Source: Deltaproteobacteria bacterium
GTDB taxonomy: Bacteria; Myxococcota_A; UBA9160; JAFDDA01
Assembly: GCA_019311105.1 (NCBI GenBank)
Contig: JAFDDA010000005.1
Coordinates: 1-50,840 of the forward strand
Length of the DNA stretch: 50,840 bases
Direction: 5' to 3'
In this document: positions 1 to 50,840 of the stretch, piece by piece
Numbering within the stretch: the first letter of the stretch is position 1
How the letters are laid out: every line of letters begins with the position of its first letter
Program-made: the position numbers and the translations under genes
Notes under the pieces: generated by a model
The model's input: only the letters and a program-made list of their open reading frames with translations
What the model was told of the DNA's origin: nothing
Databases searched by the model: none

Positions 1-2
1 GC

Positions 3-482
3 ACCGTCGACCAGGTGATGGCCAACAACGACGAGTTCATGCGAGCGGTCACCGTCGAGCTCGGCCGCCGCCGCCTCGGCCCCTTCGCGCCCGAAGACGC
101 CGCCACGGCAGAGCCGATCGGCGAACAGGAGGTGCTCGCCGCCCTCGCCGCCGCACGCGAAGCCGAAACCCCGACGGAGCGGGATGCCGTCGGCCCGCTC
201 GCCTTCCTCGGCCGACTCGTCGCGAAGCTCGACCGCCGCAGCGGGATCGTCCTCGCCCTTTGCACTCTCTTGCTCGGCACCGCAGCTGCAGTCCATTGGG
301 AGACCGGCATCGGCATGGCTTCGACCCTCGCCCTGCACGCTTGGATCCTCATCTCCCTTTCAGCGATGTTCTTCGTCGGTCGAACACTCAACGAACGAAC
401 CGGCAACGAGTCGGTTGCCTGGACGGTCGCGATGACCGTGCTGGCATTGCTCGGGACACTCGGCGATCGCCTGCTGACCTAG
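3..482 (+). CDS. Membrane protein, 5' end outside the window
   Basis: The reading frame is open from the left edge of the window, so the start may lie upstream; an internal start is possible at the GTG at 15 or the ATG at 18. The visible protein has a charged, Ala/Glu-rich segment of about 70 residues followed by two or three hydrophobic segments in the C-terminal half (around LALCTLLLGTAAAV, ALHAWILISLSAMFF and VAMTVLALLGTL), so it is probably anchored in the inner membrane by its C-terminal half. I recognise no family and assign no function. The 248 bases that follow, up to the next gene, show no convincing gene. Confidence 0.55.
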   Translation, partial: TVDQVMANNDEFMRAVTVELGRRRLGPFAPEDAATAEPIGEQEVLAALAAAREAETPTERDAVGPLAFLGRLVAKLDRRSGIVLALCTLLLGTAAAVHWETGIGMASTLALHAWILISLSAMFFVGRTLNERTGNESVAWTVAMTVLALLGTLGDRLLT

Positions 483-730
483 CCCCGACCGCCGCCGATA
501 CGCCTCATCCAGCTCTTCCCCGACACGCTGATGTTTCGGCGTGCTGATCTCCTATGGCTGGCACTACGGCGGGCTCCGGAACAACCCCTCCTCAAACGTT
601 TCGGCTAGCTGTTGGCCCTCGGGTCGGTGCCCGATTTGACGCGCCCACCTCGGTCGACGACGCGGCGGTGAAGTCGCGCCCACTCCTCTCGACCCGAGGC
701 GTAGAATGGATGGCTCACCGAGGGGCCACC

Positions 731-2449
731 ATGCCGACAGCCAGGTTCTCGATCGTCGCAACGCTCGCCCTCCTTCTCTTCGCGCCGCCCTCCACGGCGG
801 CGCCGGTCGTTCGCCCGGCGGAGGTGACCCTCACCATCGTGATTACGGTGGGACCGGCCGAGGTCGAGGTGACCGGAACGACCCAGGTCTCGGTGGACGA
901 AGATCTTCGGACCCTCGTGTTTGGCGCCGAGGGCTTCAACATCGGCACAGTGGTGGTCCCGGTCACCGGCTCGACGATCATCAGCAACCTCTCCATCAAC
1001 CACTGGGGCTTCGGCGCGGGCACTCTCTCGTTCAACGGTGTCGCCAATCAGGTGCCCGGCGAAGCCTGCCCGGGCTTGAACCCCCAGGTCGGCGAAGCCT
1101 GCAACGCCGGCGTTGGCTTCGGCGGTGCATTCCCCCTGACGGGGACGCTCTACGTCAACATCATTCCGAACATCGTCGTGATCCCGCTGAACTTCAACGC
1201 GGCCCGCATCGGCCAGGGTGGTTCCACCAACCTCCCGTTCATTATCGACGCCGCAGCTTGGTCGACCGCTGGCGGAGCCGTAGACGCCGGAACGGGCATC
1301 AACGAGGTCGAGGGCCCACTGCAGATCGACCGGATCTCGCTCGTCTCACCGACCTACATCAACGCCATCGGCAACCTGGCCTCAGGAACGGCCGATGGCC
1401 CGGCGTGGCGGTTCGACATCGCTTTCCTCGACGGCCTCCCCATCCCGAGTTTCCTGCTCGGCCGCGATACAGACCAGGACGGCGTCCTCGATGAAGATGA
1501 CAACTGCCCGTTCGTGAGCAACGCGGGGCAGGAAGACCTCGACCTCGACGGGCCGGGCGACGTCTGCGACGTCTGCCCCGCCGACTTCGACCCGAACCAG
1601 GAAGACCTCGATCGCAACGGTGTCGGTGATGCCTGCAACGACCTCGAAGACCCCGACGGCGACGACCTGGCCGATCCCTTCGACAACTGCCCCTTCACTG
1701 CGAACCCCGGGCAGCTCGACACCGACGGCGATGGCGTCGGCGACCACTGCGACAACTGTGTCCGCGACCCGAACCCCGAACAGGGGAACGCCGACGGCGA
1801 CCCGCGCGGCGACGTGTGCGACTACGCCTGTGCGGACGGCCTCGACAACGACGGCGACGGGTTCACCGACTTCCCCGCCGACTATGGCTGCGTCGCGCCC
1901 GGTTTCCCGCGCGAAGACCCGGAGTGCCGCGACGGCATCGACAACGACGGCGATGGCCACATCGACTTCGACGACCCGGGTTGCAAGGGCAGCGTGAACC
2001 CCGAAGAAGACCCGGCCTGCGACGACGGCCTCGACAACGACGGCGACGGGCTCGTCGACTGGCCGCAGGATCCGGGCTGCCCGACCTCGGCAGGCCGCTT
2101 CGAAACCCTCGAGTGCGACGACAACTACGACAACGACCACGACGGACGGAAGGACGCGGACGACCTCGGCTGCCACGACCGATCCAGCGCCAGCGAGAGC
2201 CCGGCCTGTTCAGACGGCATCGACAACGAAGCGAACCCGGATGGTCGGATCGACTTCGACGGCGGCGCCTATGCCGGCCTTCCGCTCGAATTCCAGACCG
2301 CGCCCGACCCCGAATGCCAGGGGGACGCCTGGCGAGTCGGCGAAGCCAACGACTGCGGTCTCGGCCCCGAGCTCGCAATCGTCCTTCCGCTGCTCTCCGC
2401 ATGGCGGCGGCGCAAAGGCCGGGGAGTCTCGCCGCCCCAAGCGGCTTGA
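731..2449 (+). CDS. Secreted calcium-binding repeat protein with CGLG-type C-terminal sorting tail
   Basis: The ATG at 731 is chosen because it begins a clear signal peptide (basic start, then VATLALLLFAPPSTAA); the open frame reaches further upstream to 554 without signal-like sequence. The 572-residue protein has an N-terminal beta-rich domain of unknown family, then thrombospondin type 3 calcium-binding repeats (about 1470-1830, Asp-rich DxDxDGxxDxxDNCP units), then five units of the type C-x-D-G-x-D-N-D-G-D-G-x-x-D (about 1834-2290; the fourth and fifth are degenerate). The end carries CGLGPELAIVLPLL followed by an Arg/Lys cluster: Cys-Gly motif, hydrophobic helix and basic tail, the architecture of a protein-sorting signal. 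It is probably exported and held at the cell surface. The choice-of-anchor B protein at 25750-27315 has the same tail. Confidence 0.85.
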   Translation: MPTARFSIVATLALLLFAPPSTAAPVVRPAEVTLTIVITVGPAEVEVTGTTQVSVDEDLRTLVFGAEGFNIGTVVVPVTGSTIISNLSINHWGFGAGTLSFNGVANQVPGEACPGLNPQVGEACNAGVGFGGAFPLTGTLYVNIIPNIVVIPLNFNAARIGQGGSTNLPFIIDAAAWSTAGGAVDAGTGINEVEGPLQIDRISLVSPTYINAIGNLASGTADGPAWRFDIAFLDGLPIPSFLLGRDTDQDGVLDEDDNCPFVSNAGQEDLDLDGPGDVCDVCPADFDPNQEDLDRNGVGDACNDLEDPDGDDLADPFDNCPFTANPGQLDTDGDGVGDHCDNCVRDPNPEQGNADGDPRGDVCDYACADGLDNDGDGFTDFPADYGCVAPGFPREDPECRDGIDNDGDGHIDFDDPGCKGSVNPEEDPACDDGLDNDGDGLVDWPQDPGCPTSAGRFETLECDDNYDNDHDGRKDADDLGCHDRSSASESPACSDGIDNEANPDGRIDFDGGAYAGLPLEFQTAPDPECQGDAWRVGEANDCGLGPELAIVLPLLSAWRRRKGRGVSPPQAA

Positions 2450-2557
2450 GTCTCCCTTCTGGCTGGACTTGCACCGGGTTGCGCGCCTAAGATGCGCCTT
2501 CGGCTCGGGCAGGCGCTGCCCTGTGCGGCCATCTCGACGGGCGTCTGAAGGGGAACC

Positions 2558-3625
2558 ATGAGACCGAGCTCCGCAACCCACCTCTTGTTGAGCCTCGCGC
2601 TCTTGGGCTGCGGCGGTGAGGAAGCCGCCGAGGTTTCCGTCGTGCGGCCGATCAAGATCCTCGAGATCGGCAGCGCATCCGGGACGGGGACCTCCGAGTT
2701 CCCGGGCGAGGTCGCGGCCACGCGAACGGCCCAGCTGGCCTTCGAAGTCTCGGGCCGGATCATCGAGTTCCCGGTGACCGAGGGACAGATTCTCGCCAAG
2801 GGCGACCTGGTGGCCCGCCTCGACCCGCGTGACTTCGAGGCCGACATCGCCAAGGGTCGCGCCCAGCTCGAGAATGCCCGCACCGAACTGAAGCGATTCA
2901 AGTACCTCTACGAGCAGGACGTCGCTTCCAAGCAGACCTACGAGAACAGGCTCCGCAACTTCGAGGTCGCCGAAGCCGAGTTCGCCCAGATTGCGAAGGC
3001 CGGCGAAGACGCCGAACTCCGGGCACCGTTCCACGGTGTCGTCGCGCGCAAACTCGTCGACGACTTCGCCAACGTCCAGTCAAAGCAGGAGGTGGTGCTC
3101 TTCCAGGACGAGTCGGAGTTCGAGATCGTCGTGAGCATTTCCGAGCAGGACTTTGCGCGCGGGCGATCGAAATTCGACCTCGCGGAGCGCAGCCGGATTC
3201 TGAAGCCCCGGGTCGTGCTCACCGCCCTGCCCGACCTGACCTTCCCGGCGCGCATCACCGAAGTCTCGACCGCAGCCGACCCGACCACACGCACCTTCCA
3301 GGTCACTCTCGCCTTCGGCGCCCCCGAAGGCGTGAATGTCCGTTCGGGGATGACCGCGAAGGTGATCGTAAACTCCGACGCCGCCATTCTCGCCCTCGCG
3401 CCGAGGGTTCCCGCCACCGCGGTCCTCTCGGACGAGAACGGCCAGCCGATCCTCTGGCGCGTCGACCCGGAGACCATGACGGTGTCCGCGGTCCAGGTGA
3501 AGCTCGGCGAACCTCGGGGCACCGAGATCGAAGTCACCTCGGGCCTGAAGTCGGGGAATTGGGTCGCCGTCTCCGGAGTGCACCACCTTCATGAGGGGCT
3601 TGCCGTCCGCCGCTGGGAGCCCTAG
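2558..3625 (+). CDS. RND efflux periplasmic adaptor (membrane fusion) lipoprotein
   Basis: This is an HlyD/AcrA-type adaptor that would link an inner-membrane RND pump to an outer-membrane channel. A lipoprotein signal ends at the lipobox LALLGC (Cys18). Next come the biotinyl-lipoyl-like barrel-sandwich half (AFEVSGRIIEFPVTEGQ... GDLVARLDPRDF), a coiled-coil hairpin (roughly residues 100-140, AQLENARTELKRFKYL), the returning lipoyl half (AELRAPFHGVVARK) and the beta-barrel/membrane-proximal part. The 355-residue length is typical. The stop codon is immediately followed by the pump gene start, so the two are surely one operon. No outer-membrane channel gene lies beside them. The substrate cannot be read from the sequence. 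Confidence 0.93.
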   Translation: MRPSSATHLLLSLALLGCGGEEAAEVSVVRPIKILEIGSASGTGTSEFPGEVAATRTAQLAFEVSGRIIEFPVTEGQILAKGDLVARLDPRDFEADIAKGRAQLENARTELKRFKYLYEQDVASKQTYENRLRNFEVAEAEFAQIAKAGEDAELRAPFHGVVARKLVDDFANVQSKQEVVLFQDESEFEIVVSISEQDFARGRSKFDLAERSRILKPRVVLTALPDLTFPARITEVSTAADPTTRTFQVTLAFGAPEGVNVRSGMTAKVIVNSDAAILALAPRVPATAVLSDENGQPILWRVDPETMTVSAVQVKLGEPRGTEIEVTSGLKSGNWVAVSGVHHLHEGLAVRRWEP

Positions 3626-6600
3626 GTGACGCGCTTTTTCATCGAACGCCGCGTCGTGACGTTGGTCCTGACGGCGGTCATGCTGCTCGGCGGCCTGCAG
3701 GCCTATGGACGCATGGCCCGGCTCGAAGACCCCGAGTTCACGATCAAGGACGCCCTCGTCGTCACGCCCTATCCCGGGGCAACCGCCGCCCAGGTGGAAG
3801 AGGAAGTCACCGACGCGCTCGAACTCGCGGTCCAGCAGCTGGGCCAGCTCGACGAGATCGAGTCGCGCTCGGAGCGCGGACTCTCGACGCTCACCGTCAC
3901 CATCAAGAGCCAATACGACCGCGCCTCCCTCCCCCAGGTCTGGGACGAGCTGCGCCGCAAGGTCGGCGACGCCGCCGGCGACCTGCCGCCCGGGGCCGGG
4001 CCGTCGCGTGTCATCGATGACTACGGCGACGTCTTCGGCGTGTTCGTTGCCGTCTACGGCCCCGAGTACAGCTACGCCGAGCTGAAACATGCGGTGGACC
4101 TGCTCCGCAAAGAACTCGTGCTGGTTGAGGATGTGGCCAAGATCGAGACCTACGGGGAGCGCGTCGAGGCCATCTACGTCGAACTCGACCGCGATCGCGT
4201 CTCGCAGCTCGGCCTCTCGCCCAACGCGATCATCGCCGAACTCCAGGCGAAGAACGTCATTTCGAACGCGGGCCGGGTGAAGATCGGGAGCGAGTTCGTC
4301 GCGATCGACCCGACCGGGTCGCTCACCGCCGTCGCGCAGTTCGAATCGATCCTGCTCTCGGGGGGTGGGAGCGAGCAGCTCTACCTGCGCGACGTCGCCA
4401 ACATCCGTCGAGGCTACGTCGACCCCCAGGTGCCGACACTCCGCTACGACGGCCACGAAGCGATCGGGCTCGGCATCTCCACCGTTTCGGGTGGGAACGT
4501 CGTCACGATGGGCGAAGGCATTTCCGTTCGCGCGCGAGAGCTGCTCTCGGAGCTGCCGCTCGGCATCGAGTTCGGGATGATCTCACTCCAGTCGGCGGCA
4601 GTGACGCAATCGATCTCGGGTTTCGTCTGGAGCCTCGTTCAGGCCGTCGTCATCGTCGTGATCGTCTTGCTCTTCTTCATGGGCTTGAGGAGCGGGCTCC
4701 TGATCGGGTTCGTGCTGATCCTCACCATCGCCGGGAGCTTCATCTTTCTCGACCCGATGGGGGTGGCCCTCGAGCGCATCTCGCTCGGGGCGTTGATCAT
4801 TGCTCTGGGCATGCTCGTCGACAACGCAATCGTCATCGTCGATGGGACGCTCGTCCGGCTCCAAAAGGGCGAGGACCCGACCGAGGCCACGATTGCGGTG
4901 GTGAACCAGTCGGGCACTCCGCTGCTCGGCGCCACATTCATTGCCATCCTCGCCTTTGCCGTGATCGGAACTTCCGACGACTCCACGGGCGAGTTCTGCC
5001 GTTCGCTCTTCCAGGTCGTGACCGTTTCGCTCTTGCTGTCCTGGGTGACGGCGGTGGCGATCACGCCGCTGCTCTGTGTCATGTTCTTGAAGGCGGACCC
5101 CATTCCCGAGGGCGAAGACCCCTACGGCGGTGCGTTCTACCAACGCTACAAGGCGATGCTGAGCGCCTGCATCCGCGCGCGCTGGCTCACCGTCGGTGTC
5201 GTGGCAGCAATCTTCGTGATCTCGCTCCAGGCCTTCGGGTTCGTGAGCAAGAGCTTCTTCCCTTCCTCGACGCGGCCCCAGTTCATGGTGGACCTCTGGT
5301 TGCCTCAGGGCACTCACATCGACGACACCGTCGAAACGGTCGCTCAGGCCGAACAGGCACTGCTGGCGCTCGAAGGGCCGACCCACGTGACCTCCCTCGT
5401 GGGCCAGGGCGGTCTGCGCTTCCTTCTCACCTACACACCCGAGAAGAAGAACTCGGCCTACACGCAGATCTTGGTGGATGTGGCCGATGCCACGCAGATC
5501 CCGGGCCTGATCGAGCAGATCGAGACGGATTTCGCCGAGCGGTTCCCGGACGCGCTGGCCTATGCCTACCCGTTCGAGCTCGGACCCGGCGCCAACGGCA
5601 AGATCCGCGCTCGCTTCAGCGGGCCCGACGCGAACGTGCTGCGACATCTCGGAGAGCAGGCGCGTCAGATCCTCACCGAGACCGGCAACGCAAAGGCCGT
5701 TCGGACGGATTGGCGTCAGCGCGTGAAGGTGTTGCGCCCGGTCCTATCGCCCGAGCCCGCAAACCTGGCCGCGATCCAACGCGAGCAGGTTGCGGCCACC
5801 GTGCTCCAGGCCTTCCAGGGCGCAACGGTCGGCGTGTACCGCGAGCGCGACCTGCTCCTGCCGATCATCCTTCGCGCCAAGGAGCGCCAGCGGACCAATG
5901 TCGAGAGCATCCGCAACCTCCAGATCTGGAGCCCCCTGGCGAAGGCGTACATCCCGCTGCGGCAGGTCGTGTCGGAGTTCGAAACCGCCTTCGAAGACGA
6001 GATCGTGATCCGGCGCGACCGCAAACGCACGCTCACCCTGTACGGGGATCCGGTTCATGGCCCTGCCACGGCGCTATTCGCTCGAGTTCGCCCCGAGATC
6101 GAGGCTCTCGAGTTGCCGCCCGGCTACGCGCTCGAATGGGGTGGCGAGTACGAGGATTCGGCCAACGCCCAGGGGCCCTTGTTCGCAGCCATCCCGGGCT
6201 TCGTCGCGCTGATGATCCTCGTGACCATCGGCTTGTTCAATTCCCTCAAACAGCCAGCGATCATCTGGCTGACCGTGCCCCTGGCGCTGATCGGAGTGAC
6301 CCTCGGGCTCCTCTCCACCGGCCAGCCCTTTGGCTTCATGGCCTTGCTCGGGTTCCTCTCCCTTTCGGGCATGCTGGTCAAGAACGCGATCGTGTTGATC
6401 GACGAGATCAACCTTCAGAGGACGACGAGCCCAGACCTGTTGACGGCGATCACGAACAGTGGCACGAGCCGCCTCCGACCCGTGGCCATGGCCGCATCCA
6501 CGACGGCCCTCGGGATGATCCCGCTCCTGTCCGACGCCTTCTTCGTATCCATGGCCGTCACGATCATCGGTGGGCTGCTCATCGCCACGGTGCTCACGAT

Positions 6601-6646
6601 GATCTTCGTCCCGGTTCTCTACGCGATCTTCTACCGAGCCGACTGA
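3626..6646 (+). CDS. RND family efflux pump inner-membrane subunit (AcrB-like)
   Basis: The 1006-residue protein has the RND layout: an N-terminal transmembrane helix, a large periplasmic porter loop, a helix bundle, a second periplasmic loop and a second bundle. The GTG start directly abuts the adaptor stop codon. Proton-relay positions are visible: helix 4 reads GMLVDNAIVIVDG, with Asp399 followed by Asn400 where AcrB has two aspartates (Asp407/Asp408), and helix 10 reads LSGMLVKNAIVLIDE with the conserved Lys919. The Asp-Asn pair occurs in several RND subfamilies, so I do not read it as loss of function. With the adaptor it would export a hydrophobic or amphipathic compound. Its 3' end overlaps the convergent phospholipase-like gene by 16 bases. 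Confidence 0.95.
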   Translation: MTRFFIERRVVTLVLTAVMLLGGLQAYGRMARLEDPEFTIKDALVVTPYPGATAAQVEEEVTDALELAVQQLGQLDEIESRSERGLSTLTVTIKSQYDRASLPQVWDELRRKVGDAAGDLPPGAGPSRVIDDYGDVFGVFVAVYGPEYSYAELKHAVDLLRKELVLVEDVAKIETYGERVEAIYVELDRDRVSQLGLSPNAIIAELQAKNVISNAGRVKIGSEFVAIDPTGSLTAVAQFESILLSGGGSEQLYLRDVANIRRGYVDPQVPTLRYDGHEAIGLGISTVSGGNVVTMGEGISVRARELLSELPLGIEFGMISLQSAAVTQSISGFVWSLVQAVVIVVIVLLFFMGLRSGLLIGFVLILTIAGSFIFLDPMGVALERISLGALIIALGMLVDNAIVIVDGTLVRLQKGEDPTEATIAVVNQSGTPLLGATFIAILAFAVIGTSDDSTGEFCRSLFQVVTVSLLLSWVTAVAITPLLCVMFLKADPIPEGEDPYGGAFYQRYKAMLSACIRARWLTVGVVAAIFVISLQAFGFVSKSFFPSSTRPQFMVDLWLPQGTHIDDTVETVAQAEQALLALEGPTHVTSLVGQGGLRFLLTYTPEKKNSAYTQILVDVADATQIPGLIEQIETDFAERFPDALAYAYPFELGPGANGKIRARFSGPDANVLRHLGEQARQILTETGNAKAVRTDWRQRVKVLRPVLSPEPANLAAIQREQVAATVLQAFQGATVGVYRERDLLLPIILRAKERQRTNVESIRNLQIWSPLAKAYIPLRQVVSEFETAFEDEIVIRRDRKRTLTLYGDPVHGPATALFARVRPEIEALELPPGYALEWGGEYEDSANAQGPLFAAIPGFVALMILVTIGLFNSLKQPAIIWLTVPLALIGVTLGLLSTGQPFGFMALLGFLSLSGMLVKNAIVLIDEINLQRTTSPDLLTAITNSGTSRLRPVAMAASTTALGMIPLLSDAFFVSMAVTIIGGLLIATVLTMIFVPVLYAIFYRAD

Positions 6647-7086
6647 TAACAGGTGCCGTAGGCGCGACCGTAACCCCAACGCCAGCCGGCAGGGACCCAC
6701 GGGTGGCCACCCACTCGGACGCCCCACTCCATCAACTGACCGAACCAACCGCTCTTCTTCGCGGCGACACATTGCCGGAACGCCTCGTCCGCGGCCACGC
6801 GCTGCTCCGACGAGCCTCCACACCAGTACGGGATGTCATGCTCCACACAGCAATCAACCCAGTCGCCATCCGGGAACGCGGAGCAGCCATCCGTGATGAA
6901 GGCCTGGGCTGGAACGCCGTCTCTTGGATCCATCGCTTCGCACGACTCGACCGCACGGGCCTCGAGTTCTGCAGCCGCCTCGGGCTCGCTCCGATAAGGT
7001 TCCACCGTGTGTCGCGACGTTCCGCAGCCGAATGCCGCCGCGCTGGCACTCAGGATGATCGCCGTCGAGAGGAGAGTTCGATTCAC
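6631..7086 (-). CDS. Putative lipoprotein with phospholipase A2-like CCxxHD motif
   Basis: I chose the GTG at 7086 because it starts a compact lipoprotein signal peptide ending at Cys21 (AAAFGC); an upstream TTG at 7101 adds five residues. The 151-residue protein contains DCCVEHDIPYWCGG, in which Cys79-Cys80 and His83-Asp84 form the CCxxHD signature of phospholipase A2 catalytic sites, preceded by a DGCSAFPDG segment that could take the place of the calcium loop. Extra cysteines suggest disulfides and an extracytoplasmic location. Enzyme activity is inferred only from the motif. The gene converges on and overlaps the RND pump gene and diverges from the DUF4056 gene with only 38 bases between them. 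Confidence 0.7.
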   Translation of the reverse strand: MNRTLLSTAIILSASAAAFGCGTSRHTVEPYRSEPEAAAELEARAVESCEAMDPRDGVPAQAFITDGCSAFPDGDWVDCCVEHDIPYWCGGSSEQRVAADEAFRQCVAAKKSGWFGQLMEWGVRVGGHPWVPAGWRWGYGRAYGTCYQSAR

Positions 7087-7124
7087 ATCCTGATCGTACA
7101 ACGGACCGTGGGGCAGATGCGGTG

Positions 7125-8366
7125 ATGTCGCCGTCGACCCGAATGTTGGCCGTCTGCCTCCTGCCGGCGCTCGCAGCCTGTGCCAGCACGTCCCGCTGGC
7201 GGGCGAGTGACGCCCCTGGGCCCGAAGAAGCAGCGATGGTTCTCGCGGATCGCGGCGTCAGCCAATTGATGAACGACTTCCAAGTCGAAGAGATCCCTCA
7301 GATCCCGATCCGGAAGCGCCTGCGACCGTGCTGCGCCTTCGGGTCGGACATCCAAGCCAAGGTCGGGCCGATCCCCGTCCCCTTCTATCGAATCCCGAAC
7401 CTCCTCGGCTCGGATGAGCTGGGGAAGCACAGCTACGACTCGGGCATCCTCGAGGCCCGATATGGCGAAGGTCGGCGCGTGGGCGCGAGCGAGGAACGCA
7501 ACGGCCTCGTCTACACCTGCCGAGGCGGCTTCATCGACACCGCTCACGTTCGCGACTACGTCGACTGGACCGCCTTCGTCGCCACCCGGATTGCAGCGAC
7601 CTTCGAGAAGGGTGGGACCATCGAACTCGGCGAAGAAGGCGGCGCGAAGCGGCTCGTGGTACGCCCGCTCGACCCGGACGTCATCGAGCGGATCGGCTGG
7701 CGGCGCCTCGCGGCCTGGCTCTCGCGATGGAGTGGCTTTCAACTGTCCGTCTGGCACGAGATCGCCACGTGGTATGGCTGGGCGGCCGTGCCGGGCTTCT
7801 CGGAGCGGGCCTCTTCCTTTTCTCCGGAGGACCTGTACTCCAACCTGATCGGTGCCAAGTTGACGATGGCCATCATCCATCGGCGCGCGGCACGGACCGA
7901 GAAGCTCTACAACGCGAGCGTCGCCGCATGGATGGAAGAGGTTCTCGAGCACCTGGGCGCGGTCCCGGCTTCCGTCGGACGCGACGCCGCCGCGGCAGTG
8001 GACGGCCTCTGGTGGGATTCGAACGCGCGCGTTCCCGACAACCGGCTCGTGCTGCGACGGAACTTCGACGTTGGCGAACGGATCGAGCCCTGGCTCGTCC
8101 CCGATGCGTTGGCACCGCCGAGTCTCCGTGCAGCCTGCGGGGGCACGCCCGCACCCCTTGGCCTCTCGAACCCGAGCCAGCGCGAGGAGGTCGACTTCGG
8201 TCGCTGGGTGACGCTCGAGATCGAGGTCGGCGAAGAACTCGCAGCGCACGCTCCCTTCGCCGAGATCGGACCGATCGTGACCCACGAGGAGTTCCCGCAA
8301 CTCATCGAGGCGATCCGAAGCGAGGCACGAGACGAGCTTGGGCCCCACGTCGACCGACGCGACTGA
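7125..8366 (+). CDS. DUF4056-type lipoprotein
   Basis: The 413-residue product has a lipoprotein signal with lipobox LPALAAC. Its body matches what I know of the DUF4056 family: an N-terminal RPCCAFG segment, PVPFYRIPNLLG, and a strongly conserved block around ERNGLVYTCRGGFIDTAHVRDY followed by HEIATWYGW. Conserved His, Glu and Asp residues suggest a metal- or ligand-binding extracytoplasmic domain, but the family has no assigned function that I know of. A GTG at 7122 would add one residue. The gene diverges from the phospholipase-like lipoprotein and converges on the AsmA-like gene across 16 bases. Confidence 0.75.
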   Translation: MSPSTRMLAVCLLPALAACASTSRWRASDAPGPEEAAMVLADRGVSQLMNDFQVEEIPQIPIRKRLRPCCAFGSDIQAKVGPIPVPFYRIPNLLGSDELGKHSYDSGILEARYGEGRRVGASEERNGLVYTCRGGFIDTAHVRDYVDWTAFVATRIAATFEKGGTIELGEEGGAKRLVVRPLDPDVIERIGWRRLAAWLSRWSGFQLSVWHEIATWYGWAAVPGFSERASSFSPEDLYSNLIGAKLTMAIIHRRAARTEKLYNASVAAWMEEVLEHLGAVPASVGRDAAAAVDGLWWDSNARVPDNRLVLRRNFDVGERIEPWLVPDALAPPSLRAACGGTPAPLGLSNPSQREEVDFGRWVTLEIEVGEELAAHAPFAEIGPIVTHEEFPQLIEAIRSEARDELGPHVDRRD

Positions 8367-8382
8367 CTCCGCGCGCCGCCGG

Positions 8383-9855
8383 CTAGCGGCCGAGAATCTT
8401 CTTGCCCACGCCGACGGCCCCTCCCACGACGCGGCCACCCCCGCGTGTCAGGCCGCCCAACGCCGACTTCGCGGCCGTCGGCAGGCCCGCCATGTGCGAA
8501 TCGAAGGTCGCGGCACCCAGGCGCCCGCCGACGTCGAGAGGAATTTCCGGGATCAGCCGGGCGCCGCTCCCACCGGGCAAGGAAGCGTTCGCGAGCATTC
8601 GCTGCGCGCCGCGATTTGTGAGCTGCAGCCGACCCGAGAAGATCAAGGTCTGGTCGAGCCCGAGGCTTCCCGAACCGACATAGCGATAGTCGTCGGTGGC
8701 GACCGCGAGATCCTCCGTATGGAAACGATCGTCCCTCAGCTCCCAAGTCGCCGTCACGAACTCCACCTGCGAAGGGCGCGGCTTACCGAGGGAGCCCGAG
8801 GAGATCAGCTGGCCGGTGAGGCGACCAATGCCTCCGAGCAACGTGCCGAAGAGCGAACCGGCGGGCAGTGCGCCGCCGCGAATCTCGACCGTCCCACGGC
8901 CCGTGCCGCGCCCGACGGATCGCGAGAAGAGTTCGACCCGCCCCTCGAGGCCCAACGTGCCCGCGCTGCGCTCCATCGGTTGCCCACGCCAATCGCCCAC
9001 CAGGCCCGCCAGATCGAGACGTGACGCCTCCAGTTCGCCGTCGATCCGGTGGGGACGCCCCAGGTGCGCAGAGCCTTCGAAGGCGACGATTCCCTCGTAG
9101 CCGGAAACGATCAGGCCCTCGATGCCAAGGCGCCCCGACGCGTACGTGAAGCGGCCCTCCCCCGTGGCGAAGCGCAGGCCCCGCAGTACGAGATCGCTCG
9201 CCTTGGCGCGGCCCGACTCGACGCTCACCTCCCCGTCCTCGAGGGCGACCACCCCATCGAGGCGTAGCCGTCCGATCGCGAAGCGGTTCGCGCTTCCAGG
9301 CTCGAGGGAGACCACGAGATGGTTCCGCGCGCGGCCACCGGGCTCGAGTCGCGCTTGCTTGAGGTCCACGATCTTCAACACCGGAACATCTGCGGGTTTG
9401 CCATCGACCCCGACCAGGAAGATCTCGCCGTCGATCGCCTCCAGGGCCGGAAGGCTTGGATTGGAAGGCGCCTTCGAGGGCCCCTCGCGATTCTCTCGGT
9501 GAAGGAGCCGGAGCCGCCCATCCGGCCCGCGCTCGACGGGGAAACGCGCGCCCTTCAGGTGAAGTTCTGCGGGCTCTATCTTGCGACGTAGCAGCGGCAG
9601 GATTGCGAGTTCGACCTCGATGGCATCGGCCGAGCCTCCGCCGTCGATCACCACGCCCTCGGCACGGATCCGCAGGGCCGGACGAAAGGCGATCTCGACC
9701 TTCTCCACCGACACCGGCCGGCCAACCAACGCTGCGGCGCGCGCTTCGACCCCCTCGATCGAGAGGTTTCGCTGGATCAGGATCGGCACGGCGCCGAAGA
9801 ACGCGACGACGGGAAGCGCGATCAACGCGATCAGGACGACCGTCCGACGAGACAC
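8383..9855 (-). CDS. AsmA-like membrane-anchored protein
   Basis: The start is the GTG at 9855, preceded at good spacing by a purine-rich GAGGAG ribosome site; the longer open frame upstream has the composition of non-coding shadow sequence. The 490-residue protein opens with one transmembrane helix (VVLIALIALPVVAFFGA) followed by the AsmA-family pattern: a short N-terminal domain with GRPVSVEKVEIAF and alternating beta strands, then a C-terminal section ending in VGKKILGR. AsmA-family proteins are large periplasmic proteins linked to outer-membrane lipid transport and assembly. The gene is divergent from the DUF3604 gene, with about 110 bases between that could hold both promoters. Confidence 0.72.
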   Translation of the reverse strand: MSRRTVVLIALIALPVVAFFGAVPILIQRNLSIEGVEARAAALVGRPVSVEKVEIAFRPALRIRAEGVVIDGGGSADAIEVELAILPLLRRKIEPAELHLKGARFPVERGPDGRLRLLHRENREGPSKAPSNPSLPALEAIDGEIFLVGVDGKPADVPVLKIVDLKQARLEPGGRARNHLVVSLEPGSANRFAIGRLRLDGVVALEDGEVSVESGRAKASDLVLRGLRFATGEGRFTYASGRLGIEGLIVSGYEGIVAFEGSAHLGRPHRIDGELEASRLDLAGLVGDWRGQPMERSAGTLGLEGRVELFSRSVGRGTGRGTVEIRGGALPAGSLFGTLLGGIGRLTGQLISSGSLGKPRPSQVEFVTATWELRDDRFHTEDLAVATDDYRYVGSGSLGLDQTLIFSGRLQLTNRGAQRMLANASLPGGSGARLIPEIPLDVGGRLGAATFDSHMAGLPTAAKSALGGLTRGGGRVVGGAVGVGKKILGR

Positions 9856-9965
9856 GCGCTCTCCTCTCCCCTCTGCGGGCCGCTCACCGCACCCCGGGTC
9901 GACGATAGCGCGGCCCGAGCGGTCGAACGCTTGACCCGACCCACACACCCTTCCACACTCATGCC

Positions 9966-12173
9966 ATGCTTCGACGACACGGCGCCTTCCTGATGGCTGC
10001 TCTCGCCCTGGGGTGCGGCGGGGACCGCACCGCAGGAGAGGTCGAGGGAGCCCGACGCCCGCAGGCAGCGATCGAGGCCGCGGCCGAGGCCCAACGCGAC
10101 GCCCGCCGGACCCTGGCCCCTCGTTCCGAATCGACGCCCGCAACCAAGGCAATCCTGTTCGGTGACCTGCACGTCCACACCACGTGGTCCTTCGACGCCT
10201 TCCTCTACTCTCTGCCCGTGACGGCCGGCGAAGGGGCACACCCCGCGGCGGACGCCTGTGACTTCGCCCGCTATTGCTCGGCCCTCGACTTCTACGCACT
10301 CACCGACCACGCCGAGAACCTGACGTCGGAACACTGGGCCGCGGAAAAGGAGAGCATCCGCCAGTGCAACGCACGCGCGGGCGACCCGAGCGACCCGGAC
10401 CTCGTCGCCTTCACCGGCTTCGAGTGGACCCAGGTCGGCCTCACGCCCGAGACACACTGGGGACACAAGAACGTGATCTTCCCGGGCACCGCCGAGGCCG
10501 AACTGCCCGTGCGGCCGATCGGCTCGGTCGAGGGCGAAGGCGGTCTCGTCTCGGGCTTCGGACCCGTCGGCAGTCTGCGATTCCTCGACCCCATGGGCTG
10601 GAGCGAGTACGTCGACTTCGTCTGGCTGATCGACACGTTGGCCGGCAAACCGCGCTGCGAGCGCGGCGTCGACACGCGCTCGCTCCCGGTGGACTGCATG
10701 GAGTCCGCGCCCACACCGGACGAGCTCTTCGAGAAGCTCGACCAGTGGGGCTTCGATTCGCTCGTGATCCCGCACGGCACGGCCTGGGGCGTCTACACAC
10801 CGCCCGGCACCTCCATCGAGAAGCACCTCACCCCTGCGATGCACGACCCCGAGCGACAGACGCTGATCGAGGTCATGTCCGGGCACGGCAACTCCGAGGA
10901 GTATCGCGATTGGCGTTCGGTCGAGATCGGCGAGGACGGTGAGAAGACTTGCCCCGCCCCCACGGCCGGCCATCTCGCCTGTTGCTGGCGTGCCGGCGAG
11001 ATCATGCGCGACCGCTGCGGCGACCTCGAAGCCGCGGAGTGCGAGAGCCGCGTCGAAGATGCCAAGCAGCGTGTTCTCGAAGCGAACGTCTCCCACCACC
11101 TCGTCTTCCCCGACACGCGGGCCGAGGATTGGCTCGACTGCGATCAGTGCCGCGACTGCTTCAAGCCCGCCTTCGGCCTGCGCCCGCGCGAGACCGCGCA
11201 GTACGCGATGGCGCTTTCGAATCCGGCGGCGCCGAACGAGGACGGCGACCCGCTGCGCTTCCGGTTCGGTTTCCTGGCCTCGAGCGACAACCACAAGGCC
11301 CGGCCAGGCACGGGCTACAAGCAGTACGAGCGGCGCAAGATGACCGACGCCACGGGCGTACGGTCGTCCTTCTACGAGTCACTCCTACCGGGCGGGTCCG
11401 ACGCGGACCCGCGCGTGCCCCAGCAGGTCGAGGTCCGTCCGGGCCTGTTGGACCGCGACACCGAGCGCGTGGCGAGCTTCTTCTACACGGGCGGACTCGT
11501 GGCACTCCACAGCGACGGGCGCGACCGCGAGGCCGTCTGGCAGGCGCTGAAACGCCGAGAGGTCTACGGCACGAGCGGGCCGCGCCTGCTCCTGTGGTTC
11601 GACCTCTTGAACGGCCCCGATGGCCCGGCGCCCATGGGGAGCGAGTTCGAATTCTCGGGCGTCCCGCGCTTCGAGGTCCGCGCCCTAGGAGCCTTCGAAC
11701 AACAGCCAGGTTGCCCGGACGAAAGCCACGCGGGCCTCTCCCCCGAGCGGCTCGAACACCTGTGTCGCGGCGAGTGCTACAACCCCGGCGATCGCCGCCA
11801 CCCCATCGTCACCATCGAAATCGTCCGAATCCGCCCGCAGACCCGGACCGGCGAGGACGTGGGCCCCTTGATCGAAGACCCGTGGAAGCGTATCGCCTGC
11901 CTCCCGAAGGAGTCCGGCTGCGTGGCCCGCTTCGAAGACCCGGAGTACCCGACCCTCGGCCGCGATGCCCTCTACTACGCGCGCGCGATCCAGGAGGAGA
12001 CCCCGGCGGTGAACGGCGCGCAGCTGCGCGTCGAGCGCGACGCCTCGGGTCGGGTCGTTGGCACCGCCCCCTGCTACGGCGACTACCGCACGGACGCCGA
12101 AGACGATTGTCTCGCCCCGGTTTCGGAGCGCGCGTGGTCGTCCCCGATCTTCCTGGACCAATCGGCCCGGTAG
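9966..12173 (+). CDS. DUF3604 domain lipoprotein (PHP-like metallo-protein)
   Basis: The 735-residue protein has a lipoprotein signal with Cys17 in ALALGC. The body is the DUF3604 family: DLHVHT at residues 67-72 and TDHAEN around 117 are the metal-binding signatures shared with the PHP phosphoesterase superfamily, and further blocks (VMSGHGNSEEYRDW, FGFLASSDNHKARPG, REVYGTSGPRLLLWFDL) complete the pattern. The location is outside the inner membrane. The substrate is unknown; a hydrolase role is an inference from the metal-binding His and Asp residues. The family is common in marine proteobacteria. A TetR gene starts 48 bases downstream and may share its transcript. Confidence 0.87.
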   Translation: MLRRHGAFLMAALALGCGGDRTAGEVEGARRPQAAIEAAAEAQRDARRTLAPRSESTPATKAILFGDLHVHTTWSFDAFLYSLPVTAGEGAHPAADACDFARYCSALDFYALTDHAENLTSEHWAAEKESIRQCNARAGDPSDPDLVAFTGFEWTQVGLTPETHWGHKNVIFPGTAEAELPVRPIGSVEGEGGLVSGFGPVGSLRFLDPMGWSEYVDFVWLIDTLAGKPRCERGVDTRSLPVDCMESAPTPDELFEKLDQWGFDSLVIPHGTAWGVYTPPGTSIEKHLTPAMHDPERQTLIEVMSGHGNSEEYRDWRSVEIGEDGEKTCPAPTAGHLACCWRAGEIMRDRCGDLEAAECESRVEDAKQRVLEANVSHHLVFPDTRAEDWLDCDQCRDCFKPAFGLRPRETAQYAMALSNPAAPNEDGDPLRFRFGFLASSDNHKARPGTGYKQYERRKMTDATGVRSSFYESLLPGGSDADPRVPQQVEVRPGLLDRDTERVASFFYTGGLVALHSDGRDREAVWQALKRREVYGTSGPRLLLWFDLLNGPDGPAPMGSEFEFSGVPRFEVRALGAFEQQPGCPDESHAGLSPERLEHLCRGECYNPGDRRHPIVTIEIVRIRPQTRTGEDVGPLIEDPWKRIACLPKESGCVARFEDPEYPTLGRDALYYARAIQEETPAVNGAQLRVERDASGRVVGTAPCYGDYRTDAEDDCLAPVSERAWSSPIFLDQSAR

Positions 12174-12221
12174 TTGATCGCCGCGGGCGACTCGCCCACA
12201 GTGCCCAGACGGAGTGACCTC

Positions 12222-12881
12222 ATGGCGAGCAAAGCCCCGGCTGGGCCCACATCCGAGAGCGAGGCGAAGGCGCCCCCCGTGAAGCGCGGGCGCGGACGCC
12301 CCCCCATCCCGCCCGAGGTCGCGCGGGCGCGCCTCGTCGACGCGGCCGAACGCTGCTTCGAGCGGGAGTCGTACTTCAAGGTCGGTGTGCTCGACATCGT
12401 GAGCGAGGCACAGATGTCGTCGCGCTCCTTCTATCAACACTTCGACGCCAAGATCGATGTCGTACTCGCCATCACCGAGGCTCGGGCGGAGGCCTACATC
12501 CAGAAGCTCGAACGTGCCGCCGACGAGGCGACGACTATCCTCGAGGGGGTCGAGCTGGCGCTGACGGGGTTCCTCGAAGACCTGCCGCTCGTGGTGCTGG
12601 AGCTGCGCGGCGCGGGCGGGCCCGACGGCGAGCGCATGCGAGAGCTGCTCGACCGCTACCGCCCACGGATGGGCGCCACCTTCCTCAAGGAGTTCGCGCG
12701 GGCGATGCAGGAGGGACTGGTCGAAACGATCCCCGACCCGATGAGCGTGCTGATCGTCGTCTACGGAATCGAGAGCCTGGTCACCCAGTCCCTCCGGGGG
12801 CCGAACCGGCGAGAGGCGATGCTCGCCCTGAAGCCCCAGATCCTGGCGGCCACACGGAAGCTCTTCCCAGAGTGGCTCTAG
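12222..12881 (+). CDS. TetR/AcrR family transcriptional regulator
   Basis: The ATG at 12222 has a GGAG ribosome site 9 bases upstream; the open frame extends to a TTG at 12174 but those 16 residues look non-coding. A basic, Pro-rich leader (KRGRGRPP) precedes a TetR helix-turn-helix of about 50 residues (ARARLVDAAERCF ... VLDIVSEAQMSSRSFYQHF). The C-terminal ligand domain is helical and not assigned. The 219-residue length is normal. It could control the DUF3604 gene just upstream, but no palindromic operator stands out. The stop codon is immediately followed by a relic of an unrelated repeat-protein gene. Confidence 0.9.
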   Translation: MASKAPAGPTSESEAKAPPVKRGRGRPPIPPEVARARLVDAAERCFERESYFKVGVLDIVSEAQMSSRSFYQHFDAKIDVVLAITEARAEAYIQKLERAADEATTILEGVELALTGFLEDLPLVVLELRGAGGPDGERMRELLDRYRPRMGATFLKEFARAMQEGLVETIPDPMSVLIVVYGIESLVTQSLRGPNRREAMLALKPQILAATRKLFPEWL

Positions 12882-12990
12882 AACCCGGCCTGCGACGACG
12901 GCTCGGACAACGACCTGGACGGCTTCGTCGACTGGGATGGCGGCGGCGTGGGCGCCCCGGATCCCCAGTGCGTCGGCCGGGCTCACGGTA
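12882..12990 (+). pseudogene. Relic of a CxDGxDNDGDG repeat-protein gene
   Basis: Directly after the TetR stop codon, and in the same frame, the DNA reads CDDGSDNDLDGFVDWDGGG followed by DPQC, which is one degenerate unit of the calcium-binding repeat seen in the proteins at 731-2449 and 25750-27315. In intact genes this unit lies just before the CGLG sorting tail. Here neither a gene body upstream nor a CGLG tail downstream remains, so I read it as the leftover of a deleted secreted-protein gene. Confidence 0.6.
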
Positions 12991-13018
12991 AGCTCGCGCG
13001 AGTATTCGGGAGGGACCG

Positions 13019-13888
13019 ATGCCTGAGCATCGCCACATCGGTGAGCCCGAGAGAGCAGCGATCCTTCAGTCGCTCGCCGCAAAGGGGTTCTGCGTCGTCG
13101 AGGACTTCGCCGGCGGGGCTCTTCTCGCCGATCTGAACACCGAGTTCGCACAATGCATCGAGCGCGGTGGGCCGGGCATTCGCCAAGGCTCTCGCCCCCG
13201 GCGACCGGCCGCCACGATTCGAGTCGACCGCGCTTCGCCGGCGCTTCTGCCCGCGATCCTGGGGACCTTCGCGTCGCGCGATCTCGGGCAGATCGCACGC
13301 GAGTATGTGGCCGCGGCCACGACGATCAACGACCGGATCAAGGCAACCTGGGACCGCAGACCGGGGAAGATCACGGATGTTCACTTCGACTCGAGGCGAG
13401 CGCTGAAATTCTTTCTGTATCTGTGCGATACGACGGAGTCCAATGGCGCCCTTCGCTATGCCGCCGGATCGCATCGAGCCAACACCGCGATTCGCGCGAG
13501 ACACCTGCGCAGGGGCGGACGGCTGATGGACGTTCCGAATGTGGCCCTCCCCAACGAGGATCTCACCTTCGACACCCTCGAGGGCGGGCGCGGCACGCTC
13601 CTGGTATTCGACACGGATGGGTTTCACGCCCCAACGCTGCTCACGAGCGGCGAGGAGCGCAAGGTGCTGCGCGCGAGGACTCTGTTCCCAGGGCAGAGCC
13701 GAAGCCCCAAGCCTCCGACCTGGCAATGGCTGCGCACCACGCGGCTGAATCCGTATTCCTGGTGGGGCGAAGAACTCCCGGAGGCCCGCCGCCCGCGCAC
13801 GCAGGGGACCGCGAGGGCGCGGCCGCGAGCTCGTGAATCCCATCCGGCCCAGCGCGCCTCCGAGACCGATCGGCCGCCCGGCAATTGA
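13019..13888 (+). CDS. Phytanoyl-CoA dioxygenase (PhyH) family protein
   Basis: The 289-residue protein is a 2-oxoglutarate/Fe(II) oxygenase of the PhyH type. The iron triad is visible: His122 and Asp124 in DVHFDSR and His203 in DTDGFHAP, with a likely 2-oxoglutarate-binding Arg near residue 214 (GEERKVLRAR). A GGGAGGGA ribosome site lies just before the ATG. Such enzymes hydroxylate or otherwise oxidise small organic substrates; the substrate is unknown. A second PhyH-type gene fused to cupins starts at or just after its stop, followed by two glycosyltransferases, so a role in tailoring a sugar or secondary metabolite is possible but unproven. Confidence 0.82.
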   Translation: MPEHRHIGEPERAAILQSLAAKGFCVVEDFAGGALLADLNTEFAQCIERGGPGIRQGSRPRRPAATIRVDRASPALLPAILGTFASRDLGQIAREYVAAATTINDRIKATWDRRPGKITDVHFDSRRALKFFLYLCDTTESNGALRYAAGSHRANTAIRARHLRRGGRLMDVPNVALPNEDLTFDTLEGGRGTLLVFDTDGFHAPTLLTSGEERKVLRARTLFPGQSRSPKPPTWQWLRTTRLNPYSWWGEELPEARRPRTQGTARARPRARESHPAQRASETDRPPGN

Positions 13889-13926
13889 ACCTCGAGGGCG
13901 CAAGTGCGAGCCTCCGGGCTCATCCC

Positions 13927-15576
13927 ATGTCGAATCGAACACGACCCGGTCTCCGCGAGCGCTTCGAGGACCTCGGCTACCTGCCGCCGCAGCCCGTCTT
14001 CTCGGAGGCGGAGTGTCGGGGGATCCTGCGACGCATGCGGCACACGGCAGCCACGCCGCCGGCAGACTGGCCGAAGGGACGTGCAGCAACGGATCGACCC
14101 TTCTTGGATATCGCGACCCACGCGCCGATCCTCGACCGCGTGGCGGAGATCCTGGGCCCCGACGTCCTGCTCTGGGGTGCGATGCTCGCCGTGCAGCCGC
14201 CAGGCGGAGTGCATCCCTGGCACAGCGACATCGAATGCTCGGCGGCCGGCCGCACGGTGAACGTGTGGCTGGGCCTCGACCACGTGCGTCGGGGCTCGGC
14301 GGTCCATTTCATCACGCGGACCCATCAGCTCGACCCGATCCAGCGCATCGCTGCGAAGAACGGGGTGCGCCGCGACCAACTCACGGCGGCCACGCTGCAC
14401 GGTTGGGCACTCGAGCTGGATCGCCAATGCGAACTCGTCGAGCCCGAGGTCCGCAACGGCGAGGCATTTTTTTTCGACGGCCGCATCTGGCACGGCTCCC
14501 TCAATCGCAACCGCTTTACGAGCCGGACCGCACTCCTTCTTCAGTACGCGGCCCCGGACGCGCGGATCCGCATCCCGGATCCCAATCGCCTGGGTTGGCC
14601 CTTCCAACTCCTTCCAACACCGAGGCCCGCGAGCATCATGGTCCGAGGAACCGACGAACACGGGGAGAACCGGGTCGTGCCCGGGCCGGTCGCCGAGGGC
14701 GGCCTCGCGGGGCCGGCCCTGGGGAGCCGTATCCAATCGCTTGGGCTCCCGCTCGAAGAGAACGCCGAGACGGGTTGGAGCCCGCAGGCGATCTTTCACG
14801 GCGCGACGCCCAACGTCGCGCGCATCGCCTGCCACACGTCGGTGTTGAGCGCCGGCCGCGAGCCCCACCCGATCCACAGCCACGAAGAAGAAGAGCTGCT
14901 GCTCATGCTCACGGGCGAAGCGAACCTGGTGATCGTGCGAGACGGCAAGGAGCAGACCCACACCGTGCGCGAGGGCTCCTTCGCCTACTACCCGGCGCAG
15001 CAGCCGCACACGATCCGCAACGCAACGGCCGAGCCCGCGACGTATCTGATCTTCAAGTGGTGGACGCCTGCGACGGGGCTGCAAAATCGCCTACAGACCG
15101 CGGTTCACTCCGGCCGCTGGGATGGGGCTGCGTCGCCCGACGAGCGAAGCGCAGAACTCTTCCGGACCCAGGGGCTGATCGCCGAAGAGACGGGCTACCT
15201 CGCCAAGCTCGGCTGCCACCGCACGTGGGTCGACCCGGGCGGCGGCTACGCACCCCATGCCGACGCACACGACGTGGCCCTCGTGCCCTTGGAGGGACGA
15301 TTCGAGACCCAGGGCCAGGAGGTCGGGCCGGGGAGCGTGGTCTTTTTCGCTGCCGGCGAGTCCCACGGACTGCGGAACGTCAGCGAAGCGCCGGCCCAGT
15401 ACCTGGTGTTGGAGTTCCATGGCCGCGGCGAGCCACTCCCGAAGCAGCTCTGGCTCGCCCGGGCTTTGCAGCGGTTTGGCCCGTGGAAGCGACTTCCGGC
15501 GCGAGCCGGCCGCGCCCTCTGGCGGCGCTCGATGAACGCCTTGGGCTCGGGCAAGGGCGGCGCCCCCGGGCGTTGA
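13927..15576 (+). CDS. PhyH oxygenase fused to two cupin domains
   Basis: The ATG at 13927 is preferred; a TTG at 13885 overlapping the previous stop codon would add 14 residues. Counting from 13927, the N-terminal half (to about residue 215) is a PhyH-type oxygenase with His99 and Asp101 in HPWHSDIE, His189 in RIWHGSL and Arg200 as probable 2-oxoglutarate ligand. A linker leads to a first cupin (about 295-370, metal ligands in HPIHSHEEEE and QQPHTIRN) and a second cupin (about 430-490, YAPHADAHD and AAGESHGLRN). Three potential metal sites in one chain of 549 residues is unusual. The cupins may be sugar-binding, sensory or catalytic. The gene sits between the first PhyH gene and two GT4 genes, apparently one operon. 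Confidence 0.78.
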   Translation: MSNRTRPGLRERFEDLGYLPPQPVFSEAECRGILRRMRHTAATPPADWPKGRAATDRPFLDIATHAPILDRVAEILGPDVLLWGAMLAVQPPGGVHPWHSDIECSAAGRTVNVWLGLDHVRRGSAVHFITRTHQLDPIQRIAAKNGVRRDQLTAATLHGWALELDRQCELVEPEVRNGEAFFFDGRIWHGSLNRNRFTSRTALLLQYAAPDARIRIPDPNRLGWPFQLLPTPRPASIMVRGTDEHGENRVVPGPVAEGGLAGPALGSRIQSLGLPLEENAETGWSPQAIFHGATPNVARIACHTSVLSAGREPHPIHSHEEEELLLMLTGEANLVIVRDGKEQTHTVREGSFAYYPAQQPHTIRNATAEPATYLIFKWWTPATGLQNRLQTAVHSGRWDGAASPDERSAELFRTQGLIAEETGYLAKLGCHRTWVDPGGGYAPHADAHDVALVPLEGRFETQGQEVGPGSVVFFAAGESHGLRNVSEAPAQYLVLEFHGRGEPLPKQLWLARALQRFGPWKRLPARAGRALWRRSMNALGSGKGGAPGR

Positions 15577-15598
15577 AGCGACCCATGGACACAGCGTC

Positions 15599-16795
15599 TT
15601 GAAGATCTGGCTGTGCGCCCTGGCCGACCTGTCGCGCGACTCGGGGCCGAGCTCCCACCTTCGCGCACAGATCGACGGGTTCCGCGAGCGTGGCCACGAC
15701 GTCACGGCCTTCGTGAGCGCCCCGGCCCCCAGCGGGTTCGTGGATCCCGCAGTCGTCTTCGTGCCCCGCCCGGCGCTCCCGACACGCCGCATGCGGTACG
15801 CATCCGAGCTCGCGAGCTTCCAGCTCGGCCTGCTGGCCCGCATGTTCGCCCGCGGGCGCGAGACCGGGAGGCCCGACGTCCTCCTCGCACGTCACGATGT
15901 CGCGCAGGTCGCCGCCGTTTCGGCAGCTCGCGGCCTCGGAGTCCCCGTCGTCTCGGAGATCAACGGCTCGCTTCGCTACGAGCTTTCGATCGCGGGAAGT
16001 GGGCCGCGGGCCATCGCGACCATCGAAGCCTTGGAACGGTTCGCCTATCGCTGCTCGCGCCGCATCATCGCGGTCTCCGAGGGCATCGCCGACCACCTCG
16101 TGCGCGACCTCGGCGTCGACCCAGAGCGCGTCCGGGTATGTCGAAACGGAACCGACGTCGCGACCATGGCCGGGGGAGACGGCCGAGCCCTGCGCCAGCG
16201 CATCGGGGCCGGCCCGCGCGAGGTCGTGATCGGCTACGTGGGCGGCTTCCAGCCGCATCAGGGCGTACGCGAACTCGTCGAAGCCTTCGGATGCCTGGCT
16301 GAGCGGAACGAGGCGCTCCGCCTGCTGCTGGTGGGCGACGGGCCCTGCGCGCGCGAAGTCCGCAGCCGGCTCGAAGCCGCGCCCTGGGCGAAGCGCGCAA
16401 CCTTTCTCGGCCCGGTGCCACGCGGCGAGGTCCCGGACTGCCTTGCCGCCATGGACATCTGCACGGTGCCACGCTTCGACCCTCGCCCGGCCGGCCGGCA
16501 ATCGGGCACCCCGGCGGGCTCGCCACTCAAACTCTTCGAGGCCTTGGCCGCGGGCCGCCCCGTGCTCGCAGGGCCGTTGCCCGACCTGCGACTCGTCGAG
16601 AAGATCGGCGCCGGAATCTGCGCGGACACATCGACGCCGGCGGCAATCGCCGAAGCCCTCGAAGGCCTCTGCGCAGATGAAGGGCAGCGCGCGCAGATGG
16701 GCCGCGCGGGGCGCTGCTGGGCGCTCGAGCATGGATCCTGGGAAGCCGCGATGGATCGTGTCGAAGCGGTGCTCCGAGAGGCCGTGACCCCTTGA
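15599..16795 (+). CDS. Glycosyltransferase family 4 protein
   Basis: The frame starts at a TTG (15599); no ATG fits, since the nearest upstream one runs into a stop. The 398-residue protein shows the GT-B fold pattern: an N-terminal acceptor half (LADLSRDSGPSSHLRAQIDGF), a central hinge (IAVSEGIADHLV, PERVRVCRNGTD), a C-terminal donor-binding half (VVIGYVGGFQPHQGVRELVEAF, LLLVGDGP) and the GT4 sugar-nucleotide site around SPLKLFEALAAGRPVLAG. It transfers an activated sugar to a lipid-linked or polymer acceptor in the cytoplasm; sugar and acceptor cannot be told. Its stop codon overlaps the possible TTG start of the next glycosyltransferase gene, so the pair is translationally coupled. Confidence 0.85.
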   Translation: MKIWLCALADLSRDSGPSSHLRAQIDGFRERGHDVTAFVSAPAPSGFVDPAVVFVPRPALPTRRMRYASELASFQLGLLARMFARGRETGRPDVLLARHDVAQVAAVSAARGLGVPVVSEINGSLRYELSIAGSGPRAIATIEALERFAYRCSRRIIAVSEGIADHLVRDLGVDPERVRVCRNGTDVATMAGGDGRALRQRIGAGPREVVIGYVGGFQPHQGVRELVEAFGCLAERNEALRLLLVGDGPCAREVRSRLEAAPWAKRATFLGPVPRGEVPDCLAAMDICTVPRFDPRPAGRQSGTPAGSPLKLFEALAAGRPVLAGPLPDLRLVEKIGAGICADTSTPAAIAEALEGLCADEGQRAQMGRAGRCWALEHGSWEAAMDRVEAVLREAVTP

Positions 16796-16806
16796 GTCGA
16801 ACACCG

Positions 16807-17922
16807 ATGCGGATCGCCTTCATCACCAACGACCTCGAAATCGGTGGAGCCCAGCAATTCCTGGTTTCGTTGATTCGCGCCCTCGACCGAGGCCGGTTCG
16901 CACCGCATCTGGCGACGTTGAGCGGCCAGGGCGTATGGGTCGAAGCGGTTCGCGAGCTGGGCGTCGAGTACTTCCATGCGCCCGCGGTCCGGCGGGCCGG
17001 CTCGCTGCGCGTGATCGATCCCCGCGCTCTCTGGGCTCTGACACGGCAGCTGCGAGACTGGCGTGTCGACGTCGTCCACACCCAACTGTTCCTTGGCAAC
17101 ACGCTGGGGCGGCTCGCCGCCCTCGGGGCCGGCGTCCCTCGCTGGGTCGCGACGGAGCACTCGACCTACTTCGATCACACACGGCTCCAATGGTGGATCG
17201 ACCGACGGCTGGCGCGGCGGACGAATCGCATCGTCGCGGTCGCGGAGCCCGTGGCGCGGCACCTCGTGGCGGGCGGGATCCCAGCAGAACGGATCGCGGT
17301 GGTCCCGAACGGGATCGCCCTCGAACGCTTCGAGAAGCTGCCGAGCCGCGAGCGTGCGCGCAGCGACCTCGGCCTGCACCCGGATGATTTCGTGCTCGGC
17401 AGCGTGGCGCGGCTCACGGGCGAGAAATCTCTAGAAGCCATCCTCGACCTGATGCCGCACCTGCGAGCACGGGTTCCGAAGGTGCAGCTCTTGATCGTCG
17501 GCGACGGGCCGCAGCGCCGGGCTCTCGTGCGCCGCGCCACCGAGCACGGCCTCGAATCCTCGGTCCGCCTGCTCGGTGAGCGGTCCGACGTGGAGAGGAT
17601 CCTTCCGGCCCTCGACCTGTTCGTCTTTCCGAGCCGGCGCGAAGGCCTTCCAACTGCGCTGCTGGAGGCGATGGCTGCCGGCGTCACGCCCGTCGTCCAA
17701 GACCTCCCGTACGCGCGCGTGGTCGTGGAGGACGGGGTCGACGGCTGCCACATCGACTTCACCGACGTCCCCGCTGCCGTCGATGCGCTCACGGCACTGG
17801 CTCGGCACCCCGAACGCCGCGCCGCGCTCGGTGCTGGAGCCAAGCGGAAGGCCGAGCAGTTCTCGATCCGACGAACGGCGGAAGCCCTCTCGGCGATCTA
17901 TCTCGGTAAGGCACCACGCTGA
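16807..17922 (+). CDS. Glycosyltransferase family 4 protein
   Basis: The ATG at 16807 begins MRIAFITNDLEIGGAQQFLV, the usual glycine-rich opening of GT4 enzymes; a TTG at 16792 overlapping the previous stop is an alternative. The 371-residue product has the hinge motif RIAVVPNGIALERF, the donor-half strand VLGSVARLTGEKSLEAILD, LLIVGDGPQR and the EX7E-like region FPSRREGLPTALLEAMAAG. It is coupled to the preceding GT4 gene and forms the last gene of the PhyH, PhyH-cupin, GT4, GT4 run. The 131 bases after it up to the convergent MFS gene show no gene. Confidence 0.88.
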   Translation: MRIAFITNDLEIGGAQQFLVSLIRALDRGRFAPHLATLSGQGVWVEAVRELGVEYFHAPAVRRAGSLRVIDPRALWALTRQLRDWRVDVVHTQLFLGNTLGRLAALGAGVPRWVATEHSTYFDHTRLQWWIDRRLARRTNRIVAVAEPVARHLVAGGIPAERIAVVPNGIALERFEKLPSRERARSDLGLHPDDFVLGSVARLTGEKSLEAILDLMPHLRARVPKVQLLIVGDGPQRRALVRRATEHGLESSVRLLGERSDVERILPALDLFVFPSRREGLPTALLEAMAAGVTPVVQDLPYARVVVEDGVDGCHIDFTDVPAAVDALTALARHPERRAALGAGAKRKAEQFSIRRTAEALSAIYLGKAPR

Positions 17923-18053
17923 GTCACGAAGCGGCGCCGATTCTCCCGGTGCGGGCACCCTGCTCGGGATACCGTGGCACAGGAGTCGACTTCTTGTGCA
18001 ACGGGACTCTTCGCACGCCGGAATCCACGTAGCCGCCTTCCCGGCAAGTCAGC

Positions 18054-19352
18054 TTATCGAGAGAACATGTCTAGACCGTCGAGACCTCCCTCGGCAGACA
18101 GGAAGGCGGTCAGAAAGACCAGGCTCAGCAGGGAGACCCCGACCAGCATTGCCAGAAACGGCGGCCAGCCCTGCGCCTCGATCAGGCTCCCGGCGAGGGG
18201 TGCGAAGATCATCGTCGTCCCGTAGCCGCACGCATCGATCAATCCGATGAGGACGCCTGACCGGGAACGGCCGAACTCGACCGAGAACACGCTCATCGGG
18301 ATGTAGTACGCGGGAGATACGGCGAATCCGAAGACGAACGTGGCCACGACTGCCACGCCGAGTGCGGCGGCCTGCTCGAGCTGCAGCTCGGGCAGGCCGA
18401 GCAGGACGCCCACCGCGAGCGCACTGGTCGCCAGGAGCGCAGCGACGACACCGACCCGCTGGCGACCGCCTAGCCGATCGTAGACGACTCCACCGACGAG
18501 GACGGACAAGAACGAGCCCGTGGGAAAGGCGCTCGATGCAAAGCCCGCTGCGGCGGCGTCGAGGGCGTGGACCTCGCTCATGTAGAGCGGAAGGAAGCTC
18601 AGGAACTCCATCTGGAGCGTGAGGGCGGCGATGGAGAGACAGATGAGCCGCACTCGGCTGCTTCGCGCAAAGAACGCGAGGGTGGACCGCAAGCTGTCTG
18701 CCCAGACCCTCGAAGACGGCTCGGGCCCTTCCCCGTCGGCCGTCGCGGGCGCTTCCAGGCCCACGCTCGCAGGCGACTCCTTCAGCGCGAAGAAGCACAC
18801 GAGGAGGATGGCAAACGTGAGGGCACCGGCCACGAAGAACAGCCCTCGCCAGGGGAGGAACGTGAGTAAGCCGGCCAGGAGGAGGCTGGAAAGGACGCTG
18901 CTCGCACGGGAGCTCGTCGAGATGATCCCCCAGATCCGTCCCAAGCGGCCGGTCTCGAACCACGCCCCGATCGTCTTCGCCATCGCAGGCCAGCCCGCGG
19001 CCTTGGTCAGCTGTGCCGCGAAGTTCAGCAGCATGAAGAGGGCGTGTGCCGAGGACAAGCCGAAGGCGACGGTCGCCACCGCCATGGAGGCCAAGGCGAA
19101 CAAGAAGAGCCGCCGGCCACCGAGAGAGTCCGCGACGACGCCATAGAGCAGCTTCCCGGCCAGAGCTCCGGCAGCGCCCCAACCGAGCAGGGCGCCAAAG
19201 CTCGCCTTGTCGAGCCCCAGGGCCGGGTCGGCGATCATGGCCGGCGCAGCGATCGGCACCGTGGTGCGGCAGAGGATGAGGCCGGCGTACCCGAGATAGA
19301 GGCAGCCAACCGTCGTCCACTCCCAGCGCAGCTTCGCTCTACCGGCCCCCAT
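18054..19352 (-). CDS. MFS transporter
   Basis: The 432-residue protein has about twelve hydrophobic segments and an MFS signature loop between helices 2 and 3 (LLYGVVADSLGGRRL). The first helix region (YLGYAGLILCRTTVPIAAPAM) resembles the organophosphate/anion symporter branch, but I would not fix a substrate. Its ATG shares one base with the stop codon of the gene upstream on the same strand (TGATG), so the two are translationally coupled. It converges on the GT4 gene at 16807-17922. Confidence 0.88.
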   Translation of the reverse strand: MGAGRAKLRWEWTTVGCLYLGYAGLILCRTTVPIAAPAMIADPALGLDKASFGALLGWGAAGALAGKLLYGVVADSLGGRRLFLFALASMAVATVAFGLSSAHALFMLLNFAAQLTKAAGWPAMAKTIGAWFETGRLGRIWGIISTSSRASSVLSSLLLAGLLTFLPWRGLFFVAGALTFAILLVCFFALKESPASVGLEAPATADGEGPEPSSRVWADSLRSTLAFFARSSRVRLICLSIAALTLQMEFLSFLPLYMSEVHALDAAAAGFASSAFPTGSFLSVLVGGVVYDRLGGRQRVGVVAALLATSALAVGVLLGLPELQLEQAAALGVAVVATFVFGFAVSPAYYIPMSVFSVEFGRSRSGVLIGLIDACGYGTTMIFAPLAGSLIEAQGWPPFLAMLVGVSLLSLVFLTAFLSAEGGLDGLDMFSR

Positions 19353-20494
19353 CAGCCTCCGCCTGCCGGCGGGATGCGAGACCCGCCGTGGCGAAGCACC
19401 GAGTGAGAGCGCGGGAGCAGCAGATCGACCTCGCGGGCCACCTCCACGATCAGCTTCAGGTCGGGCAGCGGCGGCATCTCATCGGGTTCGATGGAGACCT
19501 CGCCGGGCACGGGCTCGGCGCGCAGGGCAACCTCCGCCGGGAGGGTGTCGGCGTCCAGGCCCTCGAAGAAGGAGGCGGGGAGATCGTCGCAGCGAAGCGA
19601 CGCCACCCCACCGGGCGGTGCCAGGGCATCGACCGGGCGGGAGTACCCGGGCCCCTCGACGCGTTTCAGGTAGATCGGCTCCGCGCCCCGGTTCTCGACG
19701 CGCACCGAGAGGACGGGTAGGCCGCCCGGGAGGTCTGGCTCTTCGCGCGTCACGAAGAAGTCGATCTGGCGATTGAGCTGGAGGCGCTCGGGATCCGTCA
19801 GGGGGAACCCATGCTCCGTCCGGGTGCGGCAGTCGAGCAGCTCGATCCAGTCCGCGGTGTAGTCCTTGAGGATGCCGGCCCGTTCCATCCACTGGCCGTC
19901 GCGGAGCTCCTCGACAACGACTCGCTTGCCGATGTAGCGCTCGAGCAGCGGCTCGTAGGCGTGGGCCGATGCGCCGAGCACGCTCTGGGAGATCTTGCTG
20001 AGCTGAACGTTCTGGGACTTCGCCAAGGCCGCCCCCCCGCTCCGTTTCGTCTGCGAGAGCGCCACGCCGATCGATTCGTTGAACGCGTCGCGAAAGGTGT
20101 TGAGCAGGTTGCGGGCGTTGCGCTGCCAGCGCCGAAGGAGCGTAGGCTGATACGTGCGAGCGATCTCTTCACGCCGGCGCTGCTTGTTCGAGTCCGACAG
20201 CTCGTCGTGGTAGCGGTAGATCACCTGAACCCTTTCGAGGAGGTCGCCGAGCAGGACGAAGCTGGTCTTCGGATGCCCCTGGGTGCCCAGGTGGGGTTGG
20301 GCGAAGAGAAGCTCGATGCCTCTCGAATAGACCGCGAGGCGCCCCCAGAGGAGGTCCCCTCCTTCGATCTCGATGGTGGTGTGAAAATCCTGGAAGTCCC
20401 GAAGGCAGAGGTCCCGTGCCCGGCGCCGGAGGTAGATGCCCACCAAGGCACTGACGAAGATCAGGACGAGGGTCAGCAGGAAGAAGTTCTCCAT
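19352..20494 (-). CDS. Conserved hypothetical membrane-anchored protein
   Basis: The protein has 380 residues, with a single N-terminal transmembrane helix (FFLLTLVLIFVSALVGIYL) followed by an Arg-rich stop-transfer sequence and a large soluble domain of mixed alpha/beta character containing LLWGRLAVYSRGIELLF, a helical segment with many Arg/Gln residues and a C-terminal beta-rich part. I do not recognise a named family or active-site motif. It is translationally coupled to the MFS transporter downstream, so the two probably act together. It diverges from merR with 85 bases between the two starts. Confidence 0.75.
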   Translation of the reverse strand: MENFFLLTLVLIFVSALVGIYLRRRARDLCLRDFQDFHTTIEIEGGDLLWGRLAVYSRGIELLFAQPHLGTQGHPKTSFVLLGDLLERVQVIYRYHDELSDSNKQRRREEIARTYQPTLLRRWQRNARNLLNTFRDAFNESIGVALSQTKRSGGAALAKSQNVQLSKISQSVLGASAHAYEPLLERYIGKRVVVEELRDGQWMERAGILKDYTADWIELLDCRTRTEHGFPLTDPERLQLNRQIDFFVTREEPDLPGGLPVLSVRVENRGAEPIYLKRVEGPGYSRPVDALAPPGGVASLRCDDLPASFFEGLDADTLPAEVALRAEPVPGEVSIEPDEMPPLPDLKLIVEVAREVDLLLPRSHSVLRHGGSRIPPAGGG

Positions 20495-20579
20495 GCCCCC
20501 CTACCTAGTGAAGCCTCGGGGCGGTGTCACCTTTTCGGGTCGCCCGGTCGGCGCGGCTTGCGATCGGTACCATGGCAGC

Positions 20580-20981
20580 ATGAAGGATCGACTGACGATC
20601 GGGGAGCTGGCCCGCCGCGCCAAGGTTCCGGTCTCGACCGTGCGCTATTACGAGCGATCCGGGCTCCTCCAGCCCAGCGGCCGCAGCGCCGCGAACTACC
20701 GGCTCTACTCCCAGGAGGATCTGCATCGACTGAAGTTCGTGCGCGCCGCCCAGGCCACGGGCTTCACCCTCGACGACATCACCCAGCTCCTTCGGCCTGC
20801 CCGCTGCGGCCGCGTCCAGGGCCTGATCGAGCACCGCCTCGAGCAGGTGGCCGATCGGATGCGCGAGCTGCGCCACGTCCGCCGGGTGCTCCAAGCGTCG
20901 CTCGAGGAGTGCCGGGAGCACGAAGAGACGGGGCGTTGTCGGGTGATCGACACCCTGAGCGCCACCGCAGGCAGCCGCTAG
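20580..20981 (+). CDS. merR: MerR-type mercury-responsive regulator
   Basis: The ATG at 20580 begins MKDRLTIGELARRAKVPVS, the first helix-turn-helix of the MerR family, followed by the wing motif VRYYERSGLL; the longer frame upstream is non-coding. The 133-residue protein has cysteines at 76, 111 and 120. Their spacing (35, then 9) is the same as Cys82, Cys117 and Cys126 of the Tn501/Tn21 mercury sensor MerR, as I remember those sequences. That makes Hg(II) or a similar thiophilic metal the likely inducer. A typical MerR-controlled promoter follows in the gap before the thioredoxin-like and MerB genes, so it most likely represses and activates them. Confidence 0.87.
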   Translation: MKDRLTIGELARRAKVPVSTVRYYERSGLLQPSGRSAANYRLYSQEDLHRLKFVRAAQATGFTLDDITQLLRPARCGRVQGLIEHRLEQVADRMRELRHVRRVLQASLEECREHEETGRCRVIDTLSATAGSR

Positions 20982-20995
20982 CCCTCCCGCGAGGG

Positions 20996-21027
20996 TTGAC
21001 CTTACACCCGGGTGCAGCCCCTACCCT
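20996..21027 (+). promoter_or_regulatory. MerR-type promoter with stretched spacer and dyad operator
   Basis: A -35 box TTGACC (20996-21001) is separated by 20 bases from a weak -10 box TACCCT (21022-21027), and the spacer is centred on the palindrome CACCCGGGTG (21005-21014). An over-long spacer carrying a dyad is the hallmark of promoters controlled by MerR-family proteins. A GC hairpin (CCCTC/GAGGG, 20982-20995) sits between the merR stop and the -35 box. A strong GGAGG ribosome site (21070-21074) precedes the first target gene. Confidence 0.7.
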
Positions 21028-21079
21028 CCCGGCATCGCCGGCGGCGGGCTGCGCCCGCCCGCCAAGCCCGGAGGAAGCC

Positions 21080-21373
21080 ATGAAGATCGAGATCCTCTAC
21101 TTCGACGGTTGCCCGAACCATGCGCCCACCGTGGAGCGCGCCCGCGAGGTCATCCGCGAGCTCGGCCTGGACACAGTGCTCCATGAGGTCGCGATCCACG
21201 ACCAGAGCGACGCCGAACGCCTGCGCTTCATCGGGTCGCCCTCCGTGCGCGTGGACGGCGCCGACATCGAGCCCAGTGCGGACGGCCACGGCCAGTTCGG
21301 TGTGGGCTGCCGGATGTACGGCAGCTCGGGCGTCCCGCCCCGGGAACTGATGCTCGACGCATTCCGGCAATGA
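21080..21373 (+). CDS. Thioredoxin-like protein of the mercury operon
   Basis: The 97-residue protein starts MKIEILYFDGCPNHAPT, with a thioredoxin-like first strand and a single Cys11 in a CPNH motif instead of CxxC. A middle IGSPSVRVDGADIEP segment is the cis-proline strand of the thioredoxin fold, and a second Cys lies in FGVGCRMYG. It is a small thiol protein that could carry or relay metal or reducing equivalents to MerB; that role is an inference from position. Its last codon overlaps the merB start (ATGA), so the two are translationally coupled. It lies directly behind the MerR-type promoter. Confidence 0.82.
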   Translation: MKIEILYFDGCPNHAPTVERAREVIRELGLDTVLHEVAIHDQSDAERLRFIGSPSVRVDGADIEPSADGHGQFGVGCRMYGSSGVPPRELMLDAFRQ

Positions 21374-22044
21374 GTGAAGCGACCGTACGCGAGCTGGTGG
21401 AAGGATGGTCGAGTGCCTACGCGGGGCTGGACCAGGCCGAGATCGACCAGCGCGTGCTCGGCTTCACGGCCCTGGTCCGGGCGATCGCAGAGCGAGGGGG
21501 AGCCCGCCCCGCGGACCTCGCCAAGGCCATGGGCATCTCCGCCGACGCCGCACGGGAGGCCTTCGAAGGGCTCGCCGCCGTGGGGCTCCAGGTCGACGCC
21601 GAGGGCCGTGTCGTCGGGGCGGCCCTCACGACCGAAGCCACGCCACACCGGGTTCGGATCGAAGCCGGCGACCGTTACGCGTGGTGCGCCCTCGACACCC
21701 TGTTCATCCCCGGGCTGCTCCGCGAGACGGCGGAGATCGAATCGACCTGCCCTGAGAGTGGAGAGTCGATCCGCCTGACGGTCGCACCCGACCGCTTCCA
21801 GGCCCTCGAACCGGAGGGTGCGTTCGTCTCGATCGTCGACCCGCGCGCTCTCGCGAACCGCCAGGTCGGCCCGGCGAGCCCGACCTGAAGCCAGATGCAC
21901 TTCTTCCGGGCCCGTGCGGCCGCGGAGAGCTGGCGAGGGGAGCGAGAGGGGATCGCGCTCCTCAGCGTCGCCGACGCCTTCGAGCTGGCGCGCGAGCACT
22001 GGGTCGAACGCCTCGACGGCGCCGAAGCCCGGCGCCGCGCGTAG
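21370..22044 (+). CDS. merB: Organomercurial lyase MerB with in-frame UGA (probable selenocysteine) at the catalytic position
   Basis: Conventional translation stops at the TGA at 21886-21888 after 172 residues, but the same frame continues as MerB up to a TAG at 22042-22044, giving 224 residues, the usual MerB length. Residues 104-112 read AWCALDTLF, supplying Cys106 and Asp109 (classical Cys96 and Asp99). EPEGAFVSIVDP follows, then PASPT, UGA (codon 173) and SQMHFF. Anchoring on HFF, the UGA falls on catalytic Cys159 of classical MerB. The C-terminal part (GIALLSVADAFELAREHW) matches the MerB tail. A hairpin lies just after the UGA. MerB cleaves carbon-mercury bonds by protonolysis; a selenol could replace the second cysteine thiol. 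The start overlaps the thioredoxin-like gene. The alternative is a nonsense mutation, but a diverged copy at 29149-29388 keeps the same UGA. Confidence 0.85.
21889..21934 (+). promoter_or_regulatory. Bacterial SECIS-like stem-loop after the merB UGA
   Basis: An inner hairpin pairs TCCGGGCC (21905-21912) with GGCCGCGGA (21918-21926), eight pairs with one bulged G at 21922, closing the loop CGTGC (21913-21917). An outer helix pairs GCCAG (21890-21894) with CTGGC (21930-21934). The apical loop begins 24 bases after the UGA and has G as its second base followed by U, all within what is known of bacterial SECIS elements recognised by SelB. The same hairpin with a swapped base pair follows the UGA of the second merB copy. 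Confidence 0.72.
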
Positions 22045-22121
22045 GCGCAGCAGCCCGCCCTCGACCTCAGGCGCTCGAGCGACTGCGGGATCCCTCACCG
22101 GCGGATGAGAACGGACCTGCC

Positions 22122-22394
22122 CTACGGAACGTGAATGTCAGGGCCGGCGGCAACGAGACCCGCGCCGCCGCTGACGGTCGCCTCTTCACCCGACACCGAG
22201 TTTCGGAACCCGGCGACGAGCCCGCCGAAGCTGGGGTAGCGGTGCTCGCGACCCACGACCAGATTGTGCGAACCCAGCCGATCCGTACACTCGAAATCAC
22301 CGGGCAGCTCGTTGTAGCCAATGAAGAGATTGCCCAAGCCGGTGACCCCGTTCGTGCCCCGGGAGCCGTTGCGGACGTGCACGTTGCAGCTTTC
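22122..22394 (-). pseudogene. Fragment of a repeat-type hypothetical surface protein
   Basis: The minus strand reads CNVHVRNGSRGTNG, then GLGNLFIGYNEL, SHNLVVGREH, FGGLVAGFRNSVSG and VSGG. This is the pattern of a family of long, left-handed-helix-like proteins in which NLVVG, GGLVAG and SVSGG blocks repeat. Only one turn is left here; upstream there is no signal peptide and downstream the VSGG repeats break off at a stop. I treat it as a truncated remnant. It lies antisense to the first part of the open frame at 22321-22977. Confidence 0.5.
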
Positions 22395-22977
22395 GGCCGT
22401 CGACCTGCACGCCGAAACTCCGACCGCCCCGGCGGTCGCGAACCTCGAAGCCTCAATCGCGCAGATCGAGCAGGCGATTGCAGCCGAGGAAGCCTCGATC
22501 GAGAGCCAGATCGAGGACATTGAGGACGTCGGAACGCCTTGGTTCGACAACTCCGACCACCATCCGATCATCGAGAAATTCCTCGCGTTGTGGGGCGACG
22601 CCAAGGCCCTCAAAGACCAGCTCCACGCGATCGGGAGGCTCCGCTGGGCCATCCGCGAATGGCGCCTGCAGATCCCGGGCGATGACTTCGGCTTCGGGGG
22701 CGGAGAGCGGTTCGACTACTACATGTACTGGAATCCCGAGTTCGAAGACGTCGACGAGATCGCAGCGAAGATCGAGAAGTCGCTCCAGCACTTGAAAGAC
22801 CTGCAGGCCGCTCTCGACAAGCTGAAGCAAGCCGTCGCAGGCCTCAAAGGCAGCGCCAACGCTCCCGGCCGAAGCAGCGTCATTCGGGGCGTCCAGGACG
22901 GCGCCCAAATCCGTCCGCGCCCACGGATGCCCAGCGGACCGCCGAACTCCGGGAGACCGCCCGGGAAGCGCTACTAG
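22321..22977 (+). CDS. Hypothetical coiled-coil protein
   Basis: The open frame can start at the ATG at 22321, but the first 20 residues are antisense to a surface-protein remnant and look non-coding; a TTG at 22384 is a possible truer start. From about residue 35 the protein is convincing: a heptad-rich helix (NLEASIAQIEQAIAAEEASI), a middle domain with HHPIIEKFLALWGDAKAL and an aromatic patch (ERFDYYMYWNPEFED), then a second helical segment (IEKSLQHLKDLQAALDKLKQ) and a Pro/Arg-rich tail. No signal peptide or family is recognised. It may itself be a 5'-truncated gene joined to foreign DNA near 22390. Confidence 0.5.
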   Translation: MKRLPKPVTPFVPREPLRTCTLQLSAVDLHAETPTAPAVANLEASIAQIEQAIAAEEASIESQIEDIEDVGTPWFDNSDHHPIIEKFLALWGDAKALKDQLHAIGRLRWAIREWRLQIPGDDFGFGGGERFDYYMYWNPEFEDVDEIAAKIEKSLQHLKDLQAALDKLKQAVAGLKGSANAPGRSSVIRGVQDGAQIRPRPRMPSGPPNSGRPPGKRY

Positions 22978-23096
22978 CCAGGCGGGGATGAAGTCGTCGC
23001 GGACTCGTGCTTCGACCGGCCCACAACCGAGCAGGCCCGCCTCCGGCGCTCCGGTGATAGGGTGTGCGGCATGATTTCTGGGAGGGCTCGGGCATC

Positions 23097-24134
23097 GTGA
23101 CGACGGAATCGACGGGAGCGGAGCGGTCGCCCGACTGGCTGATCCGACCGTTCGAGAAATCGAGGCTGGCTCCCGCCTGGCTAGGGCTCGGCGTGGCGAT
23201 CGCCTGGACGCTCCTCTTCGGCCTCGTCCACACGGTGGCCGACACCATCCTGGGCCCCCTCGAGGAGCCCTTCGGTTGGACCGTCGTGGTCGACGGCGTC
23301 TTCGTGGGCGTCCTCCTCGCGGGGCACGCCCATCTCTACCTGCGCGCGCTCTCCGATCTCCACGAGCTCGCGCCCATCCTGCCCGGCGGCGACACCGAGC
23401 TCGCACGTCTGCCCGATGAGCTCCCCAACCTCTCCGCGCCAATCCGCTGGTTGGCGACGATCATCGGAGCGGCCGGCGGCGTCCACATGGCACTCCACGA
23501 TCCGACCCTCTACGACCGCTACAGCCAGTTCGCCCAAAGCGACCCTCGGTACATCGCCTTCCTCCTTCAGAATGTGATCTTCGGCGGCATCAGCGCCCGG
23601 ATGATCGCGGCCGAAGTCCACATGACCCGCGCCTACGCCCGCCTCGGCGAGCGTGTCGAGGTCGATCTGCTCGATCTTTCGAAGCTGCGCGTGTTCGCGC
23701 GCAAGGGCCTACGCAGCGTGGTGGTCTGGGTGTTGGTCTCGTCGACCCTCTCCCTGTTCTGGGTAATCGGCGCAGCGGGGCAAGCGAACGGAAGCATGGT
23801 GTACGTGATGGTCGGACTGGTTCTGCTGGCCTTGGTCGCCCCGACCCTCGGCGTCCACCGAAGCATCGCGGCGGCAAAGGCGGCCGAGCTGACGACGCTA
23901 GCCGAGGCGATCCGCACTGAGCGCGCCAGCACACTGGCCCCGAGGCGTGCCGACGCCCCGGAAGACGCGCGGCTCGGCAACCTGCTTGCGTACCAGGCGT
24001 TCGTGCGATCGGTCCGCGAGTGGCCGTTCGACCTCTCGATCGTGGCGCGCTCGGTGCTGTTGATCCTGCTCGGCGCAGGCTCCTGGCTCGGCGGCGCGCT
24101 CGTCGAGCGCCTGCTCGACGTGCTGCTCGACTGA
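23097..24134 (+). CDS. Hypothetical multi-spanning membrane protein
   Basis: The GTG at 23097 follows a GGGAGG ribosome site; a GTG at 23064 would add 11 residues. The 345-residue protein has a short acidic leader and about six or seven hydrophobic segments (for example GLGVAIAWTLLFGLVHTVA, VVWVLVSSTLSLFWVIGAA and MVGLVLLALVAPTLGV). A soluble basic loop with many Ala, Arg and Glu residues precedes the last helix. I recognise no transporter or enzyme signature. It stands alone: about 120 bases separate it from its upstream neighbour and about 95 from the symporter gene downstream. Confidence 0.7.
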   Translation: MTTESTGAERSPDWLIRPFEKSRLAPAWLGLGVAIAWTLLFGLVHTVADTILGPLEEPFGWTVVVDGVFVGVLLAGHAHLYLRALSDLHELAPILPGGDTELARLPDELPNLSAPIRWLATIIGAAGGVHMALHDPTLYDRYSQFAQSDPRYIAFLLQNVIFGGISARMIAAEVHMTRAYARLGERVEVDLLDLSKLRVFARKGLRSVVVWVLVSSTLSLFWVIGAAGQANGSMVYVMVGLVLLALVAPTLGVHRSIAAAKAAELTTLAEAIRTERASTLAPRRADAPEDARLGNLLAYQAFVRSVREWPFDLSIVARSVLLILLGAGSWLGGALVERLLDVLLD

Positions 24135-24231
24135 CTGAAGGGTGGTGCCCGCGAAATGCTGCACTTCCACTGACCGTCGGTGATCCAGTCCGCGCTATGC
24201 CGCGGGGCTGCGATGTGAGAAGATCCGAGCG

Positions 24232-25659
24232 GTGAGCGACCCTGCCCGCCCCCCCGTCACCGCCGAGTCCGTCGCCGAGGCCCCCATCCACGCAGGAGCT
24301 GCGCCAGCCGACCCGGCCGATCGACTCCCGATCGGCCTGATCTGGACCTACTGCCTGCCGACCCTCGGCATCGGCATGATGGGTCTCCTGTTCGCCATGT
24401 ACCTGATGAAGTTCAGCACGGACGTGCTCGGCATCGCGCCAGCCGCCATGGGGATGCTGTTCGCGCTCTCGAGATTCTGGGACGCGGTGTCCGACCCGAT
24501 GGCCGGGTACCTGTCGGATCGCACCACCTCCAGGCTCGGCCGCCGGCGCTCGTGGATGTACGCGTCGGCGCTCCCCCTGGCGCTCGGTGTCGTCTGCCTG
24601 TGGTCGCCTCCCACGGGCCTCTCGGGAACGCTGCTGGTCTTGTGGATGGGCGCGGCGCTGCTTCTCTACGAGACGGCGAGCACCGCATACTACATTCCCC
24701 ACGGCGCGCTCGGCGTCGAGCTGGCCTCGAACTACCACGAGCGAACCCGCCTCTTCGGCTATCGCCACGTCATCACGGCCTTCGGGCTGAGCCTGGGCCT
24801 GGTGGCTTTCTGGGTCGTCGACAATGCCGAGGAGACGCGGGCGGCGGCCTTCTGGGTCTCCGTCGTGGGCGGGCTTATCATCGCCGCACTCATTCTCTTC
24901 TCCACGGCGCGGCTGCCCGAGCGGTCGGACTTCCAGGGACGTGGCGGGACCGCCGCGTTCTCCTCGTTCCGCGACGTCGTTCGCAACCCCCATGCGCGCC
25001 TCCTGTTGATCGTCTACGGAATCGAGACCTTTGGTGTCTCGAGCATCGCCATGCTCGTGCCGTACCTCACCGAGTACGTCTTGCACGCGAAGGAGCTGAC
25101 GATCCCGATCATCGCCTGCTACTTCGTGCCGCAGTTCATCTTCACGCCATTCTGGATCGCCCTCTCGCGCCGCGTGGGCAAGAAGTCGATCTGGGTCTTC
25201 TCCATGGGCGTGACGGCGTGCTCGTTCTCTGCGTTCTTCATCGTTCCCGAAGAGCCCTCGGTCTGGATCTTCGTCCTCGCCGGGCTGCTCGGTCTGGCCG
25301 GTGGCGCCGGCGCAGTCGCGGCGCCCTCCATCAAGGCCGACATCATCGACTACGACGAGCTGAAGACCGGCGAGCGCAAGGAAGGGGCCTACCTTGCGGT
25401 CTGGAACTTCGTGCGAAAGGCCGCCGGCGGATTGACGGCGATCTTGACCGGCTTTGCCCTCCAGCTAGCGGACTTCACACCCAACGAGGAGCAGTCCGAC
25501 GCGGCGAAGACCGTGATCCGGTTGCTCTTCAGCCTGGTGCCGGGCGGCTGCTACGCCGTGGGAACGCTGATCTTCATGCGCTTCCGCTTCAACGAAGCGG
25601 AGCACGCCGAGGTTCGCAGCGAGCTGAACGCCCGCGCCCGCGCGAATCGCAACCCGTAG
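24232..25659 (+). CDS. GPH-family sugar/cation symporter (MFS)
   Basis: The 475-residue protein starts at GTG and has twelve predicted helices. The motif SRFWDAVSDPMAGYLSDRT is the characteristic helix 2/loop 2-3 region of the glycoside-pentoside-hexuronide:cation symporters (MelB-like), where the Asp residues bind the coupling cation; the following GRRRSWMYA matches too. The central DIIDYDELKTGERKEG segment is another family hallmark. It probably imports a glycoside or related compound with Na+ or H+. Sugar specificity is not evident and no glycosidase neighbours it. Confidence 0.87.
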   Translation: MSDPARPPVTAESVAEAPIHAGAAPADPADRLPIGLIWTYCLPTLGIGMMGLLFAMYLMKFSTDVLGIAPAAMGMLFALSRFWDAVSDPMAGYLSDRTTSRLGRRRSWMYASALPLALGVVCLWSPPTGLSGTLLVLWMGAALLLYETASTAYYIPHGALGVELASNYHERTRLFGYRHVITAFGLSLGLVAFWVVDNAEETRAAAFWVSVVGGLIIAALILFSTARLPERSDFQGRGGTAAFSSFRDVVRNPHARLLLIVYGIETFGVSSIAMLVPYLTEYVLHAKELTIPIIACYFVPQFIFTPFWIALSRRVGKKSIWVFSMGVTACSFSAFFIVPEEPSVWIFVLAGLLGLAGGAGAVAAPSIKADIIDYDELKTGERKEGAYLAVWNFVRKAAGGLTAILTGFALQLADFTPNEEQSDAAKTVIRLLFSLVPGGCYAVGTLIFMRFRFNEAEHAEVRSELNARARANRNP

Positions 25660-25749
25660 CGGCGGGGGTGAGTAACAGCCATGGCGTCACATCCTTTGCT
25701 GAGGATACCGACGGGCTAACCTGCGGGTCACGGAACCCAACGGGGGTAG

Positions 25750-27315
25750 ATGGCGATGGCGGAGCGGAGGCTCGGCGCGACGGCTGGCTGGGCCTTTCTC
25801 GGGGCCGCGATCCTGGTATGGGTGGTCCTTTCGCCGCCGGCTCCCGCGCACGAGGTCGACCCGCCCCCCGACGGGTCGCCCACCGGCGATGCCGCTCTCT
25901 CCCACGTGGCCTGCGTCGACGGCTTCGCCGACGTCTTCCCGTGCGCCAACATGGAACTCGAGGCCTTCATCCCCCTCTCGACCTTTGGCGCCGCCAGCCT
26001 GAACGACGTCTGGGGTTGGCAGGATCCGATCACCGCCGTCGAGTACGCCCTGGTGGGCGCCGACACGGGCACGGTTTTCGTGGACGTGTCCGACCCCCAC
26101 GCACCCGTCCTGATCGGTGAGCTCCCGGCTCACACGGCGGCCTCGCCCTGGCGCGACATCCGTGTCTACGCCGACCACGCCTTCATCGTGAGCGAAGCCT
26201 CCGGCCACGGCATGCAGGTCTTCGACCTCTCCCGCCTGCGAACAGTCGCAACGCCGCCCGTCGTCTTCACGGAGGACGGCCACTACGCGGGCTTCTCCGA
26301 TGCGCACAACGTCTCGATCGACATCACAACCGGCTACGCCTACGTCGTGGGCGCTAGCTCCTGCAGCCAGGGCATCACCATGGTCGATGTCTCGATTCCG
26401 ACGTCCCCAGCTCTGGCCGGCTGCTTCGGAGACGACGGATTCGTTCACGATGTCCAATGCGTCGTCTACCAGGGGCCCGACGGCGACTACCAGGGCCGCG
26501 AGATCTGCTTCTCCTCGAACGGGTTGGCCTTCACGATCGTCGACGTCACGGACAAGTCGAACCCCGTGATGCTTTCGCGCTCGACCTACCCGGGCCTGGA
26601 ATACGTCCACCAGGGTTGGATCACCGAAGACCACAGCCATTTCTTCCACAACGACGAGCTCGATGAGTTCAACGTCGGCGTCACCACCCGGACCTTCCTC
26701 TGGGAGCTCTCGGACCTCGAAGCGCCGGCCTTCCAGGGCTTCCACGACCACGGGACCACGGTCATCGACCACAACCTGTTCGTCCTGGGCGATCACTTGT
26801 TCCAGGCCCACTATCGGGGCGGCGTGCGCGTGAACCGCTTCGGAAGCCTCGCCTCCCCCTCGCTCTCCGAGGTCGCCTATCTCGACACCGACCCCGCCAG
26901 CGACGCCGCGACCTTCTCGGGCGTCTGGGGCGTCTATCCCTATCTGCCGAGCGGGCTCGTCCTGGCCACGGACATCTACGGCGGTCTCTTCCTCCTGCAC
27001 CCCGACGTCTACGCAGTCCCCGTTTGTGCGGACGGCCTCGACAACGATGGGGACGGCCTCGCGGACTACGGCCAGGACCCGGGCTGCCGCGATGCTTTGG
27101 CGCAAACCGAAAGCCCGCCGTGTCAGGACGGCGTCGACAACGACGGCGACGGTGGCATCGATTGGGACGGCGCCCCCGCCGACCCCCAGTGCACGAACCC
27201 CTGGTCCGGCGAGCGGCCCGCCGCCGCCTGCGGCCTCGGCTTCGAGGCCGCCCTGCTGCTGCCGCTGCTGGCCGCCTGGCGCGCGAGGCGCACCCCCAGG
27301 CGGACTCCTGCGTAG
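25750..27315 (+). CDS. Choice-of-anchor B family protein with calcium repeats and CGLG sorting tail
   Basis: The protein has 521 residues with a signal peptide (WAFLGAAILVWVVLSPPAPA). The main domain is the choice-of-anchor B beta-propeller-like family, seen in LNDVWGWQDP, GTVFVDVSDP, FIVSEASGHGMQVFDLS, DDGFVHDVQC and YVHQGWITEDHSHFF. It ends with two CxDGxDNDGDGxxD calcium-binding units (about 27025-27180) and CGLGFEAALLLPLLAAW plus an Arg-rich tail. Choice-of-anchor B proteins occur with different C-terminal anchors in different lineages; here the anchor is the same as in the protein at 731-2449, so both probably use the same sorting enzyme. The native role of the propeller is unknown. Confidence 0.88.
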   Translation: MAMAERRLGATAGWAFLGAAILVWVVLSPPAPAHEVDPPPDGSPTGDAALSHVACVDGFADVFPCANMELEAFIPLSTFGAASLNDVWGWQDPITAVEYALVGADTGTVFVDVSDPHAPVLIGELPAHTAASPWRDIRVYADHAFIVSEASGHGMQVFDLSRLRTVATPPVVFTEDGHYAGFSDAHNVSIDITTGYAYVVGASSCSQGITMVDVSIPTSPALAGCFGDDGFVHDVQCVVYQGPDGDYQGREICFSSNGLAFTIVDVTDKSNPVMLSRSTYPGLEYVHQGWITEDHSHFFHNDELDEFNVGVTTRTFLWELSDLEAPAFQGFHDHGTTVIDHNLFVLGDHLFQAHYRGGVRVNRFGSLASPSLSEVAYLDTDPASDAATFSGVWGVYPYLPSGLVLATDIYGGLFLLHPDVYAVPVCADGLDNDGDGLADYGQDPGCRDALAQTESPPCQDGVDNDGDGGIDWDGAPADPQCTNPWSGERPAAACGLGFEAALLLPLLAAWRARRTPRRTPA

Positions 27316-27372
27316 CGGGTGCCGCGGTCTCTAGTTGTGACGAGAGAAGTCGGAGCGTCCGCCCGGCAAAGA

Positions 27373-27569
27373 TGGCATCCCCAACGGGGTTCGACCTTTG
27401 GGTGGGTACGGGATTCCGGGCACTTAGCGCCCTTGCTCAAGGGTTTTCGCTGGGTGCCTCATGGGTGCGAGCTCCGGTTGCCCGACACCATGCATATAGA
27501 ACCGTGCAACGCCACGAGGTTCCGGGCGCACACCAGACCCATCACACTGCCATCACACGCGAGGGCTTC
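27373..27569. repeat. tRNA-Glu 3'-end scar with 200-bp repeat, copy A
   Basis: The first 22 bases (27373-27394) match the CCA end, acceptor and T-arm of the tRNA-Glu gene at 47998-48073 with a few differences. The sequence that follows continues as a repeat nearly the same as copy B at 39127-39325, sharing GGTGGGTACGGGATTCCGGG, a CAAGGGTTTTCG block and CGCACACCAGACCCATCAC. This is what an attachment-site junction left by an integrative element would look like. The ACR3 gene starts 122 bases downstream. The DNA between has no gene. Confidence 0.7.
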
Positions 27570-27690
27570 TACAACTAGAGGCCCTCATTGCGAAGTAATC
27601 TTGGCGCGCTCGACTCACTCGACCGGCTGACCTTCAAACGCACCTCAATGAGATTGGAAAGACCGAAATTCCGGCCGGAGAAAACACCGA

Positions 27691-28929
27691 ATGACAACTG
27701 CACCCCAACCCCAAGAAGCCACGCACGCCGACTCATCAACGTCGAACCGACGAATGCAAGGCTTCGAGCGTCTGCTCACCGTCTGGGTGTTCCTCTGCAT
27801 GGTTGCAGGCATCGCGCTCGGCCGGATTGCGCCGGGTCTTGCGCGCTCTCTCGACGGCATGACGCTCGATGTCGACGGTGCTCCTGTGGTCTCGATTCCG
27901 ATTGCGGTCTGTCTCTTCTTCATGATGTACCCAATCATGGTAAAGATTGATTTCACGGAGATCGTCGCGGCGGGAAAGAGCGTGCGGCCAGTCCTTCTAA
28001 CGCTATTCGTAAACTGGTGCATCAAGCCCTTCACGATGCTCGCCATCGCGAGTTTTTTTCTGGGCACCCTTCTCCTCGGATTCATCGGTCCGGAGGCGAC
28101 TGACCTCGTCAAGCTGCCGTTCGGCCTAGACCTCGCGGAAGGCGCGCAATACGGCGCCGGCCAGGTCGTGGTTCAAGATGGCGTCAAACTTCTCGAGGTT
28201 CCGCTTTGGCGCAGCTATCTCGCAGGCTGCATCTTGCTCGGCGTCGCACCCTGCACCGCAATGGTTCTCGTTTGGGGCTACCTCGCCAAGGGGAGCGACG
28301 GCCATACGCTCGTCATGGTGGCGCTCAATTCACTCACCATGCTCGTCCTCTACGGAGTCCTTGGCGGCTATCTCTTGGGCGTCGGCCGACTGCCCGTCCC
28401 CTGGCAGGCGCTCTTGCTGTCCATCGGCGTCTACGTCGCGTTGCCGCTGGTCGCCGGCTATCTCTCACGTCGGCTGATTATTCAGGCCAAGGGAGAGGAG
28501 TGGTTCAAGGAGAAGTTCCTGCATCTTCTCACGCCCATCACGATTGGTGCTCTGCTCCTCACGCTGGTGCTGCTCTTCTCTTTCAAGGGAGAAGTCATTC
28601 TCAGCAATCCACTGACGATTCTCTGGATTGCCATTCCGCTCACCATTCAGACGCTGCTCATCTTCGGGATTGGCTACGGGCTCGCCAAGCTGCTTGGGCT
28701 TCGGTACGCCGACGCCGCTCCCACCGCCATGATTGGTGCAAGCAACCATTTCGAAGTGGCAATTGCGACGGCGGTCATGCTGTTTGGGCTTTCTTCAGGA
28801 GCGGCCCTGGCGACAGTGGTTGGGGTTCTCATCGAGGTGCCGCTCATGCTCGTTCTCGTCCGGTTCTGCCTGAAGACTCAGGGTTGGTTTCCGCAAGAAG
28901 AAGCCGCGGTTGAAGCCGTCGCCGGATGA
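27691..28929 (+). CDS. acr3: ACR3-type arsenite efflux permease
   Basis: The 412-residue protein has ten hydrophobic segments and the bile/arsenite/riboflavin transporter fold. Family marks are the membrane Cys in [15 protein letters not shown] (the ACR3 conserved cysteine region), [13 protein letters not shown] near the N-terminus and [19 protein letters not shown] with the conserved Asn and Glu in helix 9. It exports arsenite across the inner membrane using the proton gradient. The coding sequence is visibly richer in A and T at third positions than its neighbours, and the gene lies between a tRNA-derived scar and a truncated merB, so it was probably acquired. No arsR or arsC is present here. 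Confidence 0.92.
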
Positions 28930-29120
28930 TGGAGGGCCGAGGCTCGAAACTGGTTCGGCTCGCGACCGCTGTCTCTACGGGTGCGATGGCTGCGCTGTTT
29001 TACCTTCTTCTTTTTCAGCGTTCAGGGACCAGCAATCTCGTTTGGATATCGCTTGTCGTTCTTTGGCTTGGTCCGGCGGGTGTCATCGCGTTCGTCGGAA
29101 GAACCGGGCGACGTGGGTAG
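28926..29120 (+). CDS. Small two-helix membrane protein behind acr3
   Basis: The 64-residue protein starts at an ATG overlapping the acr3 stop (ATGA); a second ATG follows directly. It has two hydrophobic segments ([19 protein letters not shown] and [19 protein letters not shown]) and a basic C-terminal end. Overlap with acr3 argues for co-expression and perhaps a regulatory or stabilising role in arsenite export, which is inference. No named family is recognised. Confidence 0.6.
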
Positions 29121-29148
29121 CCATCGGAAACTAGGGACGTAGCGGACC

Positions 29149-29388
29149 CTAGGCCCCCGGTTCCGACTGCGACCCGCCCGCTCGAATTCGCATGGGGAGG
29201 CTGGAAACCTCACGTTTCGGCCCGTCTTGAACGCACGACCAATGCTCCCGCACGAGTTCGAAGGCGTCGACGAGGCTCATCGAGACCACGCCTTCTCGCC
29301 CCGCGACCCACTCGTCCGCCGCCTCACGGGCGCGGAAGAAGTGCATCTGGCTTCACGTGGGGCTCGCCGGTCCTAGCTGCCGCGAAGA
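29149..29388 (-). pseudogene. Truncated second merB with the same in-frame UGA
   Basis: On the minus strand the frame reads SSRQLGPASPT, then UGA (complement of 29353-29355), then SQMHFFRAREAADEW and GVVSMSLVDAFELVREHW, ending at a TAG at 29149-29151. This is the C-terminal part of a MerB paralogue of the gene at 21370-22044. The stretch PASPT-UGA-SQMHFFRAR is identical in protein to that copy, although codons differ (CCC ACG against CCG ACC) and later residues have diverged clearly. The N-terminal two thirds, with the Cys/Asp pair, are missing: the fragment runs straight into the 3' end of the nitronate monooxygenase gene. It is almost surely non-functional now, but its UGA and hairpin are independent evidence that the ancestor used UGA as a sense codon. 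Confidence 0.75.
29308..29352 (-). promoter_or_regulatory. Second SECIS-like stem-loop, in the merB remnant
   Basis: Reading the minus strand after the UGA, TCCGCGCC (29336-29329) pairs with GGCGGCGGA (29323-29315) around the loop CGTGA, with a bulged G (29319) at the same place as in the 21889-21934 element and the same 24-base distance from UGA to loop. One G-C pair of the first hairpin is here a C-G pair; both changes are synonymous (Arg CGG to CGC, Ala GCC to GCG). A short outer pairing CCA/TGG also remains. Confidence 0.65.
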
Positions 29389-29402
29389 CCCGCCAGGGAG
29401 AA

Positions 29403-30557
29403 TCAGCTCACCGTGACGCTCGAGGGCAGCCGGCGGGTAAGGATGTCCGCCGCCTCCTCGACCATCTCCTCCACGATCTGGGCGGCCGGCTTGATCTCGT
29501 CGATCATGCCCGCGACCTGTCCGGCGAAGGGCCCCACGTAGTCGACGTTGCCCGCCCGGTTGAACATGTCGACGACGGCCGAGGCGAGCAACACCTGCAC
29601 GGGGAAGCGCAGGGGCTCGAGCCCCGACTCCTCCCACAGGTCGTGGAAGCGGTTGTAGGTCGCGCGCGAGGTCTTGCCCGTGTAGATCGTGGTGCGGCGC
29701 GTGTCCTCGTCGCCGGCGTTCACGATCGCCTGCTTCTGGATGTCCAGGGCGCCACCTTCCTTGGAGGCGAGGAAGCGCGTGCCGACCCAGACGCCGATGC
29801 AGCCAACGGCGAGCGCGGCGGCCAGGCCTCGGCCGTCGCCAATTCCCCCGGCGGCCAGCACGGGCGTCGGCGCCGCGGCGTCGATGGCCTGGGGCCAGAG
29901 CGCCATCGAGCCGACGCGTCCCGTGTGCCCGCCCGCCTCGTGCCCCTGGGCCACCACCAGGTCAGCCCCGCCCCGTGCGATGCGCCCGGCGTTCTTCGCA
30001 TTGCCCGCGATGCCCAGCACCTTCATGCCCGTCGCGTGGGCCGCTTCGACCATGAACTCGGGGCTGCCGAGGCCCGCGCAGAAGAGCGGGACGCCCTCCT
30101 CGATGCACACCTCGGCGGCGGCGTGGGGGCGCGAGGTCGTCGTGCCCGTGCTGATCACGGCCTCGGTGTCGGGGAGGCCGAACTCGGCCTTGATCTTCTC
30201 GAACCACTCTCGGTGGGCGGCGGGCAGCGCGTTCAGGGCGTCGGCCAGCGGGATCTCGTGCGTGCTGTCGGCCGGCGCATCGCCCGCCGCGACCGTGGCC
30301 GCGGGCAGCAGCACGTCCACTCCGAAGGGACGCCCGGTCAGCTTGCGGATCTCACGGATGGCGTCGCGCATCTCCTCGACCGTGTAGCCAGCGCCGCCCA
30401 GCACGCCGAGCCCCCCCGCCTCCGAGACGGCCACGACCAACTCGACCGGAGCTCCTGTCTTCTCCCCGATCAGGCTCGGCCCCATTCCGGCACTCAGGAT
30501 CGGGTATTCGATGTCGAGTAGATCGCAGAGCGGCGTGCGCAGCGTCCTCTTGGCCAT
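29403..30557 (-). CDS. Nitronate monooxygenase / 2-nitropropane dioxygenase family flavoprotein
   Basis: The 384-residue TIM-barrel flavoprotein begins with a good GGAGGA ribosome site before the ATG. Family signatures are YPILSAGMGP near the N-terminus, a VAQGHEAGGHTGR block with the catalytic His of class I nitronate monooxygenases, and FMN-phosphate-binding VLAAGGIGDGRGLAAALAVG followed by GVWVGTRF. It would oxidise nitronates or related compounds using FMN and oxygen. It looks monocistronic. Its 3' end abuts the merB remnant, and a diverged copy of its last 21 codons lies in inverted orientation 5' of it at 30676-30738. Confidence 0.88.
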   Translation of the reverse strand: MAKRTLRTPLCDLLDIEYPILSAGMGPSLIGEKTGAPVELVVAVSEAGGLGVLGGAGYTVEEMRDAIREIRKLTGRPFGVDVLLPAATVAAGDAPADSTHEIPLADALNALPAAHREWFEKIKAEFGLPDTEAVISTGTTTSRPHAAAEVCIEEGVPLFCAGLGSPEFMVEAAHATGMKVLGIAGNAKNAGRIARGGADLVVAQGHEAGGHTGRVGSMALWPQAIDAAAPTPVLAAGGIGDGRGLAAALAVGCIGVWVGTRFLASKEGGALDIQKQAIVNAGDEDTRRTTIYTGKTSRATYNRFHDLWEESGLEPLRFPVQVLLASAVVDMFNRAGNVDYVGPFAGQVAGMIDEIKPAAQIVEEMVEEAADILTRRLPSSVTVS

Positions 30558-30675
30558 GTTCGGTCCTCCAGCGACCCGGGGTGGGTCGGATCCTCAGCAT
30601 AGAGGCGAGAGCCCGGCGGTGCCCAAACCTCCCAAGCCGGTGGTAGGCTGGGCTGCATGACCTCCGGGAGGACAG

Positions 30676-30738
30676 ATGGTCGAGGAGGCCGCGGACATCC
30701 TGACCCGCCGACTGCCCTCGAGCGTCACCGTGAGCTGA
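30676..30738 (+). pseudogene. Inverted relic of a nitronate monooxygenase 3' end
   Basis: The plus strand here encodes MVEEAADILTRRLPSSVTVS followed by TGA, identical in protein to the C-terminal end of the nitronate monooxygenase gene at 29403-30557 but in the opposite orientation and with several synonymous differences. The body of this paralogue is missing. It shows that a second such gene, or an inverted duplication, once lay here. Confidence 0.65.
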
Positions 30739-30805
30739 CACGCGGAGGTTTCAGGGTGATCGTCTTCGAAGCCTTCCAATCGGCGAGGCAAGGCGCCGAC
30801 GGCGC

Positions 30806-31531
30806 GTGAGCGCCGTGCGCCTCGCGCTGGGCCTGCTTCTCGTGTCGAGCTGCTCCGGGCCGACTCCGCCGCCGACTTCTGGCCCCTTCGCCGAACGCGT
30901 CGAAGAGCGCGAGCGCATGGTTGTAGAGCAGATCGAAGCTCGCGGCGTGCGCGACGCCGCCGTGCTGTCCGCCATGCGCCGCGTTCCGCGCCATCGCTTC
31001 ATGCCCGAGGACGTACGGCCGAGGGCCTACTTCGACGGTGCGGCCCCGATCGGTCACCAGCAGACGATCTCGCAACCGTGGATCGTGGCTTCGATGACCG
31101 AGCAGCTCGAACTCCGGCAGGGCGCGCGCGTCCTCGAGGTGGGCACGGGCTCGGGTTACCAGGCCGCCGTCCTGGCCGAGATGGGCGCCGAGGTCTACTC
31201 GATCGAGATCGTCGAGCCCCTAGCGGAGCGCGCGTCCACCACCCTCGCGGACCTCGGCTACGAGAACGTGCACGTTCGCGCCGGCGACGGCTACCGCGGC
31301 TGGCCCGAGGCCGCGCCCTTCGACGCGATCATCGTGACGGCCGCGCCCGACCACGTCCCGACGCCGCTCGTCGATCAGCTCGCACCGGGTGGTCGCATGG
31401 CGATCCCGGTCGGCCAGCGAGGGTCACAGGGTCTCCGCCTGCTCGTTCGCGACGAGGACGGCAGCATCCGCGAGGAGATCCTCTACGGCGTTCTCTTCGT
31501 GCCCATGACCGGCGAAGCCCAGGAGCCGTGA
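30806..31531 (+). CDS. pcm: Protein-L-isoaspartate O-methyltransferase with lipoprotein signal
   Basis: The 241-residue protein (GTG start) carries a lipoprotein signal with Cys16 in LLVSSC, unusual since Pcm normally works in the cytoplasm. The enzyme part has the Pcm motifs: VPRHRFMPEDVRPRAYFDGA, PIGHQQTISQPWIVASM, the S-adenosylmethionine loop EVGTGSGYQAAVLAEMG, and IIVTAAPDHVP with the post-II motif. It methylates isoaspartyl residues to start repair of damaged proteins. An exported version would need SAM outside the cytoplasm, so a different activity or cytoplasmic retention is possible. The 135 bases up to the patatin gene hold one hydrophobic minus-strand stretch (VFFEVALLTLSLGAVACLW) without a convincing gene. 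Confidence 0.86.
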   Translation: MSAVRLALGLLLVSSCSGPTPPPTSGPFAERVEERERMVVEQIEARGVRDAAVLSAMRRVPRHRFMPEDVRPRAYFDGAAPIGHQQTISQPWIVASMTEQLELRQGARVLEVGTGSGYQAAVLAEMGAEVYSIEIVEPLAERASTTLADLGYENVHVRAGDGYRGWPEAAPFDAIIVTAAPDHVPTPLVDQLAPGGRMAIPVGQRGSQGLRLLVRDEDGSIREEILYGVLFVPMTGEAQEP

Positions 31532-31666
31532 ACGTCGGACCGAGTGTCCCGCCAGCCGACCCAGAGACAGGCGACTGCGCCCAGCGAGAGGGTCAGCAGC
31601 GCGACTTCGAAGAAGACGTGGAAGCTCCTCAGGGTGGTCGGGCGGTAACTCCCGTCGAAGGGCGCC

Positions 31667-32821
31667 CTAGCGCGCCGGGCCTTCGAGGAAGCTGTGGATC
31701 TCGTCACGGCGCTCGGCGACGTCGGCGCGCCCCAGATCGACGAGGCGCCCACAAAACTCGGGATCGAACAGCAGATAGCTCGCCAGCTCGCCCGTCTCTT
31801 CGTCGGTGCCCAGGCCCCGCATCAGATAGCGCACGATCGGCGGGATGCGGTCGGCGAACTCGCGGGCGAGACTGCCGAAGTCCTGGCTCGGGCTGAGCCA
31901 CAGCACGTCGATCCAGCGAAAAGACTTCTCGGACGGAGAGGCAACGACGCTCGTGTTGATCCGACCGCTGTGTTCTACGTCGACGCCAATCGCATCGAGC
32001 ATCACCGCATCGAGCAGCGCCCCGGCCACCTGAGCGATCGAGGGCGGCTTGCTGCGCCGCACCAGACCGGTCTCGGTGGCTGGCTGGCGCACTCCGATGG
32101 CGATGATGCGCTCGGCGCCGAGATTGATCGCGGGGCTCAGAGGTGCCGTATTGCGGACGCTCCCGTCGCCGAAGTGCCGCCCGTCGATCTCGATCGACGG
32201 GAAGAACACAGGAATCGCGCTCGACGCCATCAGGTGGTCCACTCCAATGCGGGTGCGTTCGATGCTCCAGCGGCCGCGTTCCCACAGCGGCACGTCGGGC
32301 TGCGCGTCGAGAAACACGACACCGTCCGCCGTGTAGAGATCCGTCGCCGGGATCGCGAGGGCGCCGAGATGGCCGGCGGCGATGTTCTCGTCGATCCGCT
32401 CGAAGGGGATCGTCTCGGCAAGAAACTCGCGGAGCGGCGCGGTGTCGAGCAGCGACCGGGCCCCGGTCCGCCGTAGCAGCCCGCCGAAGGAGAGATCCCG
32501 CACCCATCGCAGGCCGATTCCGCTCAGGGAACGCATGTCCGTCCGGAAGACCTGCTGTGCCTCGATCGCCTTCCAGAGATCGACCGTGCGAGCGATGCCG
32601 GCTTCGGGCTCATTGGCATACGCGGCGAGCATTCCGGCGTTGATCGCGCCGGCACTCGAGCCGACGAGGATGTCGAATCCACCCGCACCGCCCCGGAGGA
32701 GCCCCTCCTCGACCAGTCCGCTCAGCACGCCCGCCTGGTAGGCGCCTCGCGCACCGCCCCCTGAGAGCACGATCGCGGTCCGCGGCCGCGCCTCCGTCGG
32801 GGAATGCTGGGATTGAGACAA
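31667..32821 (-). CDS. Patatin-like phospholipase
   Basis: The TTG start at 32821 is supported by a strong AAGGAGG ribosome site a few bases upstream. The 384-residue protein has the patatin oxyanion glycine loop SGGGARGAYQAGVL, the nucleophile elbow GSSAG (GxSxG) and the catalytic Asp in FGDGSVRN (DG[GS]). It is a Ser-Asp dyad lipid acyl hydrolase of the NTE/RssA type; substrate and location are not evident, and no signal peptide is seen. Its neighbours are an O-methyltransferase gene on the same strand upstream and pcm convergent downstream. Confidence 0.93.
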   Translation of the reverse strand: MSQSQHSPTEARPRTAIVLSGGGARGAYQAGVLSGLVEEGLLRGGAGGFDILVGSSAGAINAGMLAAYANEPEAGIARTVDLWKAIEAQQVFRTDMRSLSGIGLRWVRDLSFGGLLRRTGARSLLDTAPLREFLAETIPFERIDENIAAGHLGALAIPATDLYTADGVVFLDAQPDVPLWERGRWSIERTRIGVDHLMASSAIPVFFPSIEIDGRHFGDGSVRNTAPLSPAINLGAERIIAIGVRQPATETGLVRRSKPPSIAQVAGALLDAVMLDAIGVDVEHSGRINTSVVASPSEKSFRWIDVLWLSPSQDFGSLAREFADRIPPIVRYLMRGLGTDEETGELASYLLFDPEFCGRLVDLGRADVAERRDEIHSFLEGPAR

Positions 32822-32860
32822 GAAACCTCCTTCGAGCCGGCGTCCAGGCTCGCGAGTCCG

Positions 32861-33535
32861 CTACGGCAACTTGACCGAGAATTCGGTTCCCGATCCCAAG
32901 GGCAGGGTCACGGAGCGGAACCCAGCCTCTCGCACACGCGCAGCGTAGGGAGCCAGGGCCTTGGGGAAGGTCTTCATGTTGTCGCCCAGCACGACGGCGC
33001 CCGGTCGCAGGTGCGGGGCGAGCAGCTCGAAGATCGGAACGTAGAGGTCCTTCCAGCCGTCGAGCAACGCCATGTCGACCGTGCCGCCGGGGTCGGCGAG
33101 GGTTTGCTGGGCGTCCCCCTCACGGATCTCCGCGTACTCCTCCAAGCCCGCTTCCTCGAGGTGCCGGCGCGCCTGGGCCACCTTGCCGGGCTCGATCTCC
33201 GAGCCGATCACGAGCCCGCCGCCGTTGTCCTTGACGGCCGCCGCGAGATAGAGCGTCGAGATGCCGAACGAGGTTCCGAACTCCACGATGCGCGTAGCGC
33301 CGAGCGACCGGGCCACGAGGTAGGCGAAGCGCCCTGATTCCGGTGAGAGCGGGATGTAGAGATCCTTGAAGCGCCGAGCCTCCTCTTCCACGCTGGGCTT
33401 GCGGCGCAGCAAAGCATCGAGGCCCCAGTGCATCGCGATCGGCACGAAAGCCGCCTTCTGCCCCGCCGCCTCTCGATGGAGACGCTCGAGGACGCGACTC
33501 ACTTCGGGGGTATCGAGTGAACAGGTCGAAATCAT
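32861..33535 (-). CDS. O-methyltransferase, class I SAM-dependent (Methyltransf_3-like)
   Basis: The ATG at 33535 follows a GAGGAG ribosome site; the frame open further upstream lacks coding character. The 224-residue protein resembles the catechol/caffeoyl-CoA-type O-methyltransferases: YIPLSPESGRFAYLVARSLG, the SAM-binding motif RIVEFGTSFGISTLYLAAA, EIEPGKVAQARRHL and the acidic metal/SAM site VDMALLDGWKDLYVPIFELL. The substrate is unknown. It lies 39 bases upstream of the patatin gene on the same strand and may share its transcript. Confidence 0.83.
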   Translation of the reverse strand: MISTCSLDTPEVSRVLERLHREAAGQKAAFVPIAMHWGLDALLRRKPSVEEEARRFKDLYIPLSPESGRFAYLVARSLGATRIVEFGTSFGISTLYLAAAVKDNGGGLVIGSEIEPGKVAQARRHLEEAGLEEYAEIREGDAQQTLADPGGTVDMALLDGWKDLYVPIFELLAPHLRPGAVVLGDNMKTFPKALAPYAARVREAGFRSVTLPLGSGTEFSVKLP

Positions 33536-33583
33536 GGCTTCACTCCTCGGATCTCGGACGCTCGCTGCCGGCACTCGCGCACC

Positions 33584-34240
33584 CTACCCATTCGTCACCC
33601 CGCGCGTGCCCTCGTTTGCGGCCCGACGCGCCCATTTCCGATTCGGCCCGAATAGCGCCGCGCCGAGCCGCACCCCCATCGCGGCAATCAGGACGGCGAT
33701 GAACGGAAGGTAGTCGGAGGCCGGGTAAGGCGGCGACTTGCGGCCATAGCTGTCGACCAGACAACCGAGGAAGATGAACCAGACGAGATAGAGGCCGAAC
33801 CTGTGGATGCCTCCCCACCAGCGCGGGTCGATCGCGGCGTGCACCCGCTTGGCGGAGGTGACCAGCATGACGAAGACGAGGAAGAGGCCCGGCCCGCCGA
33901 TCACGTAATCCGCGACCGTGACGGCTTCCGGGATGTCGGGGGCACTCAGATAGTGGAGCCAGAGGAGCAGCCCGAAGTGGCTGGTCATGCAGAGGCCGAA
34001 GCAGACCCCGAGGGTCCCGCGATTGGCGAAGAGCCACCTGCTGACGCGGGTTGGATGGAGCTCGTTCAGCGGCCGGGCGATGAAGGTGAGCACGAACGGG
34101 ACGAAGGCTATTCGCGCCGTGCCGCGGAGGGCCTCACGGGTCCCGACATCGCCACTGCCATGCTCAGACAGGATCCACGCGCCCAAGAGAACGGTCAGTG
34201 GCACCGTGGCCTGAACGAGATATCGGCCGATCACTCCCAT
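33584..34240 (-). CDS. Ferric-reductase-like (MsrQ-type) heme membrane protein
   Basis: The ATG at 34240 opens MGVIGRYLVQATVPLTVLL; an upstream start at 34273 would add 11 residues. The 218-residue protein has about six hydrophobic segments. RGTARIAFVPFVLTFIARPLNEL and GTLGVCFGLCMTSHFGLLLWLH place conserved Arg, Gly and His residues as in the ferric reductase-like transmembrane domain, in which His pairs hold two hemes. It could pass electrons across the inner membrane to a periplasmic partner; no MsrP-like partner is nearby. Confidence in the family is moderate. Confidence 0.65.
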   Translation of the reverse strand: MGVIGRYLVQATVPLTVLLGAWILSEHGSGDVGTREALRGTARIAFVPFVLTFIARPLNELHPTRVSRWLFANRGTLGVCFGLCMTSHFGLLLWLHYLSAPDIPEAVTVADYVIGGPGLFLVFVMLVTSAKRVHAAIDPRWWGGIHRFGLYLVWFIFLGCLVDSYGRKSPPYPASDYLPFIAVLIAAMGVRLGAALFGPNRKWARRAANEGTRGVTNG

Positions 34241-34356
34241 CGTACTCCCACTCCCATGTACGAGGAGACCCATGCTAGAGGAGCCGAGGAGCGGCTCGTC
34301 TTCGGACCCGACGCTACATCAGGGTGGATCGTCAGCGAATCGAAGCGGAATCCGCT

Positions 34357-34530
34357 GCGAAGGGCGCGCCAGACCCGCTCCACGGTGAGTCGGAAGTTGC
34401 AGGTGAGAAGAACGGGGGACTGGCGAGTGGGGTTGCCGATTCGCACGAAGCCCGTTGGACAGGGAAACGGGAACACCCGGAACAGCGTCTGCATGACTTC
34501 GATTGCGACGTAAACGAGTTGCAGGCGCAA
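34357..34530 (-). pseudogene. Fragment resembling an HgcA/CdhD-like corrinoid protein
   Basis: From an ATG at 34494 the minus strand reads MQTLFRVFPFPCPTGFVRIG, then NPTRQSPVLLTCNFRLTVERVWRALR, after which similarity ends. The pattern (I)GNPxxxSPVLLTxN(F/Y)xLTVxRVxRAL is one I associate with proteins related to the corrinoid iron-sulfur subunit of CO dehydrogenase/acetyl-CoA synthase and to the mercury-methylation protein HgcA. The decisive cap-helix motif (N-W-C-A) is absent because the fragment is cut off. The rest of 34241-34628 holds no other gene that I can see. Confidence 0.4.
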
Positions 34531-34628
34531 GCCGACGCGCCAGGAAGAATCCGGGCGAATCCCGCCGCAAGCCGCCACCCCACGAAGGACGGATCCCCTC
34601 CGGGCCGTTGCCGAACGTTCTGCCACCG

Positions 34629-35153
34629 CTAAAGCGGCGACGAGGCCGATCCAGCCTGTCGCAGGCTCTCCCGGTCGCTCGCTGGCGCAACGGCCGCCGG
34701 CTTCGCGCGGGTCGGCTTCGCCGGCTTGGGCGCGGCAGCCTTCTTGCGCGCGGCGCCGGCCTTGCGGGGCCGAGCCTTCGCCTTGGGCGGCTCGATGGCC
34801 TTCTCCACCCTCCTCAGCAGGCGAACAGCCTCGCGCCGTGCCTGGGTGGTGCGACGCTTCCACTCGCGCTCGCCCCGAGCCTCCAGCCCGCCGAGCTGAT
34901 GGCTCGCATCCCGGAGCAGCCGGGTGGCCGCACGCCGCGCACGCTTCTCGCCACGCTCGATCTCGGCCTCGAGCCGGGTCAGCGCCCGGCGAAGTTGCTT
35001 CGAGTACTCCTGGAAGGTGAGCGGAAGCTCCGGCTCGATCCGCTTGAGGGCTGCCGCACTGCGCGCAGCCACGCGAGGACGCTGGATCTTCTTCCGCGGG
35101 GTCGCCTTCCGCTTCGTCGTCTTCCGCTTCGTCGTCTTCTTGCGCTGGGCCAT
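34629..35153 (-). CDS. Lysine/arginine-rich histone H1-like DNA-binding protein
   Basis: The ATG at 35153 has an AGGAGAG ribosome site. The 174-residue protein begins with a strongly basic tail (MAQRKKTTKRKTTKRKATPR), has a helical coiled-coil middle rich in Glu and Arg (residues about 45-125, LTFQEYSKQLRRALTRLEAE) and ends in an Ala/Lys/Pro-rich tail (AARKKAAAPKPAKP) like eukaryotic histone H1 and bacterial AlgP or HctB. It probably coats or bends DNA. The 283 bases upstream show nothing I can call. Confidence 0.65.
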   Translation of the reverse strand: MAQRKKTTKRKTTKRKATPRKKIQRPRVAARSAAALKRIEPELPLTFQEYSKQLRRALTRLEAEIERGEKRARRAATRLLRDASHQLGGLEARGEREWKRRTTQARREAVRLLRRVEKAIEPPKAKARPRKAGAARKKAAAPKPAKPTRAKPAAVAPASDRESLRQAGSASSPL

Positions 35154-35436
35154 GGCTCTCTCCTGTCGCGGTGGGGTTCGCCGCGTCGAGGGTGCCTCGG
35201 CACCTCCTTGCGTCGGCGGCACCCGACCATTCTTCGTGCAAGCTCCGTTCCACATCCAAGAGCGACACGAGGCATCCGCCAGATCCGGGCGAGCTATTCG
35301 GCCTCACCGTTGTGTCGTCGCGCCGCATCCCGGTGCCTCGCCTCCCCTCCTTCAGCTTCCCACACCCCGGGTCCGGCCGAGTGTGATCCGCCCTCTCCGT
35401 TTGCCGCGTGGGAAGCACCCGACAAAGAAGGGGCAC

Positions 35437-35790
35437 CTACTCGAGGCTCTTGCGGAAGTTCGCGACTGCCAGCACAAGCGCCACGAGCATGAACGCGACG
35501 ATCGCGGCCACCTCGCTCCAGACCGACTCGATCGGCGCCCCCTTCAGCAGCACGCCGCGCGCGATCCGCAGGAAGTGGGTGAGCGGCAGCACCTCGCCGA
35601 TCCACTGAGCTGGCTCCGGCATGGCCTCGAAGGGAAACATGAAGCCCGAGAGCAGCATCGAGGGCAGGAAGAAGAAGAAGGACATCTGGGTCGCCTGGAA
35701 CTGGCTGCGCGCCAGCGAAGACACCACGAGGCCCACCGCCAGCATCGCCGCCAGGAACGGCAGCGCGCCCGGCAAGGCCAGAGGATGGCG
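35437..35790 (-). pseudogene. C-terminal stub of an ABC-2 type transporter permease
   Basis: The minus strand encodes the last helices of an ABC-2 permease: LPFLAAMLAVGLVVSSLARS, QMSFFFFLPSMLLSGFMFPF, then PAQWIGEVLPLTHFLRIARG and a final helix AAIVAFMLVALVLAVANF. Intact proteins of this family are about 370 residues and start with a large N-terminal part, which is missing here. No start codon with a ribosome site fits, so this is a 5'-truncated remnant. Confidence 0.6.
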
Positions 35791-35834
35791 CCGACACGGA
35801 CTAGCCGCGTTGGGGCGGGTTCCGTTGCCGGCCG

Positions 35835-36110
35835 CTAAGCCTCGGTCGGCGCGGCCCCCAGATGTTCCGCCAGGAAGCGCGCCTCGAGTGGCGCCAGGCG
35901 ATCGAAGAGAGCGCCCGTGTAGACGTCGAAGTGCTCCGCATCCACGGCTTCGAGGGTGGCGTGCCGCGTCTCGGCCACGAGGCGTTCGACCGCCGTGAAC
36001 GGGATCAAGCGATCGCGGCGCGCAGCGACGACCAGCAGAGGGCACTCGATCTCGCGCGCGCGGACGATCGGGCGATAGGAGCCGATCGTGAGCAGAACAC
36101 GGGCTGGCTC
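35835..36110 (-). pseudogene. C-terminal stub of an alpha/beta hydrolase
   Basis: The minus-strand frame ending at 35835 reads SYRPIVRAREIECPLLVVAA, then RDRLIPFTAVERL and DAEHFDVYTGALFDRL. It has the catalytic Asp (RRDRLIP) and His (AEHFDVY) elements of an alpha/beta hydrolase C-terminal half. The nucleophile elbow and N-terminal half are absent. Two adjoining stubs cut on the same side suggest deletions or rearrangement in this 0.7-kb gap. Confidence 0.55.
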
Positions 36111-36148
36111 GTCTCCTTGCCGAGGCGACAGGGGTATCCGACGCGTCC

Positions 36149-37855
36149 TCAGCCGAGCGGCCCCTGATAGACCTCCACGAAGCGCTGCATCGCCTGGGGC
36201 GGGAGCGCCATGTTGGCGTCGCGGCTGGTGCGGACGCACACCACGGCGGGCCCCTCGTGGCTCCGGGCCTGCGCGACGGCAGGCGCGATCTCTTCCGTAC
36301 GCTCGACGTAGAAGCCGGCGCAGCCGAGCCCCTGGCCCACCTGATCCCAGCGGATGGTGCCTTGGTCCGTGCCGAAGGTGCGCCCGTAGCGCATGCGTTC
36401 GTTCGGCTCCTCCATGGTCCAGGAGCCTTCGGCGCAGACCACGGTCGTCAGGTTCAGCCCCTCGCGGGCGGCGGACTGCATCTCCATGAAGTGGAAGCCC
36501 GCGGCACCGTCGCCGGTCACGCACACGACCTCGCGCTCGGGGTGCGCGAGCTTCGCGCCGATCGCCGACGGGATCCCGGTGCCCAGCATGCCGAGCTCGA
36601 GGATGTTGAGATAGGAACGCGGCTGGGTCGGCGGAAGACTCAGCGCTGCCCAAAGCGAGGTGTTGCCCCCGTCGGTGGTGTAGATGGCGTCGCGGCCGAA
36701 CTCCTGGCCCACGGCCAACATGACCTGGATCGGATGGATCCCCTCGCCGGACCAGCCGAGGACGGCCCGGGTCTGCTCCTCTCGAATGCTGCGATCGACC
36801 TCACGGTAGCGGGCCAGATCGGCCGACGGCTCCCGGGCGACACCGCGCTTTTCGAGCAGCCGCAGCAGCCCGTCGAGGGCGGCCCCAGCGTCGGCCACCA
36901 TGCCTACGGTGATGGGTCGGGTCACGCCCAGGTGGCGCGGGTCGACGTCGATCTGCACGATGCGCTGCGTCTCGGGATCGCCCCAGTACTTGTCGTAGGG
37001 CAGGTCCAGGTTCCCCATGCGCGAACCCACGACCAGCACCACGTCCGCCTCGCGGCGCACCAGGTCGCCGGCGTCGCCGAAGCCGAACACGAAGTGTTCG
37101 TGATCGCCCGGCACGACGGAGCGCCCGGCCATGCTGGTAAGCACGGGACAGCCGAGGCGCTCGACCAGGCGAAGCAGCGCAGCGTTGGCGCCGGAACGGT
37201 CCACGCCGGAACCTGCCACCACGGCCGGCCGCTCGGCGCCGGCCAGCAGGTCGGCGATCTCCTCGAGCTGCTCCTCGGAGGGCTGAGGCGCGCCCGGGCG
37301 GTAGCGCTCGGGCGCGACGAGGCGCACACCCGACTCCTCGCCCGTGTCGTACATCACCGGCGCGGGCACTTCGAGTTGCACCGGGCCAGGACGGCCCGCC
37401 CACATCTCGCGGAATGCCAGGCGCGTCACTTCGGGGATCCGGTCGAAGGCGAAGATCGGGCCGCCCCATTTGACGGCGGGCGCGAAGACGTCGAGCTGGT
37501 CTTGCCCCTGGAACGTCGAAGGCGGCGACGGATAGACGATGCCGAGGCGGTGCTGGGAGGTGATCGCCAGCATCGGCACCCCCTCGTGCCGGGCCGTGAT
37601 CACGCCGGCCAGCAGGTTCGCCGAGCCGGGCCCGGGGTTGCCGAGCACGGCAGCCACCTGCCCGCTGGTCTTGTAGAGCCCCTCCGCCATGTGGGCGCCG
37701 GCGGCCTCGTGGCGAACCGGGACCAGGCGGATCCCGTTTCCCTCGAGCGCCGCCAGCAGCGGATCGATCTCGGGACACGGCAGTCCGAATACGAAACGGA
37801 TTCCTTCCTGGGCCAGGCAACGGGCGAGTACCTCGCCCCCGGTGATTTCAGGCAT
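36149..37855 (-). CDS. Thiamine diphosphate-dependent enzyme, acetolactate synthase-like
   Basis: The ATG at 37855 with GGAGGAG upstream is chosen over 37882. The 568-residue protein has the three TPP-enzyme domains: Pyr domain with the activating Glu in VRHEAAGAHMAEGLYKTSG, central nucleotide-binding-like domain (RPAVVAGSGVDRSGANAALL) and PP domain with GDGAAGFHFMEMQSAAREGL. After the GDG motif, acetolactate synthases usually have Asn-Asn in a LNN-like strand; here the strand reads VVCAEGSWTMEEPNE, so the Mg-binding Asn is replaced. The reaction is unknown: decarboxylase, carboligase or oxalyl-CoA-decarboxylase-like. No small regulatory subunit gene is near, which argues against branched-chain amino acid synthesis. 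An SDR gene lies directly upstream on the same strand. Confidence 0.85.
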   Translation of the reverse strand: MPEITGGEVLARCLAQEGIRFVFGLPCPEIDPLLAALEGNGIRLVPVRHEAAGAHMAEGLYKTSGQVAAVLGNPGPGSANLLAGVITARHEGVPMLAITSQHRLGIVYPSPPSTFQGQDQLDVFAPAVKWGGPIFAFDRIPEVTRLAFREMWAGRPGPVQLEVPAPVMYDTGEESGVRLVAPERYRPGAPQPSEEQLEEIADLLAGAERPAVVAGSGVDRSGANAALLRLVERLGCPVLTSMAGRSVVPGDHEHFVFGFGDAGDLVRREADVVLVVGSRMGNLDLPYDKYWGDPETQRIVQIDVDPRHLGVTRPITVGMVADAGAALDGLLRLLEKRGVAREPSADLARYREVDRSIREEQTRAVLGWSGEGIHPIQVMLAVGQEFGRDAIYTTDGGNTSLWAALSLPPTQPRSYLNILELGMLGTGIPSAIGAKLAHPEREVVCVTGDGAAGFHFMEMQSAAREGLNLTTVVCAEGSWTMEEPNERMRYGRTFGTDQGTIRWDQVGQGLGCAGFYVERTEEIAPAVAQARSHEGPAVVCVRTSRDANMALPPQAMQRFVEVYQGPLG

Positions 37856-37960
37856 GGTCGGCTCCTCCGTGGTTTCCATCATCGCTCACTCGCTGCCGAG
37901 CAGCATCAAGACTCGCCCCGACCCGGACACTGCGCGCACGGGAGGGCACGCAACGCGGCG

Positions 37961-38800
37961 TCAACCCGCGCCCTTCCGAAGCCGCGCGCTCGCCTTTCGG
38001 GAGACCCAGCGCAACGCCCAGGGTGCGAAGCGCTTCAGGTAGTACATGGCCCAGGCTTCGGGTGAGATCGGCGCAACGAGGCGGTCGCGCTGCATGGCTT
38101 TCAGGATCTTCTCGGCGACACGCTCGGGGGTGTACCCCCGGCGTTCGTAGCTGCTCACCATCTCGCCACGCATCTCGGCCGTGTCCATCGGCCCCACGAG
38201 CCGGGCGCTCCGCGTGATGGGCGTGTCGATGATCCCGGGGCAGATGGCGGTGACCGAGATCCCATCTGGCTCGAGTTCGTCCCAGAGCGCCTCGGTCAAG
38301 CCGAGGACTGCGAACTTCGTGGCGTTGTAGGCCGCCAGCGCCGACGCCGCGCTGTAGCCCGCCGCCGACGACACGTTGACCACGTGCCCGCCGCGTCCGC
38401 GCTCGACCATCCTGGGGATGAAGTAATGGCACCCGTGGACGACGCCCTTCAGGTTGACGCCGAGGATCCAGTCCCAATCTTCGAGCGACGTCGCACGGAA
38501 GGGGCCGCCGATCGCCACGCCCGCGTTGTTCATGAGGATGTCTACCGCCTCGACGCGACCGTGGACGGCCTCGGCGAACTGCGCCATCTGCGCGGCGTCG
38601 GCAACGTCGACGCGCTCCGCGAACGCATCCCGTCCGAGCGCGCGGATCTCGGCCGCCGCATCCGCAAGCCCCGCCTCGTCGACGTCGCAGATCACGAGGT
38701 CCGCTCCGCGCTGCGCGAAGGCGAGCGCCGTCGCGCGCCCGATCCCGCTCGCGGCCCCGGTCACCAGCGCCGTGCGCCCGTTCAGTGTGGTGATGTCCAT
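37961..38800 (-). CDS. Short-chain dehydrogenase/reductase
   Basis: The 279-residue classical SDR has the cofactor motif TGAASGIGRATALAFA, an Asp after the second strand (ICDVDEAGLADAAA) that favours NAD(H), NNAGVAIGGPF, and the catalytic Ser-Tyr-Lys in VSSAAGYSAASALAAYNATKFA. The C-terminal 40 residues form a basic amphipathic tail (PEAWAMYYLKRFAPWALRWV) that may touch the membrane. It oxidises or reduces an alcohol/ketone, substrate unknown. It is 105 bases upstream of the TPP enzyme gene on the same strand, possibly in one transcript. Confidence 0.92.
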   Translation of the reverse strand: MDITTLNGRTALVTGAASGIGRATALAFAQRGADLVICDVDEAGLADAAAEIRALGRDAFAERVDVADAAQMAQFAEAVHGRVEAVDILMNNAGVAIGGPFRATSLEDWDWILGVNLKGVVHGCHYFIPRMVERGRGGHVVNVSSAAGYSAASALAAYNATKFAVLGLTEALWDELEPDGISVTAICPGIIDTPITRSARLVGPMDTAEMRGEMVSSYERRGYTPERVAEKILKAMQRDRLVAPISPEAWAMYYLKRFAPWALRWVSRKASARLRKGAG

Positions 38801-39126
38801 GGGGTTCCGCCTTTCGGTCCTCGGCAGCTAGCCGGGAAGGGGGAAGAAGACTCGAGCTGCGACGTCGATGTTCCTACGAACGGACGTTACGCCGAATCGG
38901 AAGTCCAGGCAGCGTTCTCGCGCACGGATCGGAGCGAGAACACGGGTATTCCTGGACCATGAAGATCTGCGTTCAACGTGCCGTCATGCACGGCTCGCCG
39001 ACAGTGCGTTGGTATCGGTGCTCCGACCGCAGCGCGGCGAAACATCGGCCGCCGATGAGGAGTTGTCCCGCGTCTGTCCCGTGGACAAATTGGGCCTCTC
39101 GAACGACCTGAAAACAAAAGAGAAAG
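38801..39126. other. Intergenic region without a recognisable gene
   Basis: These 326 bases lie between the SDR start and a tRNA-Glu-end scar. Short open frames exist on both strands but none shows family motifs, a signal peptide or a ribosome site. The sequence is less GC-rich toward the scar (an A-rich run near 39110-39126) and may be what is left of an element that integrated here. The 181 bases after the scar (39326-39506) are equally featureless. Confidence 0.5.
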
Positions 39127-39325
39127 TGGCGTCCCCAACGGGGTTCGAACCTTTGGGGTGGGTACGGGATTCCGGGCACCTAGCGCCCTTGCTCAAGGGT
39201 TTTCGTTGGGTGCCTCATGGGTGCGGGCTCCGGTTGCCCGACGCCGCCCCTATGCAACCGTGCAACGCCACAAGGTTCCGGGCGCACACCAGACCCATCA
39301 CGCTGCCATCACCCGCGAGGGCTTC
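39127..39325. repeat. tRNA-Glu 3'-end scar with 200-bp repeat, copy B
   Basis: The first 25 bases (TGGCGTCCCCAACGGGGTTC and onward) are identical to the 3' end (CCA, acceptor strand, T-arm) of the tRNA-Glu gene at 47998-48073. The remaining stretch continues in near identity with copy A at 27373-27569, in the same orientation. After TTCGAACC the tRNA match is lost and the repeat-specific sequence begins, as expected at an attachment-site crossover. Confidence 0.75.
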
Positions 39326-39506
39326 CCAACTACATGCCTTCATGGACTGGTGATGGGAAGCAGGCCCAGGAAGCTTCGATTCCTACCCCGACCTCCCTAG
39401 ACCTGAACCCCGCTGGGGCTCACCGCAGGCCCTTGTCGTAACTCCCCTACTCGGGCCGGGCCCAAGAACGCAGCTTCGAGCGCGGCGGCGGCGAGCCGGC
39501 CCGCGC

Positions 39507-39986
39507 CTAGCCTCGCTCGGCCACGTGGCGGGCGATGTCCAGGCTGCTCAGGATCCCGACGATGCGGCCCTTCTCGATGACGGGAAGGCGGTGGAAGCGT
39601 TTCTCAACCAGGATCCCCGCGGCTTTCGAGAGTGCGTCGTCGGGATCGATGGTGATGGGCTCCCGGGCCATGACGTCGGCCACCGTGCGCTCTTCGAGGC
39701 GTCGCCCGGTGCGTTCGCCGATCTCGGTGAGCGACGGCACGGTCGAGTCGAAGCCGCTCCAGTCGGTGTAGTAGTCCGAGAGCGTCTCCGCCCAGGTGTG
39801 CTCCACCGAGAGCTGCCGGATGACGTCCGAGCGCGAAACCAGCCCGATCAGGGCGCCGTCCTGCGCCACCACCGGGAAGCCCGTCACCCGATCCGCCAGG
39901 AACCGGTGATCCAGCTCCGCCAGCGGGAGATCTTCACGCACGGTTCGCACGTCCCTGTGCATCCAGTCGCGGACTTTCGCGCTCAT
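39507..39986 (-). CDS. CBS-domain protein
   Basis: The ATG at 39986 follows GGAGGAGG; the frame open further upstream is non-coding. The 159-residue protein is a pair of CBS domains: KVRDWMHRDVRTVREDLPLAE with FPVVAQDGALIGLVSRSDVI, then VADVMAREPITIDPDDALSKA with HRLPVIEKGRIVGILSSLDI. Stand-alone CBS pairs bind adenine nucleotides and act as regulatory partners. It lies just downstream of glutamate dehydrogenase on the same strand, with 127 bases between, so it may sense energy state for that step, which is inference. Confidence 0.9.
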   Translation of the reverse strand: MSAKVRDWMHRDVRTVREDLPLAELDHRFLADRVTGFPVVAQDGALIGLVSRSDVIRQLSVEHTWAETLSDYYTDWSGFDSTVPSLTEIGERTGRRLEERTVADVMAREPITIDPDDALSKAAGILVEKRFHRLPVIEKGRIVGILSSLDIARHVAERG

Positions 39987-40113
39987 GTGTTCCTCCTCCA
40001 GCGTTCCTCGATTCGTGCAACCAGCGTACCGGCCTCGGCGACGCCCAGCGACCCGAAGCCGCCCGCTCCGTGGCATACCGCCCCGGCGCGAGGCGTCGCG
40101 GCACCGTTCGCGC

Positions 40114-41505
40114 TCAGGGCCAGATCCCGCGCTGCATCGCCACCTTGGCCACTCGTGCAATGGCCAGCACGTAGGCGGCCGTGCGCAGGTCGACGGGGCC
40201 CAGGCTCTCGGCGCTGGCTTCGCCCTTTTCGGTGGCCGCCGTGGCCTGCTCGGCCGCGGCGGCGAGTGCGCCGTTGATCTCCTGCTGCTTGTCGTAGACG
40301 GCGTCGGTGGCCCGCTCCATCTTGCGGCGCAGCTTCGAGTCGACCTCCTCGGCCTCCCACTGCTGGTTTTCGATGTTCTGGACCCACTCGAAGTAGCTCA
40401 CGGTCACGCCGCCCGCGTTGGCGAGGATGTCGGGCAGCACTACGACGCCGCGCTCGGCGAGGATCCGATCGGCCGCAGGCGTGGTCGGTCCGTTGGCGCC
40501 TTCGACCACGAGCTTCGCCTGCACCTCGTGCGCGTTGTCCCTTCGGATCACGCACTCGAGCGCGGAGGGGATCAGCACGTCGCAGGGCAGGCCGATGAGC
40601 GCTTCGTTGTCCACGGTCACGGTGCCAGCGACTCCGATGACCGAGCCGGTCTCAGCCTTGTGCCGCTGCGCTGCCGCGAGGTCGATGCCTTCCGGGTTGT
40701 AGATGCCACCCTGGCTGTCGCTCACGGCCACGACCCGCGTGCCGAGCTCGGTGAACTGCGTCGCCGAGTGGCGGCCCACGTTGCCGAACCCCTGGATGAC
40801 GACACGCGCACCCGCGAGGGATTCGAGGCCGGGCACACCTCCACGCTCCACGAGCCGCACGATCGCGTGGCGGGCGCCGCGGGCTACGGCGTCTTCGCGC
40901 CCGAGCGACCCGCCCATGTCCAGGGGCTTGCCGGTCACGACGGGGAGGTTGTTGCGGTCCGGGTGGAGCATCTGGAAGGTGTCGTAGACCCACGCCATCG
41001 TGCGCGAGTCCGTGTTCACGTCCGGGGCCGGGATGTCGATGTGGGGGCCGATGTTCTCGCCCAGCTCCGCGATGTAGCGCCGGGTGATGCGGCGTAGATC
41101 CCCCGAGGAAAGCTCCTTCGGGTTGCAGACCACGCCCCCCTTGGCACCGCCGAAGGGCACGTCGATGACGGCGCACTTCCAGGTCATCCAGGCCGCGAGC
41201 GCGCGCACCTCATCCTCGGTGACGTCGGGGTGGAAGCGGATCCCACCCTTGCCCGGCCCACGCACTCGGCTGTGGAGCACCCGGTAGCCGACGAAGGAAC
41301 GGACGCGACCCTCGGCCGTTTCGATCGGGAACTCCACCTCGACGATCCGCCGTGGTCGGCGCAGGAACTCCACCAGCCCCTCTTGGAAGGGCGGCATGTA
41401 GGCCAAGGCACGGTCGAACTGTGCGTCGACGATGCGTGCCGGGTTGAGATCTTCGGGGATCGCGGGTTGGGTGTCGGCGCTCGTGAAAGCTCGCGTGTCG
41501 TCCAT
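40114..41505 (-). CDS. gdhA: Glutamate dehydrogenase (Glu/Leu/Phe/Val dehydrogenase family)
   Basis: The ATG at 41505 gives a 463-residue protein. The substrate domain has KGGIRFHPDVTEDEVRALA and the catalytic region MTWKCAVIDVPFGGAKGGV, followed by RRYIAELGENIGPHIDIPAPDV. The cofactor domain has VVIQGFGNVGRHSA (a GxGxxG loop). Later blocks DVLIPSALE, VVEGANGPTTPAAD and ILANAGGVTVSYFEW are family hallmarks. It interconverts glutamate and 2-oxoglutarate plus ammonia in the cytoplasm, linking nitrogen and carbon metabolism. A 40-residue helical insertion near the C-terminus (QQEINGALAAAAEQATAATE) is richer in Ala and Glu than usual and may differ from standard enzymes. Confidence 0.93.
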   Translation of the reverse strand: MDDTRAFTSADTQPAIPEDLNPARIVDAQFDRALAYMPPFQEGLVEFLRRPRRIVEVEFPIETAEGRVRSFVGYRVLHSRVRGPGKGGIRFHPDVTEDEVRALAAWMTWKCAVIDVPFGGAKGGVVCNPKELSSGDLRRITRRYIAELGENIGPHIDIPAPDVNTDSRTMAWVYDTFQMLHPDRNNLPVVTGKPLDMGGSLGREDAVARGARHAIVRLVERGGVPGLESLAGARVVIQGFGNVGRHSATQFTELGTRVVAVSDSQGGIYNPEGIDLAAAQRHKAETGSVIGVAGTVTVDNEALIGLPCDVLIPSALECVIRRDNAHEVQAKLVVEGANGPTTPAADRILAERGVVVLPDILANAGGVTVSYFEWVQNIENQQWEAEEVDSKLRRKMERATDAVYDKQQEINGALAAAAEQATAATEKGEASAESLGPVDLRTAAYVLAIARVAKVAMQRGIWP

Positions 41506-41649
41506 CGGCGCGCACGATAGCCGCTCGGGCTCGATCCGGCCCGAGCTGGCGCCAGCGGGCCGACGTGCGGCGGGTTGCCTCGGGGGGCGCCGGGTCGGGC
41601 CACGGCGCGGGTGGCGAGGCCGCCTGCCGGGCGGGTGGCCCGGGACTCT

Positions 41650-42112
41650 CGGGCTCCGGCCGAGCGAGGCGCGCGGGCTCATCGTGGCCTGCTACCGGAA
41701 CGGATGGCTCCGGGTCGATCGGAAGTGCGAGGGGCAAGGGATCGACGCTCCCGTCGTGGAGCGCACAAAGACGGGTCGCATCCGCGAGATCCCCTGCGAC
41801 ACCAGGCTTTCAGCGTGGATCGAGACGAGGATGCCCCGAGACCCCGGAGCACCGTTGTTCGCGTTTGACGGGCACCGCTGGTCTCACGCGACGCTGTCCG
41901 ACACCTGGCGGCGAGCCTGCAAGGCTGTAGGGGTACGGTCGAAGTTTTACGAGGGGACGAAACACACGTTCGCCACGGACCGGCTGAACCAGCCCGGGGT
42001 GCGCGAGGAAGACGTGCAGGCGTTCCTCGGACACGCCGACGTTCGAAGCACACGGATCTAGGGGAAGCTCGGGCCGAGCGCGCTCGTGCGCGTCTTGGAG
42101 GCGAAGAAGTGA
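41650..42112 (+). pseudogene. Tyrosine recombinase remnant with the catalytic Tyr codon changed to TAG
   Basis: From LGLRPSEARGL (box I with the first catalytic Arg) the frame runs through NGWLRVDRK, ERTKTGRIREIPCD and FYEGTKHTFATDRL to VQAFLGHADVRSTRI, the catalytic core of a phage-type integrase. The N-terminal arm- and core-binding domains are missing. At 42059-42061 the frame has TAG exactly where the nucleophilic Tyr is expected (STR[IY]Y-type position); the same frame then continues GKLGPSALVRVLEAKK to a TGA at 42110-42112. It is dead both by truncation and by loss of the nucleophile. A tRNA-Glu-end scar starts 70 bases downstream. Confidence 0.75.
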
Positions 42113-42182
42113 GCGGAGTTTTGGTGCAGAATTGCTGCAACGGTTGGAGAGGCCCGAAAAACTCCAACAGTTCTAGTATGTA

Positions 42183-42280
42183 TGGCGTCCCCAACGGGGT
42201 TCGAACCTCTGGGGTGGGTACGGGATTCCGGGCACTTAGCACGCTCGTTCAACGGTTTTCGTTGGGTGCGTGATGGGTGC
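42183..42280. repeat. tRNA-Glu 3'-end scar, copy C
   Basis: The first 25 bases are the same tRNA-Glu 3' end as in copy B, followed by about 70 bases similar to copies A and B (GGGGTGGGTACGGGATTCCG, ACGGTTTTCGTTGGGTGC) and then divergence. It lies 70 bases behind a dead integrase gene, the typical arrangement of an integrase next to its attachment site. The remaining 162 bases up to the protease gene (42281-42442) carry no gene that I can see. Confidence 0.75.
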
Positions 42281-42442
42281 CGGCGTGACGGCGGCCGACC
42301 CGACGCGCCGTGCTCCGGGGGATCTCAGGCTACGAGGACCGAAGGCGGGCGGCCCTCCCCCTGCGGATCGGCTTGACTTCCGCCCTCCTGAGCGAGTAGG
42401 GCTGAAAGGTCGCGCTGGAGACCCGTTGCCGAGGACAGCTCA

Positions 42443-45400
42443 ATGCGGCAGATCGGACTTCTCGTCGGAGGCGTCCGCCTCCTCCACCCGCTCGCCGGAG
42501 CCCTGCTTTGGCTCGTGCTGGCCACGTCGGCCTGGGCGCAGACCTACCCGACGCCGCCCTTCGACTTTGGCGGCGATCCCTTTCCCCGGCGGCCAGCGCG
42601 CCTGTCCGCTGCGACGGGCAACCCGGCAGGACCGGTTCCGACCCTGGTCGTCGTCATGCGTCGTGCAGGAGTCGACCACAGCTCCTTCCCAGCCTCTTCG
42701 GTCGCGGCGAGCGTCTTCGGGCCCCGCGTCGCCTGCACCCACTCGGTCGCCACCTGGTTCCGGACGGCATCGGGCGGGCGCTTCGACCTGAGCCGGGCCG
42801 CCGAGACCCAGGGCACCGTCAACGACGGCGTCGTCCTGATCGAGGGTGTCATGGAGTCGGACTGGGAGACCCTCGGCTTCCGACGCCTGGCCGTGGAGGC
42901 GGCCGACCCGTTCGTCGACTACGGGAGCTTCGACGCGGATGGCGACGGCACGCTCCAGAACGAAGAGCTCCTGCTCTATGCCGTCAATGCGGCGAACTCT
43001 GCGCAAGGCGGCCAGGCCGGGGGACTGTCGGACGTCTCGGCGCTCGACGGGGTCGGCTTCGCCGGCTTCTCCGTCCCGATCGTCGACGGCATGCCGGGCT
43101 CCTTCGGGACCTGGATCCACGAGGCCATGCACGCGCTCTTCGGCCACGATCACTTCTACGGCTACGGCGTCGGCTCGTGGTCCGCGATGGGGCCGACGAT
43201 CGGATCGGGCCCCGCCATCTACGGCGTGACCGCGTGGACGAAGATGCTGCTCGGCTGGACCGTGCCCACCGTCGTCTCCCAGGACGGGCGCTACCCGTTG
43301 CGACGTTCGGACCTCGGCGGCAGTCCGCTCCTCCTGTACGACCCGGTCCGCGGCACGAGCGACTACCTGATGCTCGAGAACCGCGTGAATGCGCTCTGCG
43401 GAACGATCGATTTCAACTCGCCGGACTCGGGCCTCCTCTTGACCCGCATCGAAACGGACGGTTGGCCCCCCACCCGAGACAGCGAGCCTCCCATCGAGGT
43501 CCTGGCCGCCGACGGGACCCGCTGGGCTCCGGGCTGCGGCGACTTCGCCGTTCTCACGGCCGACGCATCGATCGGATCCTCGACGCTTGCGATCGACCAG
43601 TGGCGCTTCCCGACCCCGGGGTTCCCGCTGTTGATCCGCCAGGTGGACGGAGAAGACGCTCCGAACGCATCCACCCAGGAGGAGATCGTACTGGCCAGCG
43701 CCGCGTCCAGCGGAACCAACGTCGTCCTCACGGCACCAACCACGCGCTTCCATCCCACGGGGTCGCGGGCCCGTTGGCGTGCTGCCGGCTGGGGCGGGTA
43801 CTTCGCGACGGAGCTGGCGGCCGACGCGGCGTCGGGTGCCAGCTCGCTCACCGTGGCTGCGATCTCCGGCACCCTTCCCGCGACACCCTTCGTCGCGACC
43901 ATTCGCACCACGCCCGAGAATCTCGACGTGACCGTCGACGCCGTCGCCGGCTCGGTCTGGACCCTCGACGAGCCGCTGCCGGATCCCGCTTCCAGCGGGG
44001 ATCGGGTGTCGGGTGCTCCGTCGAACTTCTGTCGGGGAGCCGACGGCCGCAGTGCCTGGGACTCCGCCGACGGAAACACGCCGGCGACCATGGCGGCGCC
44101 GCTCTGGCAGGATGGCTCGTCCACCCGGATCCGCGTGTTCGACATCGGGCCGGCGGCGGAGACGACCGAGGTCTACGTCGACGTCCCTGCGGCCGGCCCA
44201 GGGGTGTTCCTGGACGTCGCACACGTCCTCGACATCGATCCGGGAACGATCCCAGCAACGGTGTGGAACACGGGGGCCACGGCCGACCAGGTCGACGTGG
44301 CCTTCGTGGACCAGGCGAGCCGATCCTACGGCAGCGAGCTCGGCGTCTCTCTCGCCGCAGGTGGACCCTGGCCCTTGTCGAGCGCCTGGACCTTCCCGCC
44401 GAGTGGATCGATCCCAGAGGGGCTCGCGCTCGACTGGACCGCCACGTCGAGGAACGACCCGAGCGTGCGCGACAGCGGCGTCGCCCTGGTCGACTGGGAC
44501 TTCTTCTCGGACTTCGGGGGCACCTCGATCGGGCCCTGGCTGGTGCTTGGGACGCCTCCCGCGGCGGTATTCGGAGACTGGAGCGTCGGCGACCCGGGTG
44601 CCGGCACGCTCCGGCTCCGCGCGGACTCGCTGCTCAGCTACACGATCAGCCCGATCGACGACAACGACGTGCTGCGCGTCGCCGTCCCCTCGCTCGGCAC
44701 CTATCTCGACCCCCTCATCCCTGTGGCTCACGGCCCGGTCCCGAGCTGCGGATCCCTCGGCTACCAGGTGTCCGGCCCGATCGTCGAGGAGGAGATCCAC
44801 GCCGAGACGGTGCTGCACGTTCGCGTGGAGGCCGAGAACGGCTTCACACCGCCGGACGACTTCGTGCGCGCGACGGGAATCAGCACGCCCCGGCGGGCCG
44901 GAAGCCTGTTCGAGCGACTGGAATGCCCGGACCTGTCCGACACCGAGCTCTTCGACCTGACCGACGGCGGCCGCCAGAGGCTTCAACGCTACGCGTACAC
45001 CTACTCGGCGGAGTTCCTGACCCAGGTGCTCCGGGTTCCGGACGGAAGCCTCGCACAGATCCTGTCCCAGTCGCGCGAGGCGCGCGCTGCATCCTGCTCG
45101 GGAGGCTTCTTCCCGCGCTGCATCCCGAGCTTCCTCGAGTTCGCCGAGGCCACGTTCGACCTGCAGCAGCCCAAGGTCACGGGATGCCTGGCGGACGGCT
45201 GCGACTACTTCTTCGTCTCCTGGGACGAGACCAGCGCCGTGGACATGGCCTTCACGGCGCCCGTGGGCTCCGCCATCACGCTACTCGACGCATTCGGAGC
45301 GGAGGTCGCAAAGGCCCTTCCCGAGGGGCTCACCCTCACCCACGATGCGGACGGGGGCGAGACCCCGGCCGGGCTCGCGGGCTCCGTGCCGAGCTCGCGG

Positions 45401-45940
45401 CCCGGTGGTGCCCATGCCACCAACCCCGTGCGTGAGCTCGCGTCGCAGCCGCCCTCACCCGGCGAGCCGTGGCCGGGGCCGACCCCGGCGATCCCGGACC
45501 CGGTCGCTCCGCTGCGCGAGAAATTCAAGCTCTACCTGCCCGATCTCGCGCAGGGCCTCTACCTGCTTCAGGTCGTGGCACCGCCCGAGTTCGACCCGGA
45601 GGCGGAGCCCGACACGTTCTCGATGTCCTGGGTTCCTCCCGCGGACAACGATGGGGACGGCATCGATGACTCGGTCGACAACTGCCAGCTCATCAAGAAC
45701 GTCGGGCAGAAAGACACCGACGCAGACGGCTATGGAAACCCCTGCGACTGCGATTTCGACAACGACGGATCGTGCAACATCGCCGACTTCAGCATTTTCC
45801 TGACAGCCTTCCAGAATCAGGTCGATTCCGGCGCGGGCTCGGACATGAACGCCGATGGAACTGTGAACATCGAAGACTTCGGCCTGTTCCTAAGCGGCTT
45901 CCAGGCCAGTGTTCCAGGGCCTTCGGGGCTGGTGCCGTAG
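42443..45940 (+). CDS. Large secreted M6-like metalloprotease with dockerin-type repeats
   Basis: The 1165-residue protein has a signal peptide (LLWLVLATSAWA, cleaved before QTYPTPP). The catalytic region holds HEAMHALFGHDHF, with His226, Glu227 and His230 as zinc-site HExxH, followed by YGYGVGSWSAMG, as in M6 (immune inhibitor A) peptidases. An EF-hand-like loop DADGDGTLQNEE sits near residue 165. The long middle is beta-rich and not assigned. The C-terminus has one thrombospondin type 3 unit (DNDGDGIDDSVDNCQ) and two dockerin type I loops (DFDNDGSCNIADFSIFL and DMNADGTVNIEDFGLFL). It is likely a calcium-dependent extracellular protease. It lacks the CGLG tail, so dockerin-type binding may keep it on the surface. 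Confidence 0.8.
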   Translation: MRQIGLLVGGVRLLHPLAGALLWLVLATSAWAQTYPTPPFDFGGDPFPRRPARLSAATGNPAGPVPTLVVVMRRAGVDHSSFPASSVAASVFGPRVACTHSVATWFRTASGGRFDLSRAAETQGTVNDGVVLIEGVMESDWETLGFRRLAVEAADPFVDYGSFDADGDGTLQNEELLLYAVNAANSAQGGQAGGLSDVSALDGVGFAGFSVPIVDGMPGSFGTWIHEAMHALFGHDHFYGYGVGSWSAMGPTIGSGPAIYGVTAWTKMLLGWTVPTVVSQDGRYPLRRSDLGGSPLLLYDPVRGTSDYLMLENRVNALCGTIDFNSPDSGLLLTRIETDGWPPTRDSEPPIEVLAADGTRWAPGCGDFAVLTADASIGSSTLAIDQWRFPTPGFPLLIRQVDGEDAPNASTQEEIVLASAASSGTNVVLTAPTTRFHPTGSRARWRAAGWGGYFATELAADAASGASSLTVAAISGTLPATPFVATIRTTPENLDVTVDAVAGSVWTLDEPLPDPASSGDRVSGAPSNFCRGADGRSAWDSADGNTPATMAAPLWQDGSSTRIRVFDIGPAAETTEVYVDVPAAGPGVFLDVAHVLDIDPGTIPATVWNTGATADQVDVAFVDQASRSYGSELGVSLAAGGPWPLSSAWTFPPSGSIPEGLALDWTATSRNDPSVRDSGVALVDWDFFSDFGGTSIGPWLVLGTPPAAVFGDWSVGDPGAGTLRLRADSLLSYTISPIDDNDVLRVAVPSLGTYLDPLIPVAHGPVPSCGSLGYQVSGPIVEEEIHAETVLHVRVEAENGFTPPDDFVRATGISTPRRAGSLFERLECPDLSDTELFDLTDGGRQRLQRYAYTYSAEFLTQVLRVPDGSLAQILSQSREARAASCSGGFFPRCIPSFLEFAEATFDLQQPKVTGCLADGCDYFFVSWDETSAVDMAFTAPVGSAITLLDAFGAEVAKALPEGLTLTHDADGGETPAGLAGSVPSSRPGGAHATNPVRELASQPPSPGEPWPGPTPAIPDPVAPLREKFKLYLPDLAQGLYLLQVVAPPEFDPEAEPDTFSMSWVPPADNDGDGIDDSVDNCQLIKNVGQKDTDADGYGNPCDCDFDNDGSCNIADFSIFLTAFQNQVDSGAGSDMNADGTVNIEDFGLFLSGFQASVPGPSGLVP

Positions 45941-46021
45941 GGCAGCTTCCGCTCATCACGAGCCGTTGCTCGCTACAACTACATCCCTGGATAGACAGGT
46001 TACGGGGCAGACGCCCATTTC

Positions 46022-46075
46022 CGGCAGTTGCGGGACTCGAACCCGCACATCCGGATGACGAAGAGGAGTGATTTC
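46022..46075. repeat. tRNA T-arm-like scar
   Basis: The plus strand has GCGGGACTCGAACCCGC (46030-46046), the complement of a perfect tRNA T-arm with T-loop TTCGAGT, followed by CCGGATGACG and a TGATTTC block. No anticodon or D-arm is present, so this is not a tRNA gene. The same order (T-arm, CCGGATGACG, TGATTTC) occurs at the tmRNA-like end at 46829-46862, so the two are related junction sequences flanking the tube-protein gene. Confidence 0.5.
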
Positions 46076-46132
46076 AGGGACTTAGCTGATCCGCGGCCCC
46101 CGAAATCACAACCCCCAGAGCACCCCCAAGGC

Positions 46133-46696
46133 CTACTGCACCCGCACCACGCCTTCGTGGACCAGGTCGAGGGTTTCGACTGCGATGTCGTTGCCGTCGG
46201 ACCTCGCTTGAGGCCCGGAGACCCTCGACGGCCAGGCGTTCGTGAAGTGCCAGATTGCGTGTTCGGTCCCGCGCATGTCGACCATCCTCACGACGAGATC
46301 GGATCGGGCGCTCGAGAAGTCGGTTTCCACTTGCTCACGCCACTCCCAGAGCGAGAGGTCTCCCGAGACGATTCCGCGCTTAAGCGTGATGTCCGCGTAC
46401 TTCAGCCGCCCGGGGATCTTGCGCACCACACCGGGATCCCCGCCCTCGCGGAACTCCACGACTTCGTTCGCGTTGCTCAGCCCGGAAACCTCCTGGAAGC
46501 GGCCGAAGACTGTGCCGTTGCGCTCGACCACGAAGTCGAACCGCGCGCTCGCGCGCGGGGCCTGAGCCCACGGCTCCTGGTGATCGCGCGCGGTCCCCTC
46601 GTGCGCCCCAAGTACGAGGGCTATAGGAACCAAGAGCGCCACGGACAGCGCGGCGGTCAGCACGCCGCCCCTTCGTCTCTGCAGGAATCGGAACAT
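46133..46696 (-). CDS. Orphan contractile-tail tube-like protein with N-terminal membrane signal
   Basis: The ATG at 46696 follows an AGGTGG ribosome site. After a basic N-terminus and a single helix (VLTAALSVALLVPIALVLG), residues about 45-187 form a T4 gp19/phage tail-tube type domain: FDFVVERNGTVFGRFQEVSG, EVVEFREGGDPGVVRKIPG, GDLSLWEWREQVET, AIWHFTNAWPSRVSGP and VAVETLDLVHEGVVRV. In phages and extracellular injection systems such proteins stack into the inner tube. Here there is no sheath, baseplate or AAA ATPase gene, and the added signal or anchor would place it outside the cytoplasm, which normal tube proteins lack. The length is 187 residues. It sits between two tRNA/tmRNA-end scars. 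Confidence 0.75.
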   Translation of the reverse strand: MFRFLQRRRGGVLTAALSVALLVPIALVLGAHEGTARDHQEPWAQAPRASARFDFVVERNGTVFGRFQEVSGLSNANEVVEFREGGDPGVVRKIPGRLKYADITLKRGIVSGDLSLWEWREQVETDFSSARSDLVVRMVDMRGTEHAIWHFTNAWPSRVSGPQARSDGNDIAVETLDLVHEGVVRVQ

Positions 46697-46828
46697 GGGT
46701 CCACCTCCAAGGCCACGTGGCGGGCGACCGGGCCAGCAATAACCTGCCCGTGCTCGCCCGTACGGCCTCTGTTCATCAAACCACCCGGCCAGCGAGGAGG
46801 TCAAGCTGCGTGTCCACGGTCCCCTGAG

Positions 46829-46862
46829 TGGTGGAGGCGGCGGGAATCGAACCCGCCGCCGG
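46829..46862. repeat. tmRNA (ssrA) 3'-end-like attachment scar
   Basis: Read on the minus strand, this is GGCGGGTTCGATTCCCGCC followed by GCCTCCACCA: a T-arm, acceptor strand and CCA end of the form typical of bacterial tmRNA genes. The rest of a tmRNA gene would lie to the right (toward 47200) but a PEP-CTERM gene is there instead. It is therefore an isolated 3' end, as left by an element that integrates into ssrA. The rest of the gap 46697-47024 has no gene. Confidence 0.55.
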
Positions 46863-47024
46863 ATGACGTAGGCGATTGATTTCGTTCTGCTTTACGGCCT
46901 CTCGGATGTGGCGGCAGTGTGGCGGCAGGGGAACTAGGGCCCATCAGCGGCTGAGGCCTGAATCCGACACAAAACCGGTCCGCCCACCACCTAGACCCGA
47001 GCGTGTTACGCGTAGAGGTCGTTC

Positions 47025-47600
47025 ATGCGGATCCAGAAGTATTTCGTCGTCGCCATTGTCCTGCTTCTTTCAGGCTCGGCCCAGGCCGCTCCCATTACCG
47101 CCACCTGGTCAGGCTCGGCGTCGATCCCTACTGCCTCGGCGGCCCCGATCCCCGCGACCTTCGTGATCACGTTCCAGGCAGACACCAGTTCCCGGATCAC
47201 GGTCAACAGCGAAGTCTTCGTCCTGGACCCGGCCACCAGCGGCACCATCCTGCTCAACGGCGTGCTCAGGACCTTCACGGCCCCGGGCCTGCGCTTCGGC
47301 GTTAACCAAGGGGCAGACGTGATCTTCCTCGGACAGGGTGCAGACGGCGACGACATCCTCGACATTGGTTGTAACCCCAGCTGCGCCAGCTGGGATCTCA
47401 CCACCTCCTTCGGTCCGGTGTTCGAGCCGTCGCCTTTCGGCACGGGCAGCTTCCACGACATCCCGACCGACATGGGCCCGCTGACCCTTCTCGACATTAG
47501 CGACGTCACCTTCGCGGCGACCGTTCCCGAGCCCACCATCCTCGCGATCTTCGGCTCTGGGATCGCCGGCCTAGCGGTCGCGGGGCGCCGCCGGTCCTGA
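47025..47600 (+). CDS. PEP-CTERM sorting domain protein
   Basis: The 191-residue protein has a signal peptide (YFVVAIVLLLSGSAQAA) and a beta-rich middle with two Cys (IGCNPSCASW). It ends in VPEPTILAIFGSGIAGLAV plus AGRRRS: the PEP motif, hydrophobic helix and Arg cluster of substrates of exosortase. Such proteins are exported with extracellular polysaccharide and processed at the membrane. No exosortase gene lies in the window. It differs from the CGLG-tailed proteins, so the cell appears to use at least two C-terminal sorting systems. Confidence 0.85.
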   Translation: MRIQKYFVVAIVLLLSGSAQAAPITATWSGSASIPTASAAPIPATFVITFQADTSSRITVNSEVFVLDPATSGTILLNGVLRTFTAPGLRFGVNQGADVIFLGQGADGDDILDIGCNPSCASWDLTTSFGPVFEPSPFGTGSFHDIPTDMGPLTLLDISDVTFAATVPEPTILAIFGSGIAGLAVAGRRRS

Positions 47601-47601
47601 A

Positions 47602-47988
47602 GCGACGCGCGTTTATCCGGTCTTCCTCGGGCCGGGAGGGCAGCTCTTCCTCCCCATCAACGAGGCGGCCGCGAGAAAATGGTCACGGACTGACAGCCCC
47701 CTCTTCTCCATCAAGGGCGAGCGGTTCAGCCACGGGCAGCTCGTCTGGTATTGGAAAGCCGGAACAAGGGCGGCAGGGCTGCCGATAGTGCCTCTCTACT
47801 CGGGCACCAAGCACTCGGTCGCGACGGACGCCGTCCGGCGTGGCGCCACTCTCTACGAGGTTCAACACGCCCTTGGGCATGCGAGCCCACACTCGACCGA
47901 GCGCTACGCGCGCCTCGCGAAGCGGGCGCCGCTTGGCATCCTCCGGCCTCACACTCAAGCTGCACGCAAGAAAAAGGGACCTAAGTCC
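47602..47988 (+). pseudogene. 5'-truncated tyrosine recombinase next to tRNA-Glu
   Basis: The frame, open from just after the PEP-CTERM stop, reads QLFLPINEAAARKWSR, FSHGQLVWYWKAG, then YSGTKHSVATDAVRRGATL, YEVQHALGHASPHSTERYAR. This is the C-terminal catalytic half of an integrase with the His/Arg box (GTKHSVAT), the LGH box and the nucleophilic Tyr in STERYARL. The first catalytic Arg and all N-terminal domains are missing, and no start codon with a ribosome site exists. The frame runs on through the tRNA-Glu gene to 48054. An integrase tail ending at a tRNA is the usual scar of a genomic island. Confidence 0.72.
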
Positions 47989-47997
47989 CCGAAAAGA

Positions 47998-48073
47998 TGG
48001 CGTCCCCAACGGGGTTCGAACCCGTGTTACCGCCTTGAAAGGGCGGAGTCCTAGGCCACTAGACGATGGGGAC
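47998..48073 (-). tRNA. tRNA-Glu (anticodon TTC), CCA encoded
   Basis: On the minus strand the gene folds as a cloverleaf: acceptor GTCCCCA/TGGGGAC, D-arm region with CTAGTGGCC, anticodon stem CCGCC/GGCGG around CTTTCAA (anticodon TTC, complement of 48037-48039), and T-arm ACGGG-TTCGAAC-CCCGT, ending in discriminator G and encoded CCA (47998-48000). This is the intact parent of the three partial copies at 27373, 39127 and 42183. Confidence 0.95.
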
Positions 48074-48115
48074 GCGCGAGAGCCGGGAGTATTGCGGATC
48101 GGCCCGCAGGGCGCC

Positions 48116-48748
48116 CTACCCGCCTCCGTCGACCGGGTCGAGGTGGCGCCATAGATACCAGCTCCCGATCGTCCGGTTCGGCCGCCAGGGCTCGGCGATG
48201 CACTCCATCTCGGCGGGCTTGGGCAGCTCGGCCAGACCGTAGAGATCCTGCATGCCCTTGCGGACGCCGTAGTCCCCGACGGGCAGGACGTCCGGGCGGC
48301 CGAGGCTGAACATCAGCGTCATGTGGGCGGTCCACTCGCCGATGCCTCGCAGCGGCGTCACGGCCGCGATGAACTCGTCGTCGCTCATGTGGGGGAAGCG
48401 GCGGGGGCGGATCTCGCCCGCGCCATAGGCCTCGGCGACCGACCGCATGGCCGCGATCTTCTGGCGCGAGAGGCCCGCCTTCCTAAGGGTGGGAGCCCGG
48501 GTCGCGAGCAACGCTTCGGGCTCGGGGTAGCGGCCGCCATAGTGCGCCTTGAAGCGGCCCTCGATGGCCCGCGCGGCGGCGCCCGCGAGTTGCTGAAACA
48601 GGATCGAGCGAAGCAGCGAGCGATACACCGAACCGCGTCGACGGATCGCGGGCAGGCCGACGCGGCGGATCACCGCGCCGAGCACCGGGTCGCGGCGGCG
48701 CAGGGTTCGCGCCGCGCGCGCTTGATACCCAGACTCCCAGAGGCTCAT
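48116..48748 (-). CDS. alkA: DNA-3-methyladenine glycosylase II (AlkA-like)
   Basis: The ATG at 48748 is used; upstream extension is non-coding. The 210-residue protein has the HhH-GPD fold: LLRSILFQQLAGAAARAIEGRF, a hairpin TPLRGIGEWTAHMTLMFSLG and the catalytic Asp in DVLPVGDYGVRKGMQDLYGL, ending with the typical RPNRTIGSWYLWRHLD. It removes alkylated purines to start base excision repair. It lacks the N-terminal domain of E. coli AlkA, as many short homologues do. It is divergent from the GT2 gene, with about 124 bases between. Confidence 0.9.
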   Translation of the reverse strand: MSLWESGYQARAARTLRRRDPVLGAVIRRVGLPAIRRRGSVYRSLLRSILFQQLAGAAARAIEGRFKAHYGGRYPEPEALLATRAPTLRKAGLSRQKIAAMRSVAEAYGAGEIRPRRFPHMSDDEFIAAVTPLRGIGEWTAHMTLMFSLGRPDVLPVGDYGVRKGMQDLYGLAELPKPAEMECIAEPWRPNRTIGSWYLWRHLDPVDGGG

Positions 48749-48872
48749 CGCGCCCGACCCTAGCCGACCCCGGCCCCATTCGACGGCGGGCGGCCGGCAG
48801 GCCACGCGCAGCCTGAGTGCGGCGCGATGTGGCGTGACCGGCCACACCGACAGGGGTTATCTTCTCCGCCCC

Positions 48873-50033
48873 ATGGAGCGCCCGGTCGAAGTCTCGTTCG
48901 TGATGCCTTGCCTGGACGAGGCGGAAACCCTCGCCGCGTGCATTCGTGCCGCGCGCGGATGCATCGACCGCAATGGCCTCGACGCCGAGGTCGTGATCGC
49001 GGACAACGGCAGCACCGACGGCTCCCAGGAGATCGCCCGGGCCGAGGGCGCGCGCGTCGTCGACATCCCCGAGCGCGGCTACGGCGCCGCCCTGATCGGC
49101 GGCTTCGAAGCGGCGCGCGGCGAATTCCTCATCATGGGCGACGCCGACATGAGCTACGACTTCGGCGAGGCCATGCCCATGGTCGAGGCCCTGCGCGCAG
49201 GCGCAGACCTGGTGATGGGGTCGCGCTTCAAGGGCCGCATCGAGCCGGGCGCCATGCCGCCGCTTCACCGCTGGCTCGGGAACCCCGTCCTCTCCTTCCT
49301 CGGCCGCTTCCTCTTCAAGACCGAGATCTCCGACTTCCATTGCGGCCTGCGTGCTTTCACGAAGAAGACCTTCCGCGCCATGAACCTGCGGACCACGGGG
49401 ATGGAGCTCGCGAGCGAGATCGTCGTGAAAGCCGCCACCGCGAAGCTGCGGATCGCGGAGGTCCCCGTGACGCTCCGACCCGATGGTCGGAGCCGCTCGC
49501 CCCACCTGCGCACCTGGCGAGACGGCTGGCGGCACCTCCGCTTCCTCCTCACGCTGTCGCCGCGCTACACGCTCTTCCTCCCGGGCTTCGCGCTCTTCCT
49601 CGCCGGCGCAGCCCTGCTTGCGGCGCTCGCGCGCGGCCCGCTCTCGGTGGGCGATGCGGTGCTCGACGTCCACACCATGCTCGTAGGGAGCCTCTTCATG
49701 ATCGTCGGTTTCCAGACCATCACCGTTGCATTCGTCGCGCGCATCTATGCCGTAGAAGAAGAGATCGGGCCTCCCGCGCCGTGGCTCGAAAAGAGCTTCG
49801 AGGTTTTCACCCTCGAGCGCGGCCTGCTCGGCGGGCTGCTCGTGACCGCCGTCGGGATCTTCCTCATCGCACGGCTGGCTCTCGAGTGGGCAGGAGGAGG
49901 CTTTGGCCCCCTCGACAGCTCGGTGACGCTGCGGCCCATGGTGTTCGGTTCGACCCTCGCCGCCATCGGGATCCAGACCGTCCTGATGTCGTTCGTCTAC
50001 TCGATGCTCGGCATCAAGCGGCGGCGCGGCTAG
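48873..50033 (+). CDS. Glycosyltransferase family 2 with C-terminal membrane helices (DPM1/GtrB-like)
   Basis: The ATG at 48873 opens the GT-A domain: VSFVMPCLDEAETLAACI, VVIADNGSTDGS with the first Asp pair, GRARGAYG-like RGYGAALIGGFEAARGEF, and the DxD-type GDADMSYDFGEAM. The acceptor region DFHCGLRAF follows. The C-terminal 150 residues hold about four hydrophobic segments (TLFLPGFALFLAGAALLAAL, LFMIVGFQTITVAFVARI and others) as in polyprenyl-phosphate sugar transferases. The 386-residue product probably loads a sugar on undecaprenyl phosphate at the inner membrane. A methyltransferase gene follows after 5 bases, suggesting a small operon. Confidence 0.9.
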   Translation: MERPVEVSFVMPCLDEAETLAACIRAARGCIDRNGLDAEVVIADNGSTDGSQEIARAEGARVVDIPERGYGAALIGGFEAARGEFLIMGDADMSYDFGEAMPMVEALRAGADLVMGSRFKGRIEPGAMPPLHRWLGNPVLSFLGRFLFKTEISDFHCGLRAFTKKTFRAMNLRTTGMELASEIVVKAATAKLRIAEVPVTLRPDGRSRSPHLRTWRDGWRHLRFLLTLSPRYTLFLPGFALFLAGAALLAALARGPLSVGDAVLDVHTMLVGSLFMIVGFQTITVAFVARIYAVEEEIGPPAPWLEKSFEVFTLERGLLGGLLVTAVGIFLIARLALEWAGGGFGPLDSSVTLRPMVFGSTLAAIGIQTVLMSFVYSMLGIKRRRG

Positions 50034-50038
50034 CCCGC

Positions 50039-50590
50039 ATGCGCATCGCCGATCGCATCCTGCGCCAGTGGCGCATCCGACACGCTGCCGATTGGGTCCG
50101 CGCCGGCGACCGCCTGCTCGACGTCGGCTGCTTCGACCGCAGCCTGATCGACCGCGTGGGCGACCGCGTCGAAAGCGCCGTGGGGATCGACGGGGTGGCC
50201 AAGCCTTCGGACGCCGACGGCGTCCGCATCGAGCGTGGGGTCTTCCCGAAGGATCTCGAGTCCGAGCCCGAGAGGTTCGACTGCATCACCGCCCTCGCCG
50301 TACTGGAGCACGTGCAGGCACCCGACGAGTTCGCCGATGCCTGCCACCGTCTCCTCGCACCCGGCGGCCGGGTGGTGCTGACCGTGCCCCACCCCTTCGT
50401 CGACAAGATCGTCGATGCGCTGATCCTCCTTCGCCTGGCCGACGGCATGGACATCGATGAACACCACGGCTTCGACATCGACGAGACCGGCCCGATCTTC
50501 GAGCGCGCCGGGTTCCGGACCGTGGCGGTGGAGGCCTTCCAGCTCGGCCTCAACCGCCTCTTCGTCTTCGAGAAGTCGACAACGACTTAG
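50039..50590 (+). CDS. Class I SAM-dependent methyltransferase
   Basis: The ATG at 50039 is 5 bases after the GT2 stop. The 183-residue protein is a Methyltransf_11-type enzyme: RLLDVGCFDRSLIDRV (motif I), VGIDGVAKP, then FDCITALAVLEHVQAPDEFA (motif II) and CHRLLAPGGRVVLTVPHPF (motif III). The substrate is unknown; position in an operon with a GT2 suggests a sugar, lipid carrier or polymer end. It converges on a partial GT4 gene after only 4 bases. Confidence 0.85.
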   Translation: MRIADRILRQWRIRHAADWVRAGDRLLDVGCFDRSLIDRVGDRVESAVGIDGVAKPSDADGVRIERGVFPKDLESEPERFDCITALAVLEHVQAPDEFADACHRLLAPGGRVVLTVPHPFVDKIVDALILLRLADGMDIDEHHGFDIDETGPIFERAGFRTVAVEAFQLGLNRLFVFEKSTTT

Positions 50591-50594
50591 CGAG

Positions 50595-50840
50595 TCAGCC
50601 CAGCTTCTCTAGAGCACGCTCGAGGGGCGCCGTCGTCTCTTGCCAGTCGTAGTCCGGCGCGATCGCGCTCCGGCCAGCGCGAGAGAGTTGCGCGGCTCGC
50701 TCGGGGTCGCGCGCGAGGGATCGCACGGCGTCGGCAATCGCGCGGGCGTTCTTCTCGACGCACACCACCGGGAGTTCGAGGCCACCCAGGCAATCCGCGA
50801 ACGCCAGAGTGGGAAGCCCCGCGGCGAGGAACTCGAGTAG
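50595..50840 (-). CDS. Glycosyltransferase family 4, C-terminal part, runs off the window
   Basis: The minus strand reads LLEFLAAGLPTLAFADCLGG, which is the donor-site helix of GT4 enzymes, then VVCVEKNARAIADAVRSLA, DPERAAQLSRAGR, a DYDWQETTAPLERAL tail and a TGA at 50597-50595. Only the last 81 codons are visible; the gene begins beyond the right edge. With the GT2 and methyltransferase genes it suggests a glycan locus continuing to the right. Confidence 0.8.
   Translation of the reverse strand, partial: LLEFLAAGLPTLAFADCLGGLELPVVCVEKNARAIADAVRSLARDPERAAQLSRAGRSAIAPDYDWQETTAPLERALEKLG

Follow-up and report, generated by a model that had tools for sequence, protein, structure and literature searches.

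A predicted selenocysteine form of the organomercurial lyase MerB in a deltaproteobacterium

The merB reading frame and its surroundings

The window, by which we mean the whole 50,840-nucleotide stretch of DNA that was analysed, carries on its plus strand a MerR-type regulator gene (20580–20981), a DF family gene (21080–21373), and a gene for a predicted organomercurial lyase, merB, with an in-frame UGA (21370–22044). The ordinary open reading frame from 21370 ends at 172 amino acids (P0002 in the protein search), which is the truncated product that gene callers had been expected to report. Reading TGA as selenocysteine gives 224 residues, with a single UGA at codon 173 (21886–21888, plus strand). 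The read-through protein has the MerB fold; it matches the Pfam profile PF03243 at 1.1e-29 and 103.3 bits, above the gathering score of 27 bits, and the match (residues 86–209) spans the UGA. Thus, the gene is MerB on both sides of the codon, as originally predicted. A phmmer comparison with solved MerB (6.7e-27 to 3f2g and 2.8e-26 to 1s6l) places the UGA residue on Cys159, and Cys106 and Asp109, counted along the printed chain, on Cys96 and Asp99. The prediction of these three positions is therefore borne out: two members of the catalytic triad Cys96, Asp99, and Cys159 are present, and the third, a predicted selenocysteine, counts only if the UGA is read as such. With the NCBIfam MerB models NF009710 and NF033555, the protein scores 154.3 and 148.4 bits, below their curated cut-offs of 193 and 200.

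The regulator upstream of DF and merB was identified by the MerR_1 profile (2.4e-20); against the TIGR02051 MerR model it reaches 110.1 bits, below the cut-off of 150.85. The DF protein scores 111.2 bits with NF049942 (cut-off 70) and is a Cys form, with the motif CPNH; PMC13188914 and PMC12013277 describe DF as a predicted selenoprotein. The TGA stop codon of DF overlaps the merB start in the sequence ATGA. An MFS transporter gene lies nearby on the minus strand (18054–19352), and its counterpart in another genome (L132, 8835–10091; 2e-155) adjoins the decayed merB of genome G059. Three open reading frames near merB are without any Pfam match (19352–20494, minus; 22321–22977 and 23064–24134, plus).

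The motif around the UGA, PASPT-UGA-SQMHFF, had been reported to be kept in a second copy. The second motif is real (29339–29370, minus strand; 0 expected from 100 shuffles), but it belongs only to a 3' relic of another seleno-merB (29239–29402, minus strand; UGA at 29353–29355), and a second merB gene was rejected, the genome search having returned a single MerB match. The relic spans some 55 codons and immediately follows a gene for nitronate monooxygenase; from the UGA on, 48 of its 60 bases equal those of the intact gene. A gene for an ACR3 arsenite exporter (27691–28929, 365.7 bits) adjoins the relic.

Recurrence of the UGA codon in the MerB family

A MerB match was found in 16 of 90 genomes of the class. 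Eleven of these are canonical merB genes (E < 1e-24), one of them (L021) cut by a contig end, and all carry exactly one in-frame TGA, at the Cys159 column. The remaining five are a decayed copy (L027) and four distant genes, of which L030 has no TGA and the MerB-like L028, L029, and L031 have two each. In a draw of 377 genomes from the phylum, canonical matches from beyond the class number three (L033–L035), and all of them carry Cys. Two Chloroflexota records, Dehalococcoidia UBA1123 and a SAR202 bacterium, have the motif CAT-UGA-TGMHFF. The protein search gave 143 matches, of which the best 120, including the window's own protein, were listed. Among the 119 listed non-self homologues, 113 end just before the UGA residue, a pattern from which we infer their stop codon, as protein sequences alone were compared; 4 end otherwise, and 2 have Cys. 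These two are metagenomic proteins (P0005 and P0006) with the motif PASPT-C-SQMHFF, and they group, with a support of 99, with one of the 113 shortened proteins (P0019) at 86% and 88% identity.

Sixty-seven MerB-family sequences were then compared at both cysteine columns. The set holds 14 of the 16 class matches (without L027 and L030), 3 of 11 further phylum matches, 46 of 52 matches of a further search (six fragments or broken rows were left out), and 4 of 14 loci of another search (eight repeat contigs, L056, and L057 were left out). The phylum matches dropped are L036–L043, seven of which lack the cysteine pair, while L037 was read at the wrong place. Column 159 holds UGA in 42 sequences, Cys in 24, and is empty in one, in agreement with the expectation that homologues would have UGA or Cys at this place; column 96 holds Cys in 49 and UGA in 18. 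Elsewhere in the examined part of the domain, a single further in-frame TGA occurs, on the N-terminal side in L075. The in-frame UGA thus aligns with Cys of homologues, as is expected of a bacterial selenoprotein. When both columns were masked for tree building, the 13 canonical seleno-MerB sequences formed one group, at an SH value of 94, which is below the threshold of 95, and all 13 retain the C-D-U pattern. The states Cys-Cys, Cys-UGA, and UGA-UGA require 9 changes on the tree, compared with a mean of 31.3 for shuffled states.

The residues 3' of the UGA are under purifying selection: the median dN/dS is 0.28 behind the UGA (56 of 78 pairs usable) and 0.19 for the segment from Cys96 on (69 of 78). 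Is the UGA then a true stop codon, the result of a nonsense mutation, of faulty assembly, or of gene decay? Decayed copies do exist, namely the relic in the window and L027 in G059. The same codon nevertheless recurs in other assemblies, and none of the 11 canonical merB genes of the class lacks it; the coding constraint behind it also speaks against termination. Judging from the assemblies compared, the TGA is no local error, because it recurs in separate assemblies.

In 18 of the 67 sequences, UGA occupies both catalytic columns (L028, L029, L031, L085, L087–L091, L093, L098, L100–L103, and L105–L107), and UGA at column 96 was never seen without UGA at column 159 (18/18). The third catalytic residue of these double-UGA genes is Glu in 11, Asp in 5, and Gly in 2. 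Usually there is a SECIS-like hairpin behind each UGA; an energy of −8 kcal/mol is reached by 13 of the 18 behind UGA96 and by 13 behind UGA159, and L100 has no hairpin behind UGA159. Two sister sequences, L083 and L093, differ at column 96, with Cys in one and UGA in the other. Among the best 120 relatives of L087 listed (P0244–P0363), the sequence patterns show Trp at both places in 23, Cys at column 96 with no match at column 159 in 56, and another pattern or none in 41. The Trp is apparently the product of a gene-call table in which TGA is Trp.

The downstream hairpin and the selenocysteine machinery

Behind the UGA lies a SECIS-like hairpin (21905–21926, plus strand) of 8 pairs with one bulge, with the loop CGUGC (21913–21917) 24 nt from the codon. 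Its folding energy is −13.5 kcal/mol, a value reached by none of 100 synonymous shuffles. The bSECIS model, as set out in PMC13188914, has a hairpin 16–37 nt behind the UGA, a loop of 3–9 nt whose first two positions include a G, a stem of 4–16 bp, and an energy of −7.5 or lower, and the hairpin at this place fits that description in its distance, loop, stem, and energy. Relatives have CGUGA or CGGGA as the loop at the same position. Over 14 sequences, the proposed pairing holds in 92.9% of cells, compared with 30–64% for slid pairings, and its covariation score exceeds those of all 500 shuffles. On two of the five measures some shuffles reach the observed value: 95 of 500 do so for the number of pairs in which both partners change, and 24 of 500 for that of further pair types. 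The failing cells (3 at pair 24–37 and 2 each at 22–39 and 27–33) are partly due to shifts of the bulge or of the register.

A loose, unrestricted energy test at −7.5 kcal/mol hardly separates UGA from Cys sites in this GC-rich DNA, as it is passed by 41 of 42 UGA159, 19 of 24 Cys159, 18 of 18 UGA96, and 42 of 49 Cys96 sites. A narrowed loop rule (G-G or G-U near the loop start, 16–30 nt), with a synonymous-codon null added, was chosen after the outcome of the loose test had been seen. Under it, 34 of 42 UGA159 and 13 of 18 UGA96 sites have a hairpin of −8 kcal/mol or better, compared with 1 of 24 Cys159 and 5 of 49 Cys96 sites. The native energy is attained by no more than 5 of 100 synonymous shuffles at 26 of 42 UGA159, 11 of 18 UGA96, 1 of 24 Cys159, and 1 of 49 Cys96 sites. 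The hairpin is selected beyond the protein sequence, and this too argues against a true stop, a reading that we regard as extremely improbable.

The genome that carries the window was expected to encode the selenocysteine machinery, and it does: selA, selB, and selD are present, at 525, 274, and 279.4 bits, each over its cut-off, together with two genes for tRNA-Sec. The two tRNA-Sec genes have equal scores and are separated by about 1.27 kb, close to the end of a contig (L001, 703–801 and 1974–2072 of G000:C140); the pair may be a real duplication or an effect of assembly. A tRNA-Sec match below 1e-10 was obtained in 9 of the 11 carrier genomes and in both Chloroflexota genomes; at this threshold, no clear match was seen in the remaining two of the 11 carriers searched, G029 and G036.

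These results bear on whether the UGA is read as an amino acid other than selenocysteine, whether by a change of the code, by near-cognate Trp read-through, or by Cys insertion through the Sec machinery. Metagenome gene calls do have Trp at such places, in the 23 of 120 listed members of the related L087 family, as would be expected from a table with TGA = Trp. On the other side, column 159 holds only UGA or Cys, the genome has selA, selB, selD, and tRNA-Sec, and UGA continues to act as a stop codon within the operon, because DF ends in TGA; a general reassignment of UGA was rejected for the same reason. Insertion of another amino acid is therefore very unlikely. Taking the alignment, recurrence, and hairpin together, we consider it highly probable that 21370–22044 encodes a selenocysteine MerB, in which the UGA at the Cys159 position would be decoded as selenocysteine under the guidance of the hairpin and whose product would cleave organomercurials.

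Mercury linkage, proposed mechanism, and known selenoproteins

Relatives place the gene among mercury genes. In genome G068, the order is merR, merF, merA, merT, a gene for an HMA protein (merP-like), and merB with the UGA; the MerA scores 525.9 bits with TIGR02053, over the cut-off of 454.45, and has the C-terminus LSCCAS. In G066, the order is merR, an unknown protein, merF, DF, and merB. DF lies upstream of seleno-merB in 6 of 11 carriers; in the window and in G063, G042, G066, and G082 it is the immediate neighbour, and in G039 the distance is about 600 bp. The contigs of G031 and G036 break off at merB or shortly before it. The six DF copies beside seleno-merB (window 21080–21373, L032, L121, L122, L124, and L125) are Cys forms, with CPNH or CPHL.

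Could this be a MerB-fold selenoprotein with another role, acting on a different organometal or simply binding one? The scores below the NCBIfam cut-offs would fit such a protein, as would the ACR3 arsenite exporter gene about 6 kb from merB within the window. Furthermore, no MerA over the cut-off was found in the carrier's own genome, which is 89.9% complete, a result that also counts against a complete mercury pathway there; the best match of that search is rather an FAD-containing oxidoreductase. Set against these points are the C-D-U residues kept in the 13 compared clade members, the complete mer operon of G068, and the MerF gene beside merB in G066, so a non-organomercurial substrate is unlikely, if less remote than the other readings of the codon considered above.

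The proposed mechanism for the selenocysteine MerB starts with the insertion of selenium at the UGA, which would give Sec173. We take the roles of the MerB triad to apply here, so that R-Hg+ would be held between Cys106 and Sec173 and Asp109 would protonate the leaving carbon. The selenolate, with its low pKa and tight mercury binding, could speed capture or cleavage. The upstream DF protein might then take over the Hg(II), although this step is a guess.

The original prediction knew of no described selenocysteine form of MerB. MerB-like selenoproteins, however, already appear in reviews: PMC13188914 and PMC9312934 include SaoL, a MerB-like organometallic lyase with the motif CU, and PMC7435645 counts 'Organic mercuric lyase MerB2' among predicted selenoproteins. 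For canonical MerB with Sec at Cys159, no paper was found in the open-licence literature, as far as its texts were accessible, and MerB and mercury terms had no match in PMC5029168. The window protein is set apart from SaoL by its profile score (26.9 bits with NF040728, cut-off 140), and the comparison with 'MerB2', which shares the MerB name and the predicted Sec, is by name alone; both belong to what looks like another subfamily. The other mercury-related predicted selenoproteins listed, namely mercuric transport proteins, HgcA, and HgcB, are of other families, and none is the C-Hg lyase. From the MerB of PF03243 and the structures 1s6l, 3f2f, and 3f0o, the window protein differs by the UGA in place of Cys159 and Ser in place of Cys160, and further by the SECIS-like hairpin of its gene and its scores below both NCBIfam cut-offs.

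The window gene seems to represent one among several Sec states in which MerB occurs naturally. It is likely that the family has repeatedly exchanged catalytic Cys and Sec, at Cys159 alone in the window gene and at both Cys96 and Cys159 in Chloroflexota and three genomes of the class, the latter giving a double-Sec lyase with a Sec-Glu/Asp-Sec or, rarely, Sec-Gly-Sec site. The recurrence of this UGA in relatives from two phyla makes it probable that selenium was recruited for mercury detoxification. In gene calls, such genes either shrink to fragments of about 172 residues or have Trp in place of the UGA, and surveys that depend on a full-length MerB would therefore overlook them. If our reading is true, nature has a selenium counterpart of the organomercurial-breaking enzyme, and at least one uncultured bacterium has its gene in a mer operon. 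The review PMC11639659 describes selone mimics of organomercurial lyases as reacting faster than their sulfur analogues. As the same fold would exist in nature in Cys-Cys, Cys-Sec, and Sec-Sec forms, the contribution of selenium to C-Hg cleavage would be directly testable.
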